Source: Levyella massiliensis
GTDB lineage: Bacteria; Bacillota; Clostridia; Tissierellales; Peptoniphilaceae
Direction: 5' to 3'
DNA: 64,000 bases
Assembly (NCBI RefSeq): GCF_000308275.2
Contig: NZ_HG529490.1
Coordinates: forward strand, 709,695 to 773,694
Shown: positions 1-64,000 of the stretch, in pieces
Position numbering within the stretch: the stretch's first letter is position 1
How the letters are laid out: each line of letters starts with the position of its first letter
Program-made: the position numbers and the translations under genes
The notes under the pieces: generated by a model
What the model was told of the DNA's origin: nothing
The model's database searches: none
Seen by the model: only the letters and a program-made list of their open reading frames with translations

Positions 1-2
1 AT

Positions 3-341
3 TTCGGGAAGCGATTCTCAGGCAAAGACAGCATGGCGTTCTGCTATATGTCCGTTCCATTTGTTGTCGGCATACTAATGGCCTTCAGTAATCGCTACCA
101 ATACATTGCCAATCGCGATGCAACTGACAGTGGTCGTGGAGGCATCGATGGAGATTTCCCGCTTTGGGCTGAAGAGGGCGTGATGGTACCCCCGCAGACC
201 TTTGCGCGCTACGACTCTCGCTTCAGCGATCGCAACAGCACCTATCGCCATCCTGACGAGAACCCGAACGAGGCTAACTCGAACGAGGCTAACCCGAATG
301 CTTACGATCCGAACGGACCGCAGGATCCGAGTCAATTCTGA
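3..341 (+). CDS. C-terminal end of an unknown membrane protein (5' partial)
   Basis: The frame is open to the left edge of the window, so this is probably the tail of a longer gene; the first internal ATG is at 33. The visible part has one hydrophobic segment (about residues 11-27 counted from the edge) followed by a polar tail rich in Asn, Pro, Glu and Asp, with a short repeated NEAN-type motif. I do not recognise the family. A perfect 11-bp intrinsic terminator follows about 65 bp downstream, which supports this being a real gene end. Function cannot be inferred from the fragment. Confidence 0.55.
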   Translation, partial: FGKRFSGKDSMAFCYMSVPFVVGILMAFSNRYQYIANRDATDSGRGGIDGDFPLWAEEGVMVPPQTFARYDSRFSDRNSTYRHPDENPNEANSNEANPNAYDPNGPQDPSQF

Positions 342-408
342 GAAGACGGTAATGAAAAATAAATCCGGCTGTGAAAATGTCAGCTTGCAGCCGACGAATG
401 AATAGGAA

Positions 409-437
409 GAAGGCGACCCAACGGGTCGCCTTCTTTA
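409..437 (+). terminator. Rho-independent terminator
   Basis: Perfect 11-bp stem GAAGGCGACCC / GGGTCGCCTTC with a 3-nt loop followed by TTTAT. It ends the transcript of the partial gene at the left edge. Confidence 0.85.
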
Positions 438-443
438 TGTTAT

Positions 444-1229
444 AGGAAATGAGACTGCCTCGGCCGAACGTACCGTGGGTTTTGGCGTTTTTGCCATTAG
501 CACCGGTATGAAATGGGGCTGCCGTTGACTGAACGTACCGTAGGTTTTTGCGTTTTTGCCATTACCACCGGTAGAAAATCGCCATTCGCTCCCTTCCTCC
601 TACCGTAGGTTTTTGCGTTTTTGCCATTACCCACGGTATGAAATGGGACTGCACTTGGCTGAACGTACCGTAGGTTTTTGCGTTTTTGCCATTACCCACG
701 GTATGAAATGGGGCTGGACTTGGCCGAACGTACCGTGGGTTTTGGGATTTTTGCCATTACCCACGGTATGAAATGGGACTGCACTTGGCTGAACGTACCG
801 TGGGTTTTTGCGTTTTTGCAATTACCCACGGTATGAAATGGAGCTGCAGTTGACTGAACGTACCGTGGGTTTTAGCGTTTTTGCAATTACCCACGGTATG
901 AAATGGAGCTGCATTTGGCTGAACGTACCGTGGGTTTTAGCGTTTTTGCCATTACCCACGGTATGAAATGGGGCTGGACTTGGCCGAACGTACCGTAGGT
1001 TTTGGCGTTTTTACCATTACCCACGGTATGAAATGGAGCTGCAGTTGACTGAACGTACCGTGGGTTTTAGCATTTTTGCCATTACCAACGGTAGAAAATC
1101 GCTATTAGCCCCCTTGCGACTACCGTAGGTTTTGGCGCTTTTGCCATTACCAACGGTAGAAAATCGCCATTCGCTCCCTTCCTCCTACCGTAGGTTTTAG
1201 CGTTTTTGCCATTACCCACGGTATAAAAT
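444..1229. repeat. Hairpin array A1: 12 palindromic units, exact 65-bp period
   Basis: Palindromic units of 38 bp start at 471, 536, 601, 666, 731, 796, 861, 926, 991, 1056, 1121 and 1186, so the period is exactly 65 bp. Each unit is TACCGTGGGT (or TACCGTAGGT), an 18-nt loop, then ACCCACGGTA (or variants). Spacers are 27 bp and fall into two classes, one beginning TGAAATGG and ending GAACG, the other beginning GAAAATCGC. Several spacers are identical (units 3 and 5, 4 and 8, 6 and 9, 2 and 11). The array fills the junction between the convergent gene ends at 341 and 1250. A related array in the opposite orientation lies at 28607-29359. No coding capacity is credible here. Confidence 0.95.
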
Positions 1230-1249
1230 GTGTCGCTCGCTTTTATCAG

Positions 1250-2779
1250 CTACGAAAAGATCGCATTCACCTTCTCCAAATCCTCCTCCGGGCAAAGCAC
1301 AAGAATTTCATCGCCTCCCTTAAGGAAAGTGGCGCCATTAGGGGTAAAGGTGCTGCCTTCGCGCTCGATCGAGGCAATCAGCACAGAATCCGGCAAATCC
1401 CAATCAGAAAGAGTTTTTCCCAAGTAGGGTGCTTCATTTGGAATCAGATAGTACTGCATGGTCATATTTTCTTTTTTGCTGTCGGAATGCGAAGCTTTGG
1501 GGTCGCCAAAGCTCATCGCAAAGAGCGATTCGTAGATCGGTTCGGTACGACAGACTTTGGCAACTAAAAATGCAATGATGGCGCATGCGCTCATGGGAAG
1601 CATGATGTTGATGGAGCCACTCATCTCCATGACCAGCATGATGGACATGAGCGGCGCCTGCACCACGGCGGTGAGGACGCCGACCATGCCGAGATAGAGG
1701 AAATTCATGTAATATTCCGATGCAATCCATCCGCTGCCGAGGGAGAAAAAGAGAGCACCGGTCAGAGCGCCTACTGCCAAAACGGGCAGGAAAATGCCGC
1801 CCTGTGCGCCGCTGCCGTAGCTTGCCCAGACAAAAAGCAGGCGCAAGAGAAGGAAGACAAAAATCGGTGCCAGGGAAAAGGCGCCTTTCGCCAAATCCTC
1901 GATGAGGGCATGGCCGCCTCCCAGAAGCAATGGTTCTTGGCGTCCTACGAAGAATAGAACGGCCATGATCAAGAAGATGACGAGATAACGAGGAATCGGC
2001 AGCTTCGGCAATGCGCGGTTGGCAAATAAAAGGCCGCGATTGAAAACCACTCCCACCAACCCCGAGAGCACACCCATGGCTACAATAAAGCCGAGTGCCG
2101 TAACGGGCAAGGTGGCATGAATGCCGAAAGCAAAAGCGCTTTGCACGCCAAGGACAGAAAAGCTGAAGTAATTAGCCATGAGGCACGCTGCAAGGCACGG
2201 AATCAAAAAGAGGTGTGAAAGGCTCTTGTGAATTTCCTCCATCGCAAACAGAGCGCCGGAAAGCGGAGCATTAAAGGCCGCTGCCAAACCGGCAGCTGCG
2301 CCAGCCGTAACAAGGTAGCGTTCCTCCATCTCGGACACGTCAAGAAGGCGCGATGCTTTTTTTGCCAACATGCCACCAAGCTGTATCGACGGGCCTTCGC
2401 GTCCCAGCGTCAGACCACCGGCATTGCCTAAAATACCGCCTATAAATTTAGAAACAATGGTCGGCTCGACGGCCATATCAATTTTCCCCAACAGTTCTGC
2501 GCGGATCTGCGGAATGCCGCTGCCGCCACTGTACGGCGCCCACAAAAGCAGGCGATGCATGCAAAAAGCAAAGAACAAAAGGGCAAGCAGAATCCCGACA
2601 CTCTGCCAAAAAGTAGCACTTAATAACACGCTCGTCCGTAGGCTGTCCACTTTTGTCAAGAACAGTCGATAACACACCGCAATAATCCCGGATGCCAGCC
2701 CCACCAATAAACCGAAAAGCGCCAGTCGCCACTCCAGACGTTTTTTTCGATACAGCTTTTTATCATGGATTTCAGTCAT
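1250..2779 (-). CDS. ClC-family chloride channel/transporter with TrkA-C (RCK_C) domain
   Basis: Predicted polytopic membrane protein of 509 residues that moves chloride, or exchanges it for protons or fluoride, across the cytoplasmic membrane. The ClC selectivity motifs are visible: GSGIP at 86-90, GREGP at 126-130 (its Glu is the usual gating residue), and a GGIFLP segment near 330. The C-terminal 65 residues look like a TrkA-C/RCK_C ligand-binding domain (conserved pattern LIASIEREG...GDEILVL). The start overlaps the stop of the upstream YhaN-like gene by 4 bp (ATGA), indicating translational coupling. I see no clear terminator downstream; array A1 begins directly after the stop. Confidence 0.93.
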   Translation of the reverse strand: MTEIHDKKLYRKKRLEWRLALFGLLVGLASGIIAVCYRLFLTKVDSLRTSVLLSATFWQSVGILLALLFFAFCMHRLLLWAPYSGGSGIPQIRAELLGKIDMAVEPTIVSKFIGGILGNAGGLTLGREGPSIQLGGMLAKKASRLLDVSEMEERYLVTAGAAAGLAAAFNAPLSGALFAMEEIHKSLSHLFLIPCLAACLMANYFSFSVLGVQSAFAFGIHATLPVTALGFIVAMGVLSGLVGVVFNRGLLFANRALPKLPIPRYLVIFLIMAVLFFVGRQEPLLLGGGHALIEDLAKGAFSLAPIFVFLLLRLLFVWASYGSGAQGGIFLPVLAVGALTGALFFSLGSGWIASEYYMNFLYLGMVGVLTAVVQAPLMSIMLVMEMSGSINIMLPMSACAIIAFLVAKVCRTEPIYESLFAMSFGDPKASHSDSKKENMTMQYYLIPNEAPYLGKTLSDWDLPDSVLIASIEREGSTFTPNGATFLKGGDEILVLCPEEDLEKVNAIFS

Positions 2780-5091
2780 CTGCCGTTTTCCTCTCCATTT
2801 TCCTCAACAGTTTTTGCCAAGCCGCTTCCTTCGGCGGATAATGCCAGAATCGGTGTGTGCAAAGCATAGGCCCAATCCGCAAAACGGTGATGTGCTGTAA
2901 ACAGTAAAATTTGCTTCTGTTTCTCCGCGGCATACGCCTGCAAAAAATCAAACGCGTGCTTCGCGCGTTCGTCATCATAAAAGGCAAAGGCATCGTCCAA
3001 AAACAAAGGCAAATTTTCATCGCCGCTGATCAATTCCGCAACAGCCATACGCAGAGCAAAATACACCTGGTCAATCGTACCCGTGGAAAGCAGACGCCAA
3101 TCGGCAAGATCGCCAGCTTCCGACGATTCCATCGCAACGGCAAAATCCGTTGCTACGCGCACAGTGCCTGCTCGCCCGCGTAGCGCTTGTAAAATTTCCG
3201 ACGTGCGGGCATTAAGCTGCGGACCGAAATTATGATGTGCTTTCTCCGTGGCCTGTTGCACCGCCTCCGCTGCGATTTCCAGGGAACGATACACGCCACG
3301 CATCCGCTCTGCCTGCTCCGCTTCACGCTTCAGATCACGATCCACCGCATCAGCCAGACGCACGCCTTTCCATTGCTCTCTAAGACGCGCTTCCTCTTCA
3401 GCAATAGCAAGACGCTTCGCCTCCTGCTCTTGCCGCATATGAAGTTCCTGCTCCCGCAAATCATCCAAGTGCGCCTTCATGGCACTTTCCGACGCTACCC
3501 CGTCAAATCCCGCTTCGCGGCACTGTTCCTCCAACGCCTCGAGCGAATCATTCTTCCAACGTGCAAAGTCGCTTTGCCACTGCGCCTCAATTTGCTTCAG
3601 TGATCCCTCCAATTGCTCCCGACGCGTCTGGCGATGGGATTCCTCTTCCTGCAGCGCCTGATGTGCTTTTTGCCAGGCGGCTTCATCTTCCTGCCATTGG
3701 CGAAGTGCGTCGCTTTCCTGTTCAAGTTTCCGCTTTAACCGTTCGGCTCTTGCCTGAAATTGTTCCGCCGAAGCTTCCTCTTTTCGGCGCATCAATTCAT
3801 CTCTTTGCTGTGTGCGACGTGCCTCAGATCCCCGACGTTGCTCAGCCATTACGTTCTCTTCATGGCGATGCTTGCGCCATCCCCAGCCGAGAGCCAAAAC
3901 CCCGATTACCGTAAGACACAAACCGAACACCCATCCGGTAGACCAAAAGAGTGGCAACAACAGCGCACACAATAAGCCGCACACCAAAAGTGCTAAGCCG
4001 ACCCATACAAGCGTTGCGCGCACCTTTGGCTTTTCCTCCTGCTCCCGCGCCTCCTCTTCCAGATGCTTTAGTTGCAAATCTAGGAATTGCCGCTGCTCTT
4101 CGGCATGTGTCTCTTCCTGTTCTAAGGTAATGCGTTCCCGCTCTAACGTTTCATGTGCGGCATCCCATCGCTCTTTTTCTTGCTTTAAGACTGCTTCTTG
4201 TGACTCAAGCGCTTGTTTCTTAGCAATGGTCTCCGCAGGGAGCTGTTGCAGCGGCTGCACCTCGGAGCGTAAGGCTTCTTCCCGCGCTCGCAAATCACGA
4301 GCACGCCATAAATCACGCGCGTCCCATTGCTCCTCGGCGGCTTTCAACGCCTCCGCCTGCTTTTCGTAAGCTGTACGCATCCGCATAAACGACTCTTTTG
4401 CGGAGTCCAGCGCATGTTGCCGCATCTTTTTCTCTTCTTCTTTGCGCAGAGCCTCCGCTTTTTCTGCCTGCAAGCGGGCAATCGAAGCTTCCCGATCGCG
4501 CAGGGCGCCACCTTGTCCGTTTCCTTTTATAAAATAACGTTCCGCCTTCACGAGACGATCGAGCACTTCCTTTTCCGAAGTGGATTCATCGCCGGTACTG
4601 CGCAGATTCAACAGCCGCGCCATTAGCTGGTCTCCGTTTTTCGCCTTAATAGCGGGAATTACCGTACCGGACGCTCCGACATAGACACTGCGGCGAAACG
4701 CATCTTCATTCAGATGAAAAAAACGCTCCCCCGGTGTTTCCTTACTGCCAAGTGCGATCTCTTCGCCGGACCCATCCTTGACCAATTGAATTTTATCCTT
4801 GGAATTGGACTTACCGAAATGACGTGACAAACGGAAGACGCCCTCCGGCGTCTCAAAGCGCAAAACGCCCGACGGTTTCTCCATTGCGCCGTCTAAGTAG
4901 CGCTTGCGGATGTTCTCACGCGGATCCTTCCCCCCGACCGATGAACCGTAAAACATGAGCTGTAAAAAATCCATCAATGTGGTTTTTCCAGCTTCGTTAT
5001 TGCCATAAATTACCGTAAAACCGGCAGATAGTTCCTGCGAAAAAACCGTAAATTTTCCGAAATGGGAGAGTTCAATGGATAAGATCCGCAA
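2776..5091 (-). CDS. YhaN-like AAA/SMC-type ATPase with coiled coils (SbcC-like)
   Basis: 771-residue ATPase that probably works with the adjacent metallophosphoesterase in DNA end processing, like SbcCD or B. subtilis YhaN/YhaO. The N-terminal half-domain carries Walker A GNNEAGKTT; the C-terminal half-domain has the ABC signature region LLSTGTIDQ and Walker B LPLFLDDAF. Between them lie long Glu/Arg/Gln-rich coiled coils interrupted by two adjacent hydrophobic segments, as in YhaN rather than classical SbcC. I place the start at the TTG at 5091 because AAAGGA stands 8 nt upstream and the conserved sequence begins LRILSIELSHFG; a longer ATG frame reaches 5187. It overlaps the end of the upstream gene by 20 bp. 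Confidence 0.88.
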   Translation of the reverse strand: MRILSIELSHFGKFTVFSQELSAGFTVIYGNNEAGKTTLMDFLQLMFYGSSVGGKDPRENIRKRYLDGAMEKPSGVLRFETPEGVFRLSRHFGKSNSKDKIQLVKDGSGEEIALGSKETPGERFFHLNEDAFRRSVYVGASGTVIPAIKAKNGDQLMARLLNLRSTGDESTSEKEVLDRLVKAERYFIKGNGQGGALRDREASIARLQAEKAEALRKEEEKKMRQHALDSAKESFMRMRTAYEKQAEALKAAEEQWDARDLWRARDLRAREEALRSEVQPLQQLPAETIAKKQALESQEAVLKQEKERWDAAHETLERERITLEQEETHAEEQRQFLDLQLKHLEEEAREQEEKPKVRATLVWVGLALLVCGLLCALLLPLFWSTGWVFGLCLTVIGVLALGWGWRKHRHEENVMAEQRRGSEARRTQQRDELMRRKEEASAEQFQARAERLKRKLEQESDALRQWQEDEAAWQKAHQALQEEESHRQTRREQLEGSLKQIEAQWQSDFARWKNDSLEALEEQCREAGFDGVASESAMKAHLDDLREQELHMRQEQEAKRLAIAEEEARLREQWKGVRLADAVDRDLKREAEQAERMRGVYRSLEIAAEAVQQATEKAHHNFGPQLNARTSEILQALRGRAGTVRVATDFAVAMESSEAGDLADWRLLSTGTIDQVYFALRMAVAELISGDENLPLFLDDAFAFYDDERAKHAFDFLQAYAAEKQKQILLFTAHHRFADWAYALHTPILALSAEGSGLAKTVEENGEENGR

Positions 5092-6226
5092 AATTCCAGT
5101 CCTTTCCGTTAAAGGCCTCCAAGCCGAAGCGTAGCGCTCTTTCCAACGTTTCGCGCTCTTCCGGCGCTGCTTTCCTCCACCGGGCATAAAGTTCTGCCGC
5201 GAAATAGCCTTTGAGGCTTTCTTCCTGCTTTAACTGTTCCCAATCTAATGCAGGCACGCGCAGGTCACGAATTTCAAGCCAATACAGCTTTTCCCGCAGC
5301 GTTTCCTGCAACAAGGCCCAGTCCACCGGCTCCTCTTCGTCCACAGCGCCCGTCAAAAGCAAACGAGCCGCAATGTTTGAATCGTCAAAACCGGCCATAT
5401 GCGCCTCCTGCAGCGCCGCCATCAAACGCTCCTCTGCCTCCCGCTGGGAAGAGAGATGCGATCCGTCCACCTCCTGGCGAACAAAGAGACGCGTCGAAAG
5501 CGCCCGAAAATGCAAATCACAGTGCATCGGCTCAACTGTGCCCAGATAAACCCCTTTCACACCCGTTTCATCAAAGCCGGTTCCGTCCGGACAGCCGCTA
5601 TAAGCCACGGTCGTATGACCCACCGTCTGCAACGACGAGCGCTTATGTACATGTCCCAATGCCACATAGGTAAAGAAGTCGGGCGGCAGCGCTTCCGGCA
5701 GTATCGGATGATAGGGACTCTCGGGCTGATTCCAATCGCCGTGCACCACCAAAAGACGCGTATACCCCGGCGTCTTTTTTCTCTCCTCTTCCCAAGGCAA
5801 CGTCAATAGCGATCGTTCCTGATACGTGCCGCTAAATCCGGCGCCGTAGATAACCAGTTCTTTTTCCGGATCGGTCAGTGCTTCACAAGCACCGCGAAAA
5901 ATATGAACATTCTCCGGCCATGACGAAGCATAGGGGCTGTCAGGCGCCATATAGTCGTGATTGCCCGGCGTAATTAAGACCTTCAGAGAAGCCGCCTCAG
6001 CGATGCGTTCCCGAATGGCCTGAATCTGCTGTTCCGTAATTTCCGAGCTTTCCAGAAAATCGCCTGCCAGCAACAGATAATCCACGTTCTCGCTTGCACA
6101 GATTTCCAGCATATGGAAAAAGCTGCGCAGAATCTCGTTGCGACGCGCTGTTGCCTTATCGCCCAGACCGGGCAGGCGCGCGCCCAAATGCAGGTCTGCC
6201 GCGTGCATGATTTTAATGCGATGCAT
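5072..6226 (-). CDS. DNA repair metallophosphoesterase, YhaO/SbcD-like
   Basis: 384-residue calcineurin-like phosphoesterase, the predicted nuclease subunit paired with the downstream ATPase. Metal-binding motifs are in order: HAADLHLG near the N-terminus, GDFLES, GNHD, VHGD and GHVH. The start at 6226 (MHRIKIMHAAD) follows AAAGGG at about 6 nt; a longer frame to 6358 lacks conserved sequence and would overlap the divergent trmL. The gene ends inside the YhaN-like gene (20-bp overlap) and is head of a three-gene run that continues into the ClC gene. Divergent from trmL. Confidence 0.9.
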   Translation of the reverse strand: MHRIKIMHAADLHLGARLPGLGDKATARRNEILRSFFHMLEICASENVDYLLLAGDFLESSEITEQQIQAIRERIAEAASLKVLITPGNHDYMAPDSPYASSWPENVHIFRGACEALTDPEKELVIYGAGFSGTYQERSLLTLPWEEERKKTPGYTRLLVVHGDWNQPESPYHPILPEALPPDFFTYVALGHVHKRSSLQTVGHTTVAYSGCPDGTGFDETGVKGVYLGTVEPMHCDLHFRALSTRLFVRQEVDGSHLSSQREAEERLMAALQEAHMAGFDDSNIAARLLLTGAVDEEEPVDWALLQETLREKLYWLEIRDLRVPALDWEQLKQEESLKGYFAAELYARWRKAAPEERETLERALRFGLEAFNGKDWNFADLIH

Positions 6227-6356
6227 GTGTTCCCTTTCTGTTTTTCTTATCCAACGCGCCATATAGCATACGGCGCTCCGAAATGCGTTGCACATAAAAG
6301 CGCCCCCTGCTGGGCAACGCAAATAATTTGCGTTACCATGTTCATCGGAGGCTACC

Positions 6357-6842
6357 ATGGCAAAAAATCACATTGTACTTATTGAACCGGAAATTCCGTA
6401 TAATACCGGAAATATCGCGCGCACTTGTGTCGTAACCGGCACAGCGCTTCATCTTGTTCGCCCTTTCGGCTTTCGTCTGACCAGCCAGCAGATCGCACGC
6501 GCTGGAATGGATTACTGGGACAAAGTCGACCTGACCATCTGGGACAGCTGGCAAGAATTTGTAGAGCATGCCGATGCGCTGGAAAAAGAGGGTACCGAAG
6601 TGCTCTATATTGAAACGCGCACCCCTCGCTCCTTAGGAGATCTGAAGGCAACGGATTCCGTCATGATGGTGTTCGGCAGCGAATCCAAGGGGCTCCCGCA
6701 TGCCATGATGGATCGCAATCAGGAGCGATGCATGCGCATTCCCATGCTGCCCGGGTCGCGCTCTTTAAATTTATCCAACTCCGCTGCCATCGTGCTCTAT
6801 GAAGTGCTGCGGCAACAAGACTATCCCGGCCTTACACGTTAA
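6357..6842 (+). CDS. trmL: tRNA (cytidine/uridine-34 2'-O)-methyltransferase TrmL
   Basis: 161-residue SPOUT-family RNA methyltransferase that methylates the wobble ribose of some tRNA-Leu species using S-adenosylmethionine. Family signatures are clear: IVLIEPEIPYNTGNIAR at the N-terminus, FGSESKGLP in the knot, and the C-terminal SRSLNLSNSAAIVLYE. Length matches TrmL. GGAGG lies 7 nt before the ATG at 6357. It is divergent from the YhaO-like gene and convergent with thrB. Confidence 0.95.
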   Translation: MAKNHIVLIEPEIPYNTGNIARTCVVTGTALHLVRPFGFRLTSQQIARAGMDYWDKVDLTIWDSWQEFVEHADALEKEGTEVLYIETRTPRSLGDLKATDSVMMVFGSESKGLPHAMMDRNQERCMRIPMLPGSRSLNLSNSAAIVLYEVLRQQDYPGLTR

Positions 6843-6854
6843 CGTAAAAGCCGA

Positions 6855-6897
6855 CTCTGCCCTGCTACGCTCGCACCGTGACAGGGCTTTACTTGTA
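6855..6897. terminator. Possible weak terminator between trmL and thrB
   Basis: GCCCTG and CAGGGC arms separated by a long loop, followed on the + strand by TTTACTTGTATTGT. The loop is long and the U-tract broken, so the call is tentative. It is the only hairpin I see in this 107-bp convergent junction. Confidence 0.3.
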
Positions 6898-6949
6898 TTG
6901 TAAACCAATTGTTTTTAACTTCCAAACGCCGACAAGACCCGCCATAACG

Positions 6950-7906
6950 CTAGTGCTTACGAGATGCTTTTTCCTCATCAGAGGCTGCGATCGTGGCGCC
7001 GACGAAATCAGGGCGGACAGCGCGCACTTTCCAACCCTTTGGCACATCTTCATTTAACGCGACTTCCACGCGAGATTCGGCTTCTGCCAATGAGACACAA
7101 AGCAGTGTTGATCCGGCGCCGCTTATCACAAGCCCCGCCGCACCAGCAGCAACGGCCTTCTTTTCCCAAGCTTCAAATTGCGCAATCTGCGGACGACGAT
7201 AAGGTTCATGCAGACGATCTTTTAAACCGATCTGCAACAGCTTAGCGTCCCCTGTTCGCAGCCCCTCCAATAAAAAGCCAAAAGAGGAGAGATTAAAAAC
7301 GGCATCCTTTCGAGAAACGGTCTCCGGCAAGCCTGCCCGCGATTTTTCGGTGCTAGACGCAAAATCCGGAATCAACACGTGAAACCGGAGATGCTCTGAC
7401 AGCGGGCAAGAACACGCTTTAACTCTGCCATCGATAAAACGCGAAATCTGTAGGCCGCCATATAACGCCGGCGCCACATTGTCCGGATGGCCCTCCACTT
7501 CCGTCGCCACGCGCAAAATGGAGGCATCCGTAAAACGACCGCCACGCATAGGCGGCGTCAAACGGCGTGCCATAAAGCGTGCCGCTTCCGCTCCTGCTAC
7601 AATGCAGGCGGCAGAAGACCCCAGCCCCCGTGTGGAGGGAATATCCGAAGCAATATATACACTGATTCTCGGCAATGCAATGTCAAGCATCTCCGCATAA
7701 CGCCAATAGGCGTCCAACACGAGATTACGTCCGTAGTGATGTCCTGCCGCTGCGGCATTCGAAAAGACCGGCGCTTGGGCGGGATTATCATCCGATTGAC
7801 GCAGATGAAACATATAGTTGGCATAGAGATTCCAAGCAATCCCGGCACAGTCAAAGCCGGAGCCTAAATTAGCACTGGTGGCGGGCACCCGAATAGTAAA
7901 CGGCAT
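6950..7906 (-). CDS. thrB: Homoserine kinase
   Basis: 318-residue GHMP kinase that phosphorylates homoserine with ATP, the step before threonine synthase. Seen: substrate loop VPATSANLGSGFDCAG at the start, the ATP loop PSTRGLGSSAA, and EGHPDNVAPALYGG. The start is the ATG at 7906, preceded by AAAGGAG with 6-nt spacing; a 6-codon longer ORF exists. It lies 1 nt after the thrC stop, so it is the last gene of the aspartokinase-asd-hom-thrC-thrB operon. Confidence 0.95.
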   Translation of the reverse strand: MPFTIRVPATSANLGSGFDCAGIAWNLYANYMFHLRQSDDNPAQAPVFSNAAAAGHHYGRNLVLDAYWRYAEMLDIALPRISVYIASDIPSTRGLGSSAACIVAGAEAARFMARRLTPPMRGGRFTDASILRVATEVEGHPDNVAPALYGGLQISRFIDGRVKACSCPLSEHLRFHVLIPDFASSTEKSRAGLPETVSRKDAVFNLSSFGFLLEGLRTGDAKLLQIGLKDRLHEPYRRPQIAQFEAWEKKAVAAGAAGLVISGAGSTLLCVSLAEAESRVEVALNEDVPKGWKVRAVRPDFVGATIAASDEEKASRKH

Positions 7907-7907
7907 C

Positions 7908-9389
7908 TCATACTCCTTTCGCAAAACCGATCACGGCATCGCGCATCGCTTCGCGGGTCAAGCGCTGTGGCGCATGTCCTTTTTCACGCGCTAAAACACG
8001 TAACGGTTCCGGTACAGGCACTTTCGAAAGTGCAGCCAGTTCCTCCCATTGCTGCGCAAGAGACGCAGGTACCGGACGATGCAAAGCACGCAACACGGTA
8101 TCTGCAAATTTAAAGGGGCTCGCCGTGGAAAGCACAAGTTGATAGGCACGCGCTTCGTCCTTATCGCTTTGTGCGTCAGAAAGCATCTTCTGCACATGTA
8201 ACGCCACCGCCGTGTGCGGATCGACCACTTGATGCGCCGTACGATAGAGTGTTGCGATGGTTTTCTGTACGGCGTCTTCGTCCGCATACCCCCATCGCAT
8301 ATCTTTGTCTGACAGGGCAAAGGAGAAATGACCTTCGCTGGCCAATTTCTGCATCTCTACGCGCACGATCTCGGCATCCTTGCTTTCGTGGTAGAGGAAG
8401 CGTTCCAAATTGCTGGAAACGAGAATATCCATCGAAGGGCTCGTCGTGCGCACCAGTTCCCGTCGCGCATCATACGTACCGCTTTGGCCGAAGTCCGTCA
8501 GCACATGATTGGTATTGGAAGCAACGGTGAGAATGCGTAGCGGCAGACCCATACGTTTCGCATAATATCCCGCTAAGACGTCGCCGAAATTGCCCGTGGG
8601 CACCGTCACATCCAACGGAGCTCCTTCTGATATCGCCCCCGCCAGCACCAGCGACTCATATGCCGTGAAATAGTAGACGATCTGTGGCACCAGACGTCCG
8701 ATATTGATGGAATTGGCTGAAGAAAGGCGCACCCCCTGCTTTTTCAGTGAGGACGCCATGGCTTTATCGGTGAAGAAGGCTTTAACCGCGCGCTGACAAT
8801 CATCAAAATTGCCTTCCACCGCATAGGCAAAGACGTTATTTTCTTTCTGCGTACACATTTGCTTTTCCTGCGCCCGGCTGACCCCGTCCGCCGGATAAAA
8901 CACAAGAACACCAAAGCCGTCCACGCCGGCAAAGCCTTCCATGGCCGCTTTCCCGGTATCGCCGGAAGTCGCCGTCAGAATTAACAGACGGTCCGTATCC
9001 CCTGTCACCTCTTGGGCGGCACGCATCAAATGCGGCAAAGCCGATAGCGCAATGTCTTTGAAAGCCAATGTCGGTCCATGCCACAATTCAAGCAGGGCAA
9101 GCGTCTGATCTACGGGTTGCACGGGACAAATTTGTCTCGTGCGAAAGCGCTTGTCATATGCCGTTTTCACCACATTCGCAATGCGTTCTTCCCCCAGGGA
9201 AGGAAAATAGAGACGAAAAATGCGCTGTGCTACTTCTTCAAACCGTAGCCCTCGCCAAGCGCGAAAATCCACCGTCGGAATTTTTTCCGGTACAAAAAGG
9301 CCTCCATCGGGCGCAAGTCCCTGTAATAAAGCCTCGGCATCCGTTGCTCTCAGTGACGCATCACGCGTCGAATGGTACATTAAGACCAT
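7908..9389 (-). CDS. thrC: Threonine synthase
   Basis: 493-residue PLP enzyme converting O-phosphohomoserine to threonine. Recognisable blocks: YHSTRD and APDGGLFVPE near the N-terminus, HGPTLAFKDIAL (containing the PLP lysine), and TATSGDTGKAAMEGFAG. An alternative ATG at 9380 (MYHSTRD) overlaps the hom stop as TAATG and may be the real start; the 9389 ATG has GGTGGTG 5 nt upstream. Within the threonine operon, between hom and thrB. Confidence 0.94.
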   Translation of the reverse strand: MVLMYHSTRDASLRATDAEALLQGLAPDGGLFVPEKIPTVDFRAWRGLRFEEVAQRIFRLYFPSLGEERIANVVKTAYDKRFRTRQICPVQPVDQTLALLELWHGPTLAFKDIALSALPHLMRAAQEVTGDTDRLLILTATSGDTGKAAMEGFAGVDGFGVLVFYPADGVSRAQEKQMCTQKENNVFAYAVEGNFDDCQRAVKAFFTDKAMASSLKKQGVRLSSANSINIGRLVPQIVYYFTAYESLVLAGAISEGAPLDVTVPTGNFGDVLAGYYAKRMGLPLRILTVASNTNHVLTDFGQSGTYDARRELVRTTSPSMDILVSSNLERFLYHESKDAEIVRVEMQKLASEGHFSFALSDKDMRWGYADEDAVQKTIATLYRTAHQVVDPHTAVALHVQKMLSDAQSDKDEARAYQLVLSTASPFKFADTVLRALHRPVPASLAQQWEELAALSKVPVPEPLRVLAREKGHAPQRLTREAMRDAVIGFAKGV

Positions 9390-10552
9390 CGTATCACCAC
9401 CATTCCGTTTGCTGCCAAGGCTTCCGCTCGACGATCGGTTAAGCGGACACGTACCGTACCGGGACCGAAAGCATCGCTGACAGCATGGGCAGCTTCCTCT
9501 TCGGTAAAAGGAATCGCTCCCTGTAAAGAGCGAACATAATAGGTAGAGGTCGCGTTTTCTACAACCACCGGCAAGGCCGTCAATCGCTTTATTGGTTTAT
9601 CGTATGGCACGCTCAGAACATCCGTCCATACAGCATTGGCCGTGGCATCACCACCGCCGCCCGGCCCTGTGAAACGCAGCGTACCGATATGACTGCCCGT
9701 GCACTCCACGCAGTTATCAACGCCACCGGTTCGCGCAAAGAACGAGTCTGCGTCCACAGCCTCCGGCACCACACGCAGTTGCACGCTTTCAGACAATGCC
9801 GACTTGCGCGAAAATGTCGCTAGGAGTTTGATCACGCGATGTTTAGCGGCGCAAGCCTTGACGTCTTCAGCAGTAATCGCCTGCATCCCGATGCGCGCCA
9901 CCTCTTTTGTCGTCACTCCGGTCTCAAGCAGGATTGTGGCAAGAATCGCCAACTTGCGCTGCGCATCAATGCCCGCTAAATCATTGGTGGGATCTTCTTC
10001 CAATACACCAAGTTGTCGCGCTTCCTGCATGGCTTCTGCTACTGATTTTCCCTGTGTCATGGCGTCCAGCACATAATTGGAACTGCCATTTATAATGCCT
10101 CTCAGGGAAAGCATTGTGTTGACCGCCGCCTGCTTCTTTAAAGCCTCCAACAGTGGAATTCCTCCCGCTACCGATGCTTCAAAACGTAACCGTCCGTGAC
10201 CCGTTTCGCCCGCCTCATAAAGTGTTGCCATGGCATCTGCAAGTGCCGCCTTGTTGGCCGTCACGACGCGTTTTCCTGCCAGAAGCGCCTGACGCAAATA
10301 GGCCGTGGATCGCGTCGGATCGCTGGAGACTTCCACGACGGTGTCCACCTCGCTTTGGGCAATGAGGGCCTTAGGCTCTGTCGTATAAAGCGCTGCCGGC
10401 GCTTCAAAGGCACGCGGATGAATATGACGCACGGCAATGCCCGAAAAGGCAATGGGTTCACCGACGGCTTTTTCCAGAGCTTCACGGCGTTCGGTATAGA
10501 GACGATAAAACGCCTGTCCGACTGTACCATAGCCGATGAGTGCGATCTGCAT
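9380..10552 (-). CDS. hom: Homoserine dehydrogenase
   Basis: 390-residue NAD(P)H-dependent enzyme reducing aspartate semialdehyde to homoserine. N-terminal Rossmann motif IALIGYGTVGQAF, central GGIPLLEALK and GIINGSSNYVLDAM, and the DEXXD-like LEEDPTNDLAGIDAQRKLAI active-site region are present. It is about 390 residues long and appears to lack the C-terminal ACT domain of longer bacterial forms, so feedback control by threonine may be weak or absent. The start at 10552 follows AGGGGGAAGT; 8 nt separate it from the asd stop. Confidence 0.94.
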   Translation of the reverse strand: MQIALIGYGTVGQAFYRLYTERREALEKAVGEPIAFSGIAVRHIHPRAFEAPAALYTTEPKALIAQSEVDTVVEVSSDPTRSTAYLRQALLAGKRVVTANKAALADAMATLYEAGETGHGRLRFEASVAGGIPLLEALKKQAAVNTMLSLRGIINGSSNYVLDAMTQGKSVAEAMQEARQLGVLEEDPTNDLAGIDAQRKLAILATILLETGVTTKEVARIGMQAITAEDVKACAAKHRVIKLLATFSRKSALSESVQLRVVPEAVDADSFFARTGGVDNCVECTGSHIGTLRFTGPGGGGDATANAVWTDVLSVPYDKPIKRLTALPVVVENATSTYYVRSLQGAIPFTEEEAAHAVSDAFGPGTVRVRLTDRRAEALAANGMVVIRWS

Positions 10553-10560
10553 ACTTCCCC

Positions 10561-11553
10561 CTATTCGTTTCGTTGTAACCAAGCTTCTGCAATTTGCACC
10601 GAATTCGTTGCTGCGCCCTTGCGGATATTATCTGCCACGCACCACAGGTGGATTGTATTATTCTGCGACACATCGCGATGGATGCGTCCCACAAATATTT
10701 CATCTCGATCCTTGCAATCCATTGGCGTCGGATAGACCAAGTGCGCGGGATCATCCTTAACAATAATGCCGTCAGTGGCTTCCAATGCCTTACGCACCTC
10801 GGCCACAGAAAAATCTTTTTCCAGCTCCGCATCAATGGCTACAGCGTGTCCGAAATCCACCGGAACGCGCACGCACGTTGCGGTCACTGCCAGTTGCGGC
10901 AAGTCTAGGATTTTTCGGGTTTCCTGTATCATTTTCCATTCTTCTTTAGTGTATCCGTCGTAATCGCCGTTAAGAAACACATCAATGCGCGGAATCACAT
11001 TCTTCGGCAGTGGTACGTCAAACGTCGTTGTCGTGCCGTTTTCCAGGTCATGGAGTCCCTTCATACCCGCACCGGCTGCCGCCTGATACGTAGCATAAAC
11101 GACACGCTTTAACCCATAAAGGTCGCGTAAAACCTTTAGCACTGCCATGCACTGAATGGTGGAACAGTTGGGGTTAGCGATGATGCCATGATAGCCATCT
11201 AAAACATCGGCATTCACTTCCGGTACCACCAGAGGAATACCCGGTGTCTGTCGCCACTGGGAACTGTTGTCGATAACCGTAACGCCCTTCTCCGCTGCAA
11301 TGGGTGCAAAGCGTTCACTCGTGGAGGCACCTGCCGAAAACAGTGCCAGATCAATCGATTGGTCAAAGGAATGCTCTGTGAGTTCCTCTACCGTCCACGT
11401 CTTGCCCTGAAACTGCAGTTCTTTTCCTGCCGATTTTTTGGTTGCCATCGGAAAGAGCCGATTGACCGGAAAATTGCGTTCCTCCAGCACTTTTCGCATC
11501 ATCGTGCCAACCAGACCTGTTGCGCCGACAACGGCAACGTTATAGCGTTTCAT
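10561..11553 (-). CDS. asd: Aspartate-semialdehyde dehydrogenase
   Basis: 330-residue NADPH-dependent reductase of aspartyl phosphate. Seen: N-terminal VAVVGATGLVGTMM, SAGKE, SAGASTSERFAP, and the catalytic-Cys motif NPNCSTIQ near residue 130. The start overlaps the aspartokinase stop by 4 bp (ATGA). Feeds both the threonine branch encoded here and, presumably, lysine synthesis encoded elsewhere. Confidence 0.96.
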   Translation of the reverse strand: MKRYNVAVVGATGLVGTMMRKVLEERNFPVNRLFPMATKKSAGKELQFQGKTWTVEELTEHSFDQSIDLALFSAGASTSERFAPIAAEKGVTVIDNSSQWRQTPGIPLVVPEVNADVLDGYHGIIANPNCSTIQCMAVLKVLRDLYGLKRVVYATYQAAAGAGMKGLHDLENGTTTTFDVPLPKNVIPRIDVFLNGDYDGYTKEEWKMIQETRKILDLPQLAVTATCVRVPVDFGHAVAIDAELEKDFSVAEVRKALEATDGIIVKDDPAHLVYPTPMDCKDRDEIFVGRIHRDVSQNNTIHLWCVADNIRKGAATNSVQIAEAWLQRNE

Positions 11554-12860
11554 GCTTCCTCCTTAAAGAATTCCCGATATAGGGCCTGTACTGCGGGTTT
11601 AAAGTTCTCTTTCCTCACGCCCAGGATAATATTCAATTCACTGGCTCCTTGCAAAATCATGCGCACGGAGATGCCCGCTGTGCCGAGAGCGGTAAAAAGA
11701 CGCGCTGCGACGCCGGCGCGTTTGGCCATCCCCTCGCCAACGACGGCAAGAAGAGCAATGTCCTCCTGTACCTGGATCGCATCCGGCTCGCAGAAAATAG
11801 AAATTTCTTCCAAGATCTTTTTCTGTCGGCTCCGAAACGGATCTTCGCGAACAATGACGGATACCGTATCAATGGACGAAGGCATGTGTTCCACCGCGCA
11901 TCCGTTGGCTTCAAACACGGACACCAGGCGACGCAAAAAACCGGAGTCGCCCGCGGCATGGCGTTTAGACACATGGACCAACATAAAGCCGTTTTTACCC
12001 GATATGCCCGTCACCACATGGCGGTGTTCGTCTTTAGACGGGACAATACGTGTCCCCTCCTCTTGCGGTGCATTGGTATTTTTAATATGGATGGGAACCC
12101 CCGCACGACGAGCCGGATACACGGCATCCTCATGCAGCACCTGGGCGCCCATATAGCTTAATTCATGCAATTCTTCATACGTAATCACTTCGATGGGGCA
12201 CGGATCCTTGACAATACGCGGATCTGCGGCCAAAAAGCCCGACACATCTGTCCAGTTCTCGTACACCGGTGCTTGCAAAGCTGCCGCTAGAATGGATCCC
12301 GTAATATCGGAACCGCCACGTGAGAAGGTAACAATCTTTCCGGCTTCATCGGCACCGTAAAAACCCGGCACAACATAGCACCCCTCTTGCAGACGTTTTG
12401 CTGCCAGTTTCTGGCTAAGCGCCAAGTCCAAATCCCCCGCCTCGGTGAAACGCACAATTTCCGCAGCATCCACAAATTCAAAATCCAGTGCCGCCGCTAG
12501 GAGTCGCGCGCAAAGATATTCGCCGCGGCTCGCACAATAATCCGCTTCGGCGCCGTCGAAAATGGCCTGTTTAACAGTATCCAAATCGTCTTCAATCGGA
12601 TAAGCGAGTCCCAAGCCGTTACGAATGTTCAAATATCGTTCCGCAATAGAAGAAAAAACTTCATTACCTCCCATATCAATGGAGGCGAGCTGGTGTGTCA
12701 AATAGAGCATATCGGTCACTTTGTGGCCGCCCGGTGTTCGCTTCCCCGGTGCCGAAACCACGATCACACGGCGTTTTGGATCCGCTTTTATAATATCGAT
12801 GACTTTTTGACACTGATGGGCGTCCGCCAAAGACGATCCGCCAAACTTTGCAACCTTCAT
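11550..12860 (-). CDS. lysC: Aspartate kinase
   Basis: 436-residue aspartokinase, the first step of the aspartate family pathway. Kinase motif KFGGSSLA is at residues 5-12, FSRGGSDITGS follows in the middle, and the C-terminal third shows two ACT-like regulatory modules (HVSKRHAAGDSGF..., ALLAVVGEGMAKRAGV...). I chose the ATG at 12860 because GGGGAGGG stands 4-5 nt upstream; an 8-codon longer ORF is unlikely. First gene of the threonine operon, so its product is probably threonine-regulated, although that cannot be read from sequence. Confidence 0.93.
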   Translation of the reverse strand: MKVAKFGGSSLADAHQCQKVIDIIKADPKRRVIVVSAPGKRTPGGHKVTDMLYLTHQLASIDMGGNEVFSSIAERYLNIRNGLGLAYPIEDDLDTVKQAIFDGAEADYCASRGEYLCARLLAAALDFEFVDAAEIVRFTEAGDLDLALSQKLAAKRLQEGCYVVPGFYGADEAGKIVTFSRGGSDITGSILAAALQAPVYENWTDVSGFLAADPRIVKDPCPIEVITYEELHELSYMGAQVLHEDAVYPARRAGVPIHIKNTNAPQEEGTRIVPSKDEHRHVVTGISGKNGFMLVHVSKRHAAGDSGFLRRLVSVFEANGCAVEHMPSSIDTVSVIVREDPFRSRQKKILEEISIFCEPDAIQVQEDIALLAVVGEGMAKRAGVAARLFTALGTAGISVRMILQGASELNIILGVRKENFKPAVQALYREFFKEEA

Positions 12861-12904
12861 GCACCCTCCCCTTTCGCCTTCCATGGCGATTTCCTTGTTC
12901 CTTC

Positions 12905-12933
12905 AGTCTAACGATTATGAGGGGCAGCGTCAA
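12905..12933 (-). promoter_or_regulatory. Probable sigma-A promoter of the threonine operon
   Basis: On the minus strand TTGACG (12928-12933), 17 bp, then TAGACT (12905-12910), about 45 bp upstream of the aspartokinase ATG. The -35 is good and the -10 only 4 of 6. No leader structure is evident between it and the gene. Confidence 0.4.
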
Positions 12934-13076
12934 TGGAAGTTCATTCATTCCTTGTGATTTTTATTCTCCTTCAGTCTCAAAAAAAAAAGATATCGGTTTC
13001 CCTTTATCTCGAATTTGCGCTATGATACCTAAGAAGATTCCACCGTAGTTCAGGCTATCTCGGTGATATCGATCCT

Positions 13077-13724
13077 ATGAAAATGAATGGAAAACGCATG
13101 GAAAAGATCAATTATCAAAAAATTTTAGACGAAACGCTGCGCGAGGTCGAAAAACGCGAAACACCTCCACGGCTTTTGTTGCATAGTTGCTGTGGCCCCT
13201 GTAGTACGTACGTGTTGGAATACCTCAGCGCCTATTTTGAAATCACAGTGTATTACTACAATCCCAATATCTATCCGCCCGAAGAGTATCGTTTTCGTGA
13301 AGCTGAACAGGAACATCTGATTGATGTTCTACCCGCCCGCTATCCGATTCATTTTCAAGCAGCGCCCTATGACCCGGAGACTTATTTTCAAGCAGTTCAG
13401 GGCATGGAAGATTTACCGGAAAAGGGATTGCGTTGCACCGTCTGCTTTCGGCTACGTCTCGAACAAGCCGCACGCTTTGCGAAATCACACGGTTTTGACT
13501 ACTTTACGACTACGCTCTCCCTCTCCCCGCACAAAAATTCTCAACTTCTCAACACCATCGGCGGCGAATTGGCTGAAGAATTCGGTGTCCCCTATCTCTT
13601 TTCAGACTTTAAAAAGAAAAACGGCTTCAAGCGCTCTACCGAACTCACCGCCACATACGGCATGTATCGCCAGGACTATTGTGGCTGCAAATTCTCGTTG
13701 GCAGCGCGGCGTGAGCAGGATTGA
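13077..13724 (+). CDS. queH: Epoxyqueuosine reductase QueH
   Basis: 215-residue member of the former DUF208 family that carries out the last step of queuosine biosynthesis, the reduction of epoxyqueuosine in tRNA, independent of cobalamin. Visible metal/cluster cysteines: HSCCGPC near residue 37, a CTVCF pair near residue 122, and CGC near the C-terminus. The start is uncertain: ATGs at 13077, 13083 and 13098 (MEKINYQK), none with a strong ribosome binding site. Convergent with the folate gene, only 8 bp apart. Confidence 0.92.
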   Translation: MKMNGKRMEKINYQKILDETLREVEKRETPPRLLLHSCCGPCSTYVLEYLSAYFEITVYYYNPNIYPPEEYRFREAEQEHLIDVLPARYPIHFQAAPYDPETYFQAVQGMEDLPEKGLRCTVCFRLRLEQAARFAKSHGFDYFTTTLSLSPHKNSQLLNTIGGELAEEFGVPYLFSDFKKKNGFKRSTELTATYGMYRQDYCGCKFSLAARREQD

Positions 13725-13732
13725 AGGGGCGC

Positions 13733-14302
13733 TCACGCCCGATACACGCCCTCTTCCGTCACAACAACCGGCAGATGCACATCCCACGGATCCATTGGTA
13801 CTTCCGGGACTGTTAAGCGATGAAAGCAGACCAGCGCCGTGTCACCACGGTAGACGGCCAGGAAGCGATCATAAAAGCCGCCACCACGCCCCATGCGAGC
13901 TCCGTCCAAGGTAGTCGTAAGACAAGGCACAATCGTGAGATCCACATCGTCTGGCGTAACGGTTGGAGCATCGGCGGCAGGCTCCGGAATGCCGAGTTTG
14001 CTCTTTTCCAAATCGTCTATGCGATCGATGCGGTGCAACGCCATCTTCCCCATGGACAAAACGCGCGGAACGATGAGCTCTTTGCTATCGTCTAAAATGG
14101 CCTCCAACAGCGAATGCGTATCGAGCTCACGATCCATGCTCACAAAGCAAAAGATGCGCTGTGCCTTTTGATACTCCGGCAAGGTGCGAATCGTATCGCA
14201 GATTTGCTTGCTGGCAGTGGCAATGTAATCCGAAGAAAGGCTCTTCCACTGTTCTTTGCACGCTTTACGAAACGCTTTTTTCTTTTCTTTTCGTTCTTCC
14301 AT
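13733..14302 (-). CDS. 5-formyltetrahydrofolate cyclo-ligase
   Basis: 189-residue enzyme of the 5-FTHF cyclo-ligase family (methenyl-THF synthetase) that recycles 5-formyl-THF to 5,10-methenyl-THF with ATP. The family motif ARMGRGGGFYDRFL lies near residue 140, and the N-terminal Lys/Arg-rich segment binds nucleotide in the family. Length is typical. GGAGG precedes the ATG at 14302. Its stop nearly abuts that of queH. Confidence 0.93.
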   Translation of the reverse strand: MEERKEKKKAFRKACKEQWKSLSSDYIATASKQICDTIRTLPEYQKAQRIFCFVSMDRELDTHSLLEAILDDSKELIVPRVLSMGKMALHRIDRIDDLEKSKLGIPEPAADAPTVTPDDVDLTIVPCLTTTLDGARMGRGGGFYDRFLAVYRGDTALVCFHRLTVPEVPMDPWDVHLPVVVTEEGVYRA

Positions 14303-14457
14303 ATATGCCTCCTGTATTCACAGAAATTGATTCATTACGTGATAAAATGGTAACACAATCTGATGATTATGCACGAAAAAGGGATTTTCCCGCATCGTAT
14401 ATCATTCGACAATGCAGGGCATCGCTACATCAATTAAAACATATACAAGGAGGAGCT

Positions 14458-14895
14458 ATGGCTCGCAAAAGTTGGAATCAGTATTTCATGGAAATGGCGC
14501 AAACCGTTTCGGAGCGCGGCACCTGTGATCGCGCCTATGTGGGCTGTGTACTAGTCAATGAGGAGCATCGTATCGTCTCAACCGGATACAACGGCTCTGT
14601 TGCAGGCAATCCGCACTGTGACGAAATCGGTCACACCATGCGCGACGGACATTGCATCGCCACCATTCACGCCGAAATGAACGCGCTGCTCTATTGCGCC
14701 AAGTCGGGCATTTCGGTCAACGGCTGCACCTGCTATGTCACGCATTTCCCGTGTCTCAACTGCACGAAATCCCTGATTCAGGCGGGTATTAAACGTATCT
14801 ATTATCGCGAAGGCTATCGCATGGACGACTATGCGATCGAACTGTTGGAGCGCAATCACATTCCGTATGAGCAGCTGAACGGCGAAGAAGACTAA
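14458..14895 (+). CDS. comEB: dCMP deaminase / ComEB-type cytidine deaminase
   Basis: 145-residue zinc-dependent deaminase, converting dCMP to dUMP for dTMP synthesis. Zinc ligands are clear: HAEMNALL (HAE) and PCLNCTKS (PCxxC); the early CDRAYVGCVLV and TGYNGSVAG segments are typical of the family. I place the start at 14458, directly after AAGGAGGAGCT; the ORF extends far upstream without conserved sequence. A hairpin array follows about 50 bp after the stop. Confidence 0.93.
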   Translation: MARKSWNQYFMEMAQTVSERGTCDRAYVGCVLVNEEHRIVSTGYNGSVAGNPHCDEIGHTMRDGHCIATIHAEMNALLYCAKSGISVNGCTCYVTHFPCLNCTKSLIQAGIKRIYYREGYRMDDYAIELLERNHIPYEQLNGEED

Positions 14896-14948
14896 GCTTC
14901 CAGGCCGTTGTATTGACGAATAGAGTTGTTTCCTAAAATCATAGCAAT

Positions 14949-15404
14949 CCCCATGTTATAACGCCCAAGCGAAAATAACATGGGGTTCAATTTGCGCGAT
15001 ACCCCATGTTAAATGCAAAATCGCGAAATAACATGGGGTTCGATTTGCCGCGGTACCCCATGCTAAAATGCAAATTTGCGAAATAACATGGGGTGCCAGC
15101 GCTCTAAAAACGAAGAATTCTCCCATGTTAAAATCGAAATCACGAAATAACATGGGGTGCCGGCGTTCGAAAAATGCTGAAATACCCCATGTTAAATGCA
15201 AAAATGCGAAATAACATGGGGTTCAATTTGTCGCGGTCCCCCATGCTAAAACGTAAAATCGCGAAATAACATGGGGTGCCGGCACTCTAATAATGAAAAA
15301 TTACCCCATGTTAAAATCGAAATCGTTAAATAACATGGGTTTCCCAGCGTAATCCGGCAAAAATTCACCCCATGTTAAAATCGAAATTGCAGAATAGCAT
15401 GGGA
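14949..15404. repeat. Hairpin array B: 8 palindromic units with two spacer lengths
   Basis: Units of 37-38 bp (CCCCATGTTA, about 17 nt, TAACATGGGG) start at 14949, 15002, 15056, 15120, 15185, 15239, 15304 and 15368. Spacers are 16, 17, 26, 27, 17, 27 and 27 bp, giving periods of 53-54 or 64-65 bp. The loop sequences vary but are A-rich. The array occupies the junction between the convergent comEB and RidA genes. ORFs running through it are by-products of the repeat. Confidence 0.95.
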
Positions 15405-15437
15405 TTTCATCGGCCGGCACCAGAAGGGCGCCGCAAA

Positions 15438-15475
15438 ATAAAAAAGCGATGCCTAAAAGGACATCGCTTTTTTAT
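15438..15475. terminator. Strong bidirectional terminator
   Basis: Perfect 14-bp stem (ATAAAAAAGCGATG / CATCGCTTTTTTAT) with a 10-nt loop. It lies about 35 bp past the RidA stop and is flanked by T-runs on both strands, so it can end transcripts from either side. Confidence 0.9.
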
Positions 15476-15510
15476 AGTACTCTTCCATTCGTGCCGGGGC
15501 GCGCGATTCT

Positions 15511-15882
15511 TTACTGAATTTCAGCTATTGCTTCGATTTCGCACAAGGCACCCTTAGGAATGTCTTTCACGGCAATACAGCTGCGTGCCGGCGTGTTCGT
15601 GAAATAGTCGGCGTACACTGCATTAAAGGCGGCGAAATCGTTGATATCGGCTAGGAAGCACAGCGTTTTCACCACATGGGTCATGTCCGTGCCTGCAGCT
15701 TCCAAGATAGCTTTCACATTTTCGCAACTCTGTTTTGTTTGCTCTTCGATCGTCTTGGGCATCTCGCCGGTTTCCGGATGGACCGGCAGCTGTCCCGAGG
15801 TATACACCAGATTTCCGGTAATTTGCGCCTGCGCATAGGGGCCGATGGCTCCCGGCGCATTTTTGGTATTTACGACCTTCAT
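15511..15882 (-). CDS. RidA family reactive enamine/imine deaminase
   Basis: 123-residue YjgF/YER057c/UK114 protein. RidA hydrolyses reactive 2-aminoacrylate and related imines produced by PLP enzymes such as threonine dehydratase. Typical blocks: APGAIGPYAQAQ, SGQLPVHPETGEM, the segment CFLADINDFAAFNAVYADYF, and ARSCIAVKDIPKGALCEIEAIA with the catalytic Arg. The start at 15882 follows GAGGAG with 6-nt spacing. Confidence 0.94.
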   Translation of the reverse strand: MKVVNTKNAPGAIGPYAQAQITGNLVYTSGQLPVHPETGEMPKTIEEQTKQSCENVKAILEAAGTDMTHVVKTLCFLADINDFAAFNAVYADYFTNTPARSCIAVKDIPKGALCEIEAIAEIQ

Positions 15883-15963
15883 CACAATCTCCTCTCTGTG
15901 CTTGTTCACACGTTCGTGGTCCTCTTCAGCATAACGAGAAGGTTATGGAAAGTAAAGAGCATT

Positions 15964-17565
15964 CTACTTGCTGTCCGGATGAACGCTTTCTTCCAGACGA
16001 CTGGTATCCTCTTGCTGCGATTGGCTGTTTCCCCCTTTGTTGGAATAGTCTTTCCAATAGTCACTGCTCGGATTGACGCGACTCGTCATCGGAATCACCG
16101 CGACGGTTTCGCCGAGGCGAGGGGTAATGGCAGCAAAATAGTCTTGGGATTCCTTCTCTCTTTTAGCCGCTTCTTCTTCAAAGAGAGCGGTAATTTTTTG
16201 ATAACGCTCCTCAATCAGAGCCCGCAGTTTCTTTTCCACCTGACTTCCGGAGGGAAAAAGGCCCACATCCGGCGCACCGGCATAGGAAAGTAGCGTGGTC
16301 AGAGAATTTTTCTCCGCAATGGGTCCATTTTGTAAGTGAATTTTGTTATGGGATAAGCAGCCGGTATGAAGCCCCTTGAGCGTATTCAGCAGTGCGGTGT
16401 CCAGTTTCTGCCATTTATAGGTAGAATAGGCAAGCTCATGGATGGTTTGCAATTCTCCGGTCAGACTTGCCGCATCATATGCCGAGGCATAGTACCCTTC
16501 CGCAGCATCCGCGATCTGTTTAAGTACGAGATTTTGGTTTGCATCAACATTAAAGCCGATGATCCCGAGAACGATGTTGGCGTGCTCTCCCTTCAGCTTA
16601 TTCGCCATGGCGATCGGATCACCACCACAGGTTTCGATTCCATCGGTGACAATAAAGAGAATATTAAGGTCTTTTTCTTCCTTGAAGGATGAAAGATCTT
16701 TCACCCCTTCTTCCATCGATTTCGCAATACAGGTCCATCCGGTCGGACGAATGGGCTGAAGCGACGCATTCATCTTGTCCTTGTCCAGTACATCAATCGG
16801 ATGGATCAGTTCACAGGCTGCACAGGATTCTTTCTTTCCGCTTTCCTCGTTATTCCCCTTATGGCCGAAAACGCGAAGCCCCACTTTTGCCTTTTCCGGC
16901 ATTTTGGAAAGCACGTCGCCAATGGACTGCTTCGCAATCTCCATCATGGTTTTTCCATCAATGTTCTTGGCCATGGAGCCAGAGCAATCCAGGACGATTT
17001 CGAGATGAACATTGACGTCTTCGTTAATTTTTTTATGGGTGAACGGATCCTCCATATCCTTCTTGAACACCACGTAGGAATAGCGTTCAATCGGCTCAAA
17101 CACCGGATAATCATAGCCGGCAATATAGAGAAACTGTTGAAAAAGATGCTGTATTTCTTTATCGCTTGCCTCTTCCGTCAGCTTCGGCGCAATCTTTTTG
17201 ACTTCTTCTTTCACCTGCCGATTCCAGGTTTTAACATTTTCCTGGTAGTGCTCTTCATAGACGCTGGGAAACCTGCAAATTCCACCGGCCGCATCAACAA
17301 TGGCATCATAGGTATAGTTCACCGCAGGCAAGGGCCCATTGACCCCTTCTTTTCGTTGGTAATCCTCTTCCGATTTTCCTTGTTGTGCGGATACGGTATC
17401 CTGCTCGCCTTTGTCAGAGGAAGATTGTGCGGTGTCATCTTTTTTTTCTGTTGTAACGGCCTTCTGCGCATCGTCGCTACGGGATTCCTTCTTATTTGTG
17501 CAGCCACTTGCCAGGAGCAAGAGAGCAAACGAGATGCCTAGGATGGGTACAAGCTTTTTTTTCAT
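15964..17565 (-). CDS. VWA-domain lipoprotein
   Basis: 533-residue predicted secreted lipoprotein. A signal peptide ends in a lipobox LLASGC (Cys 22), followed by a Ser/Asp/Lys-rich linker of about 60 residues. A von Willebrand factor A domain begins near residue 190 with an intact MIDAS motif DCSGSMA and later IFIVTDG-like sequence. Its Cys pairs (ESCAACE, TCGGDP) could form disulfides or bind metal. The C-terminal 120 residues are helical and charged. The family resembles Firmicute VWA lipoproteins of unknown function; no partner gene is adjacent. The start at 17565 is chosen from the signal peptide; an 11-codon extension is unlikely. Confidence 0.82.
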   Translation of the reverse strand: MKKKLVPILGISFALLLLASGCTNKKESRSDDAQKAVTTEKKDDTAQSSSDKGEQDTVSAQQGKSEEDYQRKEGVNGPLPAVNYTYDAIVDAAGGICRFPSVYEEHYQENVKTWNRQVKEEVKKIAPKLTEEASDKEIQHLFQQFLYIAGYDYPVFEPIERYSYVVFKKDMEDPFTHKKINEDVNVHLEIVLDCSGSMAKNIDGKTMMEIAKQSIGDVLSKMPEKAKVGLRVFGHKGNNEESGKKESCAACELIHPIDVLDKDKMNASLQPIRPTGWTCIAKSMEEGVKDLSSFKEEKDLNILFIVTDGIETCGGDPIAMANKLKGEHANIVLGIIGFNVDANQNLVLKQIADAAEGYYASAYDAASLTGELQTIHELAYSTYKWQKLDTALLNTLKGLHTGCLSHNKIHLQNGPIAEKNSLTTLLSYAGAPDVGLFPSGSQVEKKLRALIEERYQKITALFEEEAAKREKESQDYFAAITPRLGETVAVIPMTSRVNPSSDYWKDYSNKGGNSQSQQEDTSRLEESVHPDSK

Positions 17566-17732
17566 GATCGTCACCCTTTCTTCCACGTGGAACGTCATTG
17601 CTAAACCCTGTCTATTTTTCTATCTATCTCTATACAGAATATTCTATCTTTATAGTCGTCTTTCCATGTTAAATATTTTCCTACTTTGTTTTAATTTTCT
17701 GTAAAGTTTCACGTTGAAAATTACTCCATCCG

Positions 17733-17770
17733 AAAAACAAAAAGCGGCCGCCCATGCGACCGCCTTTTGG
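17733..17770 (-). terminator. Terminator of the metNIQ operon
   Basis: On the minus strand AAAAGGCGGTCGC pairs with GCGGCCGCTTTTT (two G-U wobbles, 4-5-nt loop) and is followed by a T-rich tract. It lies about 25 bp past the metQ stop. Confidence 0.8.
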
Positions 17771-17793
17771 ATATTCCTGTGGAAACGACTGCT

Positions 17794-18660
17794 TTAGAAT
17801 GCCGGAATAACCGCACCCTGATACTTATCATTGATGAACTTCTTCACCGTCTCGGAATTCAATTCTTCCATCAGGATCTTGAACTTCTCTTCCTTCTCTT
17901 CCCCTTCGCGTACAACAACGATATTTACATACGGGCTATCCTTATCTTCAATGGCCAGGTTGTCCTTCAGCGGATTTAAGCCTGCGCCCAGAGCAAAGTT
18001 GGAATTGATGACGGCCAAATCAGCATCTTTGTAAGCACGTGCCAACGCAGCTGCTTCCATCGGGACGAAGGTCAACTTCTTCGGGTTCTCCGTGATGTTC
18101 TTTTCCGTGACGTTGATATTGGACGGATCGTCCAGTTTGATCAGGTTATTCTTAGCCAGCAACAGCAATGCGCGAGCGCCGTTAGAAACATCGTTCGGGA
18201 TCAACACCTTGCCGCCTTCCGGTACTTCATCCAAGGATTTCAGCTTATCCGAGTACACAGCCATCGGTTCCAGATGCACGGCACCGATATTGGTCAGTTT
18301 CAAATTATTTTCCTTTTTGAAGGCATCCAGATACGGTTCATGCTGGAAGAAGTTAGCGTCAATTTCACCACTGGCCAGCGCATGGTTCGGCTGAACATAG
18401 TCATCAAAGTTGACAATTTCCAGTTCAACACCGCGCTTGGCCAAATTGTCCTTAATGGCTTCCACGATTTCCGCATGCGGAACGGGGCTGACACCAATTT
18501 TCAGTTTCACCGGTTTCTCGGCAGTAGCCGCTTCTGATGCTTTCGACGTTTCGGTTTTTGCCTGTTCCGATCCTGCCTGGCTGTTATCAGCCGGTTTGTT
18601 ACCGCAGGCCGTGAAAATCAGGGCCAGGGCAAAGACGAGTGCGAGTAAAGATTTTTTCAT
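17794..18660 (-). CDS. metQ: Methionine ABC transporter substrate-binding lipoprotein MetQ
   Basis: 288-residue NlpA/MetQ family lipoprotein that binds methionine outside the membrane for the MetNI importer. Lipobox IFTAC with Cys 19; family blocks KIGVSPVPHAEIVE, NFDDYVQPNHAL, DANFFQHEPYLDAF, and VINSNFALGAGL are present. It is the third gene of a metN-metI-metQ operon controlled by the upstream T-box leader. Confidence 0.95.
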   Translation of the reverse strand: MKKSLLALVFALALIFTACGNKPADNSQAGSEQAKTETSKASEAATAEKPVKLKIGVSPVPHAEIVEAIKDNLAKRGVELEIVNFDDYVQPNHALASGEIDANFFQHEPYLDAFKKENNLKLTNIGAVHLEPMAVYSDKLKSLDEVPEGGKVLIPNDVSNGARALLLLAKNNLIKLDDPSNINVTEKNITENPKKLTFVPMEAAALARAYKDADLAVINSNFALGAGLNPLKDNLAIEDKDSPYVNIVVVREGEEKEEKFKILMEELNSETVKKFINDKYQGAVIPAF

Positions 18661-18697
18661 AATTCCTCCTAGGTTCTGCTTGTTTCTGAGTGACGGT

Positions 18698-19342
18698 TTA
18701 CTTCTTATTGATAGAACGGGCAGCGGATGTGCCCACGAGTTGAATAAGTTGTACGATGACGATGATCACAATGACCGCGCCCCATAAAAGATCTTCCTGG
18801 CGCCGATAGTAGCCGTAGCGCTGCGCCACGGCGCCCAATCCGCCACCACCCAAGGCACCGGCCATTGCCGTGTACCCGATAAGGTTAATGAGCGTGGTTG
18901 TAATGGCTTGAATAAGCGATGGCAATGCTTCGGGCAGCAGCACTTTCCAAATGATCTGTGCATTTGTCGAGCCCATGGCCTTGGCCGCTTCCACAATGCC
19001 GGCATCCACCTCGTTAAGGGATGTTTCGACCAAACGAGCGAAAAACGGTGCCGCCGATGCTGCCAGCGAAAAGATCATCGCTGTGGAACCAATGGATGTA
19101 CCGATGACGGCACGCGTTACGGGGATTAACAGGATCATCAGAATTACGTAAGGAATCGAGCGACATACATTCACGAGCACATCCAGAATGCGATAGCCCG
19201 GAATGTTCTCCGACAGACCGCCTTTTTGCGTAAGATAGAGGACAATACCAATTGGCGTGCCGACCAAGATAGCGAACAAACCGCCAAAAAACACCATGTA
19301 AAACGTCTCTATCGTTGCTTCAATCAGAATCTCTGTCATCAT
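18698..19342 (-). CDS. metI: Methionine ABC transporter permease MetI
   Basis: 214-residue permease with about five transmembrane segments and the EAA coupling loop (IVEAAKAMGSTNAQIIWKVLLPEALP). It overlaps the metN stop by 4 bp (ATGA) and precedes metQ by 37 bp. Together with MetN and MetQ it forms a D/L-methionine importer. Confidence 0.95.
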   Translation of the reverse strand: MMTEILIEATIETFYMVFFGGLFAILVGTPIGIVLYLTQKGGLSENIPGYRILDVLVNVCRSIPYVILMILLIPVTRAVIGTSIGSTAMIFSLAASAAPFFARLVETSLNEVDAGIVEAAKAMGSTNAQIIWKVLLPEALPSLIQAITTTLINLIGYTAMAGALGGGGLGAVAQRYGYYRRQEDLLWGAVIVIIVIVQLIQLVGTSAARSINKK

Positions 19343-20343
19343 TTCAGCACCTCCACTTCTACCTGCTCTTGAAAGGCCTGCAGGGCACGTTTTCTTTCTT
19401 CTTCCGACCCCGTCAGCTCGACTACGACATAGCCAATTTCTCCCTGGCGGAAAGTATCAATATTCGCGGAAAGGATGGAGATCCCTACCGGAACCTTTTT
19501 TAACACTTCCGCAATGAGCGAATCCTGAATCTCCTCATTGCGATAGGTGAGTTTCACAACGTCGCCCGCAAATTCGCGATCCTGCAAGAAACCAAATTCA
19601 TCGGCATCCTGCAATTTAGAAATAAAGGACTTCGTGACCGGATGTTTCGGGTGGAAGAAAATATCATTAGTTGAGCCTGTCTCAACGATCTCCCCTGCTG
19701 CCATGACGGCAATGCGATCACAAATCTCTTTCGCCACTTCCATCTGATGCGTAATCATGATGATGGTAGTTTTATACGTCTGTGCCAGGTCGCGCAACAG
19801 TTCCAACACCGATGCCGTATTCTTCGGATCCAGTGCCGACGTACCTTCATCCGAAAGCAAGATCTTCGGCTGCAAGGCCATCGCTCTGGCAATGGCTACC
19901 CGCTGCTTCTGCCCACCGGAGAGTTCGGAAGGATACGCATTGCCGCGCTCCGCTAAGCCGATGAAATGCAGCAGCTCTTCCGTCCGCTCCTGAATTTTGG
20001 ATTTTTCCCATCCCGCAATTTCCAGCGGATATGCAATATTTTTTCGGATGGTCTTTTGGTTAAAGAGATTAAAGGACTGGAAAATCATGCCTATTTCCTT
20101 GCGCGCCTTTAACAGCTCCTTTTCCTTCAAATTCGTGATGTCTACATCATCGATAATCACCTTGCCGGAGGTTGGCTCTTCCAAACGATTCAGCAAACGT
20201 ACCAGCGTGGACTTTCCTGCGCCGCTCAAACCGATAATGCCGAAAATTTCGCCTTCCTCCACGGCGAAGGAAACGTCGCGCACAGCGTGCAACACACCAT
20301 GCTCTGCGGGAAATTCTTTTGTTAAGTGTTCTGCTTTGATCAA
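19339..20343 (-). CDS. metN: Methionine ABC transporter ATPase MetN
   Basis: 334-residue ABC ATPase with Walker A GLSGAGKST, signature LSGGQKQRVAIARA, Walker B ILLSDEGTSALDP, and a C-terminal ACT-like NIL domain (about residues 255-330) that binds methionine for feedback in the family. The start is the TTG at 20343: AAGGAG lies 6 nt upstream and the sequence begins with the conserved LIKAEHLTKEF. An in-frame ATG at 20391 falls next to the T-box terminator and is unlikely. First gene after the T-box leader. Confidence 0.94.
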   Translation of the reverse strand: MIKAEHLTKEFPAEHGVLHAVRDVSFAVEEGEIFGIIGLSGAGKSTLVRLLNRLEEPTSGKVIIDDVDITNLKEKELLKARKEIGMIFQSFNLFNQKTIRKNIAYPLEIAGWEKSKIQERTEELLHFIGLAERGNAYPSELSGGQKQRVAIARAMALQPKILLSDEGTSALDPKNTASVLELLRDLAQTYKTTIIMITHQMEVAKEICDRIAVMAAGEIVETGSTNDIFFHPKHPVTKSFISKLQDADEFGFLQDREFAGDVVKLTYRNEEIQDSLIAEVLKKVPVGISILSANIDTFRQGEIGYVVVELTGSEEERKRALQAFQEQVEVEVLK

Positions 20344-20371
20344 CTTTTGCTCCTTCCTGCGCCGAACGCAT

Positions 20372-20632
20372 AAAAAAACGTCCTTTGTCACAATGACAAA
20401 GGACGAAATAAATTCCGCGGTACCACCTTACTTCGCATCAAATCGATGCGCACCTTCAAGCACTAACATGCTCTAACTCTGTAACGGGAGTGCCCGTACA
20501 ACCCTATGATCGAATTGTCCCATCCGAGGCCATGTTCCCTTCGATTCCCACTCGCCCTTCTCAGCTACCGGGCTTCTCTGTAGAGTTTCTTTCGAAAGTA
20601 CTCTTCTCTTCAACTGGTTTCTTATGAAGTTG
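20372..20632 (-). promoter_or_regulatory. T-box leader (probably methionine-specific) of metNIQ
   Basis: Minus-strand leader with the hallmark T-box sequence AGGTGGTACCGCGGAA (20413-20428), followed by an intrinsic terminator with a 12-bp stem CGTCCTTTGTCA / TGACAAAGGACG and seven T (20372-20405). Upstream are the stem I elements, including AGAGAAGCCCGG-type apical sequence. Uncharged tRNA should stabilise the antiterminator and allow readthrough. The specifier is probably AUG (candidate at 20531-20533, minus), supported mainly by the methionine transporter downstream; I did not fold the full stem I. Confidence 0.93.
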
Positions 20633-20637
20633 GTGTT

Positions 20638-20666
20638 ACTATACACGACTCGAAAATGGATGTCAA
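20638..20666 (-). promoter_or_regulatory. Sigma-A promoter of the met T-box transcript
   Basis: Minus strand TTGACA (20661-20666), 17 bp, TATAGT (20638-20643). Consensus -35 and near-consensus -10, placing the transcript start near 20631, at the 5' end of the T-box leader. Confidence 0.8.
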
Positions 20667-20720
20667 CAGGTTTAGGAAAAATTTTTCCCATCGACACTCT
20701 GCGTCGGTGTGCTCTTTACG

Positions 20721-21419
20721 TTAGGATTCGCTTAAAAGCGGGAAAAGCTTCAGATAGTACTCTTCCGCTCTTCTTTCTCCTTCCTCTTCTCGGTATTCGA
20801 TGATTTTTCCGTCTTTCAAAAAGAGAAACTCTTTCGTTAACTTTTCCATTTCCATCAAATTATGTGAGGATAGTAGAATCGCAGCTCCCTTTCGAGCATG
20901 ATCCAAAAGTATGCGTCGTGTTTGTACAATGCGGGAAGGATCCAATCCATTGAATGGTTCATCCAAAATCATGAGTTTCGGATTGTTAAGTAAGGCCATC
21001 GCAATCAAAAGACTTTGTTTCATGCCAAGCGAATAAGTTTCGACCTTGCGTTTGACAAACGAATGAATGGAAACAAGATCGACGACTTCTTCTACTCGAT
21101 TTTTGGGCAGCTTTTGCATGGAACGAATGTAGTTTAAGTGGTCGGCACCTGTCAGAAAGGGATAGAGCACGCGATTATCCTTCAAAAACGAACAGGATTT
21201 AAATATGCTAATATCTGTGTTGGGGTGCTCTAAAACGGTGATCTTACCGCTTTGGGGGCGAATTAAATTTGCAATCGTACTGAATAAGGTGGATTTTCCT
21301 GCCCCATTGGGGCCGATAACGCCATAAATGCCCGCTTCTTTTATCTGCAGATCGAGATCCCTTAACACAGGATGCTTTCCATAGGCTACATTGAGGTGTT
21401 GAATGGTTAAATAGGACAT
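20721..21419 (-). CDS. ABC transporter ATPase (ABC-2 exporter type)
   Basis: 232-residue ATPase with Walker A GPNGAGKST, a diverged signature (TYSLGMKQSLLIAMAL), Walker B LMILDEPFNGLDP, and the switch His in LLSSHNLMEME. The start at 21419 has AGGAGG 5 nt upstream; the ORF continues upstream into the permease gene. It sits 14 bp after the large permease and is presumably its energy subunit. Substrate is unknown; such pairs often export peptides, antibiotics or lipids, and a 20-codon peptide ORF lies upstream of the permease. Confidence 0.9.
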   Translation of the reverse strand: MSYLTIQHLNVAYGKHPVLRDLDLQIKEAGIYGVIGPNGAGKSTLFSTIANLIRPQSGKITVLEHPNTDISIFKSCSFLKDNRVLYPFLTGADHLNYIRSMQKLPKNRVEEVVDLVSIHSFVKRKVETYSLGMKQSLLIAMALLNNPKLMILDEPFNGLDPSRIVQTRRILLDHARKGAAILLSSHNLMEMEKLTKEFLFLKDGKIIEYREEEGERRAEEYYLKLFPLLSES

Positions 21420-21433
21420 AGAACCTCCTTGGC

Positions 21434-23971
21434 TCAGCGTGTCTTCTGTATGCTTTGTCGCGACACAATGCTTCCTCCCAACAATAAGAAGAAGAGTGTC
21501 CACGCGCCTAATACCAGCAGTGCTTGAGAAACAGAAATGATGAATCCCTGATAAAAGAATAGGGAGCCGTCCACAAGGGCGGAAGTCTCCAAGTAACTGA
21601 AAGGATTCAAAGCCTTCCAATTGCAGGGCAACACAGCATTGAGAAATAACGATAAGGATGTAATGCCAAGTATTGCCATGAGTAGTGTTTCCTTATTGCG
21701 TGTAAAAATCGATACGAAAAGACTCAAGGAAGACAAGAAAGCCATCCAAAAAAGCAAAACCGGTAAACTCAGCATTAAAAATCGGCCTATGGACATCGTG
21801 CCTACCTTATCTCCATGAAAAGCAAGTACCGGAAAGCTGAATGATCCCCATCCGCTGATGCATAAAGCAAGAAATGTCGCTAGCAGCAGCAAGCCTATGA
21901 AAATTCCGGTTGCCAACAGAAAGTGTGCCGCCGCTTTTCGAATGTGAAAACGCCAACGTTCCAATGGCATTGTATAATTAATAGCTAACGATGAACCGGA
22001 ACGTTTCTCTACCGTATAACCGGTGAACACCATATTTATTAAAAAAAGGAAAAGAACAATATCCCATTTTTGAACATAAAGAAGATCATACAGCCAAAAG
22101 GACACCCCCTCTTCGGGCAGTCGCAAATTCTGCTGTATTTGCCACCGCCCTACAGTATCGGTGTACTCTTCCCGTGGTGAAAACAGAAAAGCAGGCAGCA
22201 ATATCGGTGCTTCCTGTTGCTCTTGCGCTTGTTCAAAAACCACCTTACTATCTTGCAATGATATCAGACTATTCTGGTGATGTTTATAGGCTTTGTCAAG
22301 GAGATATCCTTCGCGTCCTTCTTCGTCCATTTTATGATTCCACGAGTCATAATATCCGGCTCCATCTCCTTTCCGATAGCTCTCCTCACTTTGTTTCGCA
22401 TTCTTGTATTGTTCAAGATACGTGTCGATCATATATTGATAGGGATTTTCTTGATCCGATTGCTCCGATACTTCATTTTTATCATCGTAACTATCTTCTG
22501 CAGCGTTCCACTTTTGCTTTTCCTTTTTTGCTTCTTGCATTGCTTCCAGATAAATGACGCTCCACCCCTTTCCCTCCTGCATCCCTTGTTTTTGCTCCAG
22601 TTTTTCTTCGTGAAGATTTAAAAATAAAATAAACAGATATGCCAGCAAGCCAATAAAATATATCCACGTCCGTCCCGACAACAAAATCTTTTTCCCTTCT
22701 ATATAATAGACAGAGTGCTTTTTTATGGTGCTTTTGTCCTGTTGTGCAAAACGATTCGAAGTATAAAGACTACGTTTTTCAGTGATTACGGCAAGGGTGA
22801 AAAAAGCCACGCCGACACACTCCATAACTAAGTAAGGTCGGAAGCTACTCGCAAAGATCGTAATGTTTTTGTCGTAATCGATATAGCCTGTAAAAGCCTT
22901 GAAGGATTGGGAGATATAAATCGGATTCCATTGACTTTTAAGCAACGGGCTCGCACTGCTTCCCACAAACAGCGCCAAGTTAACCAAAAGAAGCACGGCA
23001 AGAACAGACTGTGTCTTTAATAAATTACCCAGTAAGAAACAAAAAGTGATTTCCAAAAAAACAAGGGACATAAAAGCAAAACACATTTTTACAAGAAGTG
23101 GTCCGCCACAAATCAAGTTAGATGCCGGCAAATTAGTAAAGCGACGAAATGCATCTTCCCATCCCCCCAAGGGAACGCCTAAAAAGCAGAAAAGCAAAGT
23201 CAAGCCTAGGAATAAAACAGCCAGATAAAAGAAAATACAGAAGAAAATGGCAACCAGTTTAGACGCCATCTGCCGTACGGACGATGCCGGTTGTGTTTTT
23301 AATAAGTACGTTGTTCCCATTTCTCTATCCCTTGATTGAGAAGCATAAAATAATAGGGAAAAGAAAAATATAGCGGGTAACCCAAGGTAAAGAGGCGCAT
23401 AATAAATTATATTTTGAATGGTCGAATCATATAGGCCGCCCATGTAGAGATATGGAGCAGAGGCCTTCTCTTGATGATCGGCTAAATAGGTAAAAAGCTG
23501 AATCTTCCATTGCAAGTTTCTTTGAAACATTGCATTAGAAAACGAAAGTACATTCGGATATTTTTCTACAAATTGAGCATACGACTTGTAAAAGTGGAGT
23601 CGATTTTGAATATACGTGTTGACAGTTTTATAATAATTTTCATCTTTGCTAAAGTCTGAGAAAACATAGTATGGCTGCGTCAACTTCTGTGCCTCGTCCT
23701 CTAGAGAATAAAGCGTCCGTAAATCGTGAAGAGCATCCTTTTGGTTTATCTTTTCGACTTGTGTCACAAGCTCAGTTCTTTTTTCCAGCAATGGAGCGGT
23801 CGGCAAGTATTTCATGTCTATATCAGAGAAGGACGTCATCGTATCCTGCACTAATAATCCGGAGCCGGTTACTGCTTGATAAAACGTTATCCCTATGCAG
23901 AAAATAACAAATAAAAAAATCAATAAAAAATTTCTATTCCTCCAGTATTTCTTGATTTCAAAGCGTATCAT
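21434..23971 (-). CDS. Large ABC-2 type permease (two-repeat)
   Basis: 845-residue membrane protein that looks like two ABC-2 permease halves in tandem. Each half starts with an amphipathic helix and a transmembrane helix (residues 1-30: KKYWRNRNFLLIFLFVIF; near 430: KKILLSGRTWIYFIGLLAYLF), then a long extracytoplasmic helical region, then about five membrane segments. Residues 470-560 are rich in Lys, Glu, Gln and Tyr. GGAGG lies 6 nt before the ATG. It pairs with the ATPase 14 bp downstream. Base composition is somewhat more AT-rich than the surrounding genes. Confidence 0.87.
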   Translation of the reverse strand: MIRFEIKKYWRNRNFLLIFLFVIFCIGITFYQAVTGSGLLVQDTMTSFSDIDMKYLPTAPLLEKRTELVTQVEKINQKDALHDLRTLYSLEDEAQKLTQPYYVFSDFSKDENYYKTVNTYIQNRLHFYKSYAQFVEKYPNVLSFSNAMFQRNLQWKIQLFTYLADHQEKASAPYLYMGGLYDSTIQNIIYYAPLYLGLPAIFFFSLLFYASQSRDREMGTTYLLKTQPASSVRQMASKLVAIFFCIFFYLAVLFLGLTLLFCFLGVPLGGWEDAFRRFTNLPASNLICGGPLLVKMCFAFMSLVFLEITFCFLLGNLLKTQSVLAVLLLVNLALFVGSSASPLLKSQWNPIYISQSFKAFTGYIDYDKNITIFASSFRPYLVMECVGVAFFTLAVITEKRSLYTSNRFAQQDKSTIKKHSVYYIEGKKILLSGRTWIYFIGLLAYLFILFLNLHEEKLEQKQGMQEGKGWSVIYLEAMQEAKKEKQKWNAAEDSYDDKNEVSEQSDQENPYQYMIDTYLEQYKNAKQSEESYRKGDGAGYYDSWNHKMDEEGREGYLLDKAYKHHQNSLISLQDSKVVFEQAQEQQEAPILLPAFLFSPREEYTDTVGRWQIQQNLRLPEEGVSFWLYDLLYVQKWDIVLFLFLINMVFTGYTVEKRSGSSLAINYTMPLERWRFHIRKAAAHFLLATGIFIGLLLLATFLALCISGWGSFSFPVLAFHGDKVGTMSIGRFLMLSLPVLLFWMAFLSSLSLFVSIFTRNKETLLMAILGITSLSLFLNAVLPCNWKALNPFSYLETSALVDGSLFFYQGFIISVSQALLVLGAWTLFFLLLGGSIVSRQSIQKTR

Positions 23972-23988
23972 TATTTCCTCCGATAGCC

Positions 23989-23994
23989 ATTATA
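23989..23994 (-). promoter_or_regulatory. Possible -10 box close to the ABC permease
   Basis: TATAAT on the minus strand 17 bp before the permease ATG; TTAACA stands 15 bp further up, a shorter than ideal spacing. Between here and the peptide ORF is a 7-bp inverted repeat, TTATAGT-TAAT-ACTATAA (about 24034-24051), which could be a regulator site. Confidence 0.3.
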
Positions 23995-24061
23995 GCCGAT
24001 AAAGATTTATGTTAAATGCCCTCTCAAGGAAACGTTATAGTTAATACTATAATTTAGCTTT

Positions 24062-24124
24062 CTAAGTATAAAATCCCTTTGTAAACAGCTTTACAAACTT
24101 TTCTTTGAGACGACGGGGCCACAT
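24062..24124 (-). CDS. Possible 20-residue cationic amphipathic peptide
   Basis: ATG at 24124 preceded by a perfect AGGAGG with 6-nt spacing, then 20 codons to TAG. The product begins MWPRRLKEKF and ends VKLFTKGFYT. It has seven Lys/Arg residues and one acidic residue, with aromatic and aliphatic residues spaced as in an amphipathic helix. No signal peptide or Gly-Gly leader is visible. It lies 90 bp upstream of the ABC permease gene in the same direction. It could be a small cationic or membrane-active peptide, a leader peptide for the ABC genes, or a chance ORF. I do not recognise a family. Confidence 0.4.
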   Translation of the reverse strand: MWPRRLKEKFVKLFTKGFYT

Positions 24125-24197
24125 GTTTTTCCTCCTGTCACTTTTCGCATAATTAATTATATGTTATATGCTACTGCAGCGCATGATACTGTGTTTT

Positions 24198-25679
24198 TTA
24201 GAACAGTGCGCTCCCCACGCTCATGCCCCACGCCGTCGTCACAAACACCGCAACTAGCATCGCTAAAAAACCGTAGAGCATCATCTGACGCATATTGGTC
24301 CAGCCGCTGGAGCCGGCAATGGCAACACAGGGCATGGCGGGCGGCGTGGCAAAGGCATAGGCGGAAAGCATACCGATGCTGGAAAGAAGCAATGCCGGAT
24401 GCACCCCACCGAGTTGTGATACCATTGCTAAGGCAGCGGCACTCACTACGGTGGCTGTCACCATGTTGGAAGAAAGATTGGTTTGCAAGGCACTCCAGAG
24501 GGCAAAGAATAGAAACAGCATGACTGGCGAGAAACTTACCGCAATTGGCGCAACATGAGCGCTCACCCAGGCCATGACGCCCACGGACTTTTGGGTCAGC
24601 GCCCAGCCGATAGCGCCCGTTCCCGCGCACATCAAAATGGCCGACCAAGCGACGCCTTCCTTCAATGCTTTACCTAAATGCAGCAGGGGTTCGCCTTTTT
24701 CGGTAAAGATGGACAAGAGGACGCAGCCGAGAATGGGTGGAAATGCCGTCCCTAATTTAGACAGTGCCATAAGGGCCGTTTTTACGCCACCCTTTGGTAA
24801 CATTCCGGAGAAGAGACCCGGCGCAATCCAAAGAAAAATCACAAAGAAAAACACCGCAATCACACGCTTCGTGCCCGGTTGTACCGCATTTTCTTTCCCG
24901 CTGGAAAGCAGACGCTTTTCAATTTCCATGGCACGCTCCATGTGCATCTCACTAACCGGCGGACGCAAGAAAAGTCGAAACACCACAACGACGAGAATCG
25001 CCGTCAATAGTCCGACCGGAATTGCCAGAGCGAGATAGGAAAGCGTCGATACGGTCGTTTTCGCAAACGCTTCATAGGCATTGATAGCAATGAGCGGAAA
25101 CACATGAGCAATGGGTGTCATGCCGGAGGAGATCCCCGTCATAATAACCGTCCCCATCATGAGCATCGCTGCATTTTTATTGCCCTTCTCCAAAGACAGA
25201 ATGGAACAAATTTCCTCGAGCATTGGCAGGTACAGAAAAAATAAGACAGTGGGCGAAATAAAGGAGCCTAAAAACAAAATGCTCGCAAAGTAGAGTGCCA
25301 CAAAGTGCCAAGGGCCACGCTGCGCTAAGCGCGAGGTCATGAAGGATACCGCAATGCGCCGCAAAATCCCGGTCTTTGCCAGCGCATCCGTCAATACAAA
25401 GGTAAAGATGAGGAAAATAACGGTCGGGCTGCCAAAAGAAGCGGAAAAAATAGCTTTGCCGGTAAGCCCGGGCACCGTCATTAATGCACCGATTAATAAA
25501 AGAGAAGGCCAGTCGATGGCGACAAAGAGCCACAGAATGAGCACGCCTAAAAATAAGCCCAAAACTGCCATGCCGCCGTCGTTGAGGCCCGGAAACGGCG
25601 GTATGAGACGAAAGAATATCATAAAGCACAAAGCGAAACCGATCAGCATCGTCCGCCTGTGGTCTTGTTTTTGATTCAT
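24198..25679 (-). CDS. SLC13/DASS-family anion permease
   Basis: 493-residue membrane protein with 11-12 hydrophobic segments, similar to sodium:dicarboxylate or sulfate symporters of the divalent anion (DASS) family. A repeated helical-hairpin pattern is visible in the two halves (SFGSPTVIFLIFTFVLTDALAKTG; near the C-terminus LQTNLSSNMVTATVVSAAALA). The substrate cannot be told. I prefer the ATG at 25679 (MNQKQDHRR) with GAGG about 7 nt upstream; a GTG four codons earlier is possible. Divergent from the chorismate mutase gene. Confidence 0.85.
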   Translation of the reverse strand: MNQKQDHRRTMLIGFALCFMIFFRLIPPFPGLNDGGMAVLGLFLGVLILWLFVAIDWPSLLLIGALMTVPGLTGKAIFSASFGSPTVIFLIFTFVLTDALAKTGILRRIAVSFMTSRLAQRGPWHFVALYFASILFLGSFISPTVLFFLYLPMLEEICSILSLEKGNKNAAMLMMGTVIMTGISSGMTPIAHVFPLIAINAYEAFAKTTVSTLSYLALAIPVGLLTAILVVVVFRLFLRPPVSEMHMERAMEIEKRLLSSGKENAVQPGTKRVIAVFFFVIFLWIAPGLFSGMLPKGGVKTALMALSKLGTAFPPILGCVLLSIFTEKGEPLLHLGKALKEGVAWSAILMCAGTGAIGWALTQKSVGVMAWVSAHVAPIAVSFSPVMLFLFFALWSALQTNLSSNMVTATVVSAAALAMVSQLGGVHPALLLSSIGMLSAYAFATPPAMPCVAIAGSSGWTNMRQMMLYGFLAMLVAVFVTTAWGMSVGSALF

Positions 25680-25699
25680 GTTGCACCTCACATTCTATT

Positions 25700-25717
25700 G
25701 GTTCCCTTAGAGGAACC
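25700..25717. promoter_or_regulatory. Inverted repeat between divergent genes, possible operator
   Basis: GGTTCC-CTTAGA-GGAACC, 6-bp arms, located between the SLC13 and chorismate mutase genes and 10 bp before a TATAAT (25728-25733) on the + strand. The position over the -35 area suggests a repressor site. No regulator gene is nearby. Confidence 0.35.
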
Positions 25718-25766
25718 ATAACAATGCTATAATAGACGAAATAGGAACGATAAGGAAGGAGTCGCC

Positions 25767-26141
25767 ATGAAAGCCTCAGAGCACGATCCCGCAGAGCTTA
25801 ACGCATTGCGTCAAAAAATCGATGCGGTGGATTTACAAATTGCTGCGCTTTTTTGTGAGCGAATGCATATTGCTGCGCAAATTGCGAACTGGAAACGAGG
25901 CGCAGGTAAATCCATTTATGATCCAGCTCGCGAAAAGGCCATGCTCGAAACCCGTCTTTCGGCTCTTTCCGATCCGTCGCTGCGTCCCTATTATCCGAAA
26001 GTCCTAGCTGCTTTAACCGAAGTATCGCGCGCCTATCAGAGCGTTCTACTTGACGCAGCAAAGACAAGTGCGAATGAAACGGCGTCTTCTGTTGCTGAGC
26101 CGTACGCTCCTGCCGCAAAAGACGAGAAAGGGATCTCATGA
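25767..26141 (+). CDS. Chorismate mutase (AroQ class)
   Basis: 124-residue all-helical chorismate mutase, converting chorismate to prephenate. Residues 11-90 carry the AroQ pattern LRQKIDAVDLQIAALFCERM, the Lys in ANWKRGAGKSIYDPAREKAMLE, and the final helix. The last 30 residues are a low-complexity Ala/Ser/Glu tail beyond the usual domain. GGAAGGAG precedes the ATG. It overlaps the cstA start by 4 bp (ATGA), so the two are translated together, an unusual partnership. Confidence 0.9.
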   Translation: MKASEHDPAELNALRQKIDAVDLQIAALFCERMHIAAQIANWKRGAGKSIYDPAREKAMLETRLSALSDPSLRPYYPKVLAALTEVSRAYQSVLLDAAKTSANETASSVAEPYAPAAKDEKGIS

Positions 26142-27634
26142 TAACCTTTTTGGTAGGCATCGCTCTGCTCCTGTGCGGCGGCTATTTGTATTCTCATTTT
26201 ACGGAATGCGTCTTTCAGCCTGACGATCGCCACACGCCGGCGCAGCTGCGCGCGGACGGTATTGATTTTACCGCCATGCCGCGCTGGAAAAATGCCATCA
26301 TCAATCTCTTAAGCATCACCGGCATCGGCGTGATTCTTGGCGCCATTCAAGCTGTGCTCTTCGGTCCGGCTGCCTTCATCTTTATTCCCTTGGGCAATAT
26401 CTTTGCGGGGGCTGTCCATAATTATTTCAGTGGCATGATCGCCATGCGCAACCGCGGCTTTCAAATGCCGCGTCTCTTGGAAAAGTACCTGGGGGCAGGC
26501 GTCTCCCGCCTCTATCGGATTATACTGCTGTTTACGCTCTTTCTCTCCGGCATTGTGCTTCTCTACACCCCGGGGGACTATATCGCTTCGGTTTTGCCGA
26601 AGACATTGCCCATTCCGCAGCCCCTGCTTTTTGCGCTCATCTATGGCGTGCTGTTGCTGTATCTCATCATTACCACACTTTTTCCGATCGATCGCACTAT
26701 TGGACGCATCTATCCGATGCTGAGCATTGTGCTTTTTGTATCCACCGCTATTCTTTTTATCGGAATCTTGCGTCATGGAAAAGGATACCTTCCTGAGTTT
26801 TGGCAAAGCACTCCTCGGTCAACTGTCTTAATGGAACAGCAGCCCCTTATTCCGGTTCTCTTTATCACGGTGACCGGCGGTATTTTATCCGGTTTGCATG
26901 GCACACAGGCCACCCTGCTTTCACGCACAATTCGCAAAGAATCCGAAGGGCGCATGGTTTTCTTCTACACCATGCTCTGGGAAGGTTTGTTAGCGATGTG
27001 CTGGGCCGCTGCAGCTATGATCGTTCTGGCACAACATCCGGCTATTACCCGGATCTCTGATCCCCTGCCCATGTTGGCACTCATTGCCAAAGAGTTTATG
27101 GGTGATTTCGGACCGCTCTTCGCCTTTCTGGTGTTGGTTATTTTCCCCTTGACCACTGGTGATACTCTATTTCGCGGCATTCGCCTCATCATCGCCGAAA
27201 ACTTTCACGTTAACCAACGCCGTCCATGGAAGCGCTTTTTGACCACGGCTTGTGTCTTTGTCCCGGCCATTCTGATGCTTTTAATTGCCAAGTTACAGCC
27301 AAGCGGTTTCAATCGTCTCTGGCGTTACTACGGTTTTCTCAGTCAACTCCTGGCAGCCTTTGGATTAGCCATGATCAGCGTCTATTTGCATGCGCATTAT
27401 AAGAATTATTGGATGGCCTTTTTACCAATGTTGGCCTCCAGTTTTGTTGCTTGTTCCTATATTCTGCATGCGCAAAGCGGACTGCATTTGGACGCGTTAT
27501 TGGGTGCACCGGACAGCTATCGCGCTTCCAATACGGTGGCCGTTTGCCTGAGTGCGGCTTTCGGTCTTCTCGTATGGCACCATGCGGTGCGCAAAGCCCA
27601 CGATATACGGATCCGTGACGATTTTCATCTCTAA
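26138..27634 (+). CDS. cstA: Carbon starvation protein A family transporter
   Basis: 498-residue CstA-family membrane protein with many transmembrane segments. Family blocks: QFxSI-equivalent region LLSITGIGVILGAIQAVLFGP, GNIFAGAVHNYFSGMIAMRN, and GGILSGLHGTQATLLSRT. Members import peptides or pyruvate. It belongs to the shorter clostridial form (E. coli CstA is about 700 residues). Translationally coupled to chorismate mutase; PPK2 follows after 14 bp, so the three genes likely share a transcript. Confidence 0.9.
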   Translation: MITFLVGIALLLCGGYLYSHFTECVFQPDDRHTPAQLRADGIDFTAMPRWKNAIINLLSITGIGVILGAIQAVLFGPAAFIFIPLGNIFAGAVHNYFSGMIAMRNRGFQMPRLLEKYLGAGVSRLYRIILLFTLFLSGIVLLYTPGDYIASVLPKTLPIPQPLLFALIYGVLLLYLIITTLFPIDRTIGRIYPMLSIVLFVSTAILFIGILRHGKGYLPEFWQSTPRSTVLMEQQPLIPVLFITVTGGILSGLHGTQATLLSRTIRKESEGRMVFFYTMLWEGLLAMCWAAAAMIVLAQHPAITRISDPLPMLALIAKEFMGDFGPLFAFLVLVIFPLTTGDTLFRGIRLIIAENFHVNQRRPWKRFLTTACVFVPAILMLLIAKLQPSGFNRLWRYYGFLSQLLAAFGLAMISVYLHAHYKNYWMAFLPMLASSFVACSYILHAQSGLHLDALLGAPDSYRASNTVAVCLSAAFGLLVWHHAVRKAHDIRIRDDFHL

Positions 27635-27648
27635 AGAAAGGAAAAACC

Positions 27649-28551
27649 ATGACAGAACACAAAAACTTGGATACGAAACGTTACTGCATTACCGATAAAG
27701 AGGTATCGCTGAAAAAGATTGATACTGATGATAAACAGGGATTGGACAAAGAAACGGGCAAACGCCTTTTAGCGGAAAATCAGAAGGATATGTTCGTTCT
27801 TCAAGAAAAACTCTACGCAGAAAACAAGCAGTCCCTCATCATTGTTTTACAAGCGATGGACGCTGCAGGCAAAGACGGCTGCATCAAGCACGTCATGCGA
27901 GGCCTGAATCCGCAAGGCACGCACGTTGTGTCTTTTAAGCAGCCCAGCAGTGAAGAATTGGATCGTGACTATCTGTGGCGCGTCAACCGCGCCCTGCCCC
28001 GTCGTGGCGAAATCGGCATCTTCAATCGCTCTCACTATGAAGAAGTCGTAGTCACTCAGCTGCACAATCTGGTGAAAGACCAGCAGCTTCCCAACGAAGT
28101 ATTGAATAAGTCTATCTGGAAAGAACGCTACGAACAAATCAACAATTGGGAAAAATATCTGCGCCAGCAGGGCTTCCGCATGGTAAAATTCTTCCTCCAT
28201 ATTTCCAAAGAAGAACAACGCGAGCGCTTATTAGCTCGCATTGAAGAGAAAGATAAGAACTGGAAATTCTCTGCCGGCGACATCGCCGAACGCGAGCACT
28301 GGGACGACTATCAAGCTCTCTATGAAGAAGCTATTCGCAAAACCAGCCATGACTACTCCCCTTGGTATGTCGTTCCCGCCGACCACAAATGGTTCTCTCG
28401 GCTCATCGTTTCTCAAGTCGTCCGCGACACGCTGGAAGACATGGATCCCCAAATCCCGAAGCTTTCTAAAGAGGAAGAAAAGGACTTGGGAAAATGGCGC
28501 AACATTCTGGAGGCACAGTCGAAAACGCTTCACGAAGCGCCGAAGAATTAA
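27649..28551 (+). CDS. PPK2-family polyphosphate:nucleotide phosphotransferase
   Basis: 300-residue polyphosphate kinase 2 domain protein, which transfers phosphate between polyphosphate and nucleotides. Walker A LQAMDAAGKDG near residue 70 and Walker B region RGEIGIFNRSHYEEV near residue 125 are intact, and the lid-module arginines (ERLLARIEEKDKNWKFS) follow. Single-domain length. Good ribosome binding site (AAAGGAA). Followed by a terminator and then array A2. Confidence 0.93.
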   Translation: MTEHKNLDTKRYCITDKEVSLKKIDTDDKQGLDKETGKRLLAENQKDMFVLQEKLYAENKQSLIIVLQAMDAAGKDGCIKHVMRGLNPQGTHVVSFKQPSSEELDRDYLWRVNRALPRRGEIGIFNRSHYEEVVVTQLHNLVKDQQLPNEVLNKSIWKERYEQINNWEKYLRQQGFRMVKFFLHISKEEQRERLLARIEEKDKNWKFSAGDIAEREHWDDYQALYEEAIRKTSHDYSPWYVVPADHKWFSRLIVSQVVRDTLEDMDPQIPKLSKEEEKDLGKWRNILEAQSKTLHEAPKN

Positions 28552-28561
28552 GCATTACGAA

Positions 28562-28606
28562 TGAAGACCTTCACCCTTAATGTTTCTGGGGTGAAGGCCT
28601 TCATTT
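28562..28606 (+). terminator. Terminator after PPK2
   Basis: CCTTCACCC / GGGTGAAGG stem, extended by TGAAG / TTCA on the outside, followed by TTTT. It runs directly into the first unit of array A2. Confidence 0.75.
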
Positions 28607-29359
28607 TACCGTTGGTAATTGCGAAAACGCCAAGACCCACGGTAGGCGCGATGGCGCAAATCGCCGTTTTCTACCGTTGGTAATGGCAAAAACGCCAAAA
28701 CCCACGGTACACGGGGCGGCGCAAATCGCCGTTTTGTACCGTTGGTAATTGCGAAAACGCCAAAGCCCCCGGTACGATCGACCTCATGCAGACCAATTTC
28801 ATACCGTTGGTAATCGCAAAAACGCAAAAACCCACGGTGCTCGGGGCGGCGCAAATTTCCGTTTTCTACCGTTGGTAATGGCGAAAACGCCAAAACCCAC
28901 GGTACGATCGGCCACGTGCAGTCCAATTTCATACCGTTGGTAATTGCGAAAACGCAAAAACCCACGGTACTATCGGCCGCCTGTAGTCCAATTTCATACC
29001 GTTGGTAATTGCAAAAACGCCAAAACCCACGGTACTATCAGCCGCCTGTAGTCCAATTTCATACCGTTGGTAATTGCGAAAACGCCAAAACCCACGGTAC
29101 GCTGTGCGGTACAAATCGCCGTTTCATACCGTTGGTAATCGCAAAAACGCAAAAACCCACGGTGCTCGGGGCGGCGCAAATCGCCGTTTTCTACCGTTGG
29201 TAATCGCGAAAACGCAAAAACCCACGGTACGCTGTGCGGTACAAATCGCCGTTTCATACCGTTGGTAATCGCGAAAACGCCAAAACCCCCGGTACGATCG
29301 ACCACATGCAGACCAATTTCATACCGTTGGTAATCTCGAAAACGCCAAAACCCACGGTA
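28607..29359. repeat. Hairpin array A2: 12 palindromic units, exact 65-bp period
   Basis: Units of 38 bp (TACCGTTGGT, 18 nt, ACCCACGGTA with variants) start at 28607, 28672, 28737, 28802, 28867, 28932, 28997, 29062, 29127, 29192, 29257 and 29322. The 27-bp spacers again come in two classes, one ending CCAATTTCA, one ending CGCCGTTTTC or similar; units 8 and 10 share an identical spacer. This is the reverse-complement relative of array A1, with the same unit count and period. It fills the junction between the convergent PPK2 and pyridoxal kinase-like genes. Confidence 0.95.
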
Positions 29360-29385
29360 CTCCTTTCGCATGCAATCTCTTTCTA

Positions 29386-30207
29386 TTATCCAAGCGCTTG
29401 GATCAACTTGCCCAGCACCTTTTCAAAGCAGGCGCCGTACCAATGCGTTTGATCCCTATGAGTTTCTTCAATGGCGGCAAGCGTAAAGTTCGCAGCAATA
29501 CGGGCCGCTTCAAGCAGCGTATTGCCGTGTAAAGCAGCGCCAACGAAAGCGGAGGCATAAATATCGCCGGTACCATGACAACCGGGATTTAAGCGAGGAT
29601 GAGCGTAGTAATCCAGATGGCCATTTTCACATACGGCCACGCCGGTGGTGGAAGCATCGTAACTGACACCGGTAAGCACCACAGCTTTGGCGCCTTGTGC
29701 ACAGAGCGCACGGCAAAGGGCTTCAATCCATGCCTCGTCATAGCTTTCTCGATAGGGCGTTTCGGTTAAAAGACATGCCTCGGTAATGTTTGGCAACAGC
29801 ACATCAGCCACGGGCAGCAATGTCTTCATCGCCTGCACAAAGGCGTCGTCAAAACCGACGTACAATTTGCCGTTATCGGCCATTGCCGGATCGATATAGA
29901 CCGGTGCCTGCTCCGTCAGAACACGTTCTTTCAAGGCTTTTACCATGGCAATCTGGCGAGCATTGCCAAGATAGCCGGTGTAGAGCGCATCAAAACGAAA
30001 GCCGAGTGTTTCCCATCGCTCCAGAATGTCGGACAAATCATCCGTCAGATCGCGAAATGTAAAGTCGGAAAAGGCGGTATGGTTGGATAAGACAGCAGAG
30101 GGCAACACACACGTTTCCACACCACATGCAGATAAGATGGGCAGAGCCACCGTTAAGGAACATTGGCCTACGCAGGACAGATCCTGCATCGTAACAATTC
30201 GAGCCAT
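29386..30207 (-). CDS. Pyridoxal/pyridoxamine kinase-like protein
   Basis: 273-residue ribokinase-fold kinase of the PdxY/pyridoxamine kinase type, salvaging vitamin B6 with ATP. Seen: N-terminal MQDLSCVGQCSLTVALPILSA, YIDPAMADNGKLY, and the anion-hole motif GCHGTGDIYASAF near residue 215 with the catalytic Asp. The start at 30207 follows AAAGGAGATGTC; an 8-codon longer ORF has no good site. Confidence 0.88.
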   Translation of the reverse strand: MARIVTMQDLSCVGQCSLTVALPILSACGVETCVLPSAVLSNHTAFSDFTFRDLTDDLSDILERWETLGFRFDALYTGYLGNARQIAMVKALKERVLTEQAPVYIDPAMADNGKLYVGFDDAFVQAMKTLLPVADVLLPNITEACLLTETPYRESYDEAWIEALCRALCAQGAKAVVLTGVSYDASTTGVAVCENGHLDYYAHPRLNPGCHGTGDIYASAFVGAALHGNTLLEAARIAANFTLAAIEETHRDQTHWYGACFEKVLGKLIQALG

Positions 30208-30273
30208 GACATCTCCTTTTACAATTTTCATAGAAAGCTATTCCGATTGCGCTTTGTCTTTTTTCAATAGCAA

Positions 30274-31956
30274 TCACTCATGCACCAATTTACTTCCACC
30301 GATGAACTCTCGAAGAATTGACGTGTTCACAACATCCGAGGTATCCGTGAGCGGTAAAAAATACTGTAAAAGCGCTAAAATACGCACGGCTTCCACATGT
30401 TCCGGTTCCTCCGGGCCAATACCCTGTAGACGCTGCTCCAAAATGGGTTTTAACGCGGCAATTTCATAGACAAAAGAGGAATTAAACATCACATCAGCCA
30501 ATTCCGAATAGGGGAAAATATTACGATTTTCCCCACGGCGTACATCCGGCCACGTGCGGATCGTTTCACGCACATCGCGGCCACGGAACTGCAGGTCTCT
30601 AGCCATACGGCGCATGAGACGTAAATCCGTTGTCGGAATGCGATTGTGCGCATCCAGATTGATCTGCGTAATGACGCTTAAGGCGATACGATATTTATAG
30701 CGATCCTCGACTTGCGCGCTGAGACGCGGATTTAAGGCATGAATGCCTTCCAAAAGAATGGGCTGTTCCGCTCCCAAGCGTACCATGTCACCGGTAAAGG
30801 TGCGATGGCCGGCTACAAAATCAAAGCGGATACGCGGTACCTCTTCCCCACGCAACAATGCCCGCATATCGCTATTAAACGTAGCCAAATCAATGGCTTC
30901 CAGGGCCTCAAAATCAGGCTCTCCGTCAACATCAAGCGGAGTTTTGTCCCGATCCACAAAATAATCATCCAAGGAAATAGCCACCGGCCGTTTGCCCAAT
31001 ACGCGCAGCGATGTCATGAGTTTATAGGCAAAACTGGTTTTTCCGGAGGACGAAGGTGCTGCAATCAGAACAATGCGCTTGTTGCGCCGTATAATGTCTT
31101 CGGCAATATGCATAACCTTTTGATCTTGCAGGGCCTCATTCATACGGCAAACATCGCCGATCGTACCGTTTTCAATACTGCGATTAAGCTGGGCGACCGT
31201 ATAAATGCCTTGTCGTTCGGACCATTTTTCGGCCTCGTTATAGGTATCCGAAAGCAAATAGGTCGGAATGAAATTATTCACGCGTTTTTTATCTTCGCGA
31301 TCCACCCCCAGCAAGACGATGCCGCGATCAAAAAGCTCCACATCAAACACGGATACATATGCCGTTGACGGCACCATATAACCGAAAAACGAATCCACCG
31401 CATTGCCCATCCGATAAATAGCCACGCGATCGCCCTTTTGCTGTGCAAATAAATCGACTTTATCCTGGCGTCCCAACGAACGAAAGAGTTGCTTGGCCTC
31501 TTCAAACGTCATGGTTTCTCGCACAATCGGAATATCCTCATCGATAATCTCGCGCATGGCACAACGCAGCGCATCGCGTTGATGCGTATCCAAGGTCACC
31601 GGCACGTCGTCTTTTTGAATCACACAGTAAAGGCCGCCGGAAATGGAGTGCTCGATCACTGTGCGCGTATCCGGAAACAGCCGATGCACCGCTTCCAGAA
31701 ACACAAAAGAGAGACTGCGCATATACACACGATAGCCGTCCGTGTCCGTGGTATCAATGAGCGTGACCGCCTTGGCTACCTGCGGCACGACATGCGACAA
31801 TTCAAAGAGTTGATTGCCCACACGCGCCAACACTATTTTCCCCTGCGCCCTCTTTTCCAACGATTGAGCCAATTGAGCAAACGTCATGGGGGTGTCCGGC
31901 AGACGCTGTGAAGGCACGGCACCCATAGAAGAAATCGTTATAGACAATGTGCGCAT
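30274..31956 (-). CDS. Uridine kinase-like protein with TGS/ThrRS-like N-terminal region
   Basis: 560-residue cytoplasmic protein of the Firmicute nucleoside-kinase type that joins a ThrRS-like N-terminal part (TGS-like beginning, then HIS-type second domain, FLEAVHRLFPDTRTVIEHSISGGLYC) to a C-terminal P-loop kinase domain. Walker A APSSSGKTS is near residue 290, followed by SLDDYFVDRDKTP as in uridine kinase/phosphoribulokinase. The start at 31956 has GGGAGG 5 nt upstream. Physiological substrate is not established for this architecture. Confidence 0.88.
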   Translation of the reverse strand: MRTLSITISSMGAVPSQRLPDTPMTFAQLAQSLEKRAQGKIVLARVGNQLFELSHVVPQVAKAVTLIDTTDTDGYRVYMRSLSFVFLEAVHRLFPDTRTVIEHSISGGLYCVIQKDDVPVTLDTHQRDALRCAMREIIDEDIPIVRETMTFEEAKQLFRSLGRQDKVDLFAQQKGDRVAIYRMGNAVDSFFGYMVPSTAYVSVFDVELFDRGIVLLGVDREDKKRVNNFIPTYLLSDTYNEAEKWSERQGIYTVAQLNRSIENGTIGDVCRMNEALQDQKVMHIAEDIIRRNKRIVLIAAPSSSGKTSFAYKLMTSLRVLGKRPVAISLDDYFVDRDKTPLDVDGEPDFEALEAIDLATFNSDMRALLRGEEVPRIRFDFVAGHRTFTGDMVRLGAEQPILLEGIHALNPRLSAQVEDRYKYRIALSVITQINLDAHNRIPTTDLRLMRRMARDLQFRGRDVRETIRTWPDVRRGENRNIFPYSELADVMFNSSFVYEIAALKPILEQRLQGIGPEEPEHVEAVRILALLQYFLPLTDTSDVVNTSILREFIGGSKLVHE

Positions 31957-32020
31957 AGTAACCTCCCAGTTATTCAAAACGCTTTATTAATACTCTTCTG
32001 ATACCCATTATGGGGAGACG

Positions 32021-32060
32021 AAAAAGCCCGCTCTTGTAAGGACAAGGGCGGGCTTTTTTA
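32021..32060 (-). terminator. Terminator of the tRNA-Ala transcript
   Basis: AAAAAGCCCGCTCTTGT / ACAAGGGCGGGCTTTTT, one G-U wobble, flanked by T-runs. It is just downstream of the tRNA gene on the minus strand. Confidence 0.85.
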
Positions 32061-32064
32061 CAAA

Positions 32065-32137
32065 TGGATCTGATGGGATTCGAACCCACGACTTCCACGT
32101 TGCGAACGTGACACTCTCCCAGCTGAGTTACAGACCC
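32065..32137 (-). tRNA. tRNA-Ala (anticodon CGC)
   Basis: A full cloverleaf can be drawn on the minus strand: acceptor GGGTCTG / CAGATCC, D-arm ACTC / GAGT with AGCTGGGA loop, anticodon stem TCACG / CGTGG with loop TTCGCAA (anticodon CGC, reading GCG), T-arm GTGGG / CCCAT with TTCGAAT. The G3-U70 wobble pair, the alanine identity element, is present. Discriminator base A; the CCA end is not encoded. Stand-alone gene. Confidence 0.93.
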
Positions 32138-32225
32138 ATGGACTCAATGAAAAAATTCTACTCCTTTTTAGGCCAAATTGCAACCGCCTGTCTCACGGAG
32201 GAAGTGTCGTACACTACGTTTATCT

Positions 32226-33002
32226 TTAGTTGGATTCCGGATTTGGGGACACAAGGTCCGGCACCTCGGCGTCTTCCACCAGCACCAGAGAGCCATCATT
32301 TTCAGACGATGCCGGATCACCTGTGCGATAGTGTTCATTCATGGACATCGTAAAGAGCTCTGCCGTGCTTGGCGGAGTGTAGGTCAGAGCATTGGCTCCG
32401 GCTTCAATCGTTTCACGAATATACTCTTCGCGGTTTCCACCCGAAGCGATGATGGGGATGCTCGGATATTGCTGACGGATCTTCTTCACAATGGCGGCGG
32501 TATGACGCGCGCCGGCCACATTTAAGATGCGGGCGCCGGCATGGATACGACCGGCAATATTCTGATCCATAGAGGTAATGGTCACCACCACCGGAATATC
32601 GATGGCCTCGGCAACGGCTTTCAGATTTTCATTAGAAAATGCTGCATTCACAACGACTGCCATCGCTCCCTGACTTTCGACATCCTTCGCCAAATCGAGC
32701 GACCGTTGCCCTTGGGTGATGCTACCGCCCACGCCGGCAAAAACCGGAATGTAGGAATTCTTGATGATCGCGTCCGTAATGGATTGTTGCGGCGTGAACG
32801 GATAGACCGCAAACACTGCATCGGCATCGCAATTGCGGATGATCGCCAGATCCGTTGAAAACACAAAGGTTTTTATACGGCGTCCAAAGACGAGAATTCC
32901 GCTGGATTCACGCATCACCGGGGGTAATTCCAAAATGTTGTGGCGCAACACGCCGCCCACCTGAGGAATAAATTTGTGCTTATTTTCTTTTTTCTCGGCC
33001 AT
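32226..33002 (-). CDS. Conserved TIM-barrel-like protein of unknown function
   Basis: 258-residue cytoplasmic protein with a repeating beta/alpha pattern: VFSTDLAIIRNCDADAV, IPVFAGVGGSITQG, AMAVVVNAAFSNE, IPVVVTITS, ARILNVAGAR, IPIIASGGNREEYI, GANALTYTPPS. The late ASGGN segment resembles phosphate-binding loops of TIM barrels. Similar clostridial proteins are often labelled hydrolase, but I cannot assign a reaction. The last 30 residues are acidic and probably disordered. A ribosome binding site (AAGGAGATC) precedes the ATG. Confidence 0.75.
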   Translation of the reverse strand: MAEKKENKHKFIPQVGGVLRHNILELPPVMRESSGILVFGRRIKTFVFSTDLAIIRNCDADAVFAVYPFTPQQSITDAIIKNSYIPVFAGVGGSITQGQRSLDLAKDVESQGAMAVVVNAAFSNENLKAVAEAIDIPVVVTITSMDQNIAGRIHAGARILNVAGARHTAAIVKKIRQQYPSIPIIASGGNREEYIRETIEAGANALTYTPPSTAELFTMSMNEHYRTGDPASSENDGSLVLVEDAEVPDLVSPNPESN

Positions 33003-33044
33003 ACAGATCTCCTTTTCGGACGAGGCATCGCTATATCTCTGTAT

Positions 33045-34211
33045 TTACAGTGCGGAGCGATAGATCGCTTCTACATCCTCTTTTTTCAACGGTTGGAAAC
33101 CCTCAATCGTACCGTCGGCGCGGGATACGCTATGCTCAGCCATCTCCGCCAAATGTTCTTCATCGATTCCCACCTCATGAAGGGTCATTGGAATGTGTAA
33201 GGAACGGAAGAAATCGGAAAGGGCTTGAATGCCTGCCTCCGCCTGCTCCTCGAGAGAATCCTTATGAATGTCAAAAACTCTTTCCGCAAAGCGTGCCAAA
33301 CGCGGCATCGTTTGATCATTCATAAAATGACGCAGCCAATGCGGCGTTAATATGGCCAAGCCGACACCATGAGTGATGTCGTAGTACGCCGACAGCTCAT
33401 GCTCCATGGCATGTACACTCCAAGACTGTGTCTTTCCGGTGCAAAGGAGCCCGTTGATGGCCCAGGAGTTCGCCCACATGAGATTCGCACGAGCTTCTTC
33501 CTTCTCCGGTTCTTCGAGAGCAATGGGACCGTACTTGATGCAAGTCCGTAAAATCGCTTCCGCCATGCTGTCCTGCAGGAAAGCACTATCGTCGACAGAA
33601 AAATAATTTTCCATGGTATGGCTCATGATGTCCGCCGTACCCGCTGCCGTATGCCAGGCGTTGACAGAATAGGTAAAGGTCGGATTGAGATACGACACAC
33701 GCGGCAGAACCTTATTGCTGGCCCAGCCCAGTTTTTGCTTGGTCTCGGGATTGGAAATCACGGAATCGGGATCCATTTCAGAGCCCGTCGCTGCAACCGT
33801 CAGCACAACAGCAATGGGAAGTGCCTCTTTCACGTCCACTTTTCCCAGAACGATATCCCAGGGATCGCCCTCCGTTTTGCTTCCTGCCGCAATCAGCTTC
33901 GCACAGTCAATCGTGGAGCCGCCGCCGATCGGAAGAATCACGTCGACGTTTTCCTCTTTTGCCATGGCAATGCCCCGCTTGGCTTCTTCCAAACGCGGAT
34001 TCGGAGAAATGCCTGCACACTCGACCGTTTCGACGCCCGCAGCATGCAATGCCTCCACAATCGTGTCAAAGATGCCGAGACGCTTTACGCTGCCACCACC
34101 CGTGACAAGCAGCGCCTTATTGCCCAAGGCTTTCACGCGCTTGGCAAAGTCTTTCTCCATCGCTTTTCCGAAAAGAATTTCCGTGGGAACATGAAATACA
34201 AAGTTATGCAT
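33045..34211 (-). CDS. Iron-containing alcohol dehydrogenase (BdhA-like)
   Basis: 388-residue group III alcohol dehydrogenase, similar to butanol/lactaldehyde dehydrogenases that reduce aldehydes with NAD(P)H. NAD-binding GGGSTIDCAKLIA lies near residue 95; metal ligands are suggested by the DIMSHTMENYF, HAMEHELSAYYDITHG and PHWLRHF segments. Typical length. Likely a fermentative redox enzyme. It is 42 bp downstream of no close partner on the same strand apart from the TIM-barrel gene that follows. Confidence 0.92.
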   Translation of the reverse strand: MHNFVFHVPTEILFGKAMEKDFAKRVKALGNKALLVTGGGSVKRLGIFDTIVEALHAAGVETVECAGISPNPRLEEAKRGIAMAKEENVDVILPIGGGSTIDCAKLIAAGSKTEGDPWDIVLGKVDVKEALPIAVVLTVAATGSEMDPDSVISNPETKQKLGWASNKVLPRVSYLNPTFTYSVNAWHTAAGTADIMSHTMENYFSVDDSAFLQDSMAEAILRTCIKYGPIALEEPEKEEARANLMWANSWAINGLLCTGKTQSWSVHAMEHELSAYYDITHGVGLAILTPHWLRHFMNDQTMPRLARFAERVFDIHKDSLEEQAEAGIQALSDFFRSLHIPMTLHEVGIDEEHLAEMAEHSVSRADGTIEGFQPLKKEDVEAIYRSAL

Positions 34212-34314
34212 AAACTCTCCCCTCTGTCCTGGTCCATAGCACCTAAGCGAACTACCGCTATTCGTAATTTTACACCTCAGAAACTGTTTTTCTTATACCC
34301 CATGCCGATCGTCC

Positions 34315-35703
34315 TCAACGAGTCAAATTGCGTACCCAGGTTTTTTTTCGATACAAGGGATAAATAAAAAGCATCTTAACCATTTCTTCGGCGCTGACTA
34401 GGAAAAAGGTCAGTTCAAAAGGCCAATGGAACACGGCGACGCCCAAGAAAGCAATGGGCACAGCATAGAGCCAAATGGACATCAATTCAAAATGGAACGA
34501 CCACTTCGTTTCGCCGCCGGCACGTAAAATGCCGACAAAGATCATACTGTTCCAGAAGCGAAACGGCGCGGCCACACCGCGTATTAAAAGCAAATTATGG
34601 GATCGCTCGGCAACCACAGGCTCAATGCCGCTGAAAAGCATCATTAATGCATCCGGAAATAGAATGAGGATGGCGGCGGAGATGGCGCTCACGACCGTAA
34701 CAAATTGCATGAAATAAGTTGCCATCGTTTCTGCACGCTTCAGTTCTCCGGCGCCCAAGCGCTGTCCCAATAGCACTGATGCCGACGAACAAAGAGCATC
34801 GATAATGATGAAAAAGATGTTGTTGATGGAGTTTGTGAGCTGTACCGCTGCCACCACTTCCTTTCCTGCCATGGCAAAGGCCACCGCCTGCACCAATTGA
34901 CCAAAGGACCAAGAAGTTTCGGCCAGCACAATTGGCGTGGCAGCCGGCAGACAGCGCCGTACCTCTTCCCCATGCCAATGGAGCAGTTCGAGCGGGCGCA
35001 CATCCATGAAGCCGGGACGATGGTGCGTCACGATAATGATTAAGATGACGGTCTCTACCACGCGGGAAATCACCGTACCTACGGCAGCACCGACAACGCC
35101 CAACTGGGGGGCGCCAAATTTACCAAAGATAAAGATGTAGTTAAAAGCAACATTGGTCGCAAACGAGATGATCGAGACCATTAGCGGTTCTCTGGCACGA
35201 TTCACGCCGCGCAATACCGTAATGAGTGAAAAGGACACGGCAAAGAACGGGAAGGTAAAGCCCACCGGGCGTAAGTATCGCATGCCCAAATCCTGTACAC
35301 GGGGATCCTGCACAATGAGCCCCATAATGCGATCGGGAAAGAAAATAGCGCCAATGGAAAAAAGGATGCTCAGAAAAACAGCCGCCTGCATCGTGATACT
35401 CAAATAAATACGTACTTTGCGCTCATCGCGATTACCGAAATGTTGCGCTATAAAAACCGCGCCAGCGCCGCCGATGCCAAAACAAATGATTTGGAAAAAA
35501 AATACAAACTGGTTTACCAACCCGACAGCGGCAATCTCTGCACTGCCGAGGGAAGAGATCATGACGGTATCCGTAATATTAATCGACGTCGTGATCAGCA
35601 GCTGAAAAGCAATGGGTAACGCCACTGCGAAAACTTCTTTTAAAAAACGATGATCCTGAAAGAACCAGTTGCGACGGACATTTTCTTGGACATGAGGCGG
35701 CAT
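34315..35703 (-). CDS. MATE-family efflux transporter
   Basis: 462-residue multidrug and toxin extrusion type transporter with 12 hydrophobic segments in two similar halves. N-terminal FAVALPIAFQLLITTSINITDTVMISSLG and the second-half equivalents (RCLPAATPIVLAETSWSFGQLVQAVAF) fit the family. The start at 35703 follows AAAGGAGAAACT; a 5-codon longer ORF lacks a site. Substrate unknown. Confidence 0.9.
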   Translation of the reverse strand: MPPHVQENVRRNWFFQDHRFLKEVFAVALPIAFQLLITTSINITDTVMISSLGSAEIAAVGLVNQFVFFFQIICFGIGGAGAVFIAQHFGNRDERKVRIYLSITMQAAVFLSILFSIGAIFFPDRIMGLIVQDPRVQDLGMRYLRPVGFTFPFFAVSFSLITVLRGVNRAREPLMVSIISFATNVAFNYIFIFGKFGAPQLGVVGAAVGTVISRVVETVILIIIVTHHRPGFMDVRPLELLHWHGEEVRRCLPAATPIVLAETSWSFGQLVQAVAFAMAGKEVVAAVQLTNSINNIFFIIIDALCSSASVLLGQRLGAGELKRAETMATYFMQFVTVVSAISAAILILFPDALMMLFSGIEPVVAERSHNLLLIRGVAAPFRFWNSMIFVGILRAGGETKWSFHFELMSIWLYAVPIAFLGVAVFHWPFELTFFLVSAEEMVKMLFIYPLYRKKTWVRNLTR

Positions 35704-35900
35704 AGTTTCTCCTTTCATTTTCTATGATAGCCTTATTCGTCGAATCTTCACTTTCATGCTACAGAAGTCGCATCCCAAGGAGTAAAGCCTTAATCGCTGT
35801 CATAGCATCACAAGACAAACAGCAAAAGAGGATACTAACAGATAATGAAAAAGGCGTCAAGGCAACGCGCGCCGCTGTGCTATTGATGGTGTTTGCCTCA

Positions 35901-35940
35901 CAAAAAACGCCCCCTCCATTGATATTCATGGAAAGGGCGG
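35901..35940 (-). terminator. Terminator of the brnQ-racemase-ligase operon
   Basis: Minus strand CGCCCTTTCCAT / ATGGAGGGGGCG with an 8-nt loop and one wobble, then TTTTTT. It lies about 50 bp past the ATP-grasp gene. The rest of the 285 bp up to the MATE gene holds no gene I can support. Confidence 0.8.
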
Positions 35941-35988
35941 ATTCTGCACAGGCGCAACGGCTTCGGGCACACTGTTTTCCGTTGAGGA

Positions 35989-37194
35989 TTAACGTTCTTC
36001 CGGCACTTTGCAAAACTTTGGATAGTAACGCAACGTAGCAATGCGACGACGCCAAAATAGCAAGTATCGCGCCAACGAACGATCCTTTTCGTACCAGGTC
36101 GGGAAAAAGTATCCTTCGCGCAACATGCGCTCGGCCAGAGGGCGATCCACCGGAGAACAGTACTTGCGTAGCACCTTGGGATCTACATAAAGCCACAGCG
36201 CAGAGTCTTCGTGATAATGAACCGGCAGATCCTTTCCTTCGATCAAATCTTCCACCAAATACTGCGTATAATTGCAGCCGCCAGACAGCATATAGGACGA
36301 GGAACGTCCTTGTCGGATATTAATTTCAAACACCTTAAAGGTGTTATCGCGTTCATCGTATTTTAAATCAAAATTGGCAAAGCCACGATACCCGATATCC
36401 TCCAAGAATTTCTGAAAGGTGCGATAAATTTCCGTATTTCCCATGGAAACCAGCGCAGTATAGTTTCCGATGGCTTCGGGCAGGCATTCATCTAACAAGC
36501 ATTTGCCGAGGCACATCATTTTGACCTTGCCCCGGGTATTGACATAGGCATTTAACACATACATTTTGGACGTATCGCCGGGAATAAAATCCTGGAGAAT
36601 CAAATCGCCGTGATATGTGCTGGCATAAATTGTCGCCACCGTCTCACGCAATTCCTCTTCGCTCGAAATGCAATACGCCTTTTTCTTTCCCGGAAACTCC
36701 GCTTCCAAAAAAGCAATGGAGTCATTGGCTTTCAGCGCCATCGGAAACGCAAAGGGTGTTTCGAAGTGATCTCTGTCTTCGTAATGCAAAATATAGGTCT
36801 TTGGATACGGCAAACCGTACTTCTCGCAAACCGCATAAAAATCTTTTTTATTTTCCAGACGCTGCTGCATTTCCGGATCTACGTAGTTAAACCGATAGCG
36901 TTTGGCCAGTTCTTTCTTATGTCGCGTTAATAGTGCCGTGTATCCATCGCCGCAGGTAATCAGTACAAGCGGCTCCTGAAAGCGCTGCCCTACTTCTTCT
37001 AAAACAGACAAAAAAACCGCATCGTCCTCAAAATTCGGATTAGTTTCCACGTCCAAAATTTTGGAATGACGCGTATAAATTAACGGTCGTATCCCCAAAC
37101 ATAACGAACGCACGCCATACGCTTCGTAAAAAGCGCGTGCCGTGCCGTACGCGTTCAAATCGGTTCCCAGAATCACCGGTTTAAAGTTTAACAT
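35989..37194 (-). CDS. ATP-grasp ligase, probable D-aspartate (or D-glutamate) ligase for peptidoglycan cross-bridge
   Basis: 401-residue ATP-grasp enzyme. Features: N-terminal VILGTDLNAYGTARAFYEAYG, the ATP-binding block around FAFPMALKANDS, a grasp region near DLILQDFIPGD, and the metal-binding FKVFEINIRQGRSSSYM. Length and arrangement resemble the D-aspartate ligase (Aslfm) of Enterococcus faecium, which joins beta-D-Asp to the Lys side chain of peptidoglycan precursors. As in E. faecium, an amino-acid racemase is encoded next to it (14-bp overlap). D-Glu bridges are also known in Peptoniphilaceae, so the amino acid is inferred only. The ATG at 37194 is unusually close to GGGGAG. Confidence 0.72.
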   Translation of the reverse strand: MLNFKPVILGTDLNAYGTARAFYEAYGVRSLCLGIRPLIYTRHSKILDVETNPNFEDDAVFLSVLEEVGQRFQEPLVLITCGDGYTALLTRHKKELAKRYRFNYVDPEMQQRLENKKDFYAVCEKYGLPYPKTYILHYEDRDHFETPFAFPMALKANDSIAFLEAEFPGKKKAYCISSEEELRETVATIYASTYHGDLILQDFIPGDTSKMYVLNAYVNTRGKVKMMCLGKCLLDECLPEAIGNYTALVSMGNTEIYRTFQKFLEDIGYRGFANFDLKYDERDNTFKVFEINIRQGRSSSYMLSGGCNYTQYLVEDLIEGKDLPVHYHEDSALWLYVDPKVLRKYCSPVDRPLAERMLREGYFFPTWYEKDRSLARYLLFWRRRIATLRYYPKFCKVPEER

Positions 37195-37861
37195 CTCCCC
37201 TACACTTTCTGATAGCTTCCGTTCCTAAAACCTTCAGCGCATCTACCGCATTTCGTTTTCCAATGGGAATACACGACAATTCCGTGCACGCTAAAATCAC
37301 ACGAGCCGAACGACTATAGCGATCGATCATCTCTAATAAGGCAGGAAAATCACGCCGATTTTCCCTCTTGACCGCATAGATGATGTCCATCACCTTGGCG
37401 GCATCGTCTTCCGCAATATCCGTACAGGTAATCCCATAGCGATCGGCATACTGCGCATATACGCCGCTTCTAAGGGTTCCCGCAGTAGCCAAAACTGCCA
37501 CTTTTTTCTCTCCTTGTGCGGCGCACGTGCGTATGGTCTCTTCGACCATATTTATAATGGGCGTATCCGTAAACGACGTCAAGGTGTCATAAAAATAATG
37601 TGACGTATTGCAAGGAATGGCAATGGCCTTAAGACCCAATGGATTTAACAACGCAAAATCCGATTGCATGGCGCGCAACAGCGCCTCTGTGTTTCCGGAA
37701 AGAATGGATGCTGTGCGATCCGGCATGCTGGCATGGCTTAAAAGGATCGTATTGATATGATCCTGATCACTATGAGCCACCGTATGATCGATCAGATATT
37801 GATAAAACACATTCGTCGCCAGCGGCCCCATGCCGCCAATGACACCCAGTTCATAGGTCAT
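37181..37861 (-). CDS. Aspartate/glutamate racemase family protein
   Basis: 226-residue PLP-independent racemase. Two catalytic cysteines are visible: IAIPCNTSHYFYD near residue 83 and ILACTELSCIPI near residue 190; the N-terminus LGVIGGMGPLATNVFYQYL is that of aspartate racemase type enzymes. The start at 37861 forms an ATGA overlap with the brnQ stop, so the upstream extension of the ORF is not used. It probably supplies the D-amino acid used by the ATP-grasp ligase encoded immediately downstream. Confidence 0.88.
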   Translation of the reverse strand: MTYELGVIGGMGPLATNVFYQYLIDHTVAHSDQDHINTILLSHASMPDRTASILSGNTEALLRAMQSDFALLNPLGLKAIAIPCNTSHYFYDTLTSFTDTPIINMVEETIRTCAAQGEKKVAVLATAGTLRSGVYAQYADRYGITCTDIAEDDAAKVMDIIYAVKRENRRDFPALLEMIDRYSRSARVILACTELSCIPIGKRNAVDALKVLGTEAIRKCRGDVKL

Positions 37862-39189
37862 AAAATATCCTGTCTTTGCATGGCGAGCGTACGCTCCCCG
37901 GCGCGTTCTTTCGGCATCACCACATAGCAGACAATCGCCAAGATGATGCTCGGGATAATCCAATAAAAGTTCTGCCAGATACCCGTAATCATGCCGTTTT
38001 TACCGCCAAGAATCGGTGTTCCGATTATCAAGCCGATCAAGAAATCAACGGCCGGCAGTGAAGCCCCCAGCACCGCTCCGATATGAATCGAACGCCGATC
38101 GAGCGGACCTTGAATGAGGTTTAGCACAATCAGCGCCATAGCAATCGGATAAATAGCAACCAGTATCGGTGCAGAAATGGCGACAATGCGATCCACTCCC
38201 AAAACGGAGATAATCGCACTGAAAACAACACACGCTATGCTCCACACGATAGCGGAGACTTTACCTTTCGTCAAGCGTTCCATAAAGTCAGAGAAAGTAG
38301 AGGTGAGACCGATGGACGTTGTAAGACAGGCTAAAAAGGTGCCCAATGCAATGAGAACTTTTCCAGCCGTACCCAAAAGGCCGTCTACAGCAAACAATAA
38401 CAAATCAACACGTCCCAGTTCCTTTACGCCCAGAGAGGACATCGTCGCACCAATATACATTAATCCGCCATACACCGCTACCAATCCCAAGGCTGCAAAG
38501 ATGGAAGATAGTGAGGTATAACGAACAATAAGGGCGGGCTCTTTCACGCCGCGACGTTTAAAATCCTTAATGATGACAATGGCGAAAGCCATGGAAGCAA
38601 GCGCATCCATCGTTTGATAGCCTTCTAAAAAGCTTCCTGAAAACACATTCACAGCACCCGTCGGCACGAGCGGTCCGAGCGGCTGGAGGATGGATTTACC
38701 AATCAAAATCACTAAAATCGTAACCAGCGCCGGTGTTAACACCATGCCCAAGCCGGAGACTACGCGACTCGGTTTGATGACAAAAAACAAGGTAATGGCA
38801 AAAAACACAACCGTTGTCACCCAAGGAGACAGTTGCGGGAAAAAAGCGCCAGAGAGCATTTCGTGACTGGTGGCTGCCGTTCGTGGGATAGCCAGTCCCG
38901 GTCCGATGCAAATTAAAATGATGGCGCCGAATGCCGCTGAAAGCACCGGCCCCAAATGCCGTGCGATGCACTCAATGGTACCGCCGGCGCGAATCGTCGC
39001 AATGGCCCCCAACAAGACCAAGCCCACCGCAGGAATAAAGAACGCTACAAAAGCTTGCATGACCTGATCGCCCATGTTCTTTCCCAGGCTGGTCGGAAAA
39101 ATCAAATTGCCTGCTCCAAAAAACATAGCAAACAAGGCGAAAGAAGCCACCAGTAGCCATCGCCGGTTATAATGCCTTTTCTCTTTCAT
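37858..39189 (-). CDS. brnQ: Branched-chain amino acid transporter BrnQ (LIVCS family)
   Basis: 443-residue 12-TM sodium-coupled amino-acid importer. Hallmarks: ASFALFAMFFGAGNLIFPTSLG, PRTAATSHEM, EGYQTMDALASMAFAIVIIKD. The start at 39189 (MKEKRHYNRRW) follows GGAGTGTGGGAA; the longer ORF would start with TTG. First gene of a three-gene operon with racemase and ATP-grasp ligase, which makes its cargo (branched-chain or another amino acid) worth questioning. A second paralogue is at 46948-48237. Confidence 0.93.
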   Translation of the reverse strand: MKEKRHYNRRWLLVASFALFAMFFGAGNLIFPTSLGKNMGDQVMQAFVAFFIPAVGLVLLGAIATIRAGGTIECIARHLGPVLSAAFGAIILICIGPGLAIPRTAATSHEMLSGAFFPQLSPWVTTVVFFAITLFFVIKPSRVVSGLGMVLTPALVTILVILIGKSILQPLGPLVPTGAVNVFSGSFLEGYQTMDALASMAFAIVIIKDFKRRGVKEPALIVRYTSLSSIFAALGLVAVYGGLMYIGATMSSLGVKELGRVDLLLFAVDGLLGTAGKVLIALGTFLACLTTSIGLTSTFSDFMERLTKGKVSAIVWSIACVVFSAIISVLGVDRIVAISAPILVAIYPIAMALIVLNLIQGPLDRRSIHIGAVLGASLPAVDFLIGLIIGTPILGGKNGMITGIWQNFYWIIPSIILAIVCYVVMPKERAGERTLAMQRQDIL

Positions 39190-39246
39190 TTCCCACACTC
39201 CAAACTTATTTAGGACTTCCAAATCGCCGATTTCTATGTATCAATG

Positions 39247-39264
39247 GATATTCTGATGAATATC
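39247..39264. promoter_or_regulatory. Inverted repeat upstream of brnQ, possible operator
   Basis: GATATTC-TGAT-GAATATC, perfect 7-bp arms, about 58 bp upstream of the brnQ start. A candidate regulator site; nothing else identifies the regulator. Confidence 0.35.
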
Positions 39265-39352
39265 TTTGAGAAAGTGCCGCCAACAATGTGCTATGCACAA
39301 AAAGTCTCAAAGAAGAAGTAGCACGCTTTGTAGGTTCCAAGATAACGTAAAC

Positions 39353-39694
39353 TTAAAACACTAGCGAGAACAGTACGGCAATAATGCCAATAAAGAAAAT
39401 GAGGACGAAAAGACCGATCACGCTGAGTCCGAGGCCCGCAACAGCCGGCCATTGCGGTTTCTTTTTCAGTCCCATCACCGATAGTACAATGCCGGCAATC
39501 CACAATGCGAAGCTCAGTAAGCCGGAGCGATGAAACAGTAACGATAAAATTGCCGCTCCGAATCCCAACACGCCTTGCGTATTGGCATCGTACAGTTCCT
39601 TCCAAAAATCCAGAGAAAAAATATCCCGATGCGCTTCTTCATTTCTACTGTCGTAACGATTTTCATCACGGAAATGGCGATTCGAATCCGACAT
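39353..39694 (-). CDS. Small membrane protein of unknown function
   Basis: 113 residues: about 40 polar residues with many Arg, Asp and Asn, then a region with two or three hydrophobic segments (GVLGFGAAILSLLF, LLSFALWIAGIVLSVMGL, VAGLGLSVIGLFVLIFFIGI). The organisation resembles DUF4190-like small membrane proteins, but I am not certain. A strong GGGAGG precedes the ATG at 39694, supporting expression. Confidence 0.7.
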   Translation of the reverse strand: MSDSNRHFRDENRYDSRNEEAHRDIFSLDFWKELYDANTQGVLGFGAAILSLLFHRSGLLSFALWIAGIVLSVMGLKKKPQWPAVAGLGLSVIGLFVLIFFIGIIAVLFSLVF

Positions 39695-39939
39695 AATTTT
39701 CCTCCCTTTCGAATGCTCTACTTGTGCACACTCGCACAGACAAAGCGTCTGTTGCCGACCTTCATCGTCGACTTTCGTCTTTTTATTTTATGTTTCTTTG
39801 CCGCGAATGTCCATACGGAGAGTTTTTTTTACCGCGTTCGCTTGTTTTTGACGACATATTGCAAAGGCTGGTCTTGCAAATCGCTTGCCTGCGTGCTTTC
39901 CACGGATTTCGATAAAAATGGAAACCATAACGGAGAATG

Positions 39940-39948
39940 TGGTATACT
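39940..39948 (+). promoter_or_regulatory. Probable extended -10 promoter of mglBAC
   Basis: TGG-TATACT on the + strand with no convincing -35. It is about 110 bp upstream of mglB. The stretch 39695-39939 shows no gene that I can support. Confidence 0.4.
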
Positions 39949-40000
39949 AACTATCGGAAACTGAAAAACACGGAGTGTTCCATCAGTTTTTATTTTATGA

Positions 40001-40035
40001 GAATGAGAAATCGTTTCCGCAACGACGTCTCATTC
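40001..40035 (+). promoter_or_regulatory. cre-like site within a hairpin in the mglB leader
   Basis: AGAAATCGTTTCCG (40006-40019) fits the CcpA cre consensus except at its two outermost bases. It lies inside a hairpin with perfect 8-bp arms GAATGAGA (40001-40008) and TCTCATTC (40028-40035). Both are downstream of the predicted promoter and end 13 bp before the AAGGAGG of mglB, so catabolite repression by roadblock, or leader-structure control, is plausible. Confidence 0.45.
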
Positions 40036-40060
40036 CCTAATTAATAAGGAGGAAAGTTTT

Positions 40061-41365
40061 ATGAAATCTGTTAAGTTACTGGGCCTACTGTTGGCCGGCG
40101 CTTTAGCGCTGACTGCATGTGGTGGTGGAGCAGGAAACGACAAAAAGGATTCGAGTGCGCCTGCTGAGAGCACTGCTACCTCTACGGCTGCCCCGTCGGG
40201 CGAAGTGAAAAACAACGCAAAACCGCTGGTATGGTATAACCGTCAGCCGTCCAACAGCACCACTGGTCAGTTGGATAAAGACGCCTTGCATTTCAACGAC
40301 AAAACCTACTATGTCGGTTTTGATGCCAACCAGGGTGGTGAAGCCCAGGGGCAGATGATTGTGGATTACATTAAGAAACATGCTGATAAGCTCGATCGTA
40401 ACGGCGATGGCACCATCGGTTATGTTTTGGCTATCGGCGATGTCGGTCATAACGACTCCATCGCTCGTACGCGTGGTATTCGTAAAGCGTTAGGTACTGG
40501 CGTGGAAAAAGACGGTAAAGTCGATTCCTCCCCGGCCGGCACGAACGTTGACGGCACTGCAAAGACCGTGAAAGATGGCGAGTTGGAACTCAACGGCAAG
40601 AAATATGTCGTTCGTGAGCTGGCTTCCCAGGAAATGAAGAACTCCGCTGGTGCAACGTGGGATGCTGCTACTGCCGGTAACGGTATTTCGACTTGGTCCG
40701 CTTCCTTTGGCGACAAGATCGATGTCATCGTTTCGAACAACGACGGCATGGGCATGGCCATGTTCAACGGCTGGGCAAAAGCCAACAAGGTTCCGACCTT
40801 TGGTTACGATGCCAACAGTGACGCTGTTGCTGCTATCGCAGACGGTTATGCCGGCACCATCAGCCAGCACGCTGACGTTCAAGCTTACCTGACCTTGCGC
40901 GTACTGCGTAACGCATTGGACGGCGTGGATATCAACACCGGTATCAGCAAGCCGGATGAAGCGGGTAACGTTCTGACCGACAAAGACTACAAATACGTCG
41001 AAGAGGATCGCTCGTACTATGCTTTGAACTTGGCAGTAACGGAAGATAACTACAAAGACTTCATGGATGCTACCAAGGTCTATGAGCCGGTTTCCAAACA
41101 GTTGGATGCTGCTAAATCGCCGGAAAAGACGGTTTGGTTGAACCTCTACAACGCTTCGGATAACTTCCTGAGCTCGACCTATCAGCCGCTGCTGCAGAAA
41201 TATGACAAGCTTTTGAACCTCAAAGTCGAATACATCGGCGGCGACGGACAGACGGAATCCAACATCACGAACCGTTTAGGTAACCCGAGCCAGTATGATG
41301 CTTTTGCCATCAACATGGTGAAGACGGATAACGCTTCTTCCTACACCACGATTTTGAATCAATAA
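40061..41365 (+). CDS. mglB: Glucose/galactose-binding lipoprotein, MglB type, apparently circularly permuted
   Basis: 434-residue lipoprotein (lipobox LALTAC, Cys 20; Ser/Ala/Thr linker to about 50) that should capture galactose or glucose for MglAC. After the linker the chain begins PLVWYNRQPS, which in E. coli MglB is the mid-protein strand VPVVFFNKEPS. It then follows the normal order: calcium loop DRNGDGTIGY (112-121), GHNDSIARTR (129-138), TWDAA (199-203), VSNNDGM (224-230), FGYDAN (248-252). After the usual C-terminal region (to about 350) come VWLNLYNASDNF (358-369) and AFAINMVKTD (414-423), which match the normal N-terminal IGVTIYKYDDNF and LAINLVDPAA. Predicted sugar contacts Asn60, His130, Asp132, Arg136, Trp200, Asn227, Asp250, Asp367 and Phe369 are all kept. 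An insert of about 40 residues (150-190) is extra. AAGGAGG precedes the ATG. Confidence 0.9.
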   Translation: MKSVKLLGLLLAGALALTACGGGAGNDKKDSSAPAESTATSTAAPSGEVKNNAKPLVWYNRQPSNSTTGQLDKDALHFNDKTYYVGFDANQGGEAQGQMIVDYIKKHADKLDRNGDGTIGYVLAIGDVGHNDSIARTRGIRKALGTGVEKDGKVDSSPAGTNVDGTAKTVKDGELELNGKKYVVRELASQEMKNSAGATWDAATAGNGISTWSASFGDKIDVIVSNNDGMGMAMFNGWAKANKVPTFGYDANSDAVAAIADGYAGTISQHADVQAYLTLRVLRNALDGVDINTGISKPDEAGNVLTDKDYKYVEEDRSYYALNLAVTEDNYKDFMDATKVYEPVSKQLDAAKSPEKTVWLNLYNASDNFLSSTYQPLLQKYDKLLNLKVEYIGGDGQTESNITNRLGNPSQYDAFAINMVKTDNASSYTTILNQ

Positions 41366-41383
41366 TCGTTAAAAATTCCTGTT

Positions 41384-41420
41384 AAAAGAGGCTATCAGGA
41401 TTCTCCTGATAGCCTCTTTT
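41384..41420 (+). terminator. Strong terminator between mglB and mglA
   Basis: Perfect 17-bp stem (AAAAGAGGCTATCAGGA and its complement) with a 3-nt loop TTC, ending TTTT. It lies 18 bp after the mglB stop. Partial readthrough would give much more binding protein than transporter, the usual stoichiometry. Confidence 0.9.
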
Positions 41421-41447
41421 CAGAATTGAATTAGAAAGAGAATGCTT

Positions 41448-42956
41448 ATGACAGAAAAGAAAGACGATTTTCTTCTATCCATTCGTGGCATGTCAAAGTC
41501 TTTCGGGCGCAACCGTGTTTTGGATCGCATTGATCTGGATGTGAAGCGGGGATCCGTCATGGGACTCATGGGCGAAAACGGTGCCGGTAAGTCCACCATG
41601 ATGAAGTGTCTGTTTGGCACCTATCAAAAAGATGAGGGTGAAATCTATTTGAATGGGCGCGCGATCGATTTTTCCGGGCCAAAGGAGGCACTGGAAAACG
41701 GCATTGCTATGGTGCATCAGGAGTTAAATCAGGCATTGGAACGCACGGTTGTGGATAATTTGTTCTTGGGGCGCTATCCTCGCACTCCCTTTGGGTTTGT
41801 GGATGAGGCGCGCATGCGCAAGGAAGCCGCCGATCTTTTTCGAAACTTAGGCATTTCTGTGCCTTTGGACGTACCGATGTCCCAGCTTTCGGTTTCCAAA
41901 CGACAAATGTGTGAAATTGCAAAAGCCATCTCGTATCACTCCAGCCTCATCGTTCTGGATGAGCCTACTTCCTCCCTGACGGAACCGGAAGTCAAGAAGC
42001 TTTTCAACATGATGCGAAAACTGCGTGATAACGGTATTTCTCTGATTTATATCTCCCATAAGATGGATGAAGTTTTTGAGATCTGCGATCAGGTTTCTGT
42101 CTTGCGCGACGGCAAGCTCATCGCAACAAAAGACACTGCGGAAACGAATATGAACGAGCTCATTTCGGCCATGGTCGGACGATCGCTTGAAAATCGCTTC
42201 CCGCCGGTGGATAATGAACCGGGTGAACCGGTACTGTCCATTCAGCATCTGTCTACAAAGTATGAGCCCTACCTCACCGATATCTCCTTTGATGTGCGCA
42301 AAGGCGAAATTTTCGGCCTTTACGGCTTGGTGGGCGCCGGACGCTCAGAACTTTTGGAAACCATCTTCGGCGTACGAACCCGTGCCGCGGGCTCGGTGTT
42401 TTATCGTGGAAAGCGCATGAATTTTGAAAACACAAAGGATGCGATGGACCATGGTTTTGCGATGATTACCGAGGAGCGCAAGCTCAATGGCATCTTCGCC
42501 AAAGGGGATTTGATTTTCAACACCACCATCGCCAATATGGATCGCTATAAGTCCGGGTTTGCCCTCTCCAACCAAAAGATGCTGAAGGCAACCATGCGTG
42601 AGCTAGATACCATGCACACAAAAGCCATGGGGCCGGAGGATATGATTACCAGCCTTTCAGGCGGCAATCAGCAAAAGGTGATCTTCGGCAAATGGCTGGA
42701 GCGTCAACCCCATGTCTTTCTCATGGATGAACCGACGCGCGGTATTGATGTCGGTGCGAAATATGAAATCTATGAGCTGATCATTCAAATGGCAAAAGAC
42801 GGCAAAACCATCATCGTTGTTTCTTCCGAAATGCCTGAGATCCTCGGTATCACGAACCGCATCGGTGTGATGTCCAACGGACGCTTATCGGGAATTGTCA
42901 ACACAGATGAGACGAATCAGGAAGAGCTCCTCCGTCTGAGTACGAAGTATCTGTAA
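41448..42956 (+). CDS. mglA: Sugar ABC transporter ATPase MglA
   Basis: 502-residue double-domain ABC ATPase for galactose/methyl-galactoside type import. First domain: Walker A GENGAGKST, signature LSVSKRQMCEIAKA, Walker B LIVLDEPTSSL. Second domain: Walker A-like GLVGAGRSE, signature LSGGNQQKVIFGKW, Walker B VFLMDEPTRGIDVGAKYEIY. Order and length are normal, so the rearrangement seen in MglB is not shared. ATGs at 41442 and 41448; I prefer the second, with AGAG 7 nt upstream. Confidence 0.94.
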   Translation: MTEKKDDFLLSIRGMSKSFGRNRVLDRIDLDVKRGSVMGLMGENGAGKSTMMKCLFGTYQKDEGEIYLNGRAIDFSGPKEALENGIAMVHQELNQALERTVVDNLFLGRYPRTPFGFVDEARMRKEAADLFRNLGISVPLDVPMSQLSVSKRQMCEIAKAISYHSSLIVLDEPTSSLTEPEVKKLFNMMRKLRDNGISLIYISHKMDEVFEICDQVSVLRDGKLIATKDTAETNMNELISAMVGRSLENRFPPVDNEPGEPVLSIQHLSTKYEPYLTDISFDVRKGEIFGLYGLVGAGRSELLETIFGVRTRAAGSVFYRGKRMNFENTKDAMDHGFAMITEERKLNGIFAKGDLIFNTTIANMDRYKSGFALSNQKMLKATMRELDTMHTKAMGPEDMITSLSGGNQQKVIFGKWLERQPHVFLMDEPTRGIDVGAKYEIYELIIQMAKDGKTIIVVSSEMPEILGITNRIGVMSNGRLSGIVNTDETNQEELLRLSTKYL

Positions 42957-42972
42957 GTGGAAAAGAGGACTT

Positions 42973-44664
42973 ATGAGCCAGAATAACAAAATGACGCCGG
43001 AATCCGGCATCCTGACCCTAGAGCAAGAGGAATTGCTCCTCCAGCCCATTCAGGACCATATGGATGCGCTGCAAAGTCGTATCGATGCTCTTCGTAAGGA
43101 CGGAAGTGCCAAGGTTACGGATCTGAGCAATAAAATCACATTGATCCGCGAAGACAAAAATTTCGGAAAAGAAGAGCGGAATCATCAAATTGCCATCCTG
43201 AATAAAGAACTGGAAAAGGCAAAAGAGGTAGAGTCCGCCAATAAGAGCGAGATAGATAAACTCGTTGCTGAAGGCGAAGTCTACTTGAAAGAACACTTCA
43301 ACCGTGATTACTACAAGTCGGTAGAAGAGAATTGCAAGCGAGCAAAAGAAGACGCAAAAAAGCAATACGAACGTCAATTGGCGGATCATAAAGCAAAACA
43401 CGAACAGGATCTTGCTGCGTTGCGAAAAGAAGGCGACGGCGAAGAGCAGAAAAAGGCCCTAAAGGAACTCAACTTCGTGTACCGCAACAAAACCTTTGAT
43501 GCCAAGATGAGCTACCATGTTGCTCTGCAAGACATTAAGGATCGTCGCCATGAAGCATTTATGCAGCAATACCAGATGATTGATCGGTTACGTGCTTCTC
43601 GTTTTACGATGGGACAAACCTATGCGCAAAAATGGGAAAACTACCGTTATCGTTTTAACACCAAGCAATTCTTATTAAAGAACGGTCTATATCTGGTCAT
43701 TATCCTGATCTTTATCGCCTTGAGTATTATTACGCCGATTATTAAGAACACGGATCTGTTCACCTACACGAACGTCGTGAACATTCTGCAGCAAGCATCG
43801 CCACGTATCTTCCTCGGTTTGGGCGTTGCCGGACTGATTCTTTTAACCGGTACCGACCTCTCCATCGGACGTATGGTGGGCATGGGTATGGTGATCTCCA
43901 CCATTGTCATGCATAAGGGGATCAATACCGGACAGTTCTTTGGAATTGTGTTTGATCTGACTGCCCTCCCCATCTGGGTGCGCATCTTGCTAGCCCTGTT
44001 CCTGTGCATTATTTTCTGCACGCTATTCACGGCCATCGCCGGATTCTTCACTGCGCGCTTTAAGATCCATCCGTTTATCACGACCATGAGTAACATGCTC
44101 ATCATTTTCGGTCTCATCACCTATGCCACTAAGGGCGTTTCCTTTGGTGCCATTGAACCGGAGATTCCGAATATGATGATTCCGAAGATCAACGGCTTCC
44201 CCACGATTATTCTCTGGGCAGTTGCTGCGATCATCATCGTATGGTTCATTTGGAACAAAACTACCTTCGGTAAGAACCTTTACGCTGTCGGCGGTAACCC
44301 GGAAGCGGCCTCGGTCTCTGGTATATCCGTCTTCTGGGTCACCATGTTCGCCTTCATCATGGCCGGCATCCTCTACGGATTCGGCTCCTGGCTGGAGTGC
44401 ATGCGCATGGTCGGTTCTGGTTCCGCTGCCTATGGACAAGGTTGGGATATGGACGCCATCGCTGCCTGCGTGGTCGGCGGTGTATCCTTCACCGGTGGTA
44501 TCGGTAAGATTTCCGGCGTCGTCGTCGGTGTATTGATCTTCACCGCTCTCACCTACTCCCTCACCATCTTGGGCATTGATACCAACCTCCAGTTCGTCTT
44601 CGAAGGTATCATCATCATCTCCGCTGTCACGCTGGACTCCCTGAAGTACGTACAGAAGAAGTAA
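42973..44664 (+). CDS. mglC: Sugar ABC transporter permease MglC with extra N-terminal coiled-coil domain
   Basis: 563 residues; ordinary MglC has about 336. Residues from about 235 match MglC: eight to ten membrane segments, GVAGLILLTGTDLSIGR, NKTTFGKNLYAVGGNPEAASVSG, DAIAACVVGGVSFTGGIG, and the final LDSLKYVQKK. Residues 1-230 are an added hydrophilic domain very rich in Lys, Glu, Gln and Asp with heptad-like spacing, so probably a cytoplasmic coiled coil. Nothing suggests a frameshift or gene fusion error: the frame is continuous and starts after a good AAGAGGAC site 16 bp past mglA. Function of the extension is unknown. Confidence 0.92.
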   Translation: MSQNNKMTPESGILTLEQEELLLQPIQDHMDALQSRIDALRKDGSAKVTDLSNKITLIREDKNFGKEERNHQIAILNKELEKAKEVESANKSEIDKLVAEGEVYLKEHFNRDYYKSVEENCKRAKEDAKKQYERQLADHKAKHEQDLAALRKEGDGEEQKKALKELNFVYRNKTFDAKMSYHVALQDIKDRRHEAFMQQYQMIDRLRASRFTMGQTYAQKWENYRYRFNTKQFLLKNGLYLVIILIFIALSIITPIIKNTDLFTYTNVVNILQQASPRIFLGLGVAGLILLTGTDLSIGRMVGMGMVISTIVMHKGINTGQFFGIVFDLTALPIWVRILLALFLCIIFCTLFTAIAGFFTARFKIHPFITTMSNMLIIFGLITYATKGVSFGAIEPEIPNMMIPKINGFPTIILWAVAAIIIVWFIWNKTTFGKNLYAVGGNPEAASVSGISVFWVTMFAFIMAGILYGFGSWLECMRMVGSGSAAYGQGWDMDAIAACVVGGVSFTGGIGKISGVVVGVLIFTALTYSLTILGIDTNLQFVFEGIIIISAVTLDSLKYVQKK

Positions 44665-44750
44665 AGAAAGTACGAGTTCCAAGTATGACAAGCCCCTTCG
44701 CTTTCGCGCTAGTAATGCCACATACGATCGGATGGCGTTAGCTATGCCAA

Positions 44751-44785
44751 GTGATGGCGATAGACCTAACGAGTGATGGCGATAG
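44751..44785. repeat. Short direct repeat downstream of mglC
   Basis: GTGATGGCGATAG occurs at 44751-44763 and 44773-44785. The stretch between mglC and the terminator at 44843 has no other recognisable content. Confidence 0.6.
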
Positions 44786-44842
44786 CAAGATCACCGGCAC
44801 AAGGCGCACACGGCTACAGCGAATGGGAACAACTTATAGCGG

Positions 44843-44881
44843 AAGGCTGTGTCGAACGAATCGTTCGACACAGCCTTTTTT
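44843..44881 (+). terminator. Strong terminator downstream of mglC
   Basis: Stem AAGGCTGTGTCGAAC / GTTCGACACAGCCTT, loop GAATC, followed by TTTTTAT. It lies about 180 bp past the mglC stop. Confidence 0.88.
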
Positions 44882-44976
44882 ATGTGGCGGGCATCGCCGC
44901 AGCGATGCGTTCTTACAAGGTTTGCTTACGGTTTGTTTAAGGGTTGTGTAAGCTTTGCGTACGGTTTCTCTAGGTC

Positions 44977-45284
44977 TACAGTGCAAAATGCTTTTTGCAC
45001 AAAAAGTACTGTATAAAAATGGCAACATTTACAGTACTTTTTTCAAATGATGCGAAAAGTACTGTAGTTTTTGGAGCAGTTAGACAGTGCTTTCAGGCCA
45101 TTTATCAAAAAAGCACTGTATTTTTGAGTGGCAAAATACAGTACTTTTCTTATATTCTTATTTTTGTACTGTATTTCCACCCGATTTTGTACAGTACATA
45201 ATGCAATTTTCAATGAAAGTACTGTATTTTGCCCCGTTTTCATACAGTACAAATTTATATATATCTCAAAAGTACTGTAGAGAC
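44977..45284. repeat. Hairpin array C1: 6 units, copy 1 of a 308-bp direct repeat
   Basis: Units of 37-38 bp (TACAGTAC or TACAGTGC, about 21 nt, GTACTGTA or GCACTGTA) start at 44977, 45030, 45083, 45137, 45190 and 45243, with 16-bp spacers and a 53-54-bp period. The complete 308 bp recurs at 46608-46915 in the same orientation with 18 differences by my count and no indels. Located between the convergent mglC and nuclease-like genes. Confidence 0.95.
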
Positions 45285-45299
45285 GCCTTTTCTATCGTG

Positions 45300-45390
45300 C
45301 CGTTGCGATCGTAACCCTGGTTCGTACCGTTGTCATCGTAACCCAGGTTCGTACCGATGTCATCGTATCCTAGGTTCATACCGTTGCCAT
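45300..45390. repeat. 27-bp tandem repeat, 3.4 copies
   Basis: Three complete 27-bp copies (starting 45300, 45327, 45354; core CCGTTGTCATCGTAACCCAG then GTTCGTA) plus 10 bp of a fourth. It lies between array C1 and the 3' end of the nuclease-like gene. It shows no relation to the hairpin arrays. Confidence 0.85.
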
Positions 45391-45468
45391 ATAGAACGCA
45401 GCTGCTAAGCTTCCTTCTTTTCGTATGACTGAAGCCGCAGCGTGGGCATCGCTTCGTACTAATATGGA

Positions 45469-46299
45469 TTACTGATCCTCAATGGCGGATTGCTTCTTGG
45501 GCATCAGGAAATTGTGAATCAGTGCCTGCACCGCTTTATAGTCTAAAGGACAGCACTGCGCTTCAAACGTAGTGATGACACGAGCATAACGTGTAACGCC
45601 TTGCTTATCGTAAAAATCAATTTTTTGGATTGCTGCTTTCAGATACGTAGGATCATCCATCATGCCAAAGTGTTCCCAATATATCTCCTTACCATTCGAC
45701 CAATCAAAAAATGTGAAGTCCGGATAAATCGTTTTTTCCCCCACTCTGAGTGGACATTCATACTTGTAAAAAATTCCTTCATCAAAAAACGTGTCTGCCA
45801 GTATTTTTTCCGTTTTGGAACGTACCGTTTCTCCTTGTTTGGTCTCAAAAATTTTGTTCTCCTGAAAATAGTGCGTCGGTTCGTACGTCTTGTTTTTCCA
45901 TGCTTCATACTGCTGTTGTAGCGTCGGGACAATAGGACACACTAAAGCCTTTCGCGATGGTTTTAATCGTTCATAAATACCGTCCACTTCTTCATCCTCA
46001 TACACTTGATACAATTTTCTGAACTGGTGAATGCGGCTCTCCAGCAATGCCTCAACTTTCTTATCGTACGATTGTTGGGCCAGCTTTTTTACGAGATCCA
46101 TTTGCTTTCGCGCCAAATACTTTTTGCTTTGTTTGACATCGCCATCTTTTTGTAGTCGATGATAGTACTGCGGCGGATCATAGCCATCATTGATCTCTAA
46201 GAATCCGGGGATCTTTTTCGACTGCTCTTGACGCACTTTTTTAAGTAATTCTCCGTATTTCCGTAGCATCGTGCCAAGATGTTGCTTAAAATTTATCAT
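45469..46299 (-). CDS. Hypothetical protein with PD-(D/E)XK nuclease-like C-terminal domain
   Basis: 276 residues. The N-terminal 150 are helical and basic with many Lys, Gln and Tyr. From about 165 there is a pattern typical of PD-(D/E)XK nucleases: RSKTEKILADTFFDEGIFYKYE (helix with Glu, then strand), IYPDFTFFDW (the Asp), IYWEHFGMMDD (the Glu; the expected Lys of the ExK is His here), then an alpha helix with Lys (AAIQKIDFYDKQGV). No regulator or methylase is adjacent. It is flanked by the two copies of the 308-bp array C. The start at 46299 follows GGAGGGAGCG. Function unproven; it could be a solitary defence, DNA-repair or mobile-element nuclease. Confidence 0.7.
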   Translation of the reverse strand: MINFKQHLGTMLRKYGELLKKVRQEQSKKIPGFLEINDGYDPPQYYHRLQKDGDVKQSKKYLARKQMDLVKKLAQQSYDKKVEALLESRIHQFRKLYQVYEDEEVDGIYERLKPSRKALVCPIVPTLQQQYEAWKNKTYEPTHYFQENKIFETKQGETVRSKTEKILADTFFDEGIFYKYECPLRVGEKTIYPDFTFFDWSNGKEIYWEHFGMMDDPTYLKAAIQKIDFYDKQGVTRYARVITTFEAQCCPLDYKAVQALIHNFLMPKKQSAIEDQ

Positions 46300-46607
46300 C
46301 GCTCCCTCCGATATCATCTGCGATTTGCCTCTGCTGGTCCGTTCTAAAACTCCTTGATCAGCAATTCGTGACCAGTCTATCCATAACTATTATTCCAAAT
46401 CGCAAATGTCTGTGTGTCCCAACAATGTCCCATTAGATCTCAATATTTCCGTAGCGACTTTAATAAAGTCAAAAAGAGCAACGGCACAAGAATACAGTAA
46501 AAGATAGACAGGAAACAAAAAAGAAGGTTAGCGATGGGAATCTCCCATCTTCTGCACATTATAAAAAGCGAAGCGGTGAAGCAAATGGCGGCATTTAAGC
46601 CGAAGCC

Positions 46608-46915
46608 TACAGTACAAAATGCATTTTGCACAAAAAGTACTGTACGAAAACAGCAACATTTACAGTACTTTTTTCAAATGATAAGAAAAGTACTGTAGTT
46701 TTTGGAGCAGTTAGACAGTGCTTACAGGCCATTTATAAAAAAAGTACTGTATTTTTAAGTCGCAAAATACAGTACTTTTCTTATATTCTTATTTTTGTAC
46801 TGTATTTCCACCCAATTTTGTACAGTACATAATGCAATTTTCAATGAAAGTACTGTATTTTGCCCCGTTTTCATACAGTACAAATTCGTTTGTATCTCAA
46901 AAGTACTGTAGAGAC
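46608..46915. repeat. Hairpin array C2: 6 units, copy 2 of the 308-bp direct repeat
   Basis: Same organisation and orientation as 44977-45284, offset by 1631 bp. It lies between the start of the nuclease-like gene and the end of the second brnQ. The 290 bp between it and the nuclease-like gene contain no gene I can support; a 63-codon hydrophobic minus-strand ORF starts inside the repeat. Confidence 0.95.
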
Positions 46916-46947
46916 AGACATTCTACCGTACCTTCGCCGAGCTGTTC

Positions 46948-48237
46948 CTACGCCTTCTTACCCATACGCGCAACGATCGTGCAGAGCAACGACAACACCG
47001 CTGCCGGCAAGAGCCATTCCATACCGACATTGCCGAAGGGAAGGGCTTTCAACGCATCCACGAGAGAGCTCATTCCACTAAAAAAGCTGCCGATGGTTTC
47101 CAGCGCACTGACGGCAAAGGCACCGATCACGGCGCCCGTGTAGGTCCAGGACGAACGGATATGACGATCAAAGAAGGTAAGCACAATCAGAACGATCATG
47201 ACCGGATAGGCCATCTGCAGGACAGGAACGGCGCTTTTGATAATGCCTTCAACACCCAAGAGCGATACAAAGAAACTGAACAGAGTCGAAATGATAACCA
47301 CTTTTTGATACGGAAGCTTCCCCTTCGTCAATTGATCAAAATAATTGCCACAGGCAACGGTCAGGCCCACTGACGTCGTCAAGCAAGCCAGAGAGACACC
47401 GGCGCCTAAGATCAATGCACCGGGTTTGCCAAACAGGAGTCGCACGGATTCGAGCAAGACGATGGTGCGATCGGTGCCGATAGCAAAGTGACTGGACAGA
47501 CGAGCGCCCATAAAGCTGAGACCGGCATAGACATAAGCCAACAGGATGAAAGCAACAATACCGGAGCGTAACGCCATACGATTGCGTTCTTTGGTGCTAT
47601 CATAGCCACAGGAAATTAAGTGGGTGATGGCAATGCCACTCATAAGAGCTGCGCCGAGAGCATCCATCGTTTGGTAGCCTTCGCGAAAGCCAATTAGAAA
47701 GAAATTCTGCGGCTTGCGCACAGCCATTGCGCTGTCCGGATAGAGAAAACTGCCGACAATAAGAATCGTAAGGGCCACAAGTAGCGCCGGCGTTAGAATC
47801 TTACCGATGCGATCCATCGCACGGGAGGGATTCAATGCAAGCCACAATGTCAAAGCAAAAAAGAGCACGGTCGTTACCCAAACCGGCATATTCGGGAAGA
47901 TCTGAATCGTTGCTATTTCGTGAGTTGTCGCAGCGGTACGCGGCACGGAGAAGAATGGCCCGATCGCAAGCATGCAAACGGCAGCAAGAAAAGCAGAAAA
48001 CTTGGGACTGATGCGTTTTCCAAGATCATCGGCTTGTCCGCCGACACGAATCGTAGCGATTATACCGAGAATAGGCAGGAGCGGATCCGTCACTAAAAAG
48101 CCCAGCGTAGATTTCCACCATTCCTGGCCCCCAACAATACCCAGCGTCGGTGGAAAAATCAAATTGCCTGCACCAAAAAATATAGCGAATAGAGCGAAGC
48201 CTACGACTAAAACGTCTCTTGTGCTTTTCTTCATCAT
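46948..48237 (-). CDS. brnQ: Branched-chain amino acid transporter BrnQ, second paralogue
   Basis: 429-residue LIVCS-family sodium-coupled transporter. Same landmarks as the first copy: VGFALFAIFFGAGNLIFPPTLG, PRTAATTHEIA, EGYQTMDALGAALMSGIAIT. The sequence is clearly diverged from the 37858-39189 protein, so this is not a recent duplication. The start is at 48237 or 48234 (two ATGs) after GGGAGGG; a 40-codon upstream extension of the ORF is not supported. Confidence 0.93.
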   Translation of the reverse strand: MMKKSTRDVLVVGFALFAIFFGAGNLIFPPTLGIVGGQEWWKSTLGFLVTDPLLPILGIIATIRVGGQADDLGKRISPKFSAFLAAVCMLAIGPFFSVPRTAATTHEIATIQIFPNMPVWVTTVLFFALTLWLALNPSRAMDRIGKILTPALLVALTILIVGSFLYPDSAMAVRKPQNFFLIGFREGYQTMDALGAALMSGIAITHLISCGYDSTKERNRMALRSGIVAFILLAYVYAGLSFMGARLSSHFAIGTDRTIVLLESVRLLFGKPGALILGAGVSLACLTTSVGLTVACGNYFDQLTKGKLPYQKVVIISTLFSFFVSLLGVEGIIKSAVPVLQMAYPVMIVLIVLTFFDRHIRSSWTYTGAVIGAFAVSALETIGSFFSGMSSLVDALKALPFGNVGMEWLLPAAVLSLLCTIVARMGKKA

Positions 48238-48375
48238 TATGCCCTCCCTTGCTATCAATATTGGAAGTATTTTACCAAAAGCATACGACTGTAACAAGCA
48301 AGAGGAGAGGAAAGTCTCCGAGGTACACAAATATAAACTATCCGTCACGATCGACATGTCGTTAGTCAGCTAAAA

Positions 48376-48413
48376 AAACGAAAAAGGGGAGCCGTGGGAG
48401 CTCCCCTCTTCCT
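48376..48413 (-). terminator. Terminator downstream of the feo-linked Cys-rich gene
   Basis: AGGGGAGC / GCTCCCCT stem on the minus strand followed by TTTTTCGTTTTTTT. It ends transcripts coming from the feo side. Confidence 0.75.
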
Positions 48414-48544
48414 TATGGAGTGAAGGATGGTCTACGAATGTGGTGGGAGCACATTCGTTTATAACTTGTTTGTTTTGGCTAACACGAGATGGAAGAAAAA
48501 GGGAACATCCCTATTCCCTCCCGGTCAACCTATGAATGAAAGGA

Positions 48545-48724
48545 TCAGTGTATAGCGTGGTGCGAGCAACCGCAACATCCGTCACAGGTGCTACCACCGC
48601 ATCCGCAACTGGTTTTCCCTTTTCGACGATCTGAAACCATCTTCGCAATAATCAGACAGACAACGGCTAAAAGGCCGAGGCCGACAAGTATTGTGGACAG
48701 ATGATTGGCAATCCATTGCAGCAT
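48545..48724 (-). CDS. FeoB-associated Cys-rich membrane protein
   Basis: 59-residue protein: an N-terminal transmembrane segment (LSTILVGLGLLAVVCLIIA), a basic stretch (DRRKGKT), then a Cys/Gly-rich tail with CGCGG, TCDGCCGC and two His. This matches the small Cys-rich proteins (PF12669 type) found beside feoB in Firmicutes, thought to help ferrous iron transport. The ATG at 48724 follows AAAGGA. It lies 250 bp after the feoB stop on the same strand, with a hairpin in between. The whole gene is short enough to be missed by ORF callers with a length cut-off. Confidence 0.85.
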   Translation of the reverse strand: MLQWIANHLSTILVGLGLLAVVCLIIAKMVSDRRKGKTSCGCGGSTCDGCCGCSHHAIH

Positions 48725-48798
48725 AGTCTTTTCCTTTCTGTTTTAATGCTTACCCCCATTGCTGCCTGTCAAGCCCACCGCCTGTTCAGTGCAAGTTC

Positions 48799-48838
48799 TT
48801 GCAGCCATCCCGGCAGAAGATCTGCCGGGAAACTGCAA
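48799..48838. other. Two-tier hairpin between feoB and the Cys-rich gene
   Basis: Inner perfect stem CCCGGCAG-AAGAT-CTGCCGGG (48809-48829) inside an outer TTGCAG / CTGCAA pair. No T-run follows on either strand, so it is not an ordinary terminator. It may be an mRNA processing or stabilising structure, or a leader element of the Cys-rich gene. The remainder of 48725-48975 shows no gene. Confidence 0.55.
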
Positions 48839-48975
48839 AGAAAGGAGTTATCGTATATCTATAGGTCAGTTTCGGCCCTCACTGTCACATTCCTTTATAG
48901 GCATTGGTGGAGTGGAATGATCAGGTGCATGGTGAGTGCAAGACAGGTTTGACCGGACTCATTAACTCAATTATG

Positions 48976-51498
48976 TTAGTTGTTCTCTGCCGCTTTTACA
49001 GGATTGCTGATACCCGCTGAATTCGTGTTCGGCTTCTTGATAAAGAGCATGTAGAGCATTACCAGCAGAACTATCACGGCAGCGATCAAACCAACGATCG
49101 ATCCGTTGCCTTTGAAGAAGGTGCCAAACTGATAGATCATCAGAGAGATCAGGTAGGCAAATACGCACTGATAGCCGATCGCGAACAGAGTCCACTTGGT
49201 GTTGTTCATCTCACGCTTGATCGCACCCATCGCTGCGAAGCAAGGAGCACAGAGCAAGTTGAAGACGAGGAAGGAGTAGCCGGAGAGGCCGGTGAATACA
49301 CGCCCCATCTCAGTCCAGACCGACCCGCTGCCACCATAAAGGATGCCCATGGTACCAACGATATTTTCCTTCGCAATAAGTCCCGTGACCGAGGCTACAG
49401 CTGCTTGCCAATTACCCCAGCCCAGAGGCTTAAAGATCCAAGCGATGGCATTACCGAATGTCGCTAAGATCGACATGGACAGTTCATCTTCTTCCAACAT
49501 ACGGAAGCCCTCATCGGTGAAACCGAAGAACGAGGTGAACCATACTACAATCGTCGCCAGAAGAATGACCGTACCGGCTTTCATGATAAAGGAACGGCCG
49601 CGCTCCCACATGGAGCGAAGTACGTTACCTACCGTCGGAATATGATACTGCGGAAGCTCCATGACAAACGGAGCCGGTTCACCGGCAAAGCCGGCAGTTT
49701 TCTTCAGCATCACACCAGAGATAATGATCGCTGCCATACCCACAAAATAAGTCGAAGTGGATACTATGGAGCTGCCTCCGAAGATCGCACCCGAAACCAG
49801 AGCGATGAACGGAAGCTTCGCACTACAGGGAATAAACGTCGTCGTTATAATCGCCATGCGGCGGTCACTTTCGTTTTCAATCGTTCGACTGGCCATGATG
49901 CCCGGCACGCCGCATCCGGAGCCGATCAGCATCGGGATGAAGGATTTACCGGAAAGACCAAACTTACGGAAGATACGGTCCAGAACGAAGGCGATACGTG
50001 CCATGTAACCACAGTCTTCGAGGATGGCCAATAGGAAGAACAGGACCAGCATCTGTGGAACGAAGCCAAGAACTGCGCCGACACCGGCCACAATACCATC
50101 CAGGATCAAGCCCTTCAGCCATCCGTCCACATGAATTTTGTTCAGTCCGTTTTCGATTAAGACCGGGACGCCGGGAATCCAAGTGCCGTAATCGGCCGGA
50201 TCCGGTGCCTCAAAACCGTTCTTTTCCACATAGCTTTGCGCATCTTTGAAGGTCGTCGGAATAATGTTTTCGTCTTCCAGCTCCTTCTCAGTTTTGTTCG
50301 GAAGCGCATCAAAGTACACGGTTTTCATCGTTTCTTCCAAGGTCTCTTCATCCGTCGTCTTGACCTGTGCGGTCGGTTCAGCCTTCTGCACCGCCTTCAC
50401 TTCGGCAAGAGCCTTGTCCGCGTCAAAATCTTCTGCTTCCGGGTCCACATCAACGTAGGCCTTAATGGCTAACATTGCTTCGTCGTAAGCGCCTTTCTTT
50501 TCTTCGAACTGCGCGGTGCCATTACCGAAGAGATGGAAACCGTCGCCGAAGATATTATCATTCGTAAAGTCGGTAGCGGACTTACCGAGGCCGACCATAG
50601 CAATCCAATACACAATGAACATCACCAGCGCAAAAATCGGCAAACCTAAGACACGGTTCGTAACGATTTTATCGATGCGGTCCGAAACGGACAGTTTACC
50701 GGCGCTCTCTTTTTTGTAACAGCCCTTCAACGCATTCTCTATGTAATGATAGCGTTCAAAGGTCATGATACTCTCAGCGTCATCGTCTCTGGCTTCTTCG
50801 ACCTTGCTCACCTTGCTTTCGATTTCTGCTAATGTACTTTCCGAAAGCGTGATAGCTTCATTGATTTTTTCATCATGTTCAAATAATTTCGTAGCAATCC
50901 AGCGACGATGGTTTTCCGGAACACTATCCGGCAGCATTCCCTGAATCTCGCTTAAAACATCTTCCACATCCGTCTGGAAGGGCTTCTCCCAATCCGGTGC
51001 TACTTTCTTCTCCGCCGCGCGAATAGCCGCTTCTGCCGCTTCCTTGACGCCACGGTTCTTTAATGCTGAAATTTGAACAATCTCGCAGCCGCCGAGTTTT
51101 TCGGATAACTTTTGGATATCCAACTTGTCGCCGGTTTTCTCCACAACATCCATCATGTTGACGGCAACAACCATCGGGATTCCCAGTTCCAACAGTTGTG
51201 TAGTCAAGTAGAGGTTGCGCTCTAAGTTAGTGCCGTCGATGATGTTCAGGATCGCATCCGGCGATTCCTCCATCAAATAGCGACGCGCAATTACTTCTTC
51301 CATTGTGTACGGGGAAAGTGAATAGATACCCGGCAAGTCAGCGATTTTCACGTCTGCATGATCTTTCAGCTTTCCTTCTTTTTTCTCAACCGTTACGCCG
51401 GGCCAGTTACCTACATATTGGCTGGATCCGGTTAATGCATTAAACAGGGTCGTTTTACCGCTGTTCGGGTTGCCTGCTAAAGCAATGCGAATACTCAT
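48976..51498 (-). CDS. feoB: Ferrous iron transporter FeoB
   Basis: 840-residue Fe(II) importer. The N-terminal G-protein domain has G1 GNPNSGKTT (9-17), DLPG (G3), and NMMD (G4), followed by the helical GDI-like domain. Core membrane region: FVPQMLVLFFLLAILEDCGYMARIAFVLDR and GCGVPGIMASRTIEN are typical. Between the first transmembrane segment (about 290) and this core is an insertion of roughly 120 residues, rich in Asp, Glu, Ala and Lys, probably extracytoplasmic; common FeoB proteins lack it. The 41-bp gap after feoA indicates an operon. Confidence 0.95.
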   Translation of the reverse strand: MSIRIALAGNPNSGKTTLFNALTGSSQYVGNWPGVTVEKKEGKLKDHADVKIADLPGIYSLSPYTMEEVIARRYLMEESPDAILNIIDGTNLERNLYLTTQLLELGIPMVVAVNMMDVVEKTGDKLDIQKLSEKLGGCEIVQISALKNRGVKEAAEAAIRAAEKKVAPDWEKPFQTDVEDVLSEIQGMLPDSVPENHRRWIATKLFEHDEKINEAITLSESTLAEIESKVSKVEEARDDDAESIMTFERYHYIENALKGCYKKESAGKLSVSDRIDKIVTNRVLGLPIFALVMFIVYWIAMVGLGKSATDFTNDNIFGDGFHLFGNGTAQFEEKKGAYDEAMLAIKAYVDVDPEAEDFDADKALAEVKAVQKAEPTAQVKTTDEETLEETMKTVYFDALPNKTEKELEDENIIPTTFKDAQSYVEKNGFEAPDPADYGTWIPGVPVLIENGLNKIHVDGWLKGLILDGIVAGVGAVLGFVPQMLVLFFLLAILEDCGYMARIAFVLDRIFRKFGLSGKSFIPMLIGSGCGVPGIMASRTIENESDRRMAIITTTFIPCSAKLPFIALVSGAIFGGSSIVSTSTYFVGMAAIIISGVMLKKTAGFAGEPAPFVMELPQYHIPTVGNVLRSMWERGRSFIMKAGTVILLATIVVWFTSFFGFTDEGFRMLEEDELSMSILATFGNAIAWIFKPLGWGNWQAAVASVTGLIAKENIVGTMGILYGGSGSVWTEMGRVFTGLSGYSFLVFNLLCAPCFAAMGAIKREMNNTKWTLFAIGYQCVFAYLISLMIYQFGTFFKGNGSIVGLIAAVIVLLVMLYMLFIKKPNTNSAGISNPVKAAENN

Positions 51499-51539
51499 GA
51501 TTTTCCTTTCTGCTCAAAAAGCACGTTCTTCCCAAAGTG

Positions 51540-51764
51540 TTAATGTACTTCGATCATCTCCGCATCTGCTTTGCGGATCGATAATTCATAACTGCGAACC
51601 GTAATTTCAATCGGATCGCCGAGCGGCGCTACTTTTCGGATATAGACTTCCGCTCCCTTGGTCAGACCCACGTCCATCATGCGGCGCTTAACAGCGCCTT
51701 CGCCGTGTAGCTTTACAATTTTGACGGTTTCACCAACCGCAGCATCCCGTAAAGTTTTCACCAT
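51540..51764 (-). CDS. feoA: FeoA protein
   Basis: 74-residue SH3-like FeoA protein that supports FeoB function. Conserved blocks: VKIVKLHGEGAVKRRMMDVGLTKGAEV and APLGDPIEITVRSYELSIRKADAE. AGAAGGAG precedes the ATG at 51764. First gene of feoAB, controlled by the operator pair and promoter upstream. Confidence 0.95.
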   Translation of the reverse strand: MVKTLRDAAVGETVKIVKLHGEGAVKRRMMDVGLTKGAEVYIRKVAPLGDPIEITVRSYELSIRKADAEMIEVH

Positions 51765-51810
51765 CTTTCTCCTTCTCCACTTATCCTTTGATAATTCCTA
51801 AAAAACTTTA

Positions 51811-51828
51811 AGTTAGTTTTAGCTAACT
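51811..51828. promoter_or_regulatory. DtxR-family-like iron operator 1 upstream of feoA
   Basis: AGTTAGTTTTAGCTAACT: AGTTAG-N6-CTAACT palindrome, similar to DtxR/IdeR/MntR-type boxes. It lies 47 bp upstream of the feoA start. Confidence 0.7.
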
Positions 51829-51936
51829 AAGCAATGCACTTACGCCGAATTTGCGTTCCCACCTTCGTCGCAATATGACCTGTTCCAAAACAGGATCGCC
51901 GTTTGGTGAAGCACACGCTTCCCCTCACAGGAACAT

Positions 51937-51954
51937 AGTTAGGTTGAACTAACT
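51937..51954. promoter_or_regulatory. DtxR-family-like iron operator 2 upstream of feoA
   Basis: AGTTAGGTTGAACTAACT, the same AGTTAG-N6-CTAACT arms as operator 1. It begins just downstream of the -10 box at 51962, across the expected transcription start, so repressor binding would block initiation when iron is ample. Confidence 0.75.
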
Positions 51955-51961
51955 CGCCTAT

Positions 51962-51990
51962 ACTCTACCGATTTTTTTATCATCCGTCAA
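51962..51990 (-). promoter_or_regulatory. Probable feoAB promoter
   Basis: Minus strand TTGACG (51985-51990), 17 bp, TAGAGT (51962-51967). It is about 200 bp upstream of feoA, leaving a long leader that holds both operators. Confidence 0.55.
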
Positions 51991-51999
51991 GCGTTTTAT

Positions 52000-52027
52000 A
52001 AAAAAAACTCCCCGCTTCAGCGGGGAG
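52000..52027 (-). terminator. Terminator of the purine permease gene
   Basis: Minus strand CTCCCCGC-TGAA-GCGGGGAG followed by TTTTTTTTAT. It lies 41 bp past the permease stop and immediately upstream of the feo promoter. Confidence 0.92.
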
Positions 52028-52067
52028 GCCGTATTGCGCTACGCGTTATGCGATCCTTTCGCACAAC

Positions 52068-53429
52068 TCAAATGATGAAATACTTCAGGACAAACAGAAT
52101 CGATAATAGATACATCAGCCAAGACAGTTCCTTGCCCTTGCCGGTCAGCACATGTAACAGCGTGTACGTAATGAAACCAAAAGCGATACCGTCCGAAATG
52201 GAATAAGCAAAGCCCATCATCGTAATGCAGGCAAAGCATGGAATCGCCTTTGTCAGATCGCTCCAATCGATGTGTGAAACCTGCTGCATCATCAGGAAGC
52301 CGACAATAATCAAGGCCGGCGCCGTTGCAAAGGCAGGAATCGTTAGGAATAACGGTGTCAGGAATAAAGCCACTAAAAATAAGATGCCCGTCACCACGCT
52401 GGTCAAGCCCGTGCGGCCGCCTTCAGTAATACCCGCGGAAGATTCCACAAAGGTGGTAATCGTCGAAGTGCCCAAAACAGCGCCGACCGTGGTACCGACG
52501 GCATCCGCCAACAGAACGCCTTTAATGCCCGGTAGCTTTCCATCCTTATCCAGCATATTCGCCTTGGATGCGCAGCCGATAACCGTTCCCAAGGTATCAA
52601 AGATATCCACAAAGAGGAACGCAAAGCAAACCACCACAAAACTCAAGAAATGGTTAGCGATAAAGGAAAAGTCCAACTTAAAGAAGGTTGGCGCTATCGA
52701 AGACGGCATGGATACGAAGGCCGTCGGGATGACAGAATAGTAGCCGGCATCCGGGGCTGGTACGTAGATGCCAAGCAACTGTGCGACAATGCCCAGTACC
52801 CAAGTGGCAAGCATACCCCAAAGCATATAGCCTTTTATGCCCTTAATGAGCATCCATGCCGTAATCACCACACCGATCAGGCACAAAAGGATAGCCACGC
52901 CTTGCGAAGCATTTGTCTTTGCGCCCTGTGTAAAGGAATACAGCCCGACAAGCGTCGGTCCTTTGACAATCAAGCCGCAGTTTTGTACGCCAATAAAGGT
53001 AATGAAAAAGCCGATACCGACTGCCACGGCAGTTTTCAGCTGTACCGGAATCGCATTGAAAATGGCTTCACGGACATTGGTCAGGGACATGAGAATGAAA
53101 ATCACACCCTCCACAAAAACAGCCGTTAACGCGACTTGCCAAGAATAGCCCATGGCGCCGCAAACGGAGTATGCAAAATAGGCGTTTAAGCCCAAGCCTG
53201 CCGACAATGCAAAAGGCTTATTGGAAAATGCTGCCATACAGAAGCAGGCAATCGCCGAAGCCAGTGCCGTTGCTGTCAGGATCGAGCCGGCGTCCATGCC
53301 CGCGGCGCTAAGGATGGTCGGATTCAACGCCAGGATGTAGACCATAGTCATAAAGGTCGTAACACCGGCAATGAGTTCCGTATGCAACGTGGTTCCGTTG
53401 TCCTTCATATGGAATAATTTCTCAAACAT
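52068..53429 (-). CDS. NCS2-family purine (hypoxanthine/guanine type) permease
   Basis: 453-residue AzgA/PbuG-like nucleobase permease with 12-14 membrane segments. Blocks: AGVTTFMTMVYILALNPTIL, SAGLGLNAYFAYSVCGAMGYSW, FLFVDIFDTLGTVIGCASKANMLD, and TFVESSAGITEGGRTGLTSV. The start at 53429 follows AAGGAGGAGTT. The guanine riboswitch in its leader supports guanine/hypoxanthine as substrate. Confidence 0.94.
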   Translation of the reverse strand: MFEKLFHMKDNGTTLHTELIAGVTTFMTMVYILALNPTILSAAGMDAGSILTATALASAIACFCMAAFSNKPFALSAGLGLNAYFAYSVCGAMGYSWQVALTAVFVEGVIFILMSLTNVREAIFNAIPVQLKTAVAVGIGFFITFIGVQNCGLIVKGPTLVGLYSFTQGAKTNASQGVAILLCLIGVVITAWMLIKGIKGYMLWGMLATWVLGIVAQLLGIYVPAPDAGYYSVIPTAFVSMPSSIAPTFFKLDFSFIANHFLSFVVVCFAFLFVDIFDTLGTVIGCASKANMLDKDGKLPGIKGVLLADAVGTTVGAVLGTSTITTFVESSAGITEGGRTGLTSVVTGILFLVALFLTPLFLTIPAFATAPALIIVGFLMMQQVSHIDWSDLTKAIPCFACITMMGFAYSISDGIAFGFITYTLLHVLTGKGKELSWLMYLLSILFVLKYFII

Positions 53430-53496
53430 AACTCCTCCTTCTTTTTCGGTCACGTGCGGTTCATCCGCTCCGGAGGTTACTCAAACGATTAGCGAT

Positions 53497-53563
53497 GCCG
53501 TAGTCCGATTCTTCCGGGAATCGGGTAGAGACGCCTTCGCCAAATTCGAAAGCCTATACGGTC
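53497..53563 (-). promoter_or_regulatory. Guanine (purine) riboswitch aptamer
   Basis: On the minus strand the purine aptamer core is intact: P1 CCGTA / TACGG, P2 GCTTTCG / CGAAGGC with a 7-nt loop ending TTTGG, J2/3 GTCTCTACC, P3 CGATTC / GAATCG with loop CCGGAA, J3/1 GACTA. The base corresponding to position 74 is C (GGACTACG), the guanine-type specificity base. No obvious terminator follows; ACCTCCGGAGCGGATGAACCGC downstream could be the regulatory hairpin. It lies about 70 bp upstream of the permease. Confidence 0.92.
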
Positions 53564-53577
53564 GTGACACAAGTTTC

Positions 53578-53605
53578 ATTATAGAGGAAGCGGCAAGAAA
53601 AGCAA
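53578..53605 (-). promoter_or_regulatory. Promoter of the purine riboswitch transcript
   Basis: Minus strand TTGCTT (53600-53605), 16 bp, TATAAT (53578-53583), just upstream of the riboswitch. Its -35 box touches the U-tract of the preceding gene's terminator. Confidence 0.7.
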
Positions 53606-53632
53606 AGAGAGTGCCCACAGACACTCTCTTCA
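53603..53632 (-). terminator. Terminator of the asparagine synthetase-like gene
   Basis: Minus strand AGAGAGTG / CACTCTCT stem with an 8-nt loop, then TTGCTTTTCTT. It lies about 45 bp past the stop. Confidence 0.75.
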
Positions 53633-53672
53633 AACCTATTCTTTAGAGAAAAACATAACGTTTCATGAAATA

Positions 53673-55517
53673 TTAGCGTTTGATGAAATATTCCTCGTAC
53701 CATGCGAGGAACATATAAACCGTCCAAATCTTACGATGCAGCGGACGCTTTCCCGACAAGTTCTCATCGATCAAATGCTTCAGTTGCTTGACGTCAAAGA
53801 ACTGCGCCGCTAAATCGCCGGTGAGCATTTCGGTAATACGGTCGCTATATTTGGGCTCCTTCAGCCAATACTTCAGGGGTACGACATAGCCCTTCTTTTT
53901 ACGTTTTGCCCAGTCTTCCGGCAGATACTGGAGGGCAGCATTTCGGAAGGCGATTTTTACCTTATTGCCTTGGATCTTTAAATCATCCGGAAGCGTGCGC
54001 GCAAAATCCAGTAAATCTTCATCCAATAAAGGCGTTACCAATTGCACGCCATGTCCGATATTCATACGATCTGCTTTTAACGCGATATCGTTTCTCACCC
54101 ATACATGAAAATCCAAGTATTGCTTTTTCTGAATATCCGATTTATCCTGCACTTTTTCAAAATACGGTGCCAATAAATCTTTGACGTGCGGCGCCTGGCG
54201 ATAGGATAAATGCACGAGACGACGTGCCTCCTCTTCATGGAAGATCTTCGCCTGGCCAATATACCAATCCTCCACCGGCATCCCCTTAATGGCAAAATTC
54301 TTGCCCTTGAAGTCCTTCAGAGAGCGCAACATGCGCTTACCGATCGCACGACGCAACGCAAGCGGTAGGATTTTATAAGTATTCATATATTGCGGTTCCG
54401 TGTATTCAAAGTAACCGCCGAAAAATTCATCGGCGCCCTCGCCGGAGAACACAGCTTTTGTGTGGCTGCTCATGAGTTCCGAGAGATAGAACATAGGAAT
54501 GGCAGAAAGATTCGCAAAGGGTTGATCGCACAAATACACAATCGTTGACAGTTCGGAAAAAGTCTTATCCGAATCCACAATTTGGCTGTAGTGTTCGGCG
54601 CCGATGATTTGCGAAAGGGCACGGGCATTATCAATTTCCGAAAACTCTTTGTCGTGATAGCCCACCGTGAACGTCTCTTTGGGACGCAGACGGCTGGCCA
54701 AGTACGAACTGTCCACACCGCCGGAGAGAGACTGGCCGATCATTGAAGGATCGCTGAAATATTTAAGCTTATCGGCAATGGATTTGCCCACCAGCTCGTT
54801 AATCCGCGTAGAAGCCTCCTCAAGTGTCATCTCCTGCGGATCAAAATCCACGTCCCAATACTGCTTTTGTTCCAACGTGACGCCCGTTTCTGACGGTGTC
54901 ACGACGAGATACGTGGCTCCCGGGAAAGAGAACACCCCTTTAAAGAAAGTTTCATCCAGCGTTGGGGATTGGAAAATCAAATACGGCACGAGGGCGTCGC
55001 GATTCAGGACTTTCTCAAAGGTCGGAAAAGCCAGGAATGCCTTGGTTTCCGATGCAAAAACAACGCCTCCGTCCTTGGTTTTATAGTAATACACCGGCTG
55101 CGTTGCAAAGCGATCGCGCAACACATAGAGTTTCTGAGTGTTCTTATCGTGTACGACAACGATGTAGCCGCCTTTAATCACCGTGGCAAAGCCCATCCCC
55201 TCTCGCGTATAAATCGCGGCAATCGCTTCGGCCGGCGACAAGGACAGAGCATTTTCCACGCCCAGTTCTTGCGCATGCTGACGCACTTCATCCACATTGT
55301 TCACGAAGCCGGTAAGGAGCACGACGGCTTCATCCGTCTCGGCAAGCTCCTTATGATCAAAGGCATAGTGCAAATCCATGCCCAAATACCCCAGCTCCAA
55401 GCCGTTCTTCTTATAGTGTAGCGTATAGTCTTTTCCGCGATACGCCATTGTTTCCATCATTTTGTCTACCGTATTGTCCGGTGTTTGGGTGTGAAAAGTT
55501 GCTACAAAACCAGCCAT
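53673..55517 (-). CDS. asnB: Asparagine synthetase B-like protein with degenerate glutaminase domain
   Basis: 614 residues. The C-terminal synthetase domain is intact, with PP-loop SLSGGVDSS near residue 275 and the later FSGEGADEFFGGY, so aspartate adenylation and amidation are expected. The N-terminal glutaminase domain is not: the catalytic Cys 2 is Ala (the chain begins MAGFVATF), HRGPD is YRGKD, and the RRL motif after LG is replaced by LGMDLHY. Ammonia rather than glutamine is therefore the probable nitrogen donor. The start at 55517 has AAGGAACAGCA upstream; the ORF extends further but no upstream start restores a Cys. Monocistronic, with its own terminator. Confidence 0.85.
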   Translation of the reverse strand: MAGFVATFHTQTPDNTVDKMMETMAYRGKDYTLHYKKNGLELGYLGMDLHYAFDHKELAETDEAVVLLTGFVNNVDEVRQHAQELGVENALSLSPAEAIAAIYTREGMGFATVIKGGYIVVVHDKNTQKLYVLRDRFATQPVYYYKTKDGGVVFASETKAFLAFPTFEKVLNRDALVPYLIFQSPTLDETFFKGVFSFPGATYLVVTPSETGVTLEQKQYWDVDFDPQEMTLEEASTRINELVGKSIADKLKYFSDPSMIGQSLSGGVDSSYLASRLRPKETFTVGYHDKEFSEIDNARALSQIIGAEHYSQIVDSDKTFSELSTIVYLCDQPFANLSAIPMFYLSELMSSHTKAVFSGEGADEFFGGYFEYTEPQYMNTYKILPLALRRAIGKRMLRSLKDFKGKNFAIKGMPVEDWYIGQAKIFHEEEARRLVHLSYRQAPHVKDLLAPYFEKVQDKSDIQKKQYLDFHVWVRNDIALKADRMNIGHGVQLVTPLLDEDLLDFARTLPDDLKIQGNKVKIAFRNAALQYLPEDWAKRKKKGYVVPLKYWLKEPKYSDRITEMLTGDLAAQFFDVKQLKHLIDENLSGKRPLHRKIWTVYMFLAWYEEYFIKR

Positions 55518-55782
55518 TGCTGTTCCTTCTTTCTTGCTTTTTTCTGTCACGTGCAAAAATATTTTATACGATATTGACGTTGATTCAATAAAAAAATCTC
55601 GATTTTCGAAAAGGAGAAGGACAAGCGTTGACAAGATTTTATCATGATGTTATCTTTAACTAACAGATGGGGCTGTCCTTTCTCCGGCGCCCCCTCATTC
55701 GAAAGGAATATGGATATCCTTTCCCTCATTGTTAGCCTAGGCTATCATCTCCCGCCCACGGGAGAAACAGAAGGAGACTATC

Positions 55783-56427
55783 TTGCCGCACCAAAAAGAA
55801 TGGGAACGAGCATTGGTTCACCATTGCGCCGAAACGTTAGCCGGCCTTAAGCCTGCATCTCTGCTATGTCTTCGCTCCGATGCATTGTTGCAAAGTCAGG
55901 ACGCCGTCGACTACGGAAATGCGCAATTCAATCGTTTCGGGATTCGCTTTTTTGCGCTGGGACGATGCCGTAAGGCAGAACGCATCCTCATCTATCGCGA
56001 AGAACGCCTGAACGCTTGGTTACATAAAGGCGATGTTCGAAAGGCGCTGGAAGTCTTTGGTTACGACTGCAGCCTTCCGCCTGCGACGGACATCGTTACT
56101 GCCGGCTCTGTTCCACAAAACCACTATCCGTTGGTAGGGTCACTCCTGCAACAATTGCTTTGCCGCATGACGCAATGCCCCTCCATCTCGGATGAAATCG
56201 GCCTGTTCCTCGGCTATCCCGTCGAGGACGTCATAAGTTACGCCAAGGATCGCGGACGCAACGCCTACGCCATGCGCGGGTACTGGCGCGTCTATCACAA
56301 TCCCAGCGAAGCCCGTAAGACCTTTGAGGCATTTCATGCCTGTCGGCAATGCTGGCTTGCCGCCCTACAAAATGGCGATGATCTCTTTCGCCTTCTGGAT
56401 GCGGTTGCCTGCCCTGTGCCGGCTTGA
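55783..56427 (+). CDS. DUF3793 family protein
   Basis: 214-residue cytoplasmic protein of the DUF3793 family, function unknown, with typical segments LCLRSDALLQ, KAERILIYREERL, and LGYPVEDVISYAKDRGRNAYAMRGYWRVYHNPSEARKTFEAF. The start is a TTG at 55783 with AAGGAG 6 nt upstream. Together with the flavodoxin gene 100 bp downstream it forms a pair often seen in anaerobic Firmicutes, hinting at a link with iron or redox metabolism. Confidence 0.85.
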   Translation: MPHQKEWERALVHHCAETLAGLKPASLLCLRSDALLQSQDAVDYGNAQFNRFGIRFFALGRCRKAERILIYREERLNAWLHKGDVRKALEVFGYDCSLPPATDIVTAGSVPQNHYPLVGSLLQQLLCRMTQCPSISDEIGLFLGYPVEDVISYAKDRGRNAYAMRGYWRVYHNPSEARKTFEAFHACRQCWLAALQNGDDLFRLLDAVACPVPA

Positions 56428-56527
56428 TCTAAGACATTTCCATCGCTACCAAACGCAGGAAATGCAGCAATGGCTGTGAAACGAATCGCAGCAGAACAGC
56501 TTCCTAATAGGAAGAAAAGGAGTAATC

Positions 56528-56956
56528 ATGACTGTCGGAATTATTTATTGGAGCGGCACCGGTAACACGGAACAGATGGCCGGCGTGCTGGAAGAGGCAT
56601 TAAAAGCAGAGGGCGTTTCCGTTGAAGTGCATCCCGTCAGCGATGTCACCGTCGACCAGGCACTGCAGTTCGACAAGCTGGCGCTGGGCTGCCCCGCCAT
56701 GGGCGACGAACAGCTGGAAGAAGTCGAGTTTGAGCCATTCTATGAGGATCTGAAGGCTGCCATCGGCGGCGACAAGCCCGTGGTTCTCTTCGGTTCCTAC
56801 TCCTGGAACGAAGGACAGTGGATGGAAGATTGGACCGATGATGCCCGCAGCGCCGGCCTGAATCTGTTGGATGATGGCGTCGCCTGCTACGAAGCACCTG
56901 ACGATGAAGAGAAAAAAGAAGCACTGGTGGATCTGGCGAAATTGCTGGCGAAATAA
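56528..56956 (+). CDS. Flavodoxin
   Basis: 142-residue FMN-binding electron carrier that can replace ferredoxin under iron limitation. The phosphate-binding loop WSGTGNTEQMA is at residues 8-18; the FMN-flanking loops are ALGCPAMGDEQLEE and GSYSWNEGQWMEDW. Acidic overall, typical length. AAGGAG precedes the ATG. Followed by a strong terminator. Confidence 0.95.
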   Translation: MTVGIIYWSGTGNTEQMAGVLEEALKAEGVSVEVHPVSDVTVDQALQFDKLALGCPAMGDEQLEEVEFEPFYEDLKAAIGGDKPVVLFGSYSWNEGQWMEDWTDDARSAGLNLLDDGVACYEAPDDEEKKEALVDLAKLLAK

Positions 56957-56984
56957 TCCTCGGTTCTTCCGAAATATAATAAAG

Positions 56985-57009
56985 AAGGCGGTCCTTCGGA
57001 CCGCCTTTT
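56985..57009 (+). terminator. Terminator after flavodoxin
   Basis: Perfect 10-bp stem AAGGCGGTCC / GGACCGCCTT, loop TTC, then TT. Confidence 0.88.
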
Positions 57010-57042
57010 AATTCGCCGTTATTCGCCGCGAAACGCGGGGCA

Positions 57043-57344
57043 CACAGTGCTTTTTACGATACATCGATTTAACACTGTAGGAAAAATGAGTGAAATACAG
57101 TGTTTTTATCGATAATCCTATTTTGTACTGTACAAATCGCGAGGCAAATACAGTACTTTCGCCGAAAACTTTAATTTGTACTGTAAAAAAAGGAAAGAAA
57201 ATACAGTGCAAATATTGATAATCTCTAAAAGTACTGTATTTCGTCGCTGAAAACTACAGTACTTTTGAACAAAATTTCAATTTGCACTGTAAAAGAGGCC
57301 GAAATCCTACAGTACTTCCCGTCGTATTTCAAAAAAGCACTGTA
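57043..57344. repeat. Hairpin array C3: 6 units, exact 53-bp period
   Basis: Units of 37 bp with arms TACAGTAC / GTACTGTA (or -GC/GC- variants) start at 57043, 57096, 57149, 57202, 57255 and 57308, with 16-bp spacers. Arms are shared with arrays C1 and C2; loops and spacers are not. It fills the junction between the convergent flavodoxin and DJ-1 genes. Confidence 0.95.
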
Positions 57345-57419
57345 AAGTCGAAAATCCGGAAATGGCCTGCCATGTTTCCAAGAGGATCGCTGCCCTTCAT
57401 CGTTTAAAATAGCAGCGCT

Positions 57420-58004
57420 TTACGATTCAAAGCCGTAGTAGTCTTCCACTTTATGTTGCTGAATGCCTTCTTTGACCTTTTCGAGGACATCGGGACCGCA
57501 AATCTCACGAATCAGATGAAATGCTTCATACGCAGCAATGGCCGCACCGCGGCCGGTAATAATATTACCATCTTGAACCACTAGGGCGTCATCCACATAG
57601 CTACCGATATCGGTAAGCTGGGGCGCCGTGCTCGGAAAGCTGGTTACTTTTTTATCGCTGACGACGCCGGCGGCGTTTAAAACGATCGGAGCCGCACAGA
57701 TGGCCGAGACGATCTTGTTTTCTTTCGTGAAGCGACGGACTAAATTCAGCACGCGCTCGTCGTCGCGCAGATGAACGGAACCCGGCATGCCGCCCGGCAA
57801 ATAGAGACCCAGATACTCCTCTTCCTTCAGGGCGTCCAAGCACAGATCTGCCATGACAGGAACACCGTGCGAACCGGTCACCAGGCGTTGCCCTGAAATT
57901 GAAACCATGTCCACCGTAAGTCCTGCACGACGCAGATAATCCACCGGCGTCAACGCTTCCACTTCTTCAAAGCCTTCCGCCAATAAAACGAGAAACTTTT
58001 TCAT
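57420..58004 (-). CDS. DJ-1/PfpI family protein (YajL-like)
   Basis: 194-residue class-I glutamine amidotransferase-like fold protein of the DJ-1/YajL type, associated with stress and glyoxal or protein deglycation. Seen: LLAEGFEEVEALTPVDYLRRAG (with the conserved Glu), PGGMPGSVHLRD, and the nucleophile Cys in SAICAAPIVL near residue 105. Good ribosome binding site (AAAGGAGCAGCA). Confidence 0.92.
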   Translation of the reverse strand: MKKFLVLLAEGFEEVEALTPVDYLRRAGLTVDMVSISGQRLVTGSHGVPVMADLCLDALKEEEYLGLYLPGGMPGSVHLRDDERVLNLVRRFTKENKIVSAICAAPIVLNAAGVVSDKKVTSFPSTAPQLTDIGSYVDDALVVQDGNIITGRGAAIAAYEAFHLIREICGPDVLEKVKEGIQQHKVEDYYGFES

Positions 58005-58109
58005 TGCTGCTCCTTTCGTATTCTTGGAAACATCTTATGCTTTAGAACTCTACTCCTTCTCCCTATCGAAGCAAGCGGCATCGATGGCTTTAGGAATGCC
58101 GGCAACAAG

Positions 58110-59345
58110 TTACCGTACAACCTCTTTCGTAAAATCCTCCAACGCAATGAATTTCAAAAGTCCGTTCTCATAGCGCTGCGCCACCTCGCCTTGCAGCAAT
58201 GGCAGCACATAGGTACACATCTTCTGCTCCAAGGTGTCCCGATCCTGAAACCAGTCTTGGGGAATCTTTTTCTCGCGATTAGCGATCGTTTCCGAAGGTA
58301 CGGCGTCATACGTCACCGTATAAGGAGCAGAGGATTCACGCAACAAGACCGGAATACGGTTGGTGTCATGGAGGTTGGCCAAGACGGCCTTGCGTCCCAG
58401 CAAAAACGCCTCTTCGACATCCGTTGCCGAGAGTAACGCAGCCGTACGCTGGGTAATGCTAAGTTCTACGGAACGCGTCTTAATGCCAAGACGGGTATGC
58501 ACTTCATCTGCCAGATTCGCCGCCACCCCAGAAAGCACTGGATGATGAAAGCCCTCGTCCTGCGAAGCTACCGTTTCGCGCCGTTCGAGAAGACGTTCCG
58601 TATCTCGATACCCCTCCGAAATGGCAACTAACACATTGCGATGCGACTTCACCGCAGCCGCAATTTCTTCCATCATGGCATCCAAGGACTGCGGATGCTC
58701 CCCGAGATAGAGAAGATCCACCCTTCGCTCCGTCTGACCGCCATTGCAAGCCACTGCACTGGCCGCCAACCACCCGGCATTGCGCCCCATAATTTCTACG
58801 ATGGTGCAAGACGGTTCAGCATAAATGGCAATATCATTACGAATCGTTATGAGCGTGTTATTGACATATTTGGCAGCCGACGCAAAGCCCGGTGAATGAT
58901 CCATCCCGCAAAGATCATTATCGATGGTCTTCGGCGCACCGCCGATATGCAGATCCGTGATACCGCGCTGGCGCATAGCGATGTTTAGTTTCATCACAGT
59001 ATCCATGGAGTCATTGCCACCGATATAGATCAAATGCGTGATGGCAAGCGCTCGCAGATTGGCAAAAAGATGGTCATAAAACACGTCGTCGGGATCTGCC
59101 GGCAACTGAAAACGACAGCTGCGGAGAATGGAAGACGGCCTGCGTTTTAAAGCTTCCGCCACTTCCTTTTCGCGGAACGCTTCCTTATCGATCTCCACGA
59201 GTCGATTTTCCATGATCCCCGTTATACCGTTCAAACTGCCATAGATGTGCGTAAAGTGTTGCTCCAGCGCTTCCGTAATAGCCCCCGCCAAGGTAGCGTT
59301 GATGACGGCCGTGGGACCGCCGGATTGTGCGATTAAAAGATTCAT
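58110..59345 (-). CDS. 6-phosphofructokinase, pyrophosphate-dependent type by signature
   Basis: 411-residue PFK-family enzyme. Start MNLLIAQSGGPTAVINATLAG at 59345 after GGGGAGG. Two signature positions point to PPi rather than ATP: the usual GGDGS is GGNDS here (Asp at the fourth position) and the active-site motif is PKTIDND (Lys instead of Gly). The Asp-to-Asn at the third position of GGDDS is unusual and should be checked. Catalytic TIDND and MGRNAGWLA motifs are intact. Length matches long-form clostridial PFKs. Divergent from the transaminase gene. Confidence 0.87.
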   Translation of the reverse strand: MNLLIAQSGGPTAVINATLAGAITEALEQHFTHIYGSLNGITGIMENRLVEIDKEAFREKEVAEALKRRPSSILRSCRFQLPADPDDVFYDHLFANLRALAITHLIYIGGNDSMDTVMKLNIAMRQRGITDLHIGGAPKTIDNDLCGMDHSPGFASAAKYVNNTLITIRNDIAIYAEPSCTIVEIMGRNAGWLAASAVACNGGQTERRVDLLYLGEHPQSLDAMMEEIAAAVKSHRNVLVAISEGYRDTERLLERRETVASQDEGFHHPVLSGVAANLADEVHTRLGIKTRSVELSITQRTAALLSATDVEEAFLLGRKAVLANLHDTNRIPVLLRESSAPYTVTYDAVPSETIANREKKIPQDWFQDRDTLEQKMCTYVLPLLQGEVAQRYENGLLKFIALEDFTKEVVR

Positions 59346-59491
59346 GCTTTCCTCCCCTGCTTTCTTCTTCCTTAATAGTATCCAATGTGCCACTTTTTTG
59401 CAGAAAAAAAAGTAGCAACGGGGCAACCGTTTTACAAAATTCCGCAAGCGGGCTATACTGAGGCTGTCAGAGGAACTGAGGGGAGTGGAAT

Positions 59492-60349
59492 ATGAGAAAT
59501 TTCGGCTATTACAACGGACAATCGGACCTTATCGAAAACATCAAAATTCCCATGAACGATCGCGTCTGCTGGTTCGGAGACGGCGTCTATGATGCCGGCC
59601 CGTGCCATAACTATCATATTTTTGCCTTAAAAGAGCATTTGGAACGCTTCTACGGCAATGCGAAAAAACTGGACATGCAAATCCCCATGGAAAAAGAAGC
59701 GCTCGCAAAATTACTGCAGGAATCGGTGAAAAAATTGGATGATGGCGATTCGTTCGTCTACTATCAGGTGACGCGTGGGACAGCCATGCGGCAACACACC
59801 TATGAACCGGGACCTGGCAATTTGTGGATCATGATTAAGCCGCAAAAGGTCAACGACGGCACAAAACCCGTATCGCTCGTGACCTGTGAAGACACGCGTT
59901 TCTTCCATTGCGACATTAAAACGCTGAATTTGATTCCGACCGTCATGGCGGCGCAAAAAGCCAAACGCGCCGGTTGCCATGAAGCCGTGTTCTATCGTCC
60001 GGGCGGCCGCATTACGGAATGTGCGCATAGCAATGTCCATATTCTTAAGGACGGCACTTTGATCACAGCGCCGACAGATCATCTGATTTTGCCGGGCATC
60101 GCTCGTCGCCATTTATTAAATGCCTGTGATCGACTGGGCGTGCGCTACCTGGAAAAGCCCTATTACCTCGAAGATTTCTTTGCCGCGGACGAGGTGCTCG
60201 TCACGAGTTCCAGCAATTTGTGCCTACGCGCCACCGAATGTGATGGCAAGGCTGTCGGCGGTAAGGACGGCGCACTGTATGAAAAATTGCGCCAAGCGGT
60301 CATCGATGAATTTTTAACGGAAACCGAAGGCGACGCCACAGAAGCGTAG
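59492..60349 (+). CDS. D-amino-acid transaminase (class IV aminotransferase)
   Basis: 285-residue fold-type IV PLP enzyme, probably D-alanine/D-glutamate transaminase, interconverting D-Ala and D-Glu for peptidoglycan. Seen: YYNGQSDLIENIKIPMNDR, FGDGVYDA, the PLP Lys in DIKTLNLIPTVMAAQKAK, and TECAHSNVHI with the PLP-phosphate loop. A GAGGGG site precedes the ATG. Relevant to D-amino-acid supply together with the racemase and ligase at 35989-37861. Confidence 0.9.
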   Translation: MRNFGYYNGQSDLIENIKIPMNDRVCWFGDGVYDAGPCHNYHIFALKEHLERFYGNAKKLDMQIPMEKEALAKLLQESVKKLDDGDSFVYYQVTRGTAMRQHTYEPGPGNLWIMIKPQKVNDGTKPVSLVTCEDTRFFHCDIKTLNLIPTVMAAQKAKRAGCHEAVFYRPGGRITECAHSNVHILKDGTLITAPTDHLILPGIARRHLLNACDRLGVRYLEKPYYLEDFFAADEVLVTSSSNLCLRATECDGKAVGGKDGALYEKLRQAVIDEFLTETEGDATEA

Positions 60350-60366
60350 CCTCTGTTTTTCGGAAC

Positions 60367-60401
60367 GCATGCCCGGGAGCATCCCTGCCCCGGGCATTTT
60401 T
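60367..60401 (+). terminator. Terminator between the transaminase and the oxidase operon
   Basis: ATGCCCGGG / CCCGGGCAT stem with an 11-nt loop, then TTTT. Only 14 bp separate it from the next ATG, so the following operon either relies on readthrough or on a promoter inside or upstream of the transaminase gene. Confidence 0.85.
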
Positions 60402-60414
60402 ACGAGGGGGATAC

Positions 60415-61872
60415 ATGTTTGATGTTTTAATCATCGGTGGCGGTATTGTGGGATGTGCCATCGGACGCTGTTTGTCGCAGTATGCGCTAAAACTTGGGCT
60501 TTTGGAAAAGAATGTCGAAGTCTGCCAAGGTACGACAAAAGCTAATTCTGCCATTGTCCACGGCGGCTTTGACTGTGTGCCCGGTACACTGAAAGCCAAA
60601 CTCAATGTGCGTGGCAATGCCATGATGGCACAGCTTAGTCAAGAACTGGGCTTCGCCTACCATGAGGTGGGATCACTCGTGCTTGCCTTTGACGCAGAAG
60701 ATATCGCCGAATTGAATATTTTAATGGAGCGCGGTTTGAAAAACGGTGTTGCCGATCTTCAGCTGATCGATCCGCCGGCCATTCATGCATTGGAACCGCG
60801 CGTATCACGAGAGGTGAAAAAAGCCCTCTACTGCCCGCATTCTGGCGTGCTGGATCCCTTTAATTTTACCTACGGGATGTTGGAAAATGCCATGGAAAAC
60901 GGCTTGGAACTGTTTACGGAAACGGAAGTCACCGGGCTTGAAAAGGTATCCGAAGGTATATGCGTGCACACCACCCAAGGCGATTTTACGACGCGCACTC
61001 TGATTAACGCTGCCGGATTGGGGGCAGAAGCCATTGCTGCCATGGCAAAGGAACACGACTTCAGATTAACCCCCACCAAAGGGGTCTATCGCCTGTTGGA
61101 CAAAACCAATGGAGAGGAAATTCACACCGTCCTTTTCCAGACGCCTACCAAACGTGGCAAGGGTGTCTTGGTGGCTCCGACCTATGACGGCAGCACCCTG
61201 GTCGGTCCCACTGCCACCATAGCAGACAATGCGGACGACACATCTGTCGATGCCGCCTCCTTAGCCATGGTGGACCGTCTCGGGCGCAAGTCTGTGCCGG
61301 ATTTAAAACTGCAACAAACCATTCGTGTCTTTACCGGCGTGCGTGCCAAGCCGGATACCGGTGATTTCATGATTTATCCTTCCCGCACCGTACCGGGACT
61401 GGTACACGTCGGCGGGATTGAATCCCCGGGGCTAGTCTCCTCGCCTGCCATTGCGGAATACGTCTTGGATCTCCTCTTACATCACGGTTTTGCGTATGCG
61501 AAAAAAACACATTTTCAGCCGAAACGCCACCCCTTCGTGCGTTTACGCGATGTATCCTTGGAAGAGAAAAAAGCGATGATTCAAAAAAATCCACGCTATG
61601 GCAATATCGTTTGTCGCTGTGAAACCATCTCCGAAGGCGAAATTGTAGATGCCATTCATCGCTTAGGCGGTGCACGGACGGTGGACGGTGTGAAGAGACG
61701 GGTGCGTGCCGGCATGGGCCGCTGTCAAGGCGGATTCTGCCTGCCGCGCGTCTTAGCCATCCTTGCCCGCGAATGTCATGTTGATCCTTCAACGATACGC
61801 AAAGAATATCGCGGATCCGAACTCATCACAAAGCACTTAAAAGAACAGGAGTCGCCGCATGCTACACTATGA
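60415..61872 (+). CDS. FAD-dependent oxidoreductase, GlpA-like with C-terminal BFD [2Fe-2S] domain
   Basis: 485 residues. N-terminal dinucleotide fold VLIIGGGIVGCAIGR, then a DAO-type FAD domain (ANSAIVHGGFDCVPGTLKAKLNVRG, LINAAGLGAEAIA, TPTKGVYRL, GLVHVGGIESPGL). The last 100 residues form a BFD-like cluster domain with IVCRCETISEGEIVDA and GRCQGGFCLP cysteines. In anaerobic Firmicutes such proteins with the two following genes act as an anaerobic glycerol-3-phosphate dehydrogenase-like complex. Overlaps the next gene by 14 bp. GAGGGGG precedes the ATG. Confidence 0.88.
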   Translation: MFDVLIIGGGIVGCAIGRCLSQYALKLGLLEKNVEVCQGTTKANSAIVHGGFDCVPGTLKAKLNVRGNAMMAQLSQELGFAYHEVGSLVLAFDAEDIAELNILMERGLKNGVADLQLIDPPAIHALEPRVSREVKKALYCPHSGVLDPFNFTYGMLENAMENGLELFTETEVTGLEKVSEGICVHTTQGDFTTRTLINAAGLGAEAIAAMAKEHDFRLTPTKGVYRLLDKTNGEEIHTVLFQTPTKRGKGVLVAPTYDGSTLVGPTATIADNADDTSVDAASLAMVDRLGRKSVPDLKLQQTIRVFTGVRAKPDTGDFMIYPSRTVPGLVHVGGIESPGLVSSPAIAEYVLDLLLHHGFAYAKKTHFQPKRHPFVRLRDVSLEEKKAMIQKNPRYGNIVCRCETISEGEIVDAIHRLGGARTVDGVKRRVRAGMGRCQGGFCLPRVLAILARECHVDPSTIRKEYRGSELITKHLKEQESPHATL

Positions 61873-63118
61873 TTTGGTCATTATCGGCGGCGGACCGGCT
61901 GGTTTGGCTGCTGCGATCGAAGCTCATAAGCAAGGCATTACGAACAGCATCATTATAGAGCGCGATCGCGAACTTGGTGGCATTTTAAACCAATGCATCC
62001 ACAGCGGATTCGGCCTGCAGGAATTTAAGGAAGAACTCACCGGGCCGGAATATGCTCGTCGCTTCATCGATGATGTGAAGGCGTTAGGCATCCCCTATTT
62101 GCTCAACACCATGGTGGTGGAACTCAATGAAAAAAAACAGATCCTGGCCATGAATCAAGAGGGCGTGTTGGAAATACAGGCGCGCGCCGTCATTTTAGCC
62201 ATGGGTTGTCGAGAACGAAGCGCCGGTGCGGTGGCCATGGGCGGAACACGTCCCGCCGGCATTCTGACCGCAGGAACCGCACAGCGGCTAATCAATATGG
62301 AAGGTCTGATGGTAGGCAAAGAGATCGTGATCTACGGCTCGGGCGACATCGGTCTCATCATGGCACGTCGCTTAACGCTTGAAGGCGCACACGTAGCCTG
62401 CGTTGTGGAAATCGAACCGCATTCAAGCGGTCTCGCGCGCAATGTGGCCCAATGCCTTGACGATTATGACATTCCCTTATTACTCCAACACAATATCCAT
62501 GCCGTGCACGGACATGACCGCGTAACAGGCGTTACCCTCTGTCAGGTTGACGAGCATCGCCAAGAAATTCCCGGTACAGAACAGGACATTCCTTGCGATA
62601 CCCTGCTCCTCTCCATTGGTCTTATTCCGGAAAATGAACTGTCAGGCCAAGCACACATTCCACTTCATCCGAAAACGCGCGGCCCTCTGGTCACCTCGCA
62701 TTTGGAAACAACGCAGGAAGGCATTTTTGCCTGCGGCAATGTCTTGCATGTACATGACATCGTGGACTATGTCACCCGCGAAAGCCGTGAAGCCGGAAGA
62801 AATGCCGCTCACTATCTGCTCGACGGTGCCTTTGCCCACACAACCCTTGAAACCAAAGCCGGCGATGGCATCGCCTATGTACTGCCCTCCACCATTGATA
62901 CAGAAGATGCGACGGGTGCCTCTTTATCGTTTCGTCCCACAAAAAAATTTACGCAAGCGGAGCTTGTGCTTTCCTCCGGCGATACCGTCCTTGCTCGTTT
63001 CCCCAGACGCGTCCTTGTACCATCCCAGATGGGCAATCTCCCGGTAAAGCCATCGCTCTTGGCCATGGCGGAGGGGACGCTGACGCTAAGCGTTTGTGAA
63101 AAGGAGGTAAAGGCATGA
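61859..63118 (+). CDS. FAD/NAD(P)-dependent oxidoreductase, second subunit
   Basis: 419-residue pyridine nucleotide-disulphide type flavoprotein: LVIIGGGPAGLAAAIEAHKQG at the start, CIHSGFGLQEFKEELTGPEYA, VILAMGCRERS, a second nucleotide fold IVIYGSGDIGLIMARRL, and GIFACGNVLHVHDIVDYVTRESREAGRNAA. It sits between the GlpA-like gene (14-bp overlap) and the DUF1667 gene (4-bp overlap) and is probably part of one enzyme complex. Confidence 0.88.
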   Translation: MLHYDLVIIGGGPAGLAAAIEAHKQGITNSIIIERDRELGGILNQCIHSGFGLQEFKEELTGPEYARRFIDDVKALGIPYLLNTMVVELNEKKQILAMNQEGVLEIQARAVILAMGCRERSAGAVAMGGTRPAGILTAGTAQRLINMEGLMVGKEIVIYGSGDIGLIMARRLTLEGAHVACVVEIEPHSSGLARNVAQCLDDYDIPLLLQHNIHAVHGHDRVTGVTLCQVDEHRQEIPGTEQDIPCDTLLLSIGLIPENELSGQAHIPLHPKTRGPLVTSHLETTQEGIFACGNVLHVHDIVDYVTRESREAGRNAAHYLLDGAFAHTTLETKAGDGIAYVLPSTIDTEDATGASLSFRPTKKFTQAELVLSSGDTVLARFPRRVLVPSQMGNLPVKPSLLAMAEGTLTLSVCEKEVKA

Positions 63119-63501
63119 ATACACCGCGAGAAATGCTCTGCATTGTTTGTCCTGTGGGTTGTACTCTGAAGGTCACAAAAAGTGGCGATTCCCTTCATGT
63201 GGAAGGCAATGCCTGTCCGCGCGGCGCACGCTACGCCATGCAGGAATGCATCACTCCGGAAAGAAACATTGCTTCGACGATTCGTGTGCGCCATGGCATT
63301 CGCCCCGTCGTATCGGTCAAAACAGATGCTGCCATTCCAAAAGATAAAATCTTTGAGGCCATGGCTTGCATCAATCACACCGTCGTCGACGCACCGGTGG
63401 CCGCCGGACAAGTGCTGATTCCGAACCTTTTCGGCTCGGATGTGAATATCGTAGCCACCCACGATTTGGAACGAAAGGAGATTGCATGCAAGAAAGAATG
63501 A
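63115..63501 (+). CDS. DUF1667 protein (third subunit of the oxidoreductase complex)
   Basis: 128-residue protein with Cys pairs CIVCPVGCTL and GNACPRGARYAMQEC, likely binding an iron-sulfur cluster; DUF1667 proteins usually follow this flavoprotein pair. It overlaps its upstream gene by 4 bp (ATGA) and the next gene by 16 bp, showing tight coupling. Confidence 0.88.
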   Translation: MNTPREMLCIVCPVGCTLKVTKSGDSLHVEGNACPRGARYAMQECITPERNIASTIRVRHGIRPVVSVKTDAAIPKDKIFEAMACINHTVVDAPVAAGQVLIPNLFGSDVNIVATHDLERKEIACKKE

Positions 63502-64000
63502 TTTCGGTACAGAGCTCTGCCGGTTTTCCACTGTCAGCCATGCTTTGTACCCACGACGGTGCGACAGAAAGTCACGGACTTGTACAAATTTTGCATGGTA
63601 TGCAGGAGCATAAGGAACGCTACTTGCCCTTTGCCCGCTTTCTTTGCGACAACGGCTATGATGTCCTCCTGCATGACCATCTCGGCCACGGCAAAAGCGT
63701 CAGTGCCGAACATCCGCTGGGCGATATGGTAACCATGGAGAATGTGCTGGAAGACATTGACCGCGTTCGGCATGCCGTGCCGGAAGCGCCGCGTACCATC
63801 TGCTTTGGGCACAGCATGGGCTCCTTTTTAGCTCGCCTCTATGCCGCACAACGGCCGGTGGATCTTCTCATTGCCTGCGGCACGGGACAAACGCCTACGC
63901 TCATGGCGCGCGTTGTGCAAGCCATTCTCTTCTTCTTCCCCAAACACGCGCCGCTCGGAAGCATACAAAAACTCGTCATGGGCGGCTTTCAAAAACGGAG
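63486..64000 (+). CDS. Alpha/beta hydrolase, monoacylglycerol-lipase-like (3' truncated by window)
   Basis: At least 171 residues, open to the right edge. The fold is shown by LVQILHGMQEHKERYLPFARFLCDNGYDVLLHDHLGHGKS and the nucleophile elbow CFGHSMGSFLAR; it resembles serine hydrolases of the lysophospholipase/monoacylglycerol lipase type. The ATG at 63486 follows AAAGGAG with 6-nt spacing and overlaps the DUF1667 gene by 16 bp. If it releases glycerol from lipids, it would fit the glycerol-3-phosphate-type oxidase operon. Confidence 0.85.
   Translation, partial: MQERMISVQSSAGFPLSAMLCTHDGATESHGLVQILHGMQEHKERYLPFARFLCDNGYDVLLHDHLGHGKSVSAEHPLGDMVTMENVLEDIDRVRHAVPEAPRTICFGHSMGSFLARLYAAQRPVDLLIACGTGQTPTLMARVVQAILFFFPKHAPLGSIQKLVMGGFQKR

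Follow-up and report, generated by a model that had tools for sequence, protein, structure and literature searches.

A 282-aa protein encoded in the window, by which is meant the whole 64,000-nucleotide stretch of DNA analysed here, belongs to a family of small nuclease-like proteins from gut and human-associated bacteria; these tend to lie next to an array of their own, built of regularly spaced mirror-image DNA sites, with more such arrays dispersed in the genome, in what looks like a partnership not yet described. Genes and arrays are paired throughout the genome that holds the window, each array family has private arm sequences, and the arms co-diverge with the proteins; arrays co-occur with their cognate genes among related species, their units are helically phased, relatives have places free of array or gene, and whole arrays have been duplicated. 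The evidence leans toward a partly mobile but resident pairing of nuclease and repeats: the protein would bind the phased half-sites in duplex DNA, and its nuclease domain would remodel or spread the arrays by cutting them.

The window locus and its five paralogues

The gene occupies 45469-46317 on the minus strand and lies between two array copies in direct orientation on the plus strand, one downstream relative to the gene (44977-45284) and one upstream (46608-46915), which together form the top repeat in a repeat search of the window. A recount of these 308-bp copies gave 18 mismatches without gaps, or 94.2% identity, exactly the 18 differences and about 94% reported in the first-pass annotation of this DNA. 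Both copies consist of six inverted-half-site units with a step of 53-54 bp, five of them 37 bp long and the third in order 38 bp, with an arm that has diverged further; in the copy at 44977-45284 the five regular units have the form TACAGTRC-N21-GTACTGTA. The contents of the bracket are likewise as first described: three 27-bp tandem copies found by repeat search between array and gene (45295-45375), the gene itself, and a stretch of about 290 bp between the gene start and the upstream array (46318-46607) that holds short ORFs only. The bracket arrays are far beyond chance. Twenty-nine places in the genome carry the self-complementary pattern ACAGTAC-N5..34-GTACTGT and none carries its reversed control, and on a palindrome count this locus scores 9, whereas 60 Markov shuffles of such regions gave 1, with a single 2. 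Short tandem repeats are also found near the gene elsewhere: in L036 (9906-10004) a run of 11-bp copies separates the C3:32039 gene from its array, and in L038 (6791-6876) such repeats adjoin the gene.

The family to which the protein belongs is unnamed, since no Pfam or NCBIfam model reaches its cut-off with the 282-aa sequence, and among the 25 of 55 families listed no Pfam model matches more than two of 53 members even at E<=1. The structure model is confident (pLDDT 91.1) and divides into two parts. Residues 151-272 (45502-45867, minus strand) form a nuclease-like domain whose structural neighbours are I-Bth0305I (Z 8.7; 3r3p, 92 residues, 3.0 Å), Bax1 (7.8), TnsA (7.6) and Vsr (6.6), and the residues invariant in 53 aligned sequences include S167, K168, E170, P199, D200, E215 and H216, all within this domain. 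A Z of 8.7 is modest, as models without a clear match usually reach a best Z of 7-8; the predicted C-terminal domain resembles restriction-type nucleases at that modest level of match, and the initial description of the product as PD-(D/E)XK-like stands in this sense. Residues 1-126 (45940-46317, minus strand) are modelled as a helical hairpin with a three-stranded sheet at its tip and are the candidate half-site-binding part. No clear structural relative of the N-terminal part emerged from structure searches, whose rows were mostly coiled coils, and an AP2-like fold suggested by strand order was not borne out by them.

The 1.71-Mb genome holding the window (G000), which was compared with four congeners (G001-G004), contains six copies of the gene, the other five encoding proteins 37-46% identical to that of the window. 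An inverted-repeat array adjoins each of the six, with a different arm sequence in every case: TACAGTRC at the window locus, and CCCATGTTA, GACCGTGCCTTT, TACCGTnGGTAATG, CGACTAGGTAA and TTACGGGTCA at the others. The array lies on both sides of two genes, upstream of one and downstream of three (L036a, L036b and L039), and the TTACGGGTCA family at L039 has only two units beside its gene in this genome.

Arrays of the same families also occur alone. Six arrays came out of an unseeded scan of the window, every one from a gene-linked family (three TACAGTRC, two TACCGTnGGTAATG and one CCCATGTTA), and none out of one shuffled copy of the window. Besides the two bracket copies these comprise a TACAGTRC array between genes at 57043-57344, which is the gene-free array that the first reading of the DNA had pointed out; a CCCATGTTA array at 14949-15402, whose linked gene lies outside the window (G000:C1:777806-778567); and two TACCGTnGGTAATG arrays at 471-1223 and 28607-29359, whose family is linked to a gene at G000:C3:32039-32833. 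All six are intergenic, the only ORFs that two of them overlap being of 103-125 aa, and the TACAGTRC places inspected elsewhere also lie between genes, by reading. Neighbouring genes differ from one solo TACAGTRC place to the next, by reading of six fetched stretches and the window array at 57043. The solo TACAGTRC arrays are 68-78% identical to the bracket over aligned stretches of at least 110 bp, and there is therefore no sign of very recent spread. The window also contains a T-box leader and a purine riboswitch, at 20396-20622 and 53481-53581, both above Rfam gathering scores and ordinary.

Array units and their helical spacing

Units of the TACAGTRC family are built from inverted 8-bp half-sites. 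When the gap is left free, the starts of the two arms are, in all but a few units, separated by 29 bp, and the units follow one another mostly at 53 bp, so that gaps of 21 and 16 bp alternate. Information content was calculated from a set of 62 TACAGTRC units, selected with the gap held constant and including one spurious unit. The arms carry 1.1-2.0 bits per base and the 16-bp spacer 0-0.5; the three or four positions that follow the arms are almost always occupied by A or T, in either sense (0.7-1.0 bits), and two A/T positions reach 0.8 in a unit interior that otherwise holds 0-0.4 bits. The arrays had been labelled as hairpins at first, a label that the data for this family speak against. 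Under a 12-bp stem model 74.6% of cells are paired as against 81.2% in shuffles, and 500 of 500 shuffles paired at least as well, in a test to which the six outer pairs, which hardly vary, contribute no information. Because neither the variants of the arm nor the A/T tracts that flank it are compensated, a hairpin or cruciform reading was rejected for the TACAGTRC family, the only one to which this conclusion applies.

Unit spacings cluster at 42-45, 51-55, 62-65, 75 and 84-87 bp, and more than one class can occur within a single array: in several, 54 stands together with 64, or 53 with 63 and 75. Spacings outside the 51-55 class (36 locus-spacing values from 20 loci, among which related loci and skipped units, such as 42 and 86, are not independent) fit a period of 10.6-10.7 bp with a phase near zero (R 0.71), a result reached in none of 5000 random draws. 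Units stand at about whole helical turns, which places equivalent sites on one side of the double helix. Such spacing is expected for protein sites on one face of a duplex and has no ready reason in RNA, and the helical phasing provides a sharp, testable prediction of how the protein is seated on its DNA.

This bears directly on the possibility that the arrays are transcribed and that their variable stretches serve as guides, in the manner of TIGR-Tas or CRISPR systems. TIGR arrays, in the paper that describes them, consist of two distinct 8-12-nt repeats with spacers of about 9 nt, yield 36-nt guide RNAs and accompany a protein with a Nop domain, and include a stem-loop variant in which palindromes are flanked by box C/D motifs (PMC12045711). 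The arrays described here resemble these in the tandem alternation of short repeats with variable spacers of fixed length, in the adjacent nuclease gene and in repeats specific to each locus (PMC12045711). They differ in that the two repeats are inverted copies, that is reverse complements, of one sequence, in their longer spacers (the gaps of 21 and 16 bp in the TACAGTRC family) and in a spacing that follows the DNA helix. Some spacers, moreover, are nearly identical to one another, with a period identity of 0.99 in L057 and 0.96 in L052. No Nop model is among the Pfam matches shown for the 53 members, and the structural match to TasH is a single coiled-coil row, with Z 7.5 over 65 residues, tied with rows for prefoldin. 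An RNA-guided array is accordingly rated highly improbable.

Homologous loci, relatives and brackets

The association was followed across 80 homologous loci, the best 80 of at least 530 confirmed relatives; they come from named genomes whose record titles point mostly to Lachnospiraceae and Peptoniphilaceae. With 26 loci of the genus added, 106 gene-oriented loci were available, three of which have too little upstream DNA; four genes are repeated (L040/L131, L042/L136, L051/L142 and L089/L129) and L138 and L143 are pieces of one gene, so counts are slightly inflated. Autocorrelation over 1-kb stretches (shorter at contig ends), which detects decayed arms too, reached the threshold of 0.5 in the upstream kilobase of 77 of 103 loci, in the downstream kilobase of 20 of 106, and in 14 of 257 far stretches. 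Periods of 41-44, 51-55, 63-64 or 86 bp account for 75 of the 77 upstream cases as opposed to 3 of the 14 far ones. On a strict count, at least three palindromes with the same arm lie within 1.5 kb of the gene at 28 of the 80 loci as against 1 of 125 stretches 1.9-4 kb away, a comparison in which the near stretches had the greater length (as much as about 3.8 kb, the far ones 2.1 kb) and in which the lone far match, in L097, may be another array. Another 38 of the 80 loci score only 1 on this count; of 31 re-examined, 23 are periodic upstream at 0.5 or above, which leaves 8 without a clear array. At 15 of the 80 loci the contig stops less than 1 kb upstream of the gene, and at one it does so downstream, as would be expected if assemblies break at repeats there. 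The association does not extend to large proteins that have only a related nuclease domain: in four such proteins with true gene flanks (a fifth, L208, having almost no flank in its contig) neither flanking kilobase contains an array, and autocorrelation is at most 0.47.

The proposal in the first-pass annotation that the gene may travel with such arrays is thus upheld at all six paralogues and at most homologous loci examined, and the pattern of homologues lying consistently in array-free contexts was not seen. Arms and proteins were compared in the 54 loci whose arrays are clear. Mean similarity of the arms is 0.88 at protein distances below 0.2 (22 pairs), 0.67 at 0.2-0.35 (72 pairs), 0.43 at 0.35-0.5 (218 pairs) and 0.36-0.32 beyond 0.5 (1119 pairs), and the Mantel rho of -0.26 was matched in none of 2000 permutations. 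Arms thus co-diverge with the protein, gene and array staying together, a pattern that common descent alone could also explain.

Genes and array families were also compared with the four congeners. Five of the six proteins of the genome find a best identity of only 40-46% among 16 proteins of the genus and have no close homologue, and the sixth, that of L039, has homologues of 90-91% identity in G001, G002 and G004. TACAGTAC arrays are present in G000 and gave no match in G001-G004, in a search that carried no positive control in those genomes and that does retrieve relatives of the bracket within G000. CCCATGTTA occurs as 50 exact units at ten places in G000 and not at all in the four relatives, and those lacking TACAGTAC and CCCATGTTA also have no close homologues of either cognate gene. 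TTACGGGTC, by contrast with both, is counted 6 times in G000, 2 in G001, 1 in G002, 13 in G004 and 0 in G003 (itself only 87% complete), that is, in exactly the four genomes that share the 90%-identical gene. The three array families searched in the four congeners are therefore present only where the cognate gene is.

The gene at L039 is syntenic in the four species, with two units in G000 and about eight in the others, and here gene and array look stably inherited. Concerted change of the arms between species was considered for this locus and set aside, the arms being the same TTACGGGTCA in all four with scattered variants. Two solo TTACGGGTC arrays, at G000 C2:61428 and G004 C1:54099, have very similar loops and lie at comparable distances from the cognate gene; they are perhaps one old array inherited by both species.

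Other places in G000 differ from their counterparts in relatives. G001, G002 and G004, in which lgt, mraZ and their surroundings are collinear, have no counterpart of the solo array that separates these two genes in G000. The one beside proS is missing in three of three, with a different gene in its place and the other neighbour inverted; that between pepC and an acetyltransferase (GNAT) gene, which has about 60-100 bp of non-array DNA at its sides, is also missing in three of three, G001 and G002 being rearranged and G004 differing beyond the junction. A gene with its array, present on one side only, stands between tRNA-Pro and the next gene in G000, a place taken by about 85 bp in G001 and G002 and by an unrelated 1-kb stretch in G004. 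At each of these sites, compared without an outgroup, loss in the ancestor of the relatives is possible. The tRNA-Pro (tgg) gene itself (L037 6846-6921) has the opposite orientation in G000 to that in the three relatives (L198, L199 and L197), and a small inversion therefore accompanies the insertion of gene and array. Exact insertion ends or a target-site duplication were sought and none was found, the intergenic DNA being too diverged or rearranged. At the window locus the neighbouring transporter has 34-36% identity in relatives and no match in G003, and is not orthologous. Whether the gene might be a conserved core gene had been raised at the outset, and it is not: five of the six genes have neither a close congener homologue (40-46%) nor a same-site copy, and at one site both gene and array are absent from three of three relatives.

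These observations are also those on which to weigh a regulator with operators, in which the protein would bind DNA to control its own gene, with the nuclease fold of secondary importance, the gene-adjacent array its operator, and the solo arrays control sites for their neighbours. Where an array is detected among the 80 loci it lies mostly upstream, ending about 30 bp before the start codon in L043, and private phased half-sites would suit a cooperative repressor. Against this, the array is downstream at three of the six loci of G000 and on both sides at two, residues of catalytic type are invariant in the 53 aligned sequences, and the solo TACAGTRC places have differing neighbours as well as relatives without arrays at such places. 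Such a regulatory role is considered unlikely.

Distribution in the order is patchy. Among 249 genomes of the order 20 gave a match, of which 14 carry the family itself (by reading of the rows), all within the taxonomic family of the window; five match through the nuclease domain of long proteins only, and G106 is a weak partial match. A genome has at most nine matching places, broken copies included. Carriage on plasmids or phages was considered and rejected: seven plasmid records each match 32-43% of the query, over the nuclease part, and three unannotated faecal 'Bacteriophage sp.' contigs reach at best 73% coverage and 30% identity with a detector score of 2. No relative was confirmed among viral contigs. 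Such a distribution, together with broken copies, could suit a harmful nuclease for which the arrays act as a sink or as self-marking sites, making the pair hard to lose. In favour of this, the nuclease domain is matched by two candidate-defence models of PADLOC, PDC-S68 in six of six paralogues and PDC-S69 in five of six. Yet no partner gene, and no methyltransferase of the kind that a type II restriction-modification system would place beside its nuclease, is apparent next to the six genes on a reading of the ORFs, and a local sink leaves unexplained the solo arrays far from the gene. We judge a decoy or addiction arrangement to be distinctly unlikely.

Brackets of the kind seen in the window recur elsewhere. 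Direct near-copies flank the gene at seven loci (the window, 94%; L038, 86%; L044, 86%, its second copy 1.4 kb away; L067, 90%; L069, 73%; L074, 84%; L175, 68%), and an inverted bracket is found at one (L119, 71%). The search covered up to 122 entries including repeats, with entries having less than 200 bp on a side skipped and rows taken at E<=1e-10; L157 and L174 were left out as overlaps from truncated loci and L125 for a 77-bp pair taken as two tRNA-Pro genes, and L130, L135 and L150 repeat L038, the window and L067. In L030, two similar TACAGTRC arrays of seven and eight units (6054-6408 and 8622-9029), in the same order and sharing about 37 bp upstream of the arrays, stand around a GntR-type regulator and an ABC-transporter operon, a bracket shape without a nuclease gene, by reading. 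In L033 a TACAGTRC array (6527-8212) appears to have received the insertion of an IS3-like transposase pair (6725-7917, by reading).

The suggestion that the window locus is a cassette delimited by its repeats, as first proposed, fails as a general rule on these counts. In its fuller form it amounts to an LTR-like composite, in which array, gene and array would move as a unit and solo arrays would be left by recombination between copies. The preponderance of direct brackets over inverted ones (seven loci to one), the existence of solo arrays and the fact that the window duplicate starts within a base of a unit boundary speak for it; brackets are nonetheless a minority, the gene gained beside tRNA-Pro is flanked by an array on just one of its sides, and in L030 arrays of the TACAGTRC family enclose an operon unrelated to the nuclease, so such a composite seems quite improbable. 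Whole arrays get duplicated near by; brackets are a minority arrangement that recurs as a by-product or form of transfer, and not the basic unit.

A candidate mechanism and its relation to known systems

For the resident, partly mobile pair preferred here, the following course of events may be proposed. In each of the six pairs in G000 a PD-(D/E)XK-like protein of small size is coupled to an array family of its own, the unit of which is an inverted pair of 8-12-bp half-sites repeated at approximately whole helical turns. The protein would bind these half-sites, either in dimeric form or in a phased assembly, and the nuclease domain would nick or cut at the arrays, whereupon repair of the breaks could let arrays expand, shrink, duplicate and spread, in cis and in trans. 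The pair would thereby persist as a resident, partly mobile element with the solo arrays as its non-autonomous members, and the bracket in the window would represent duplication of a whole array to the other side of the gene.

The analogy given most weight is that with RAYTs, which are thought to remodel or spread REPs: the pair would work like a RAYT and its REPINs without belonging to them, the enzyme being unrelated. In the published account a distinct cluster lies beside each RAYT, with inverted doublets, dispersed copies and co-evolution (PMC3116915). The likenesses are one gene per repeat family, clusters of inverted doublets beside the gene, dispersed intergenic copies and co-divergence (PMC3116915). 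A RAYT (TnpA-REP), however, is an HUH/Y1 transposase of IS200/IS605 type, whereas a PD-(D/E)XK-like domain is found here; the REPIN is a hairpin doublet, unlike the phased half-sites without sign of hairpin selection in the TACAGTRC family; and REPINs are mostly single, in contrast to regular arrays with steps near whole helical turns.

A search by title and abstract, with most subscription journals and bioRxiv preprints outside its coverage, found no published nuclease-array pair of this kind. It seems an evenly balanced question whether the pairs constitute a distinct class of element, in which a stand-alone PD-(D/E)XK nuclease recognises and propagates private, helically phased duplex arrays, with several orthogonal pairs in one cell. 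If they do, they would parallel REP/RAYT without an HUH enzyme and would supply, ready made in nature, orthogonal nucleases that bind DNA site-specifically. Dispersed palindromic repeats of Firmicutes would then have a nuclease partner of their own, unrelated to RAYT, and this way of life would have arisen more than once. A single genome with six pairs, no two sharing an arm sequence, amounts to a natural experiment on the residues that set the arm sequence and on nuclease-driven growth of arrays.

Two further groups of nucleases may be compared with the C-terminal domain. A homing endonuclease, such as those of the EDxHD/Vsr type, has its own site interrupted. I-Bth0305I, of this type, is the best structural neighbour of the domain, its Z of 8.7 standing just above the range of models without a clear match, but the arms here are multiplied in arrays both beside the gene and away from it. 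Homing would involve cleavage of a gene-free allele, and a gene-free counterpart does exist in relatives for the site at tRNA-Pro. The PADLOC models PDC-S68, PDC-S69 and HEAT_CxxC_PDDEXK share a related nuclease domain (E down to 2e-29). PDC-S68 differs in architecture, in that models of about 1200-1270 positions carry the nuclease at the C-terminus, whereas the present protein has 282 aa and matches positions 1090-1218 of 1221 only.
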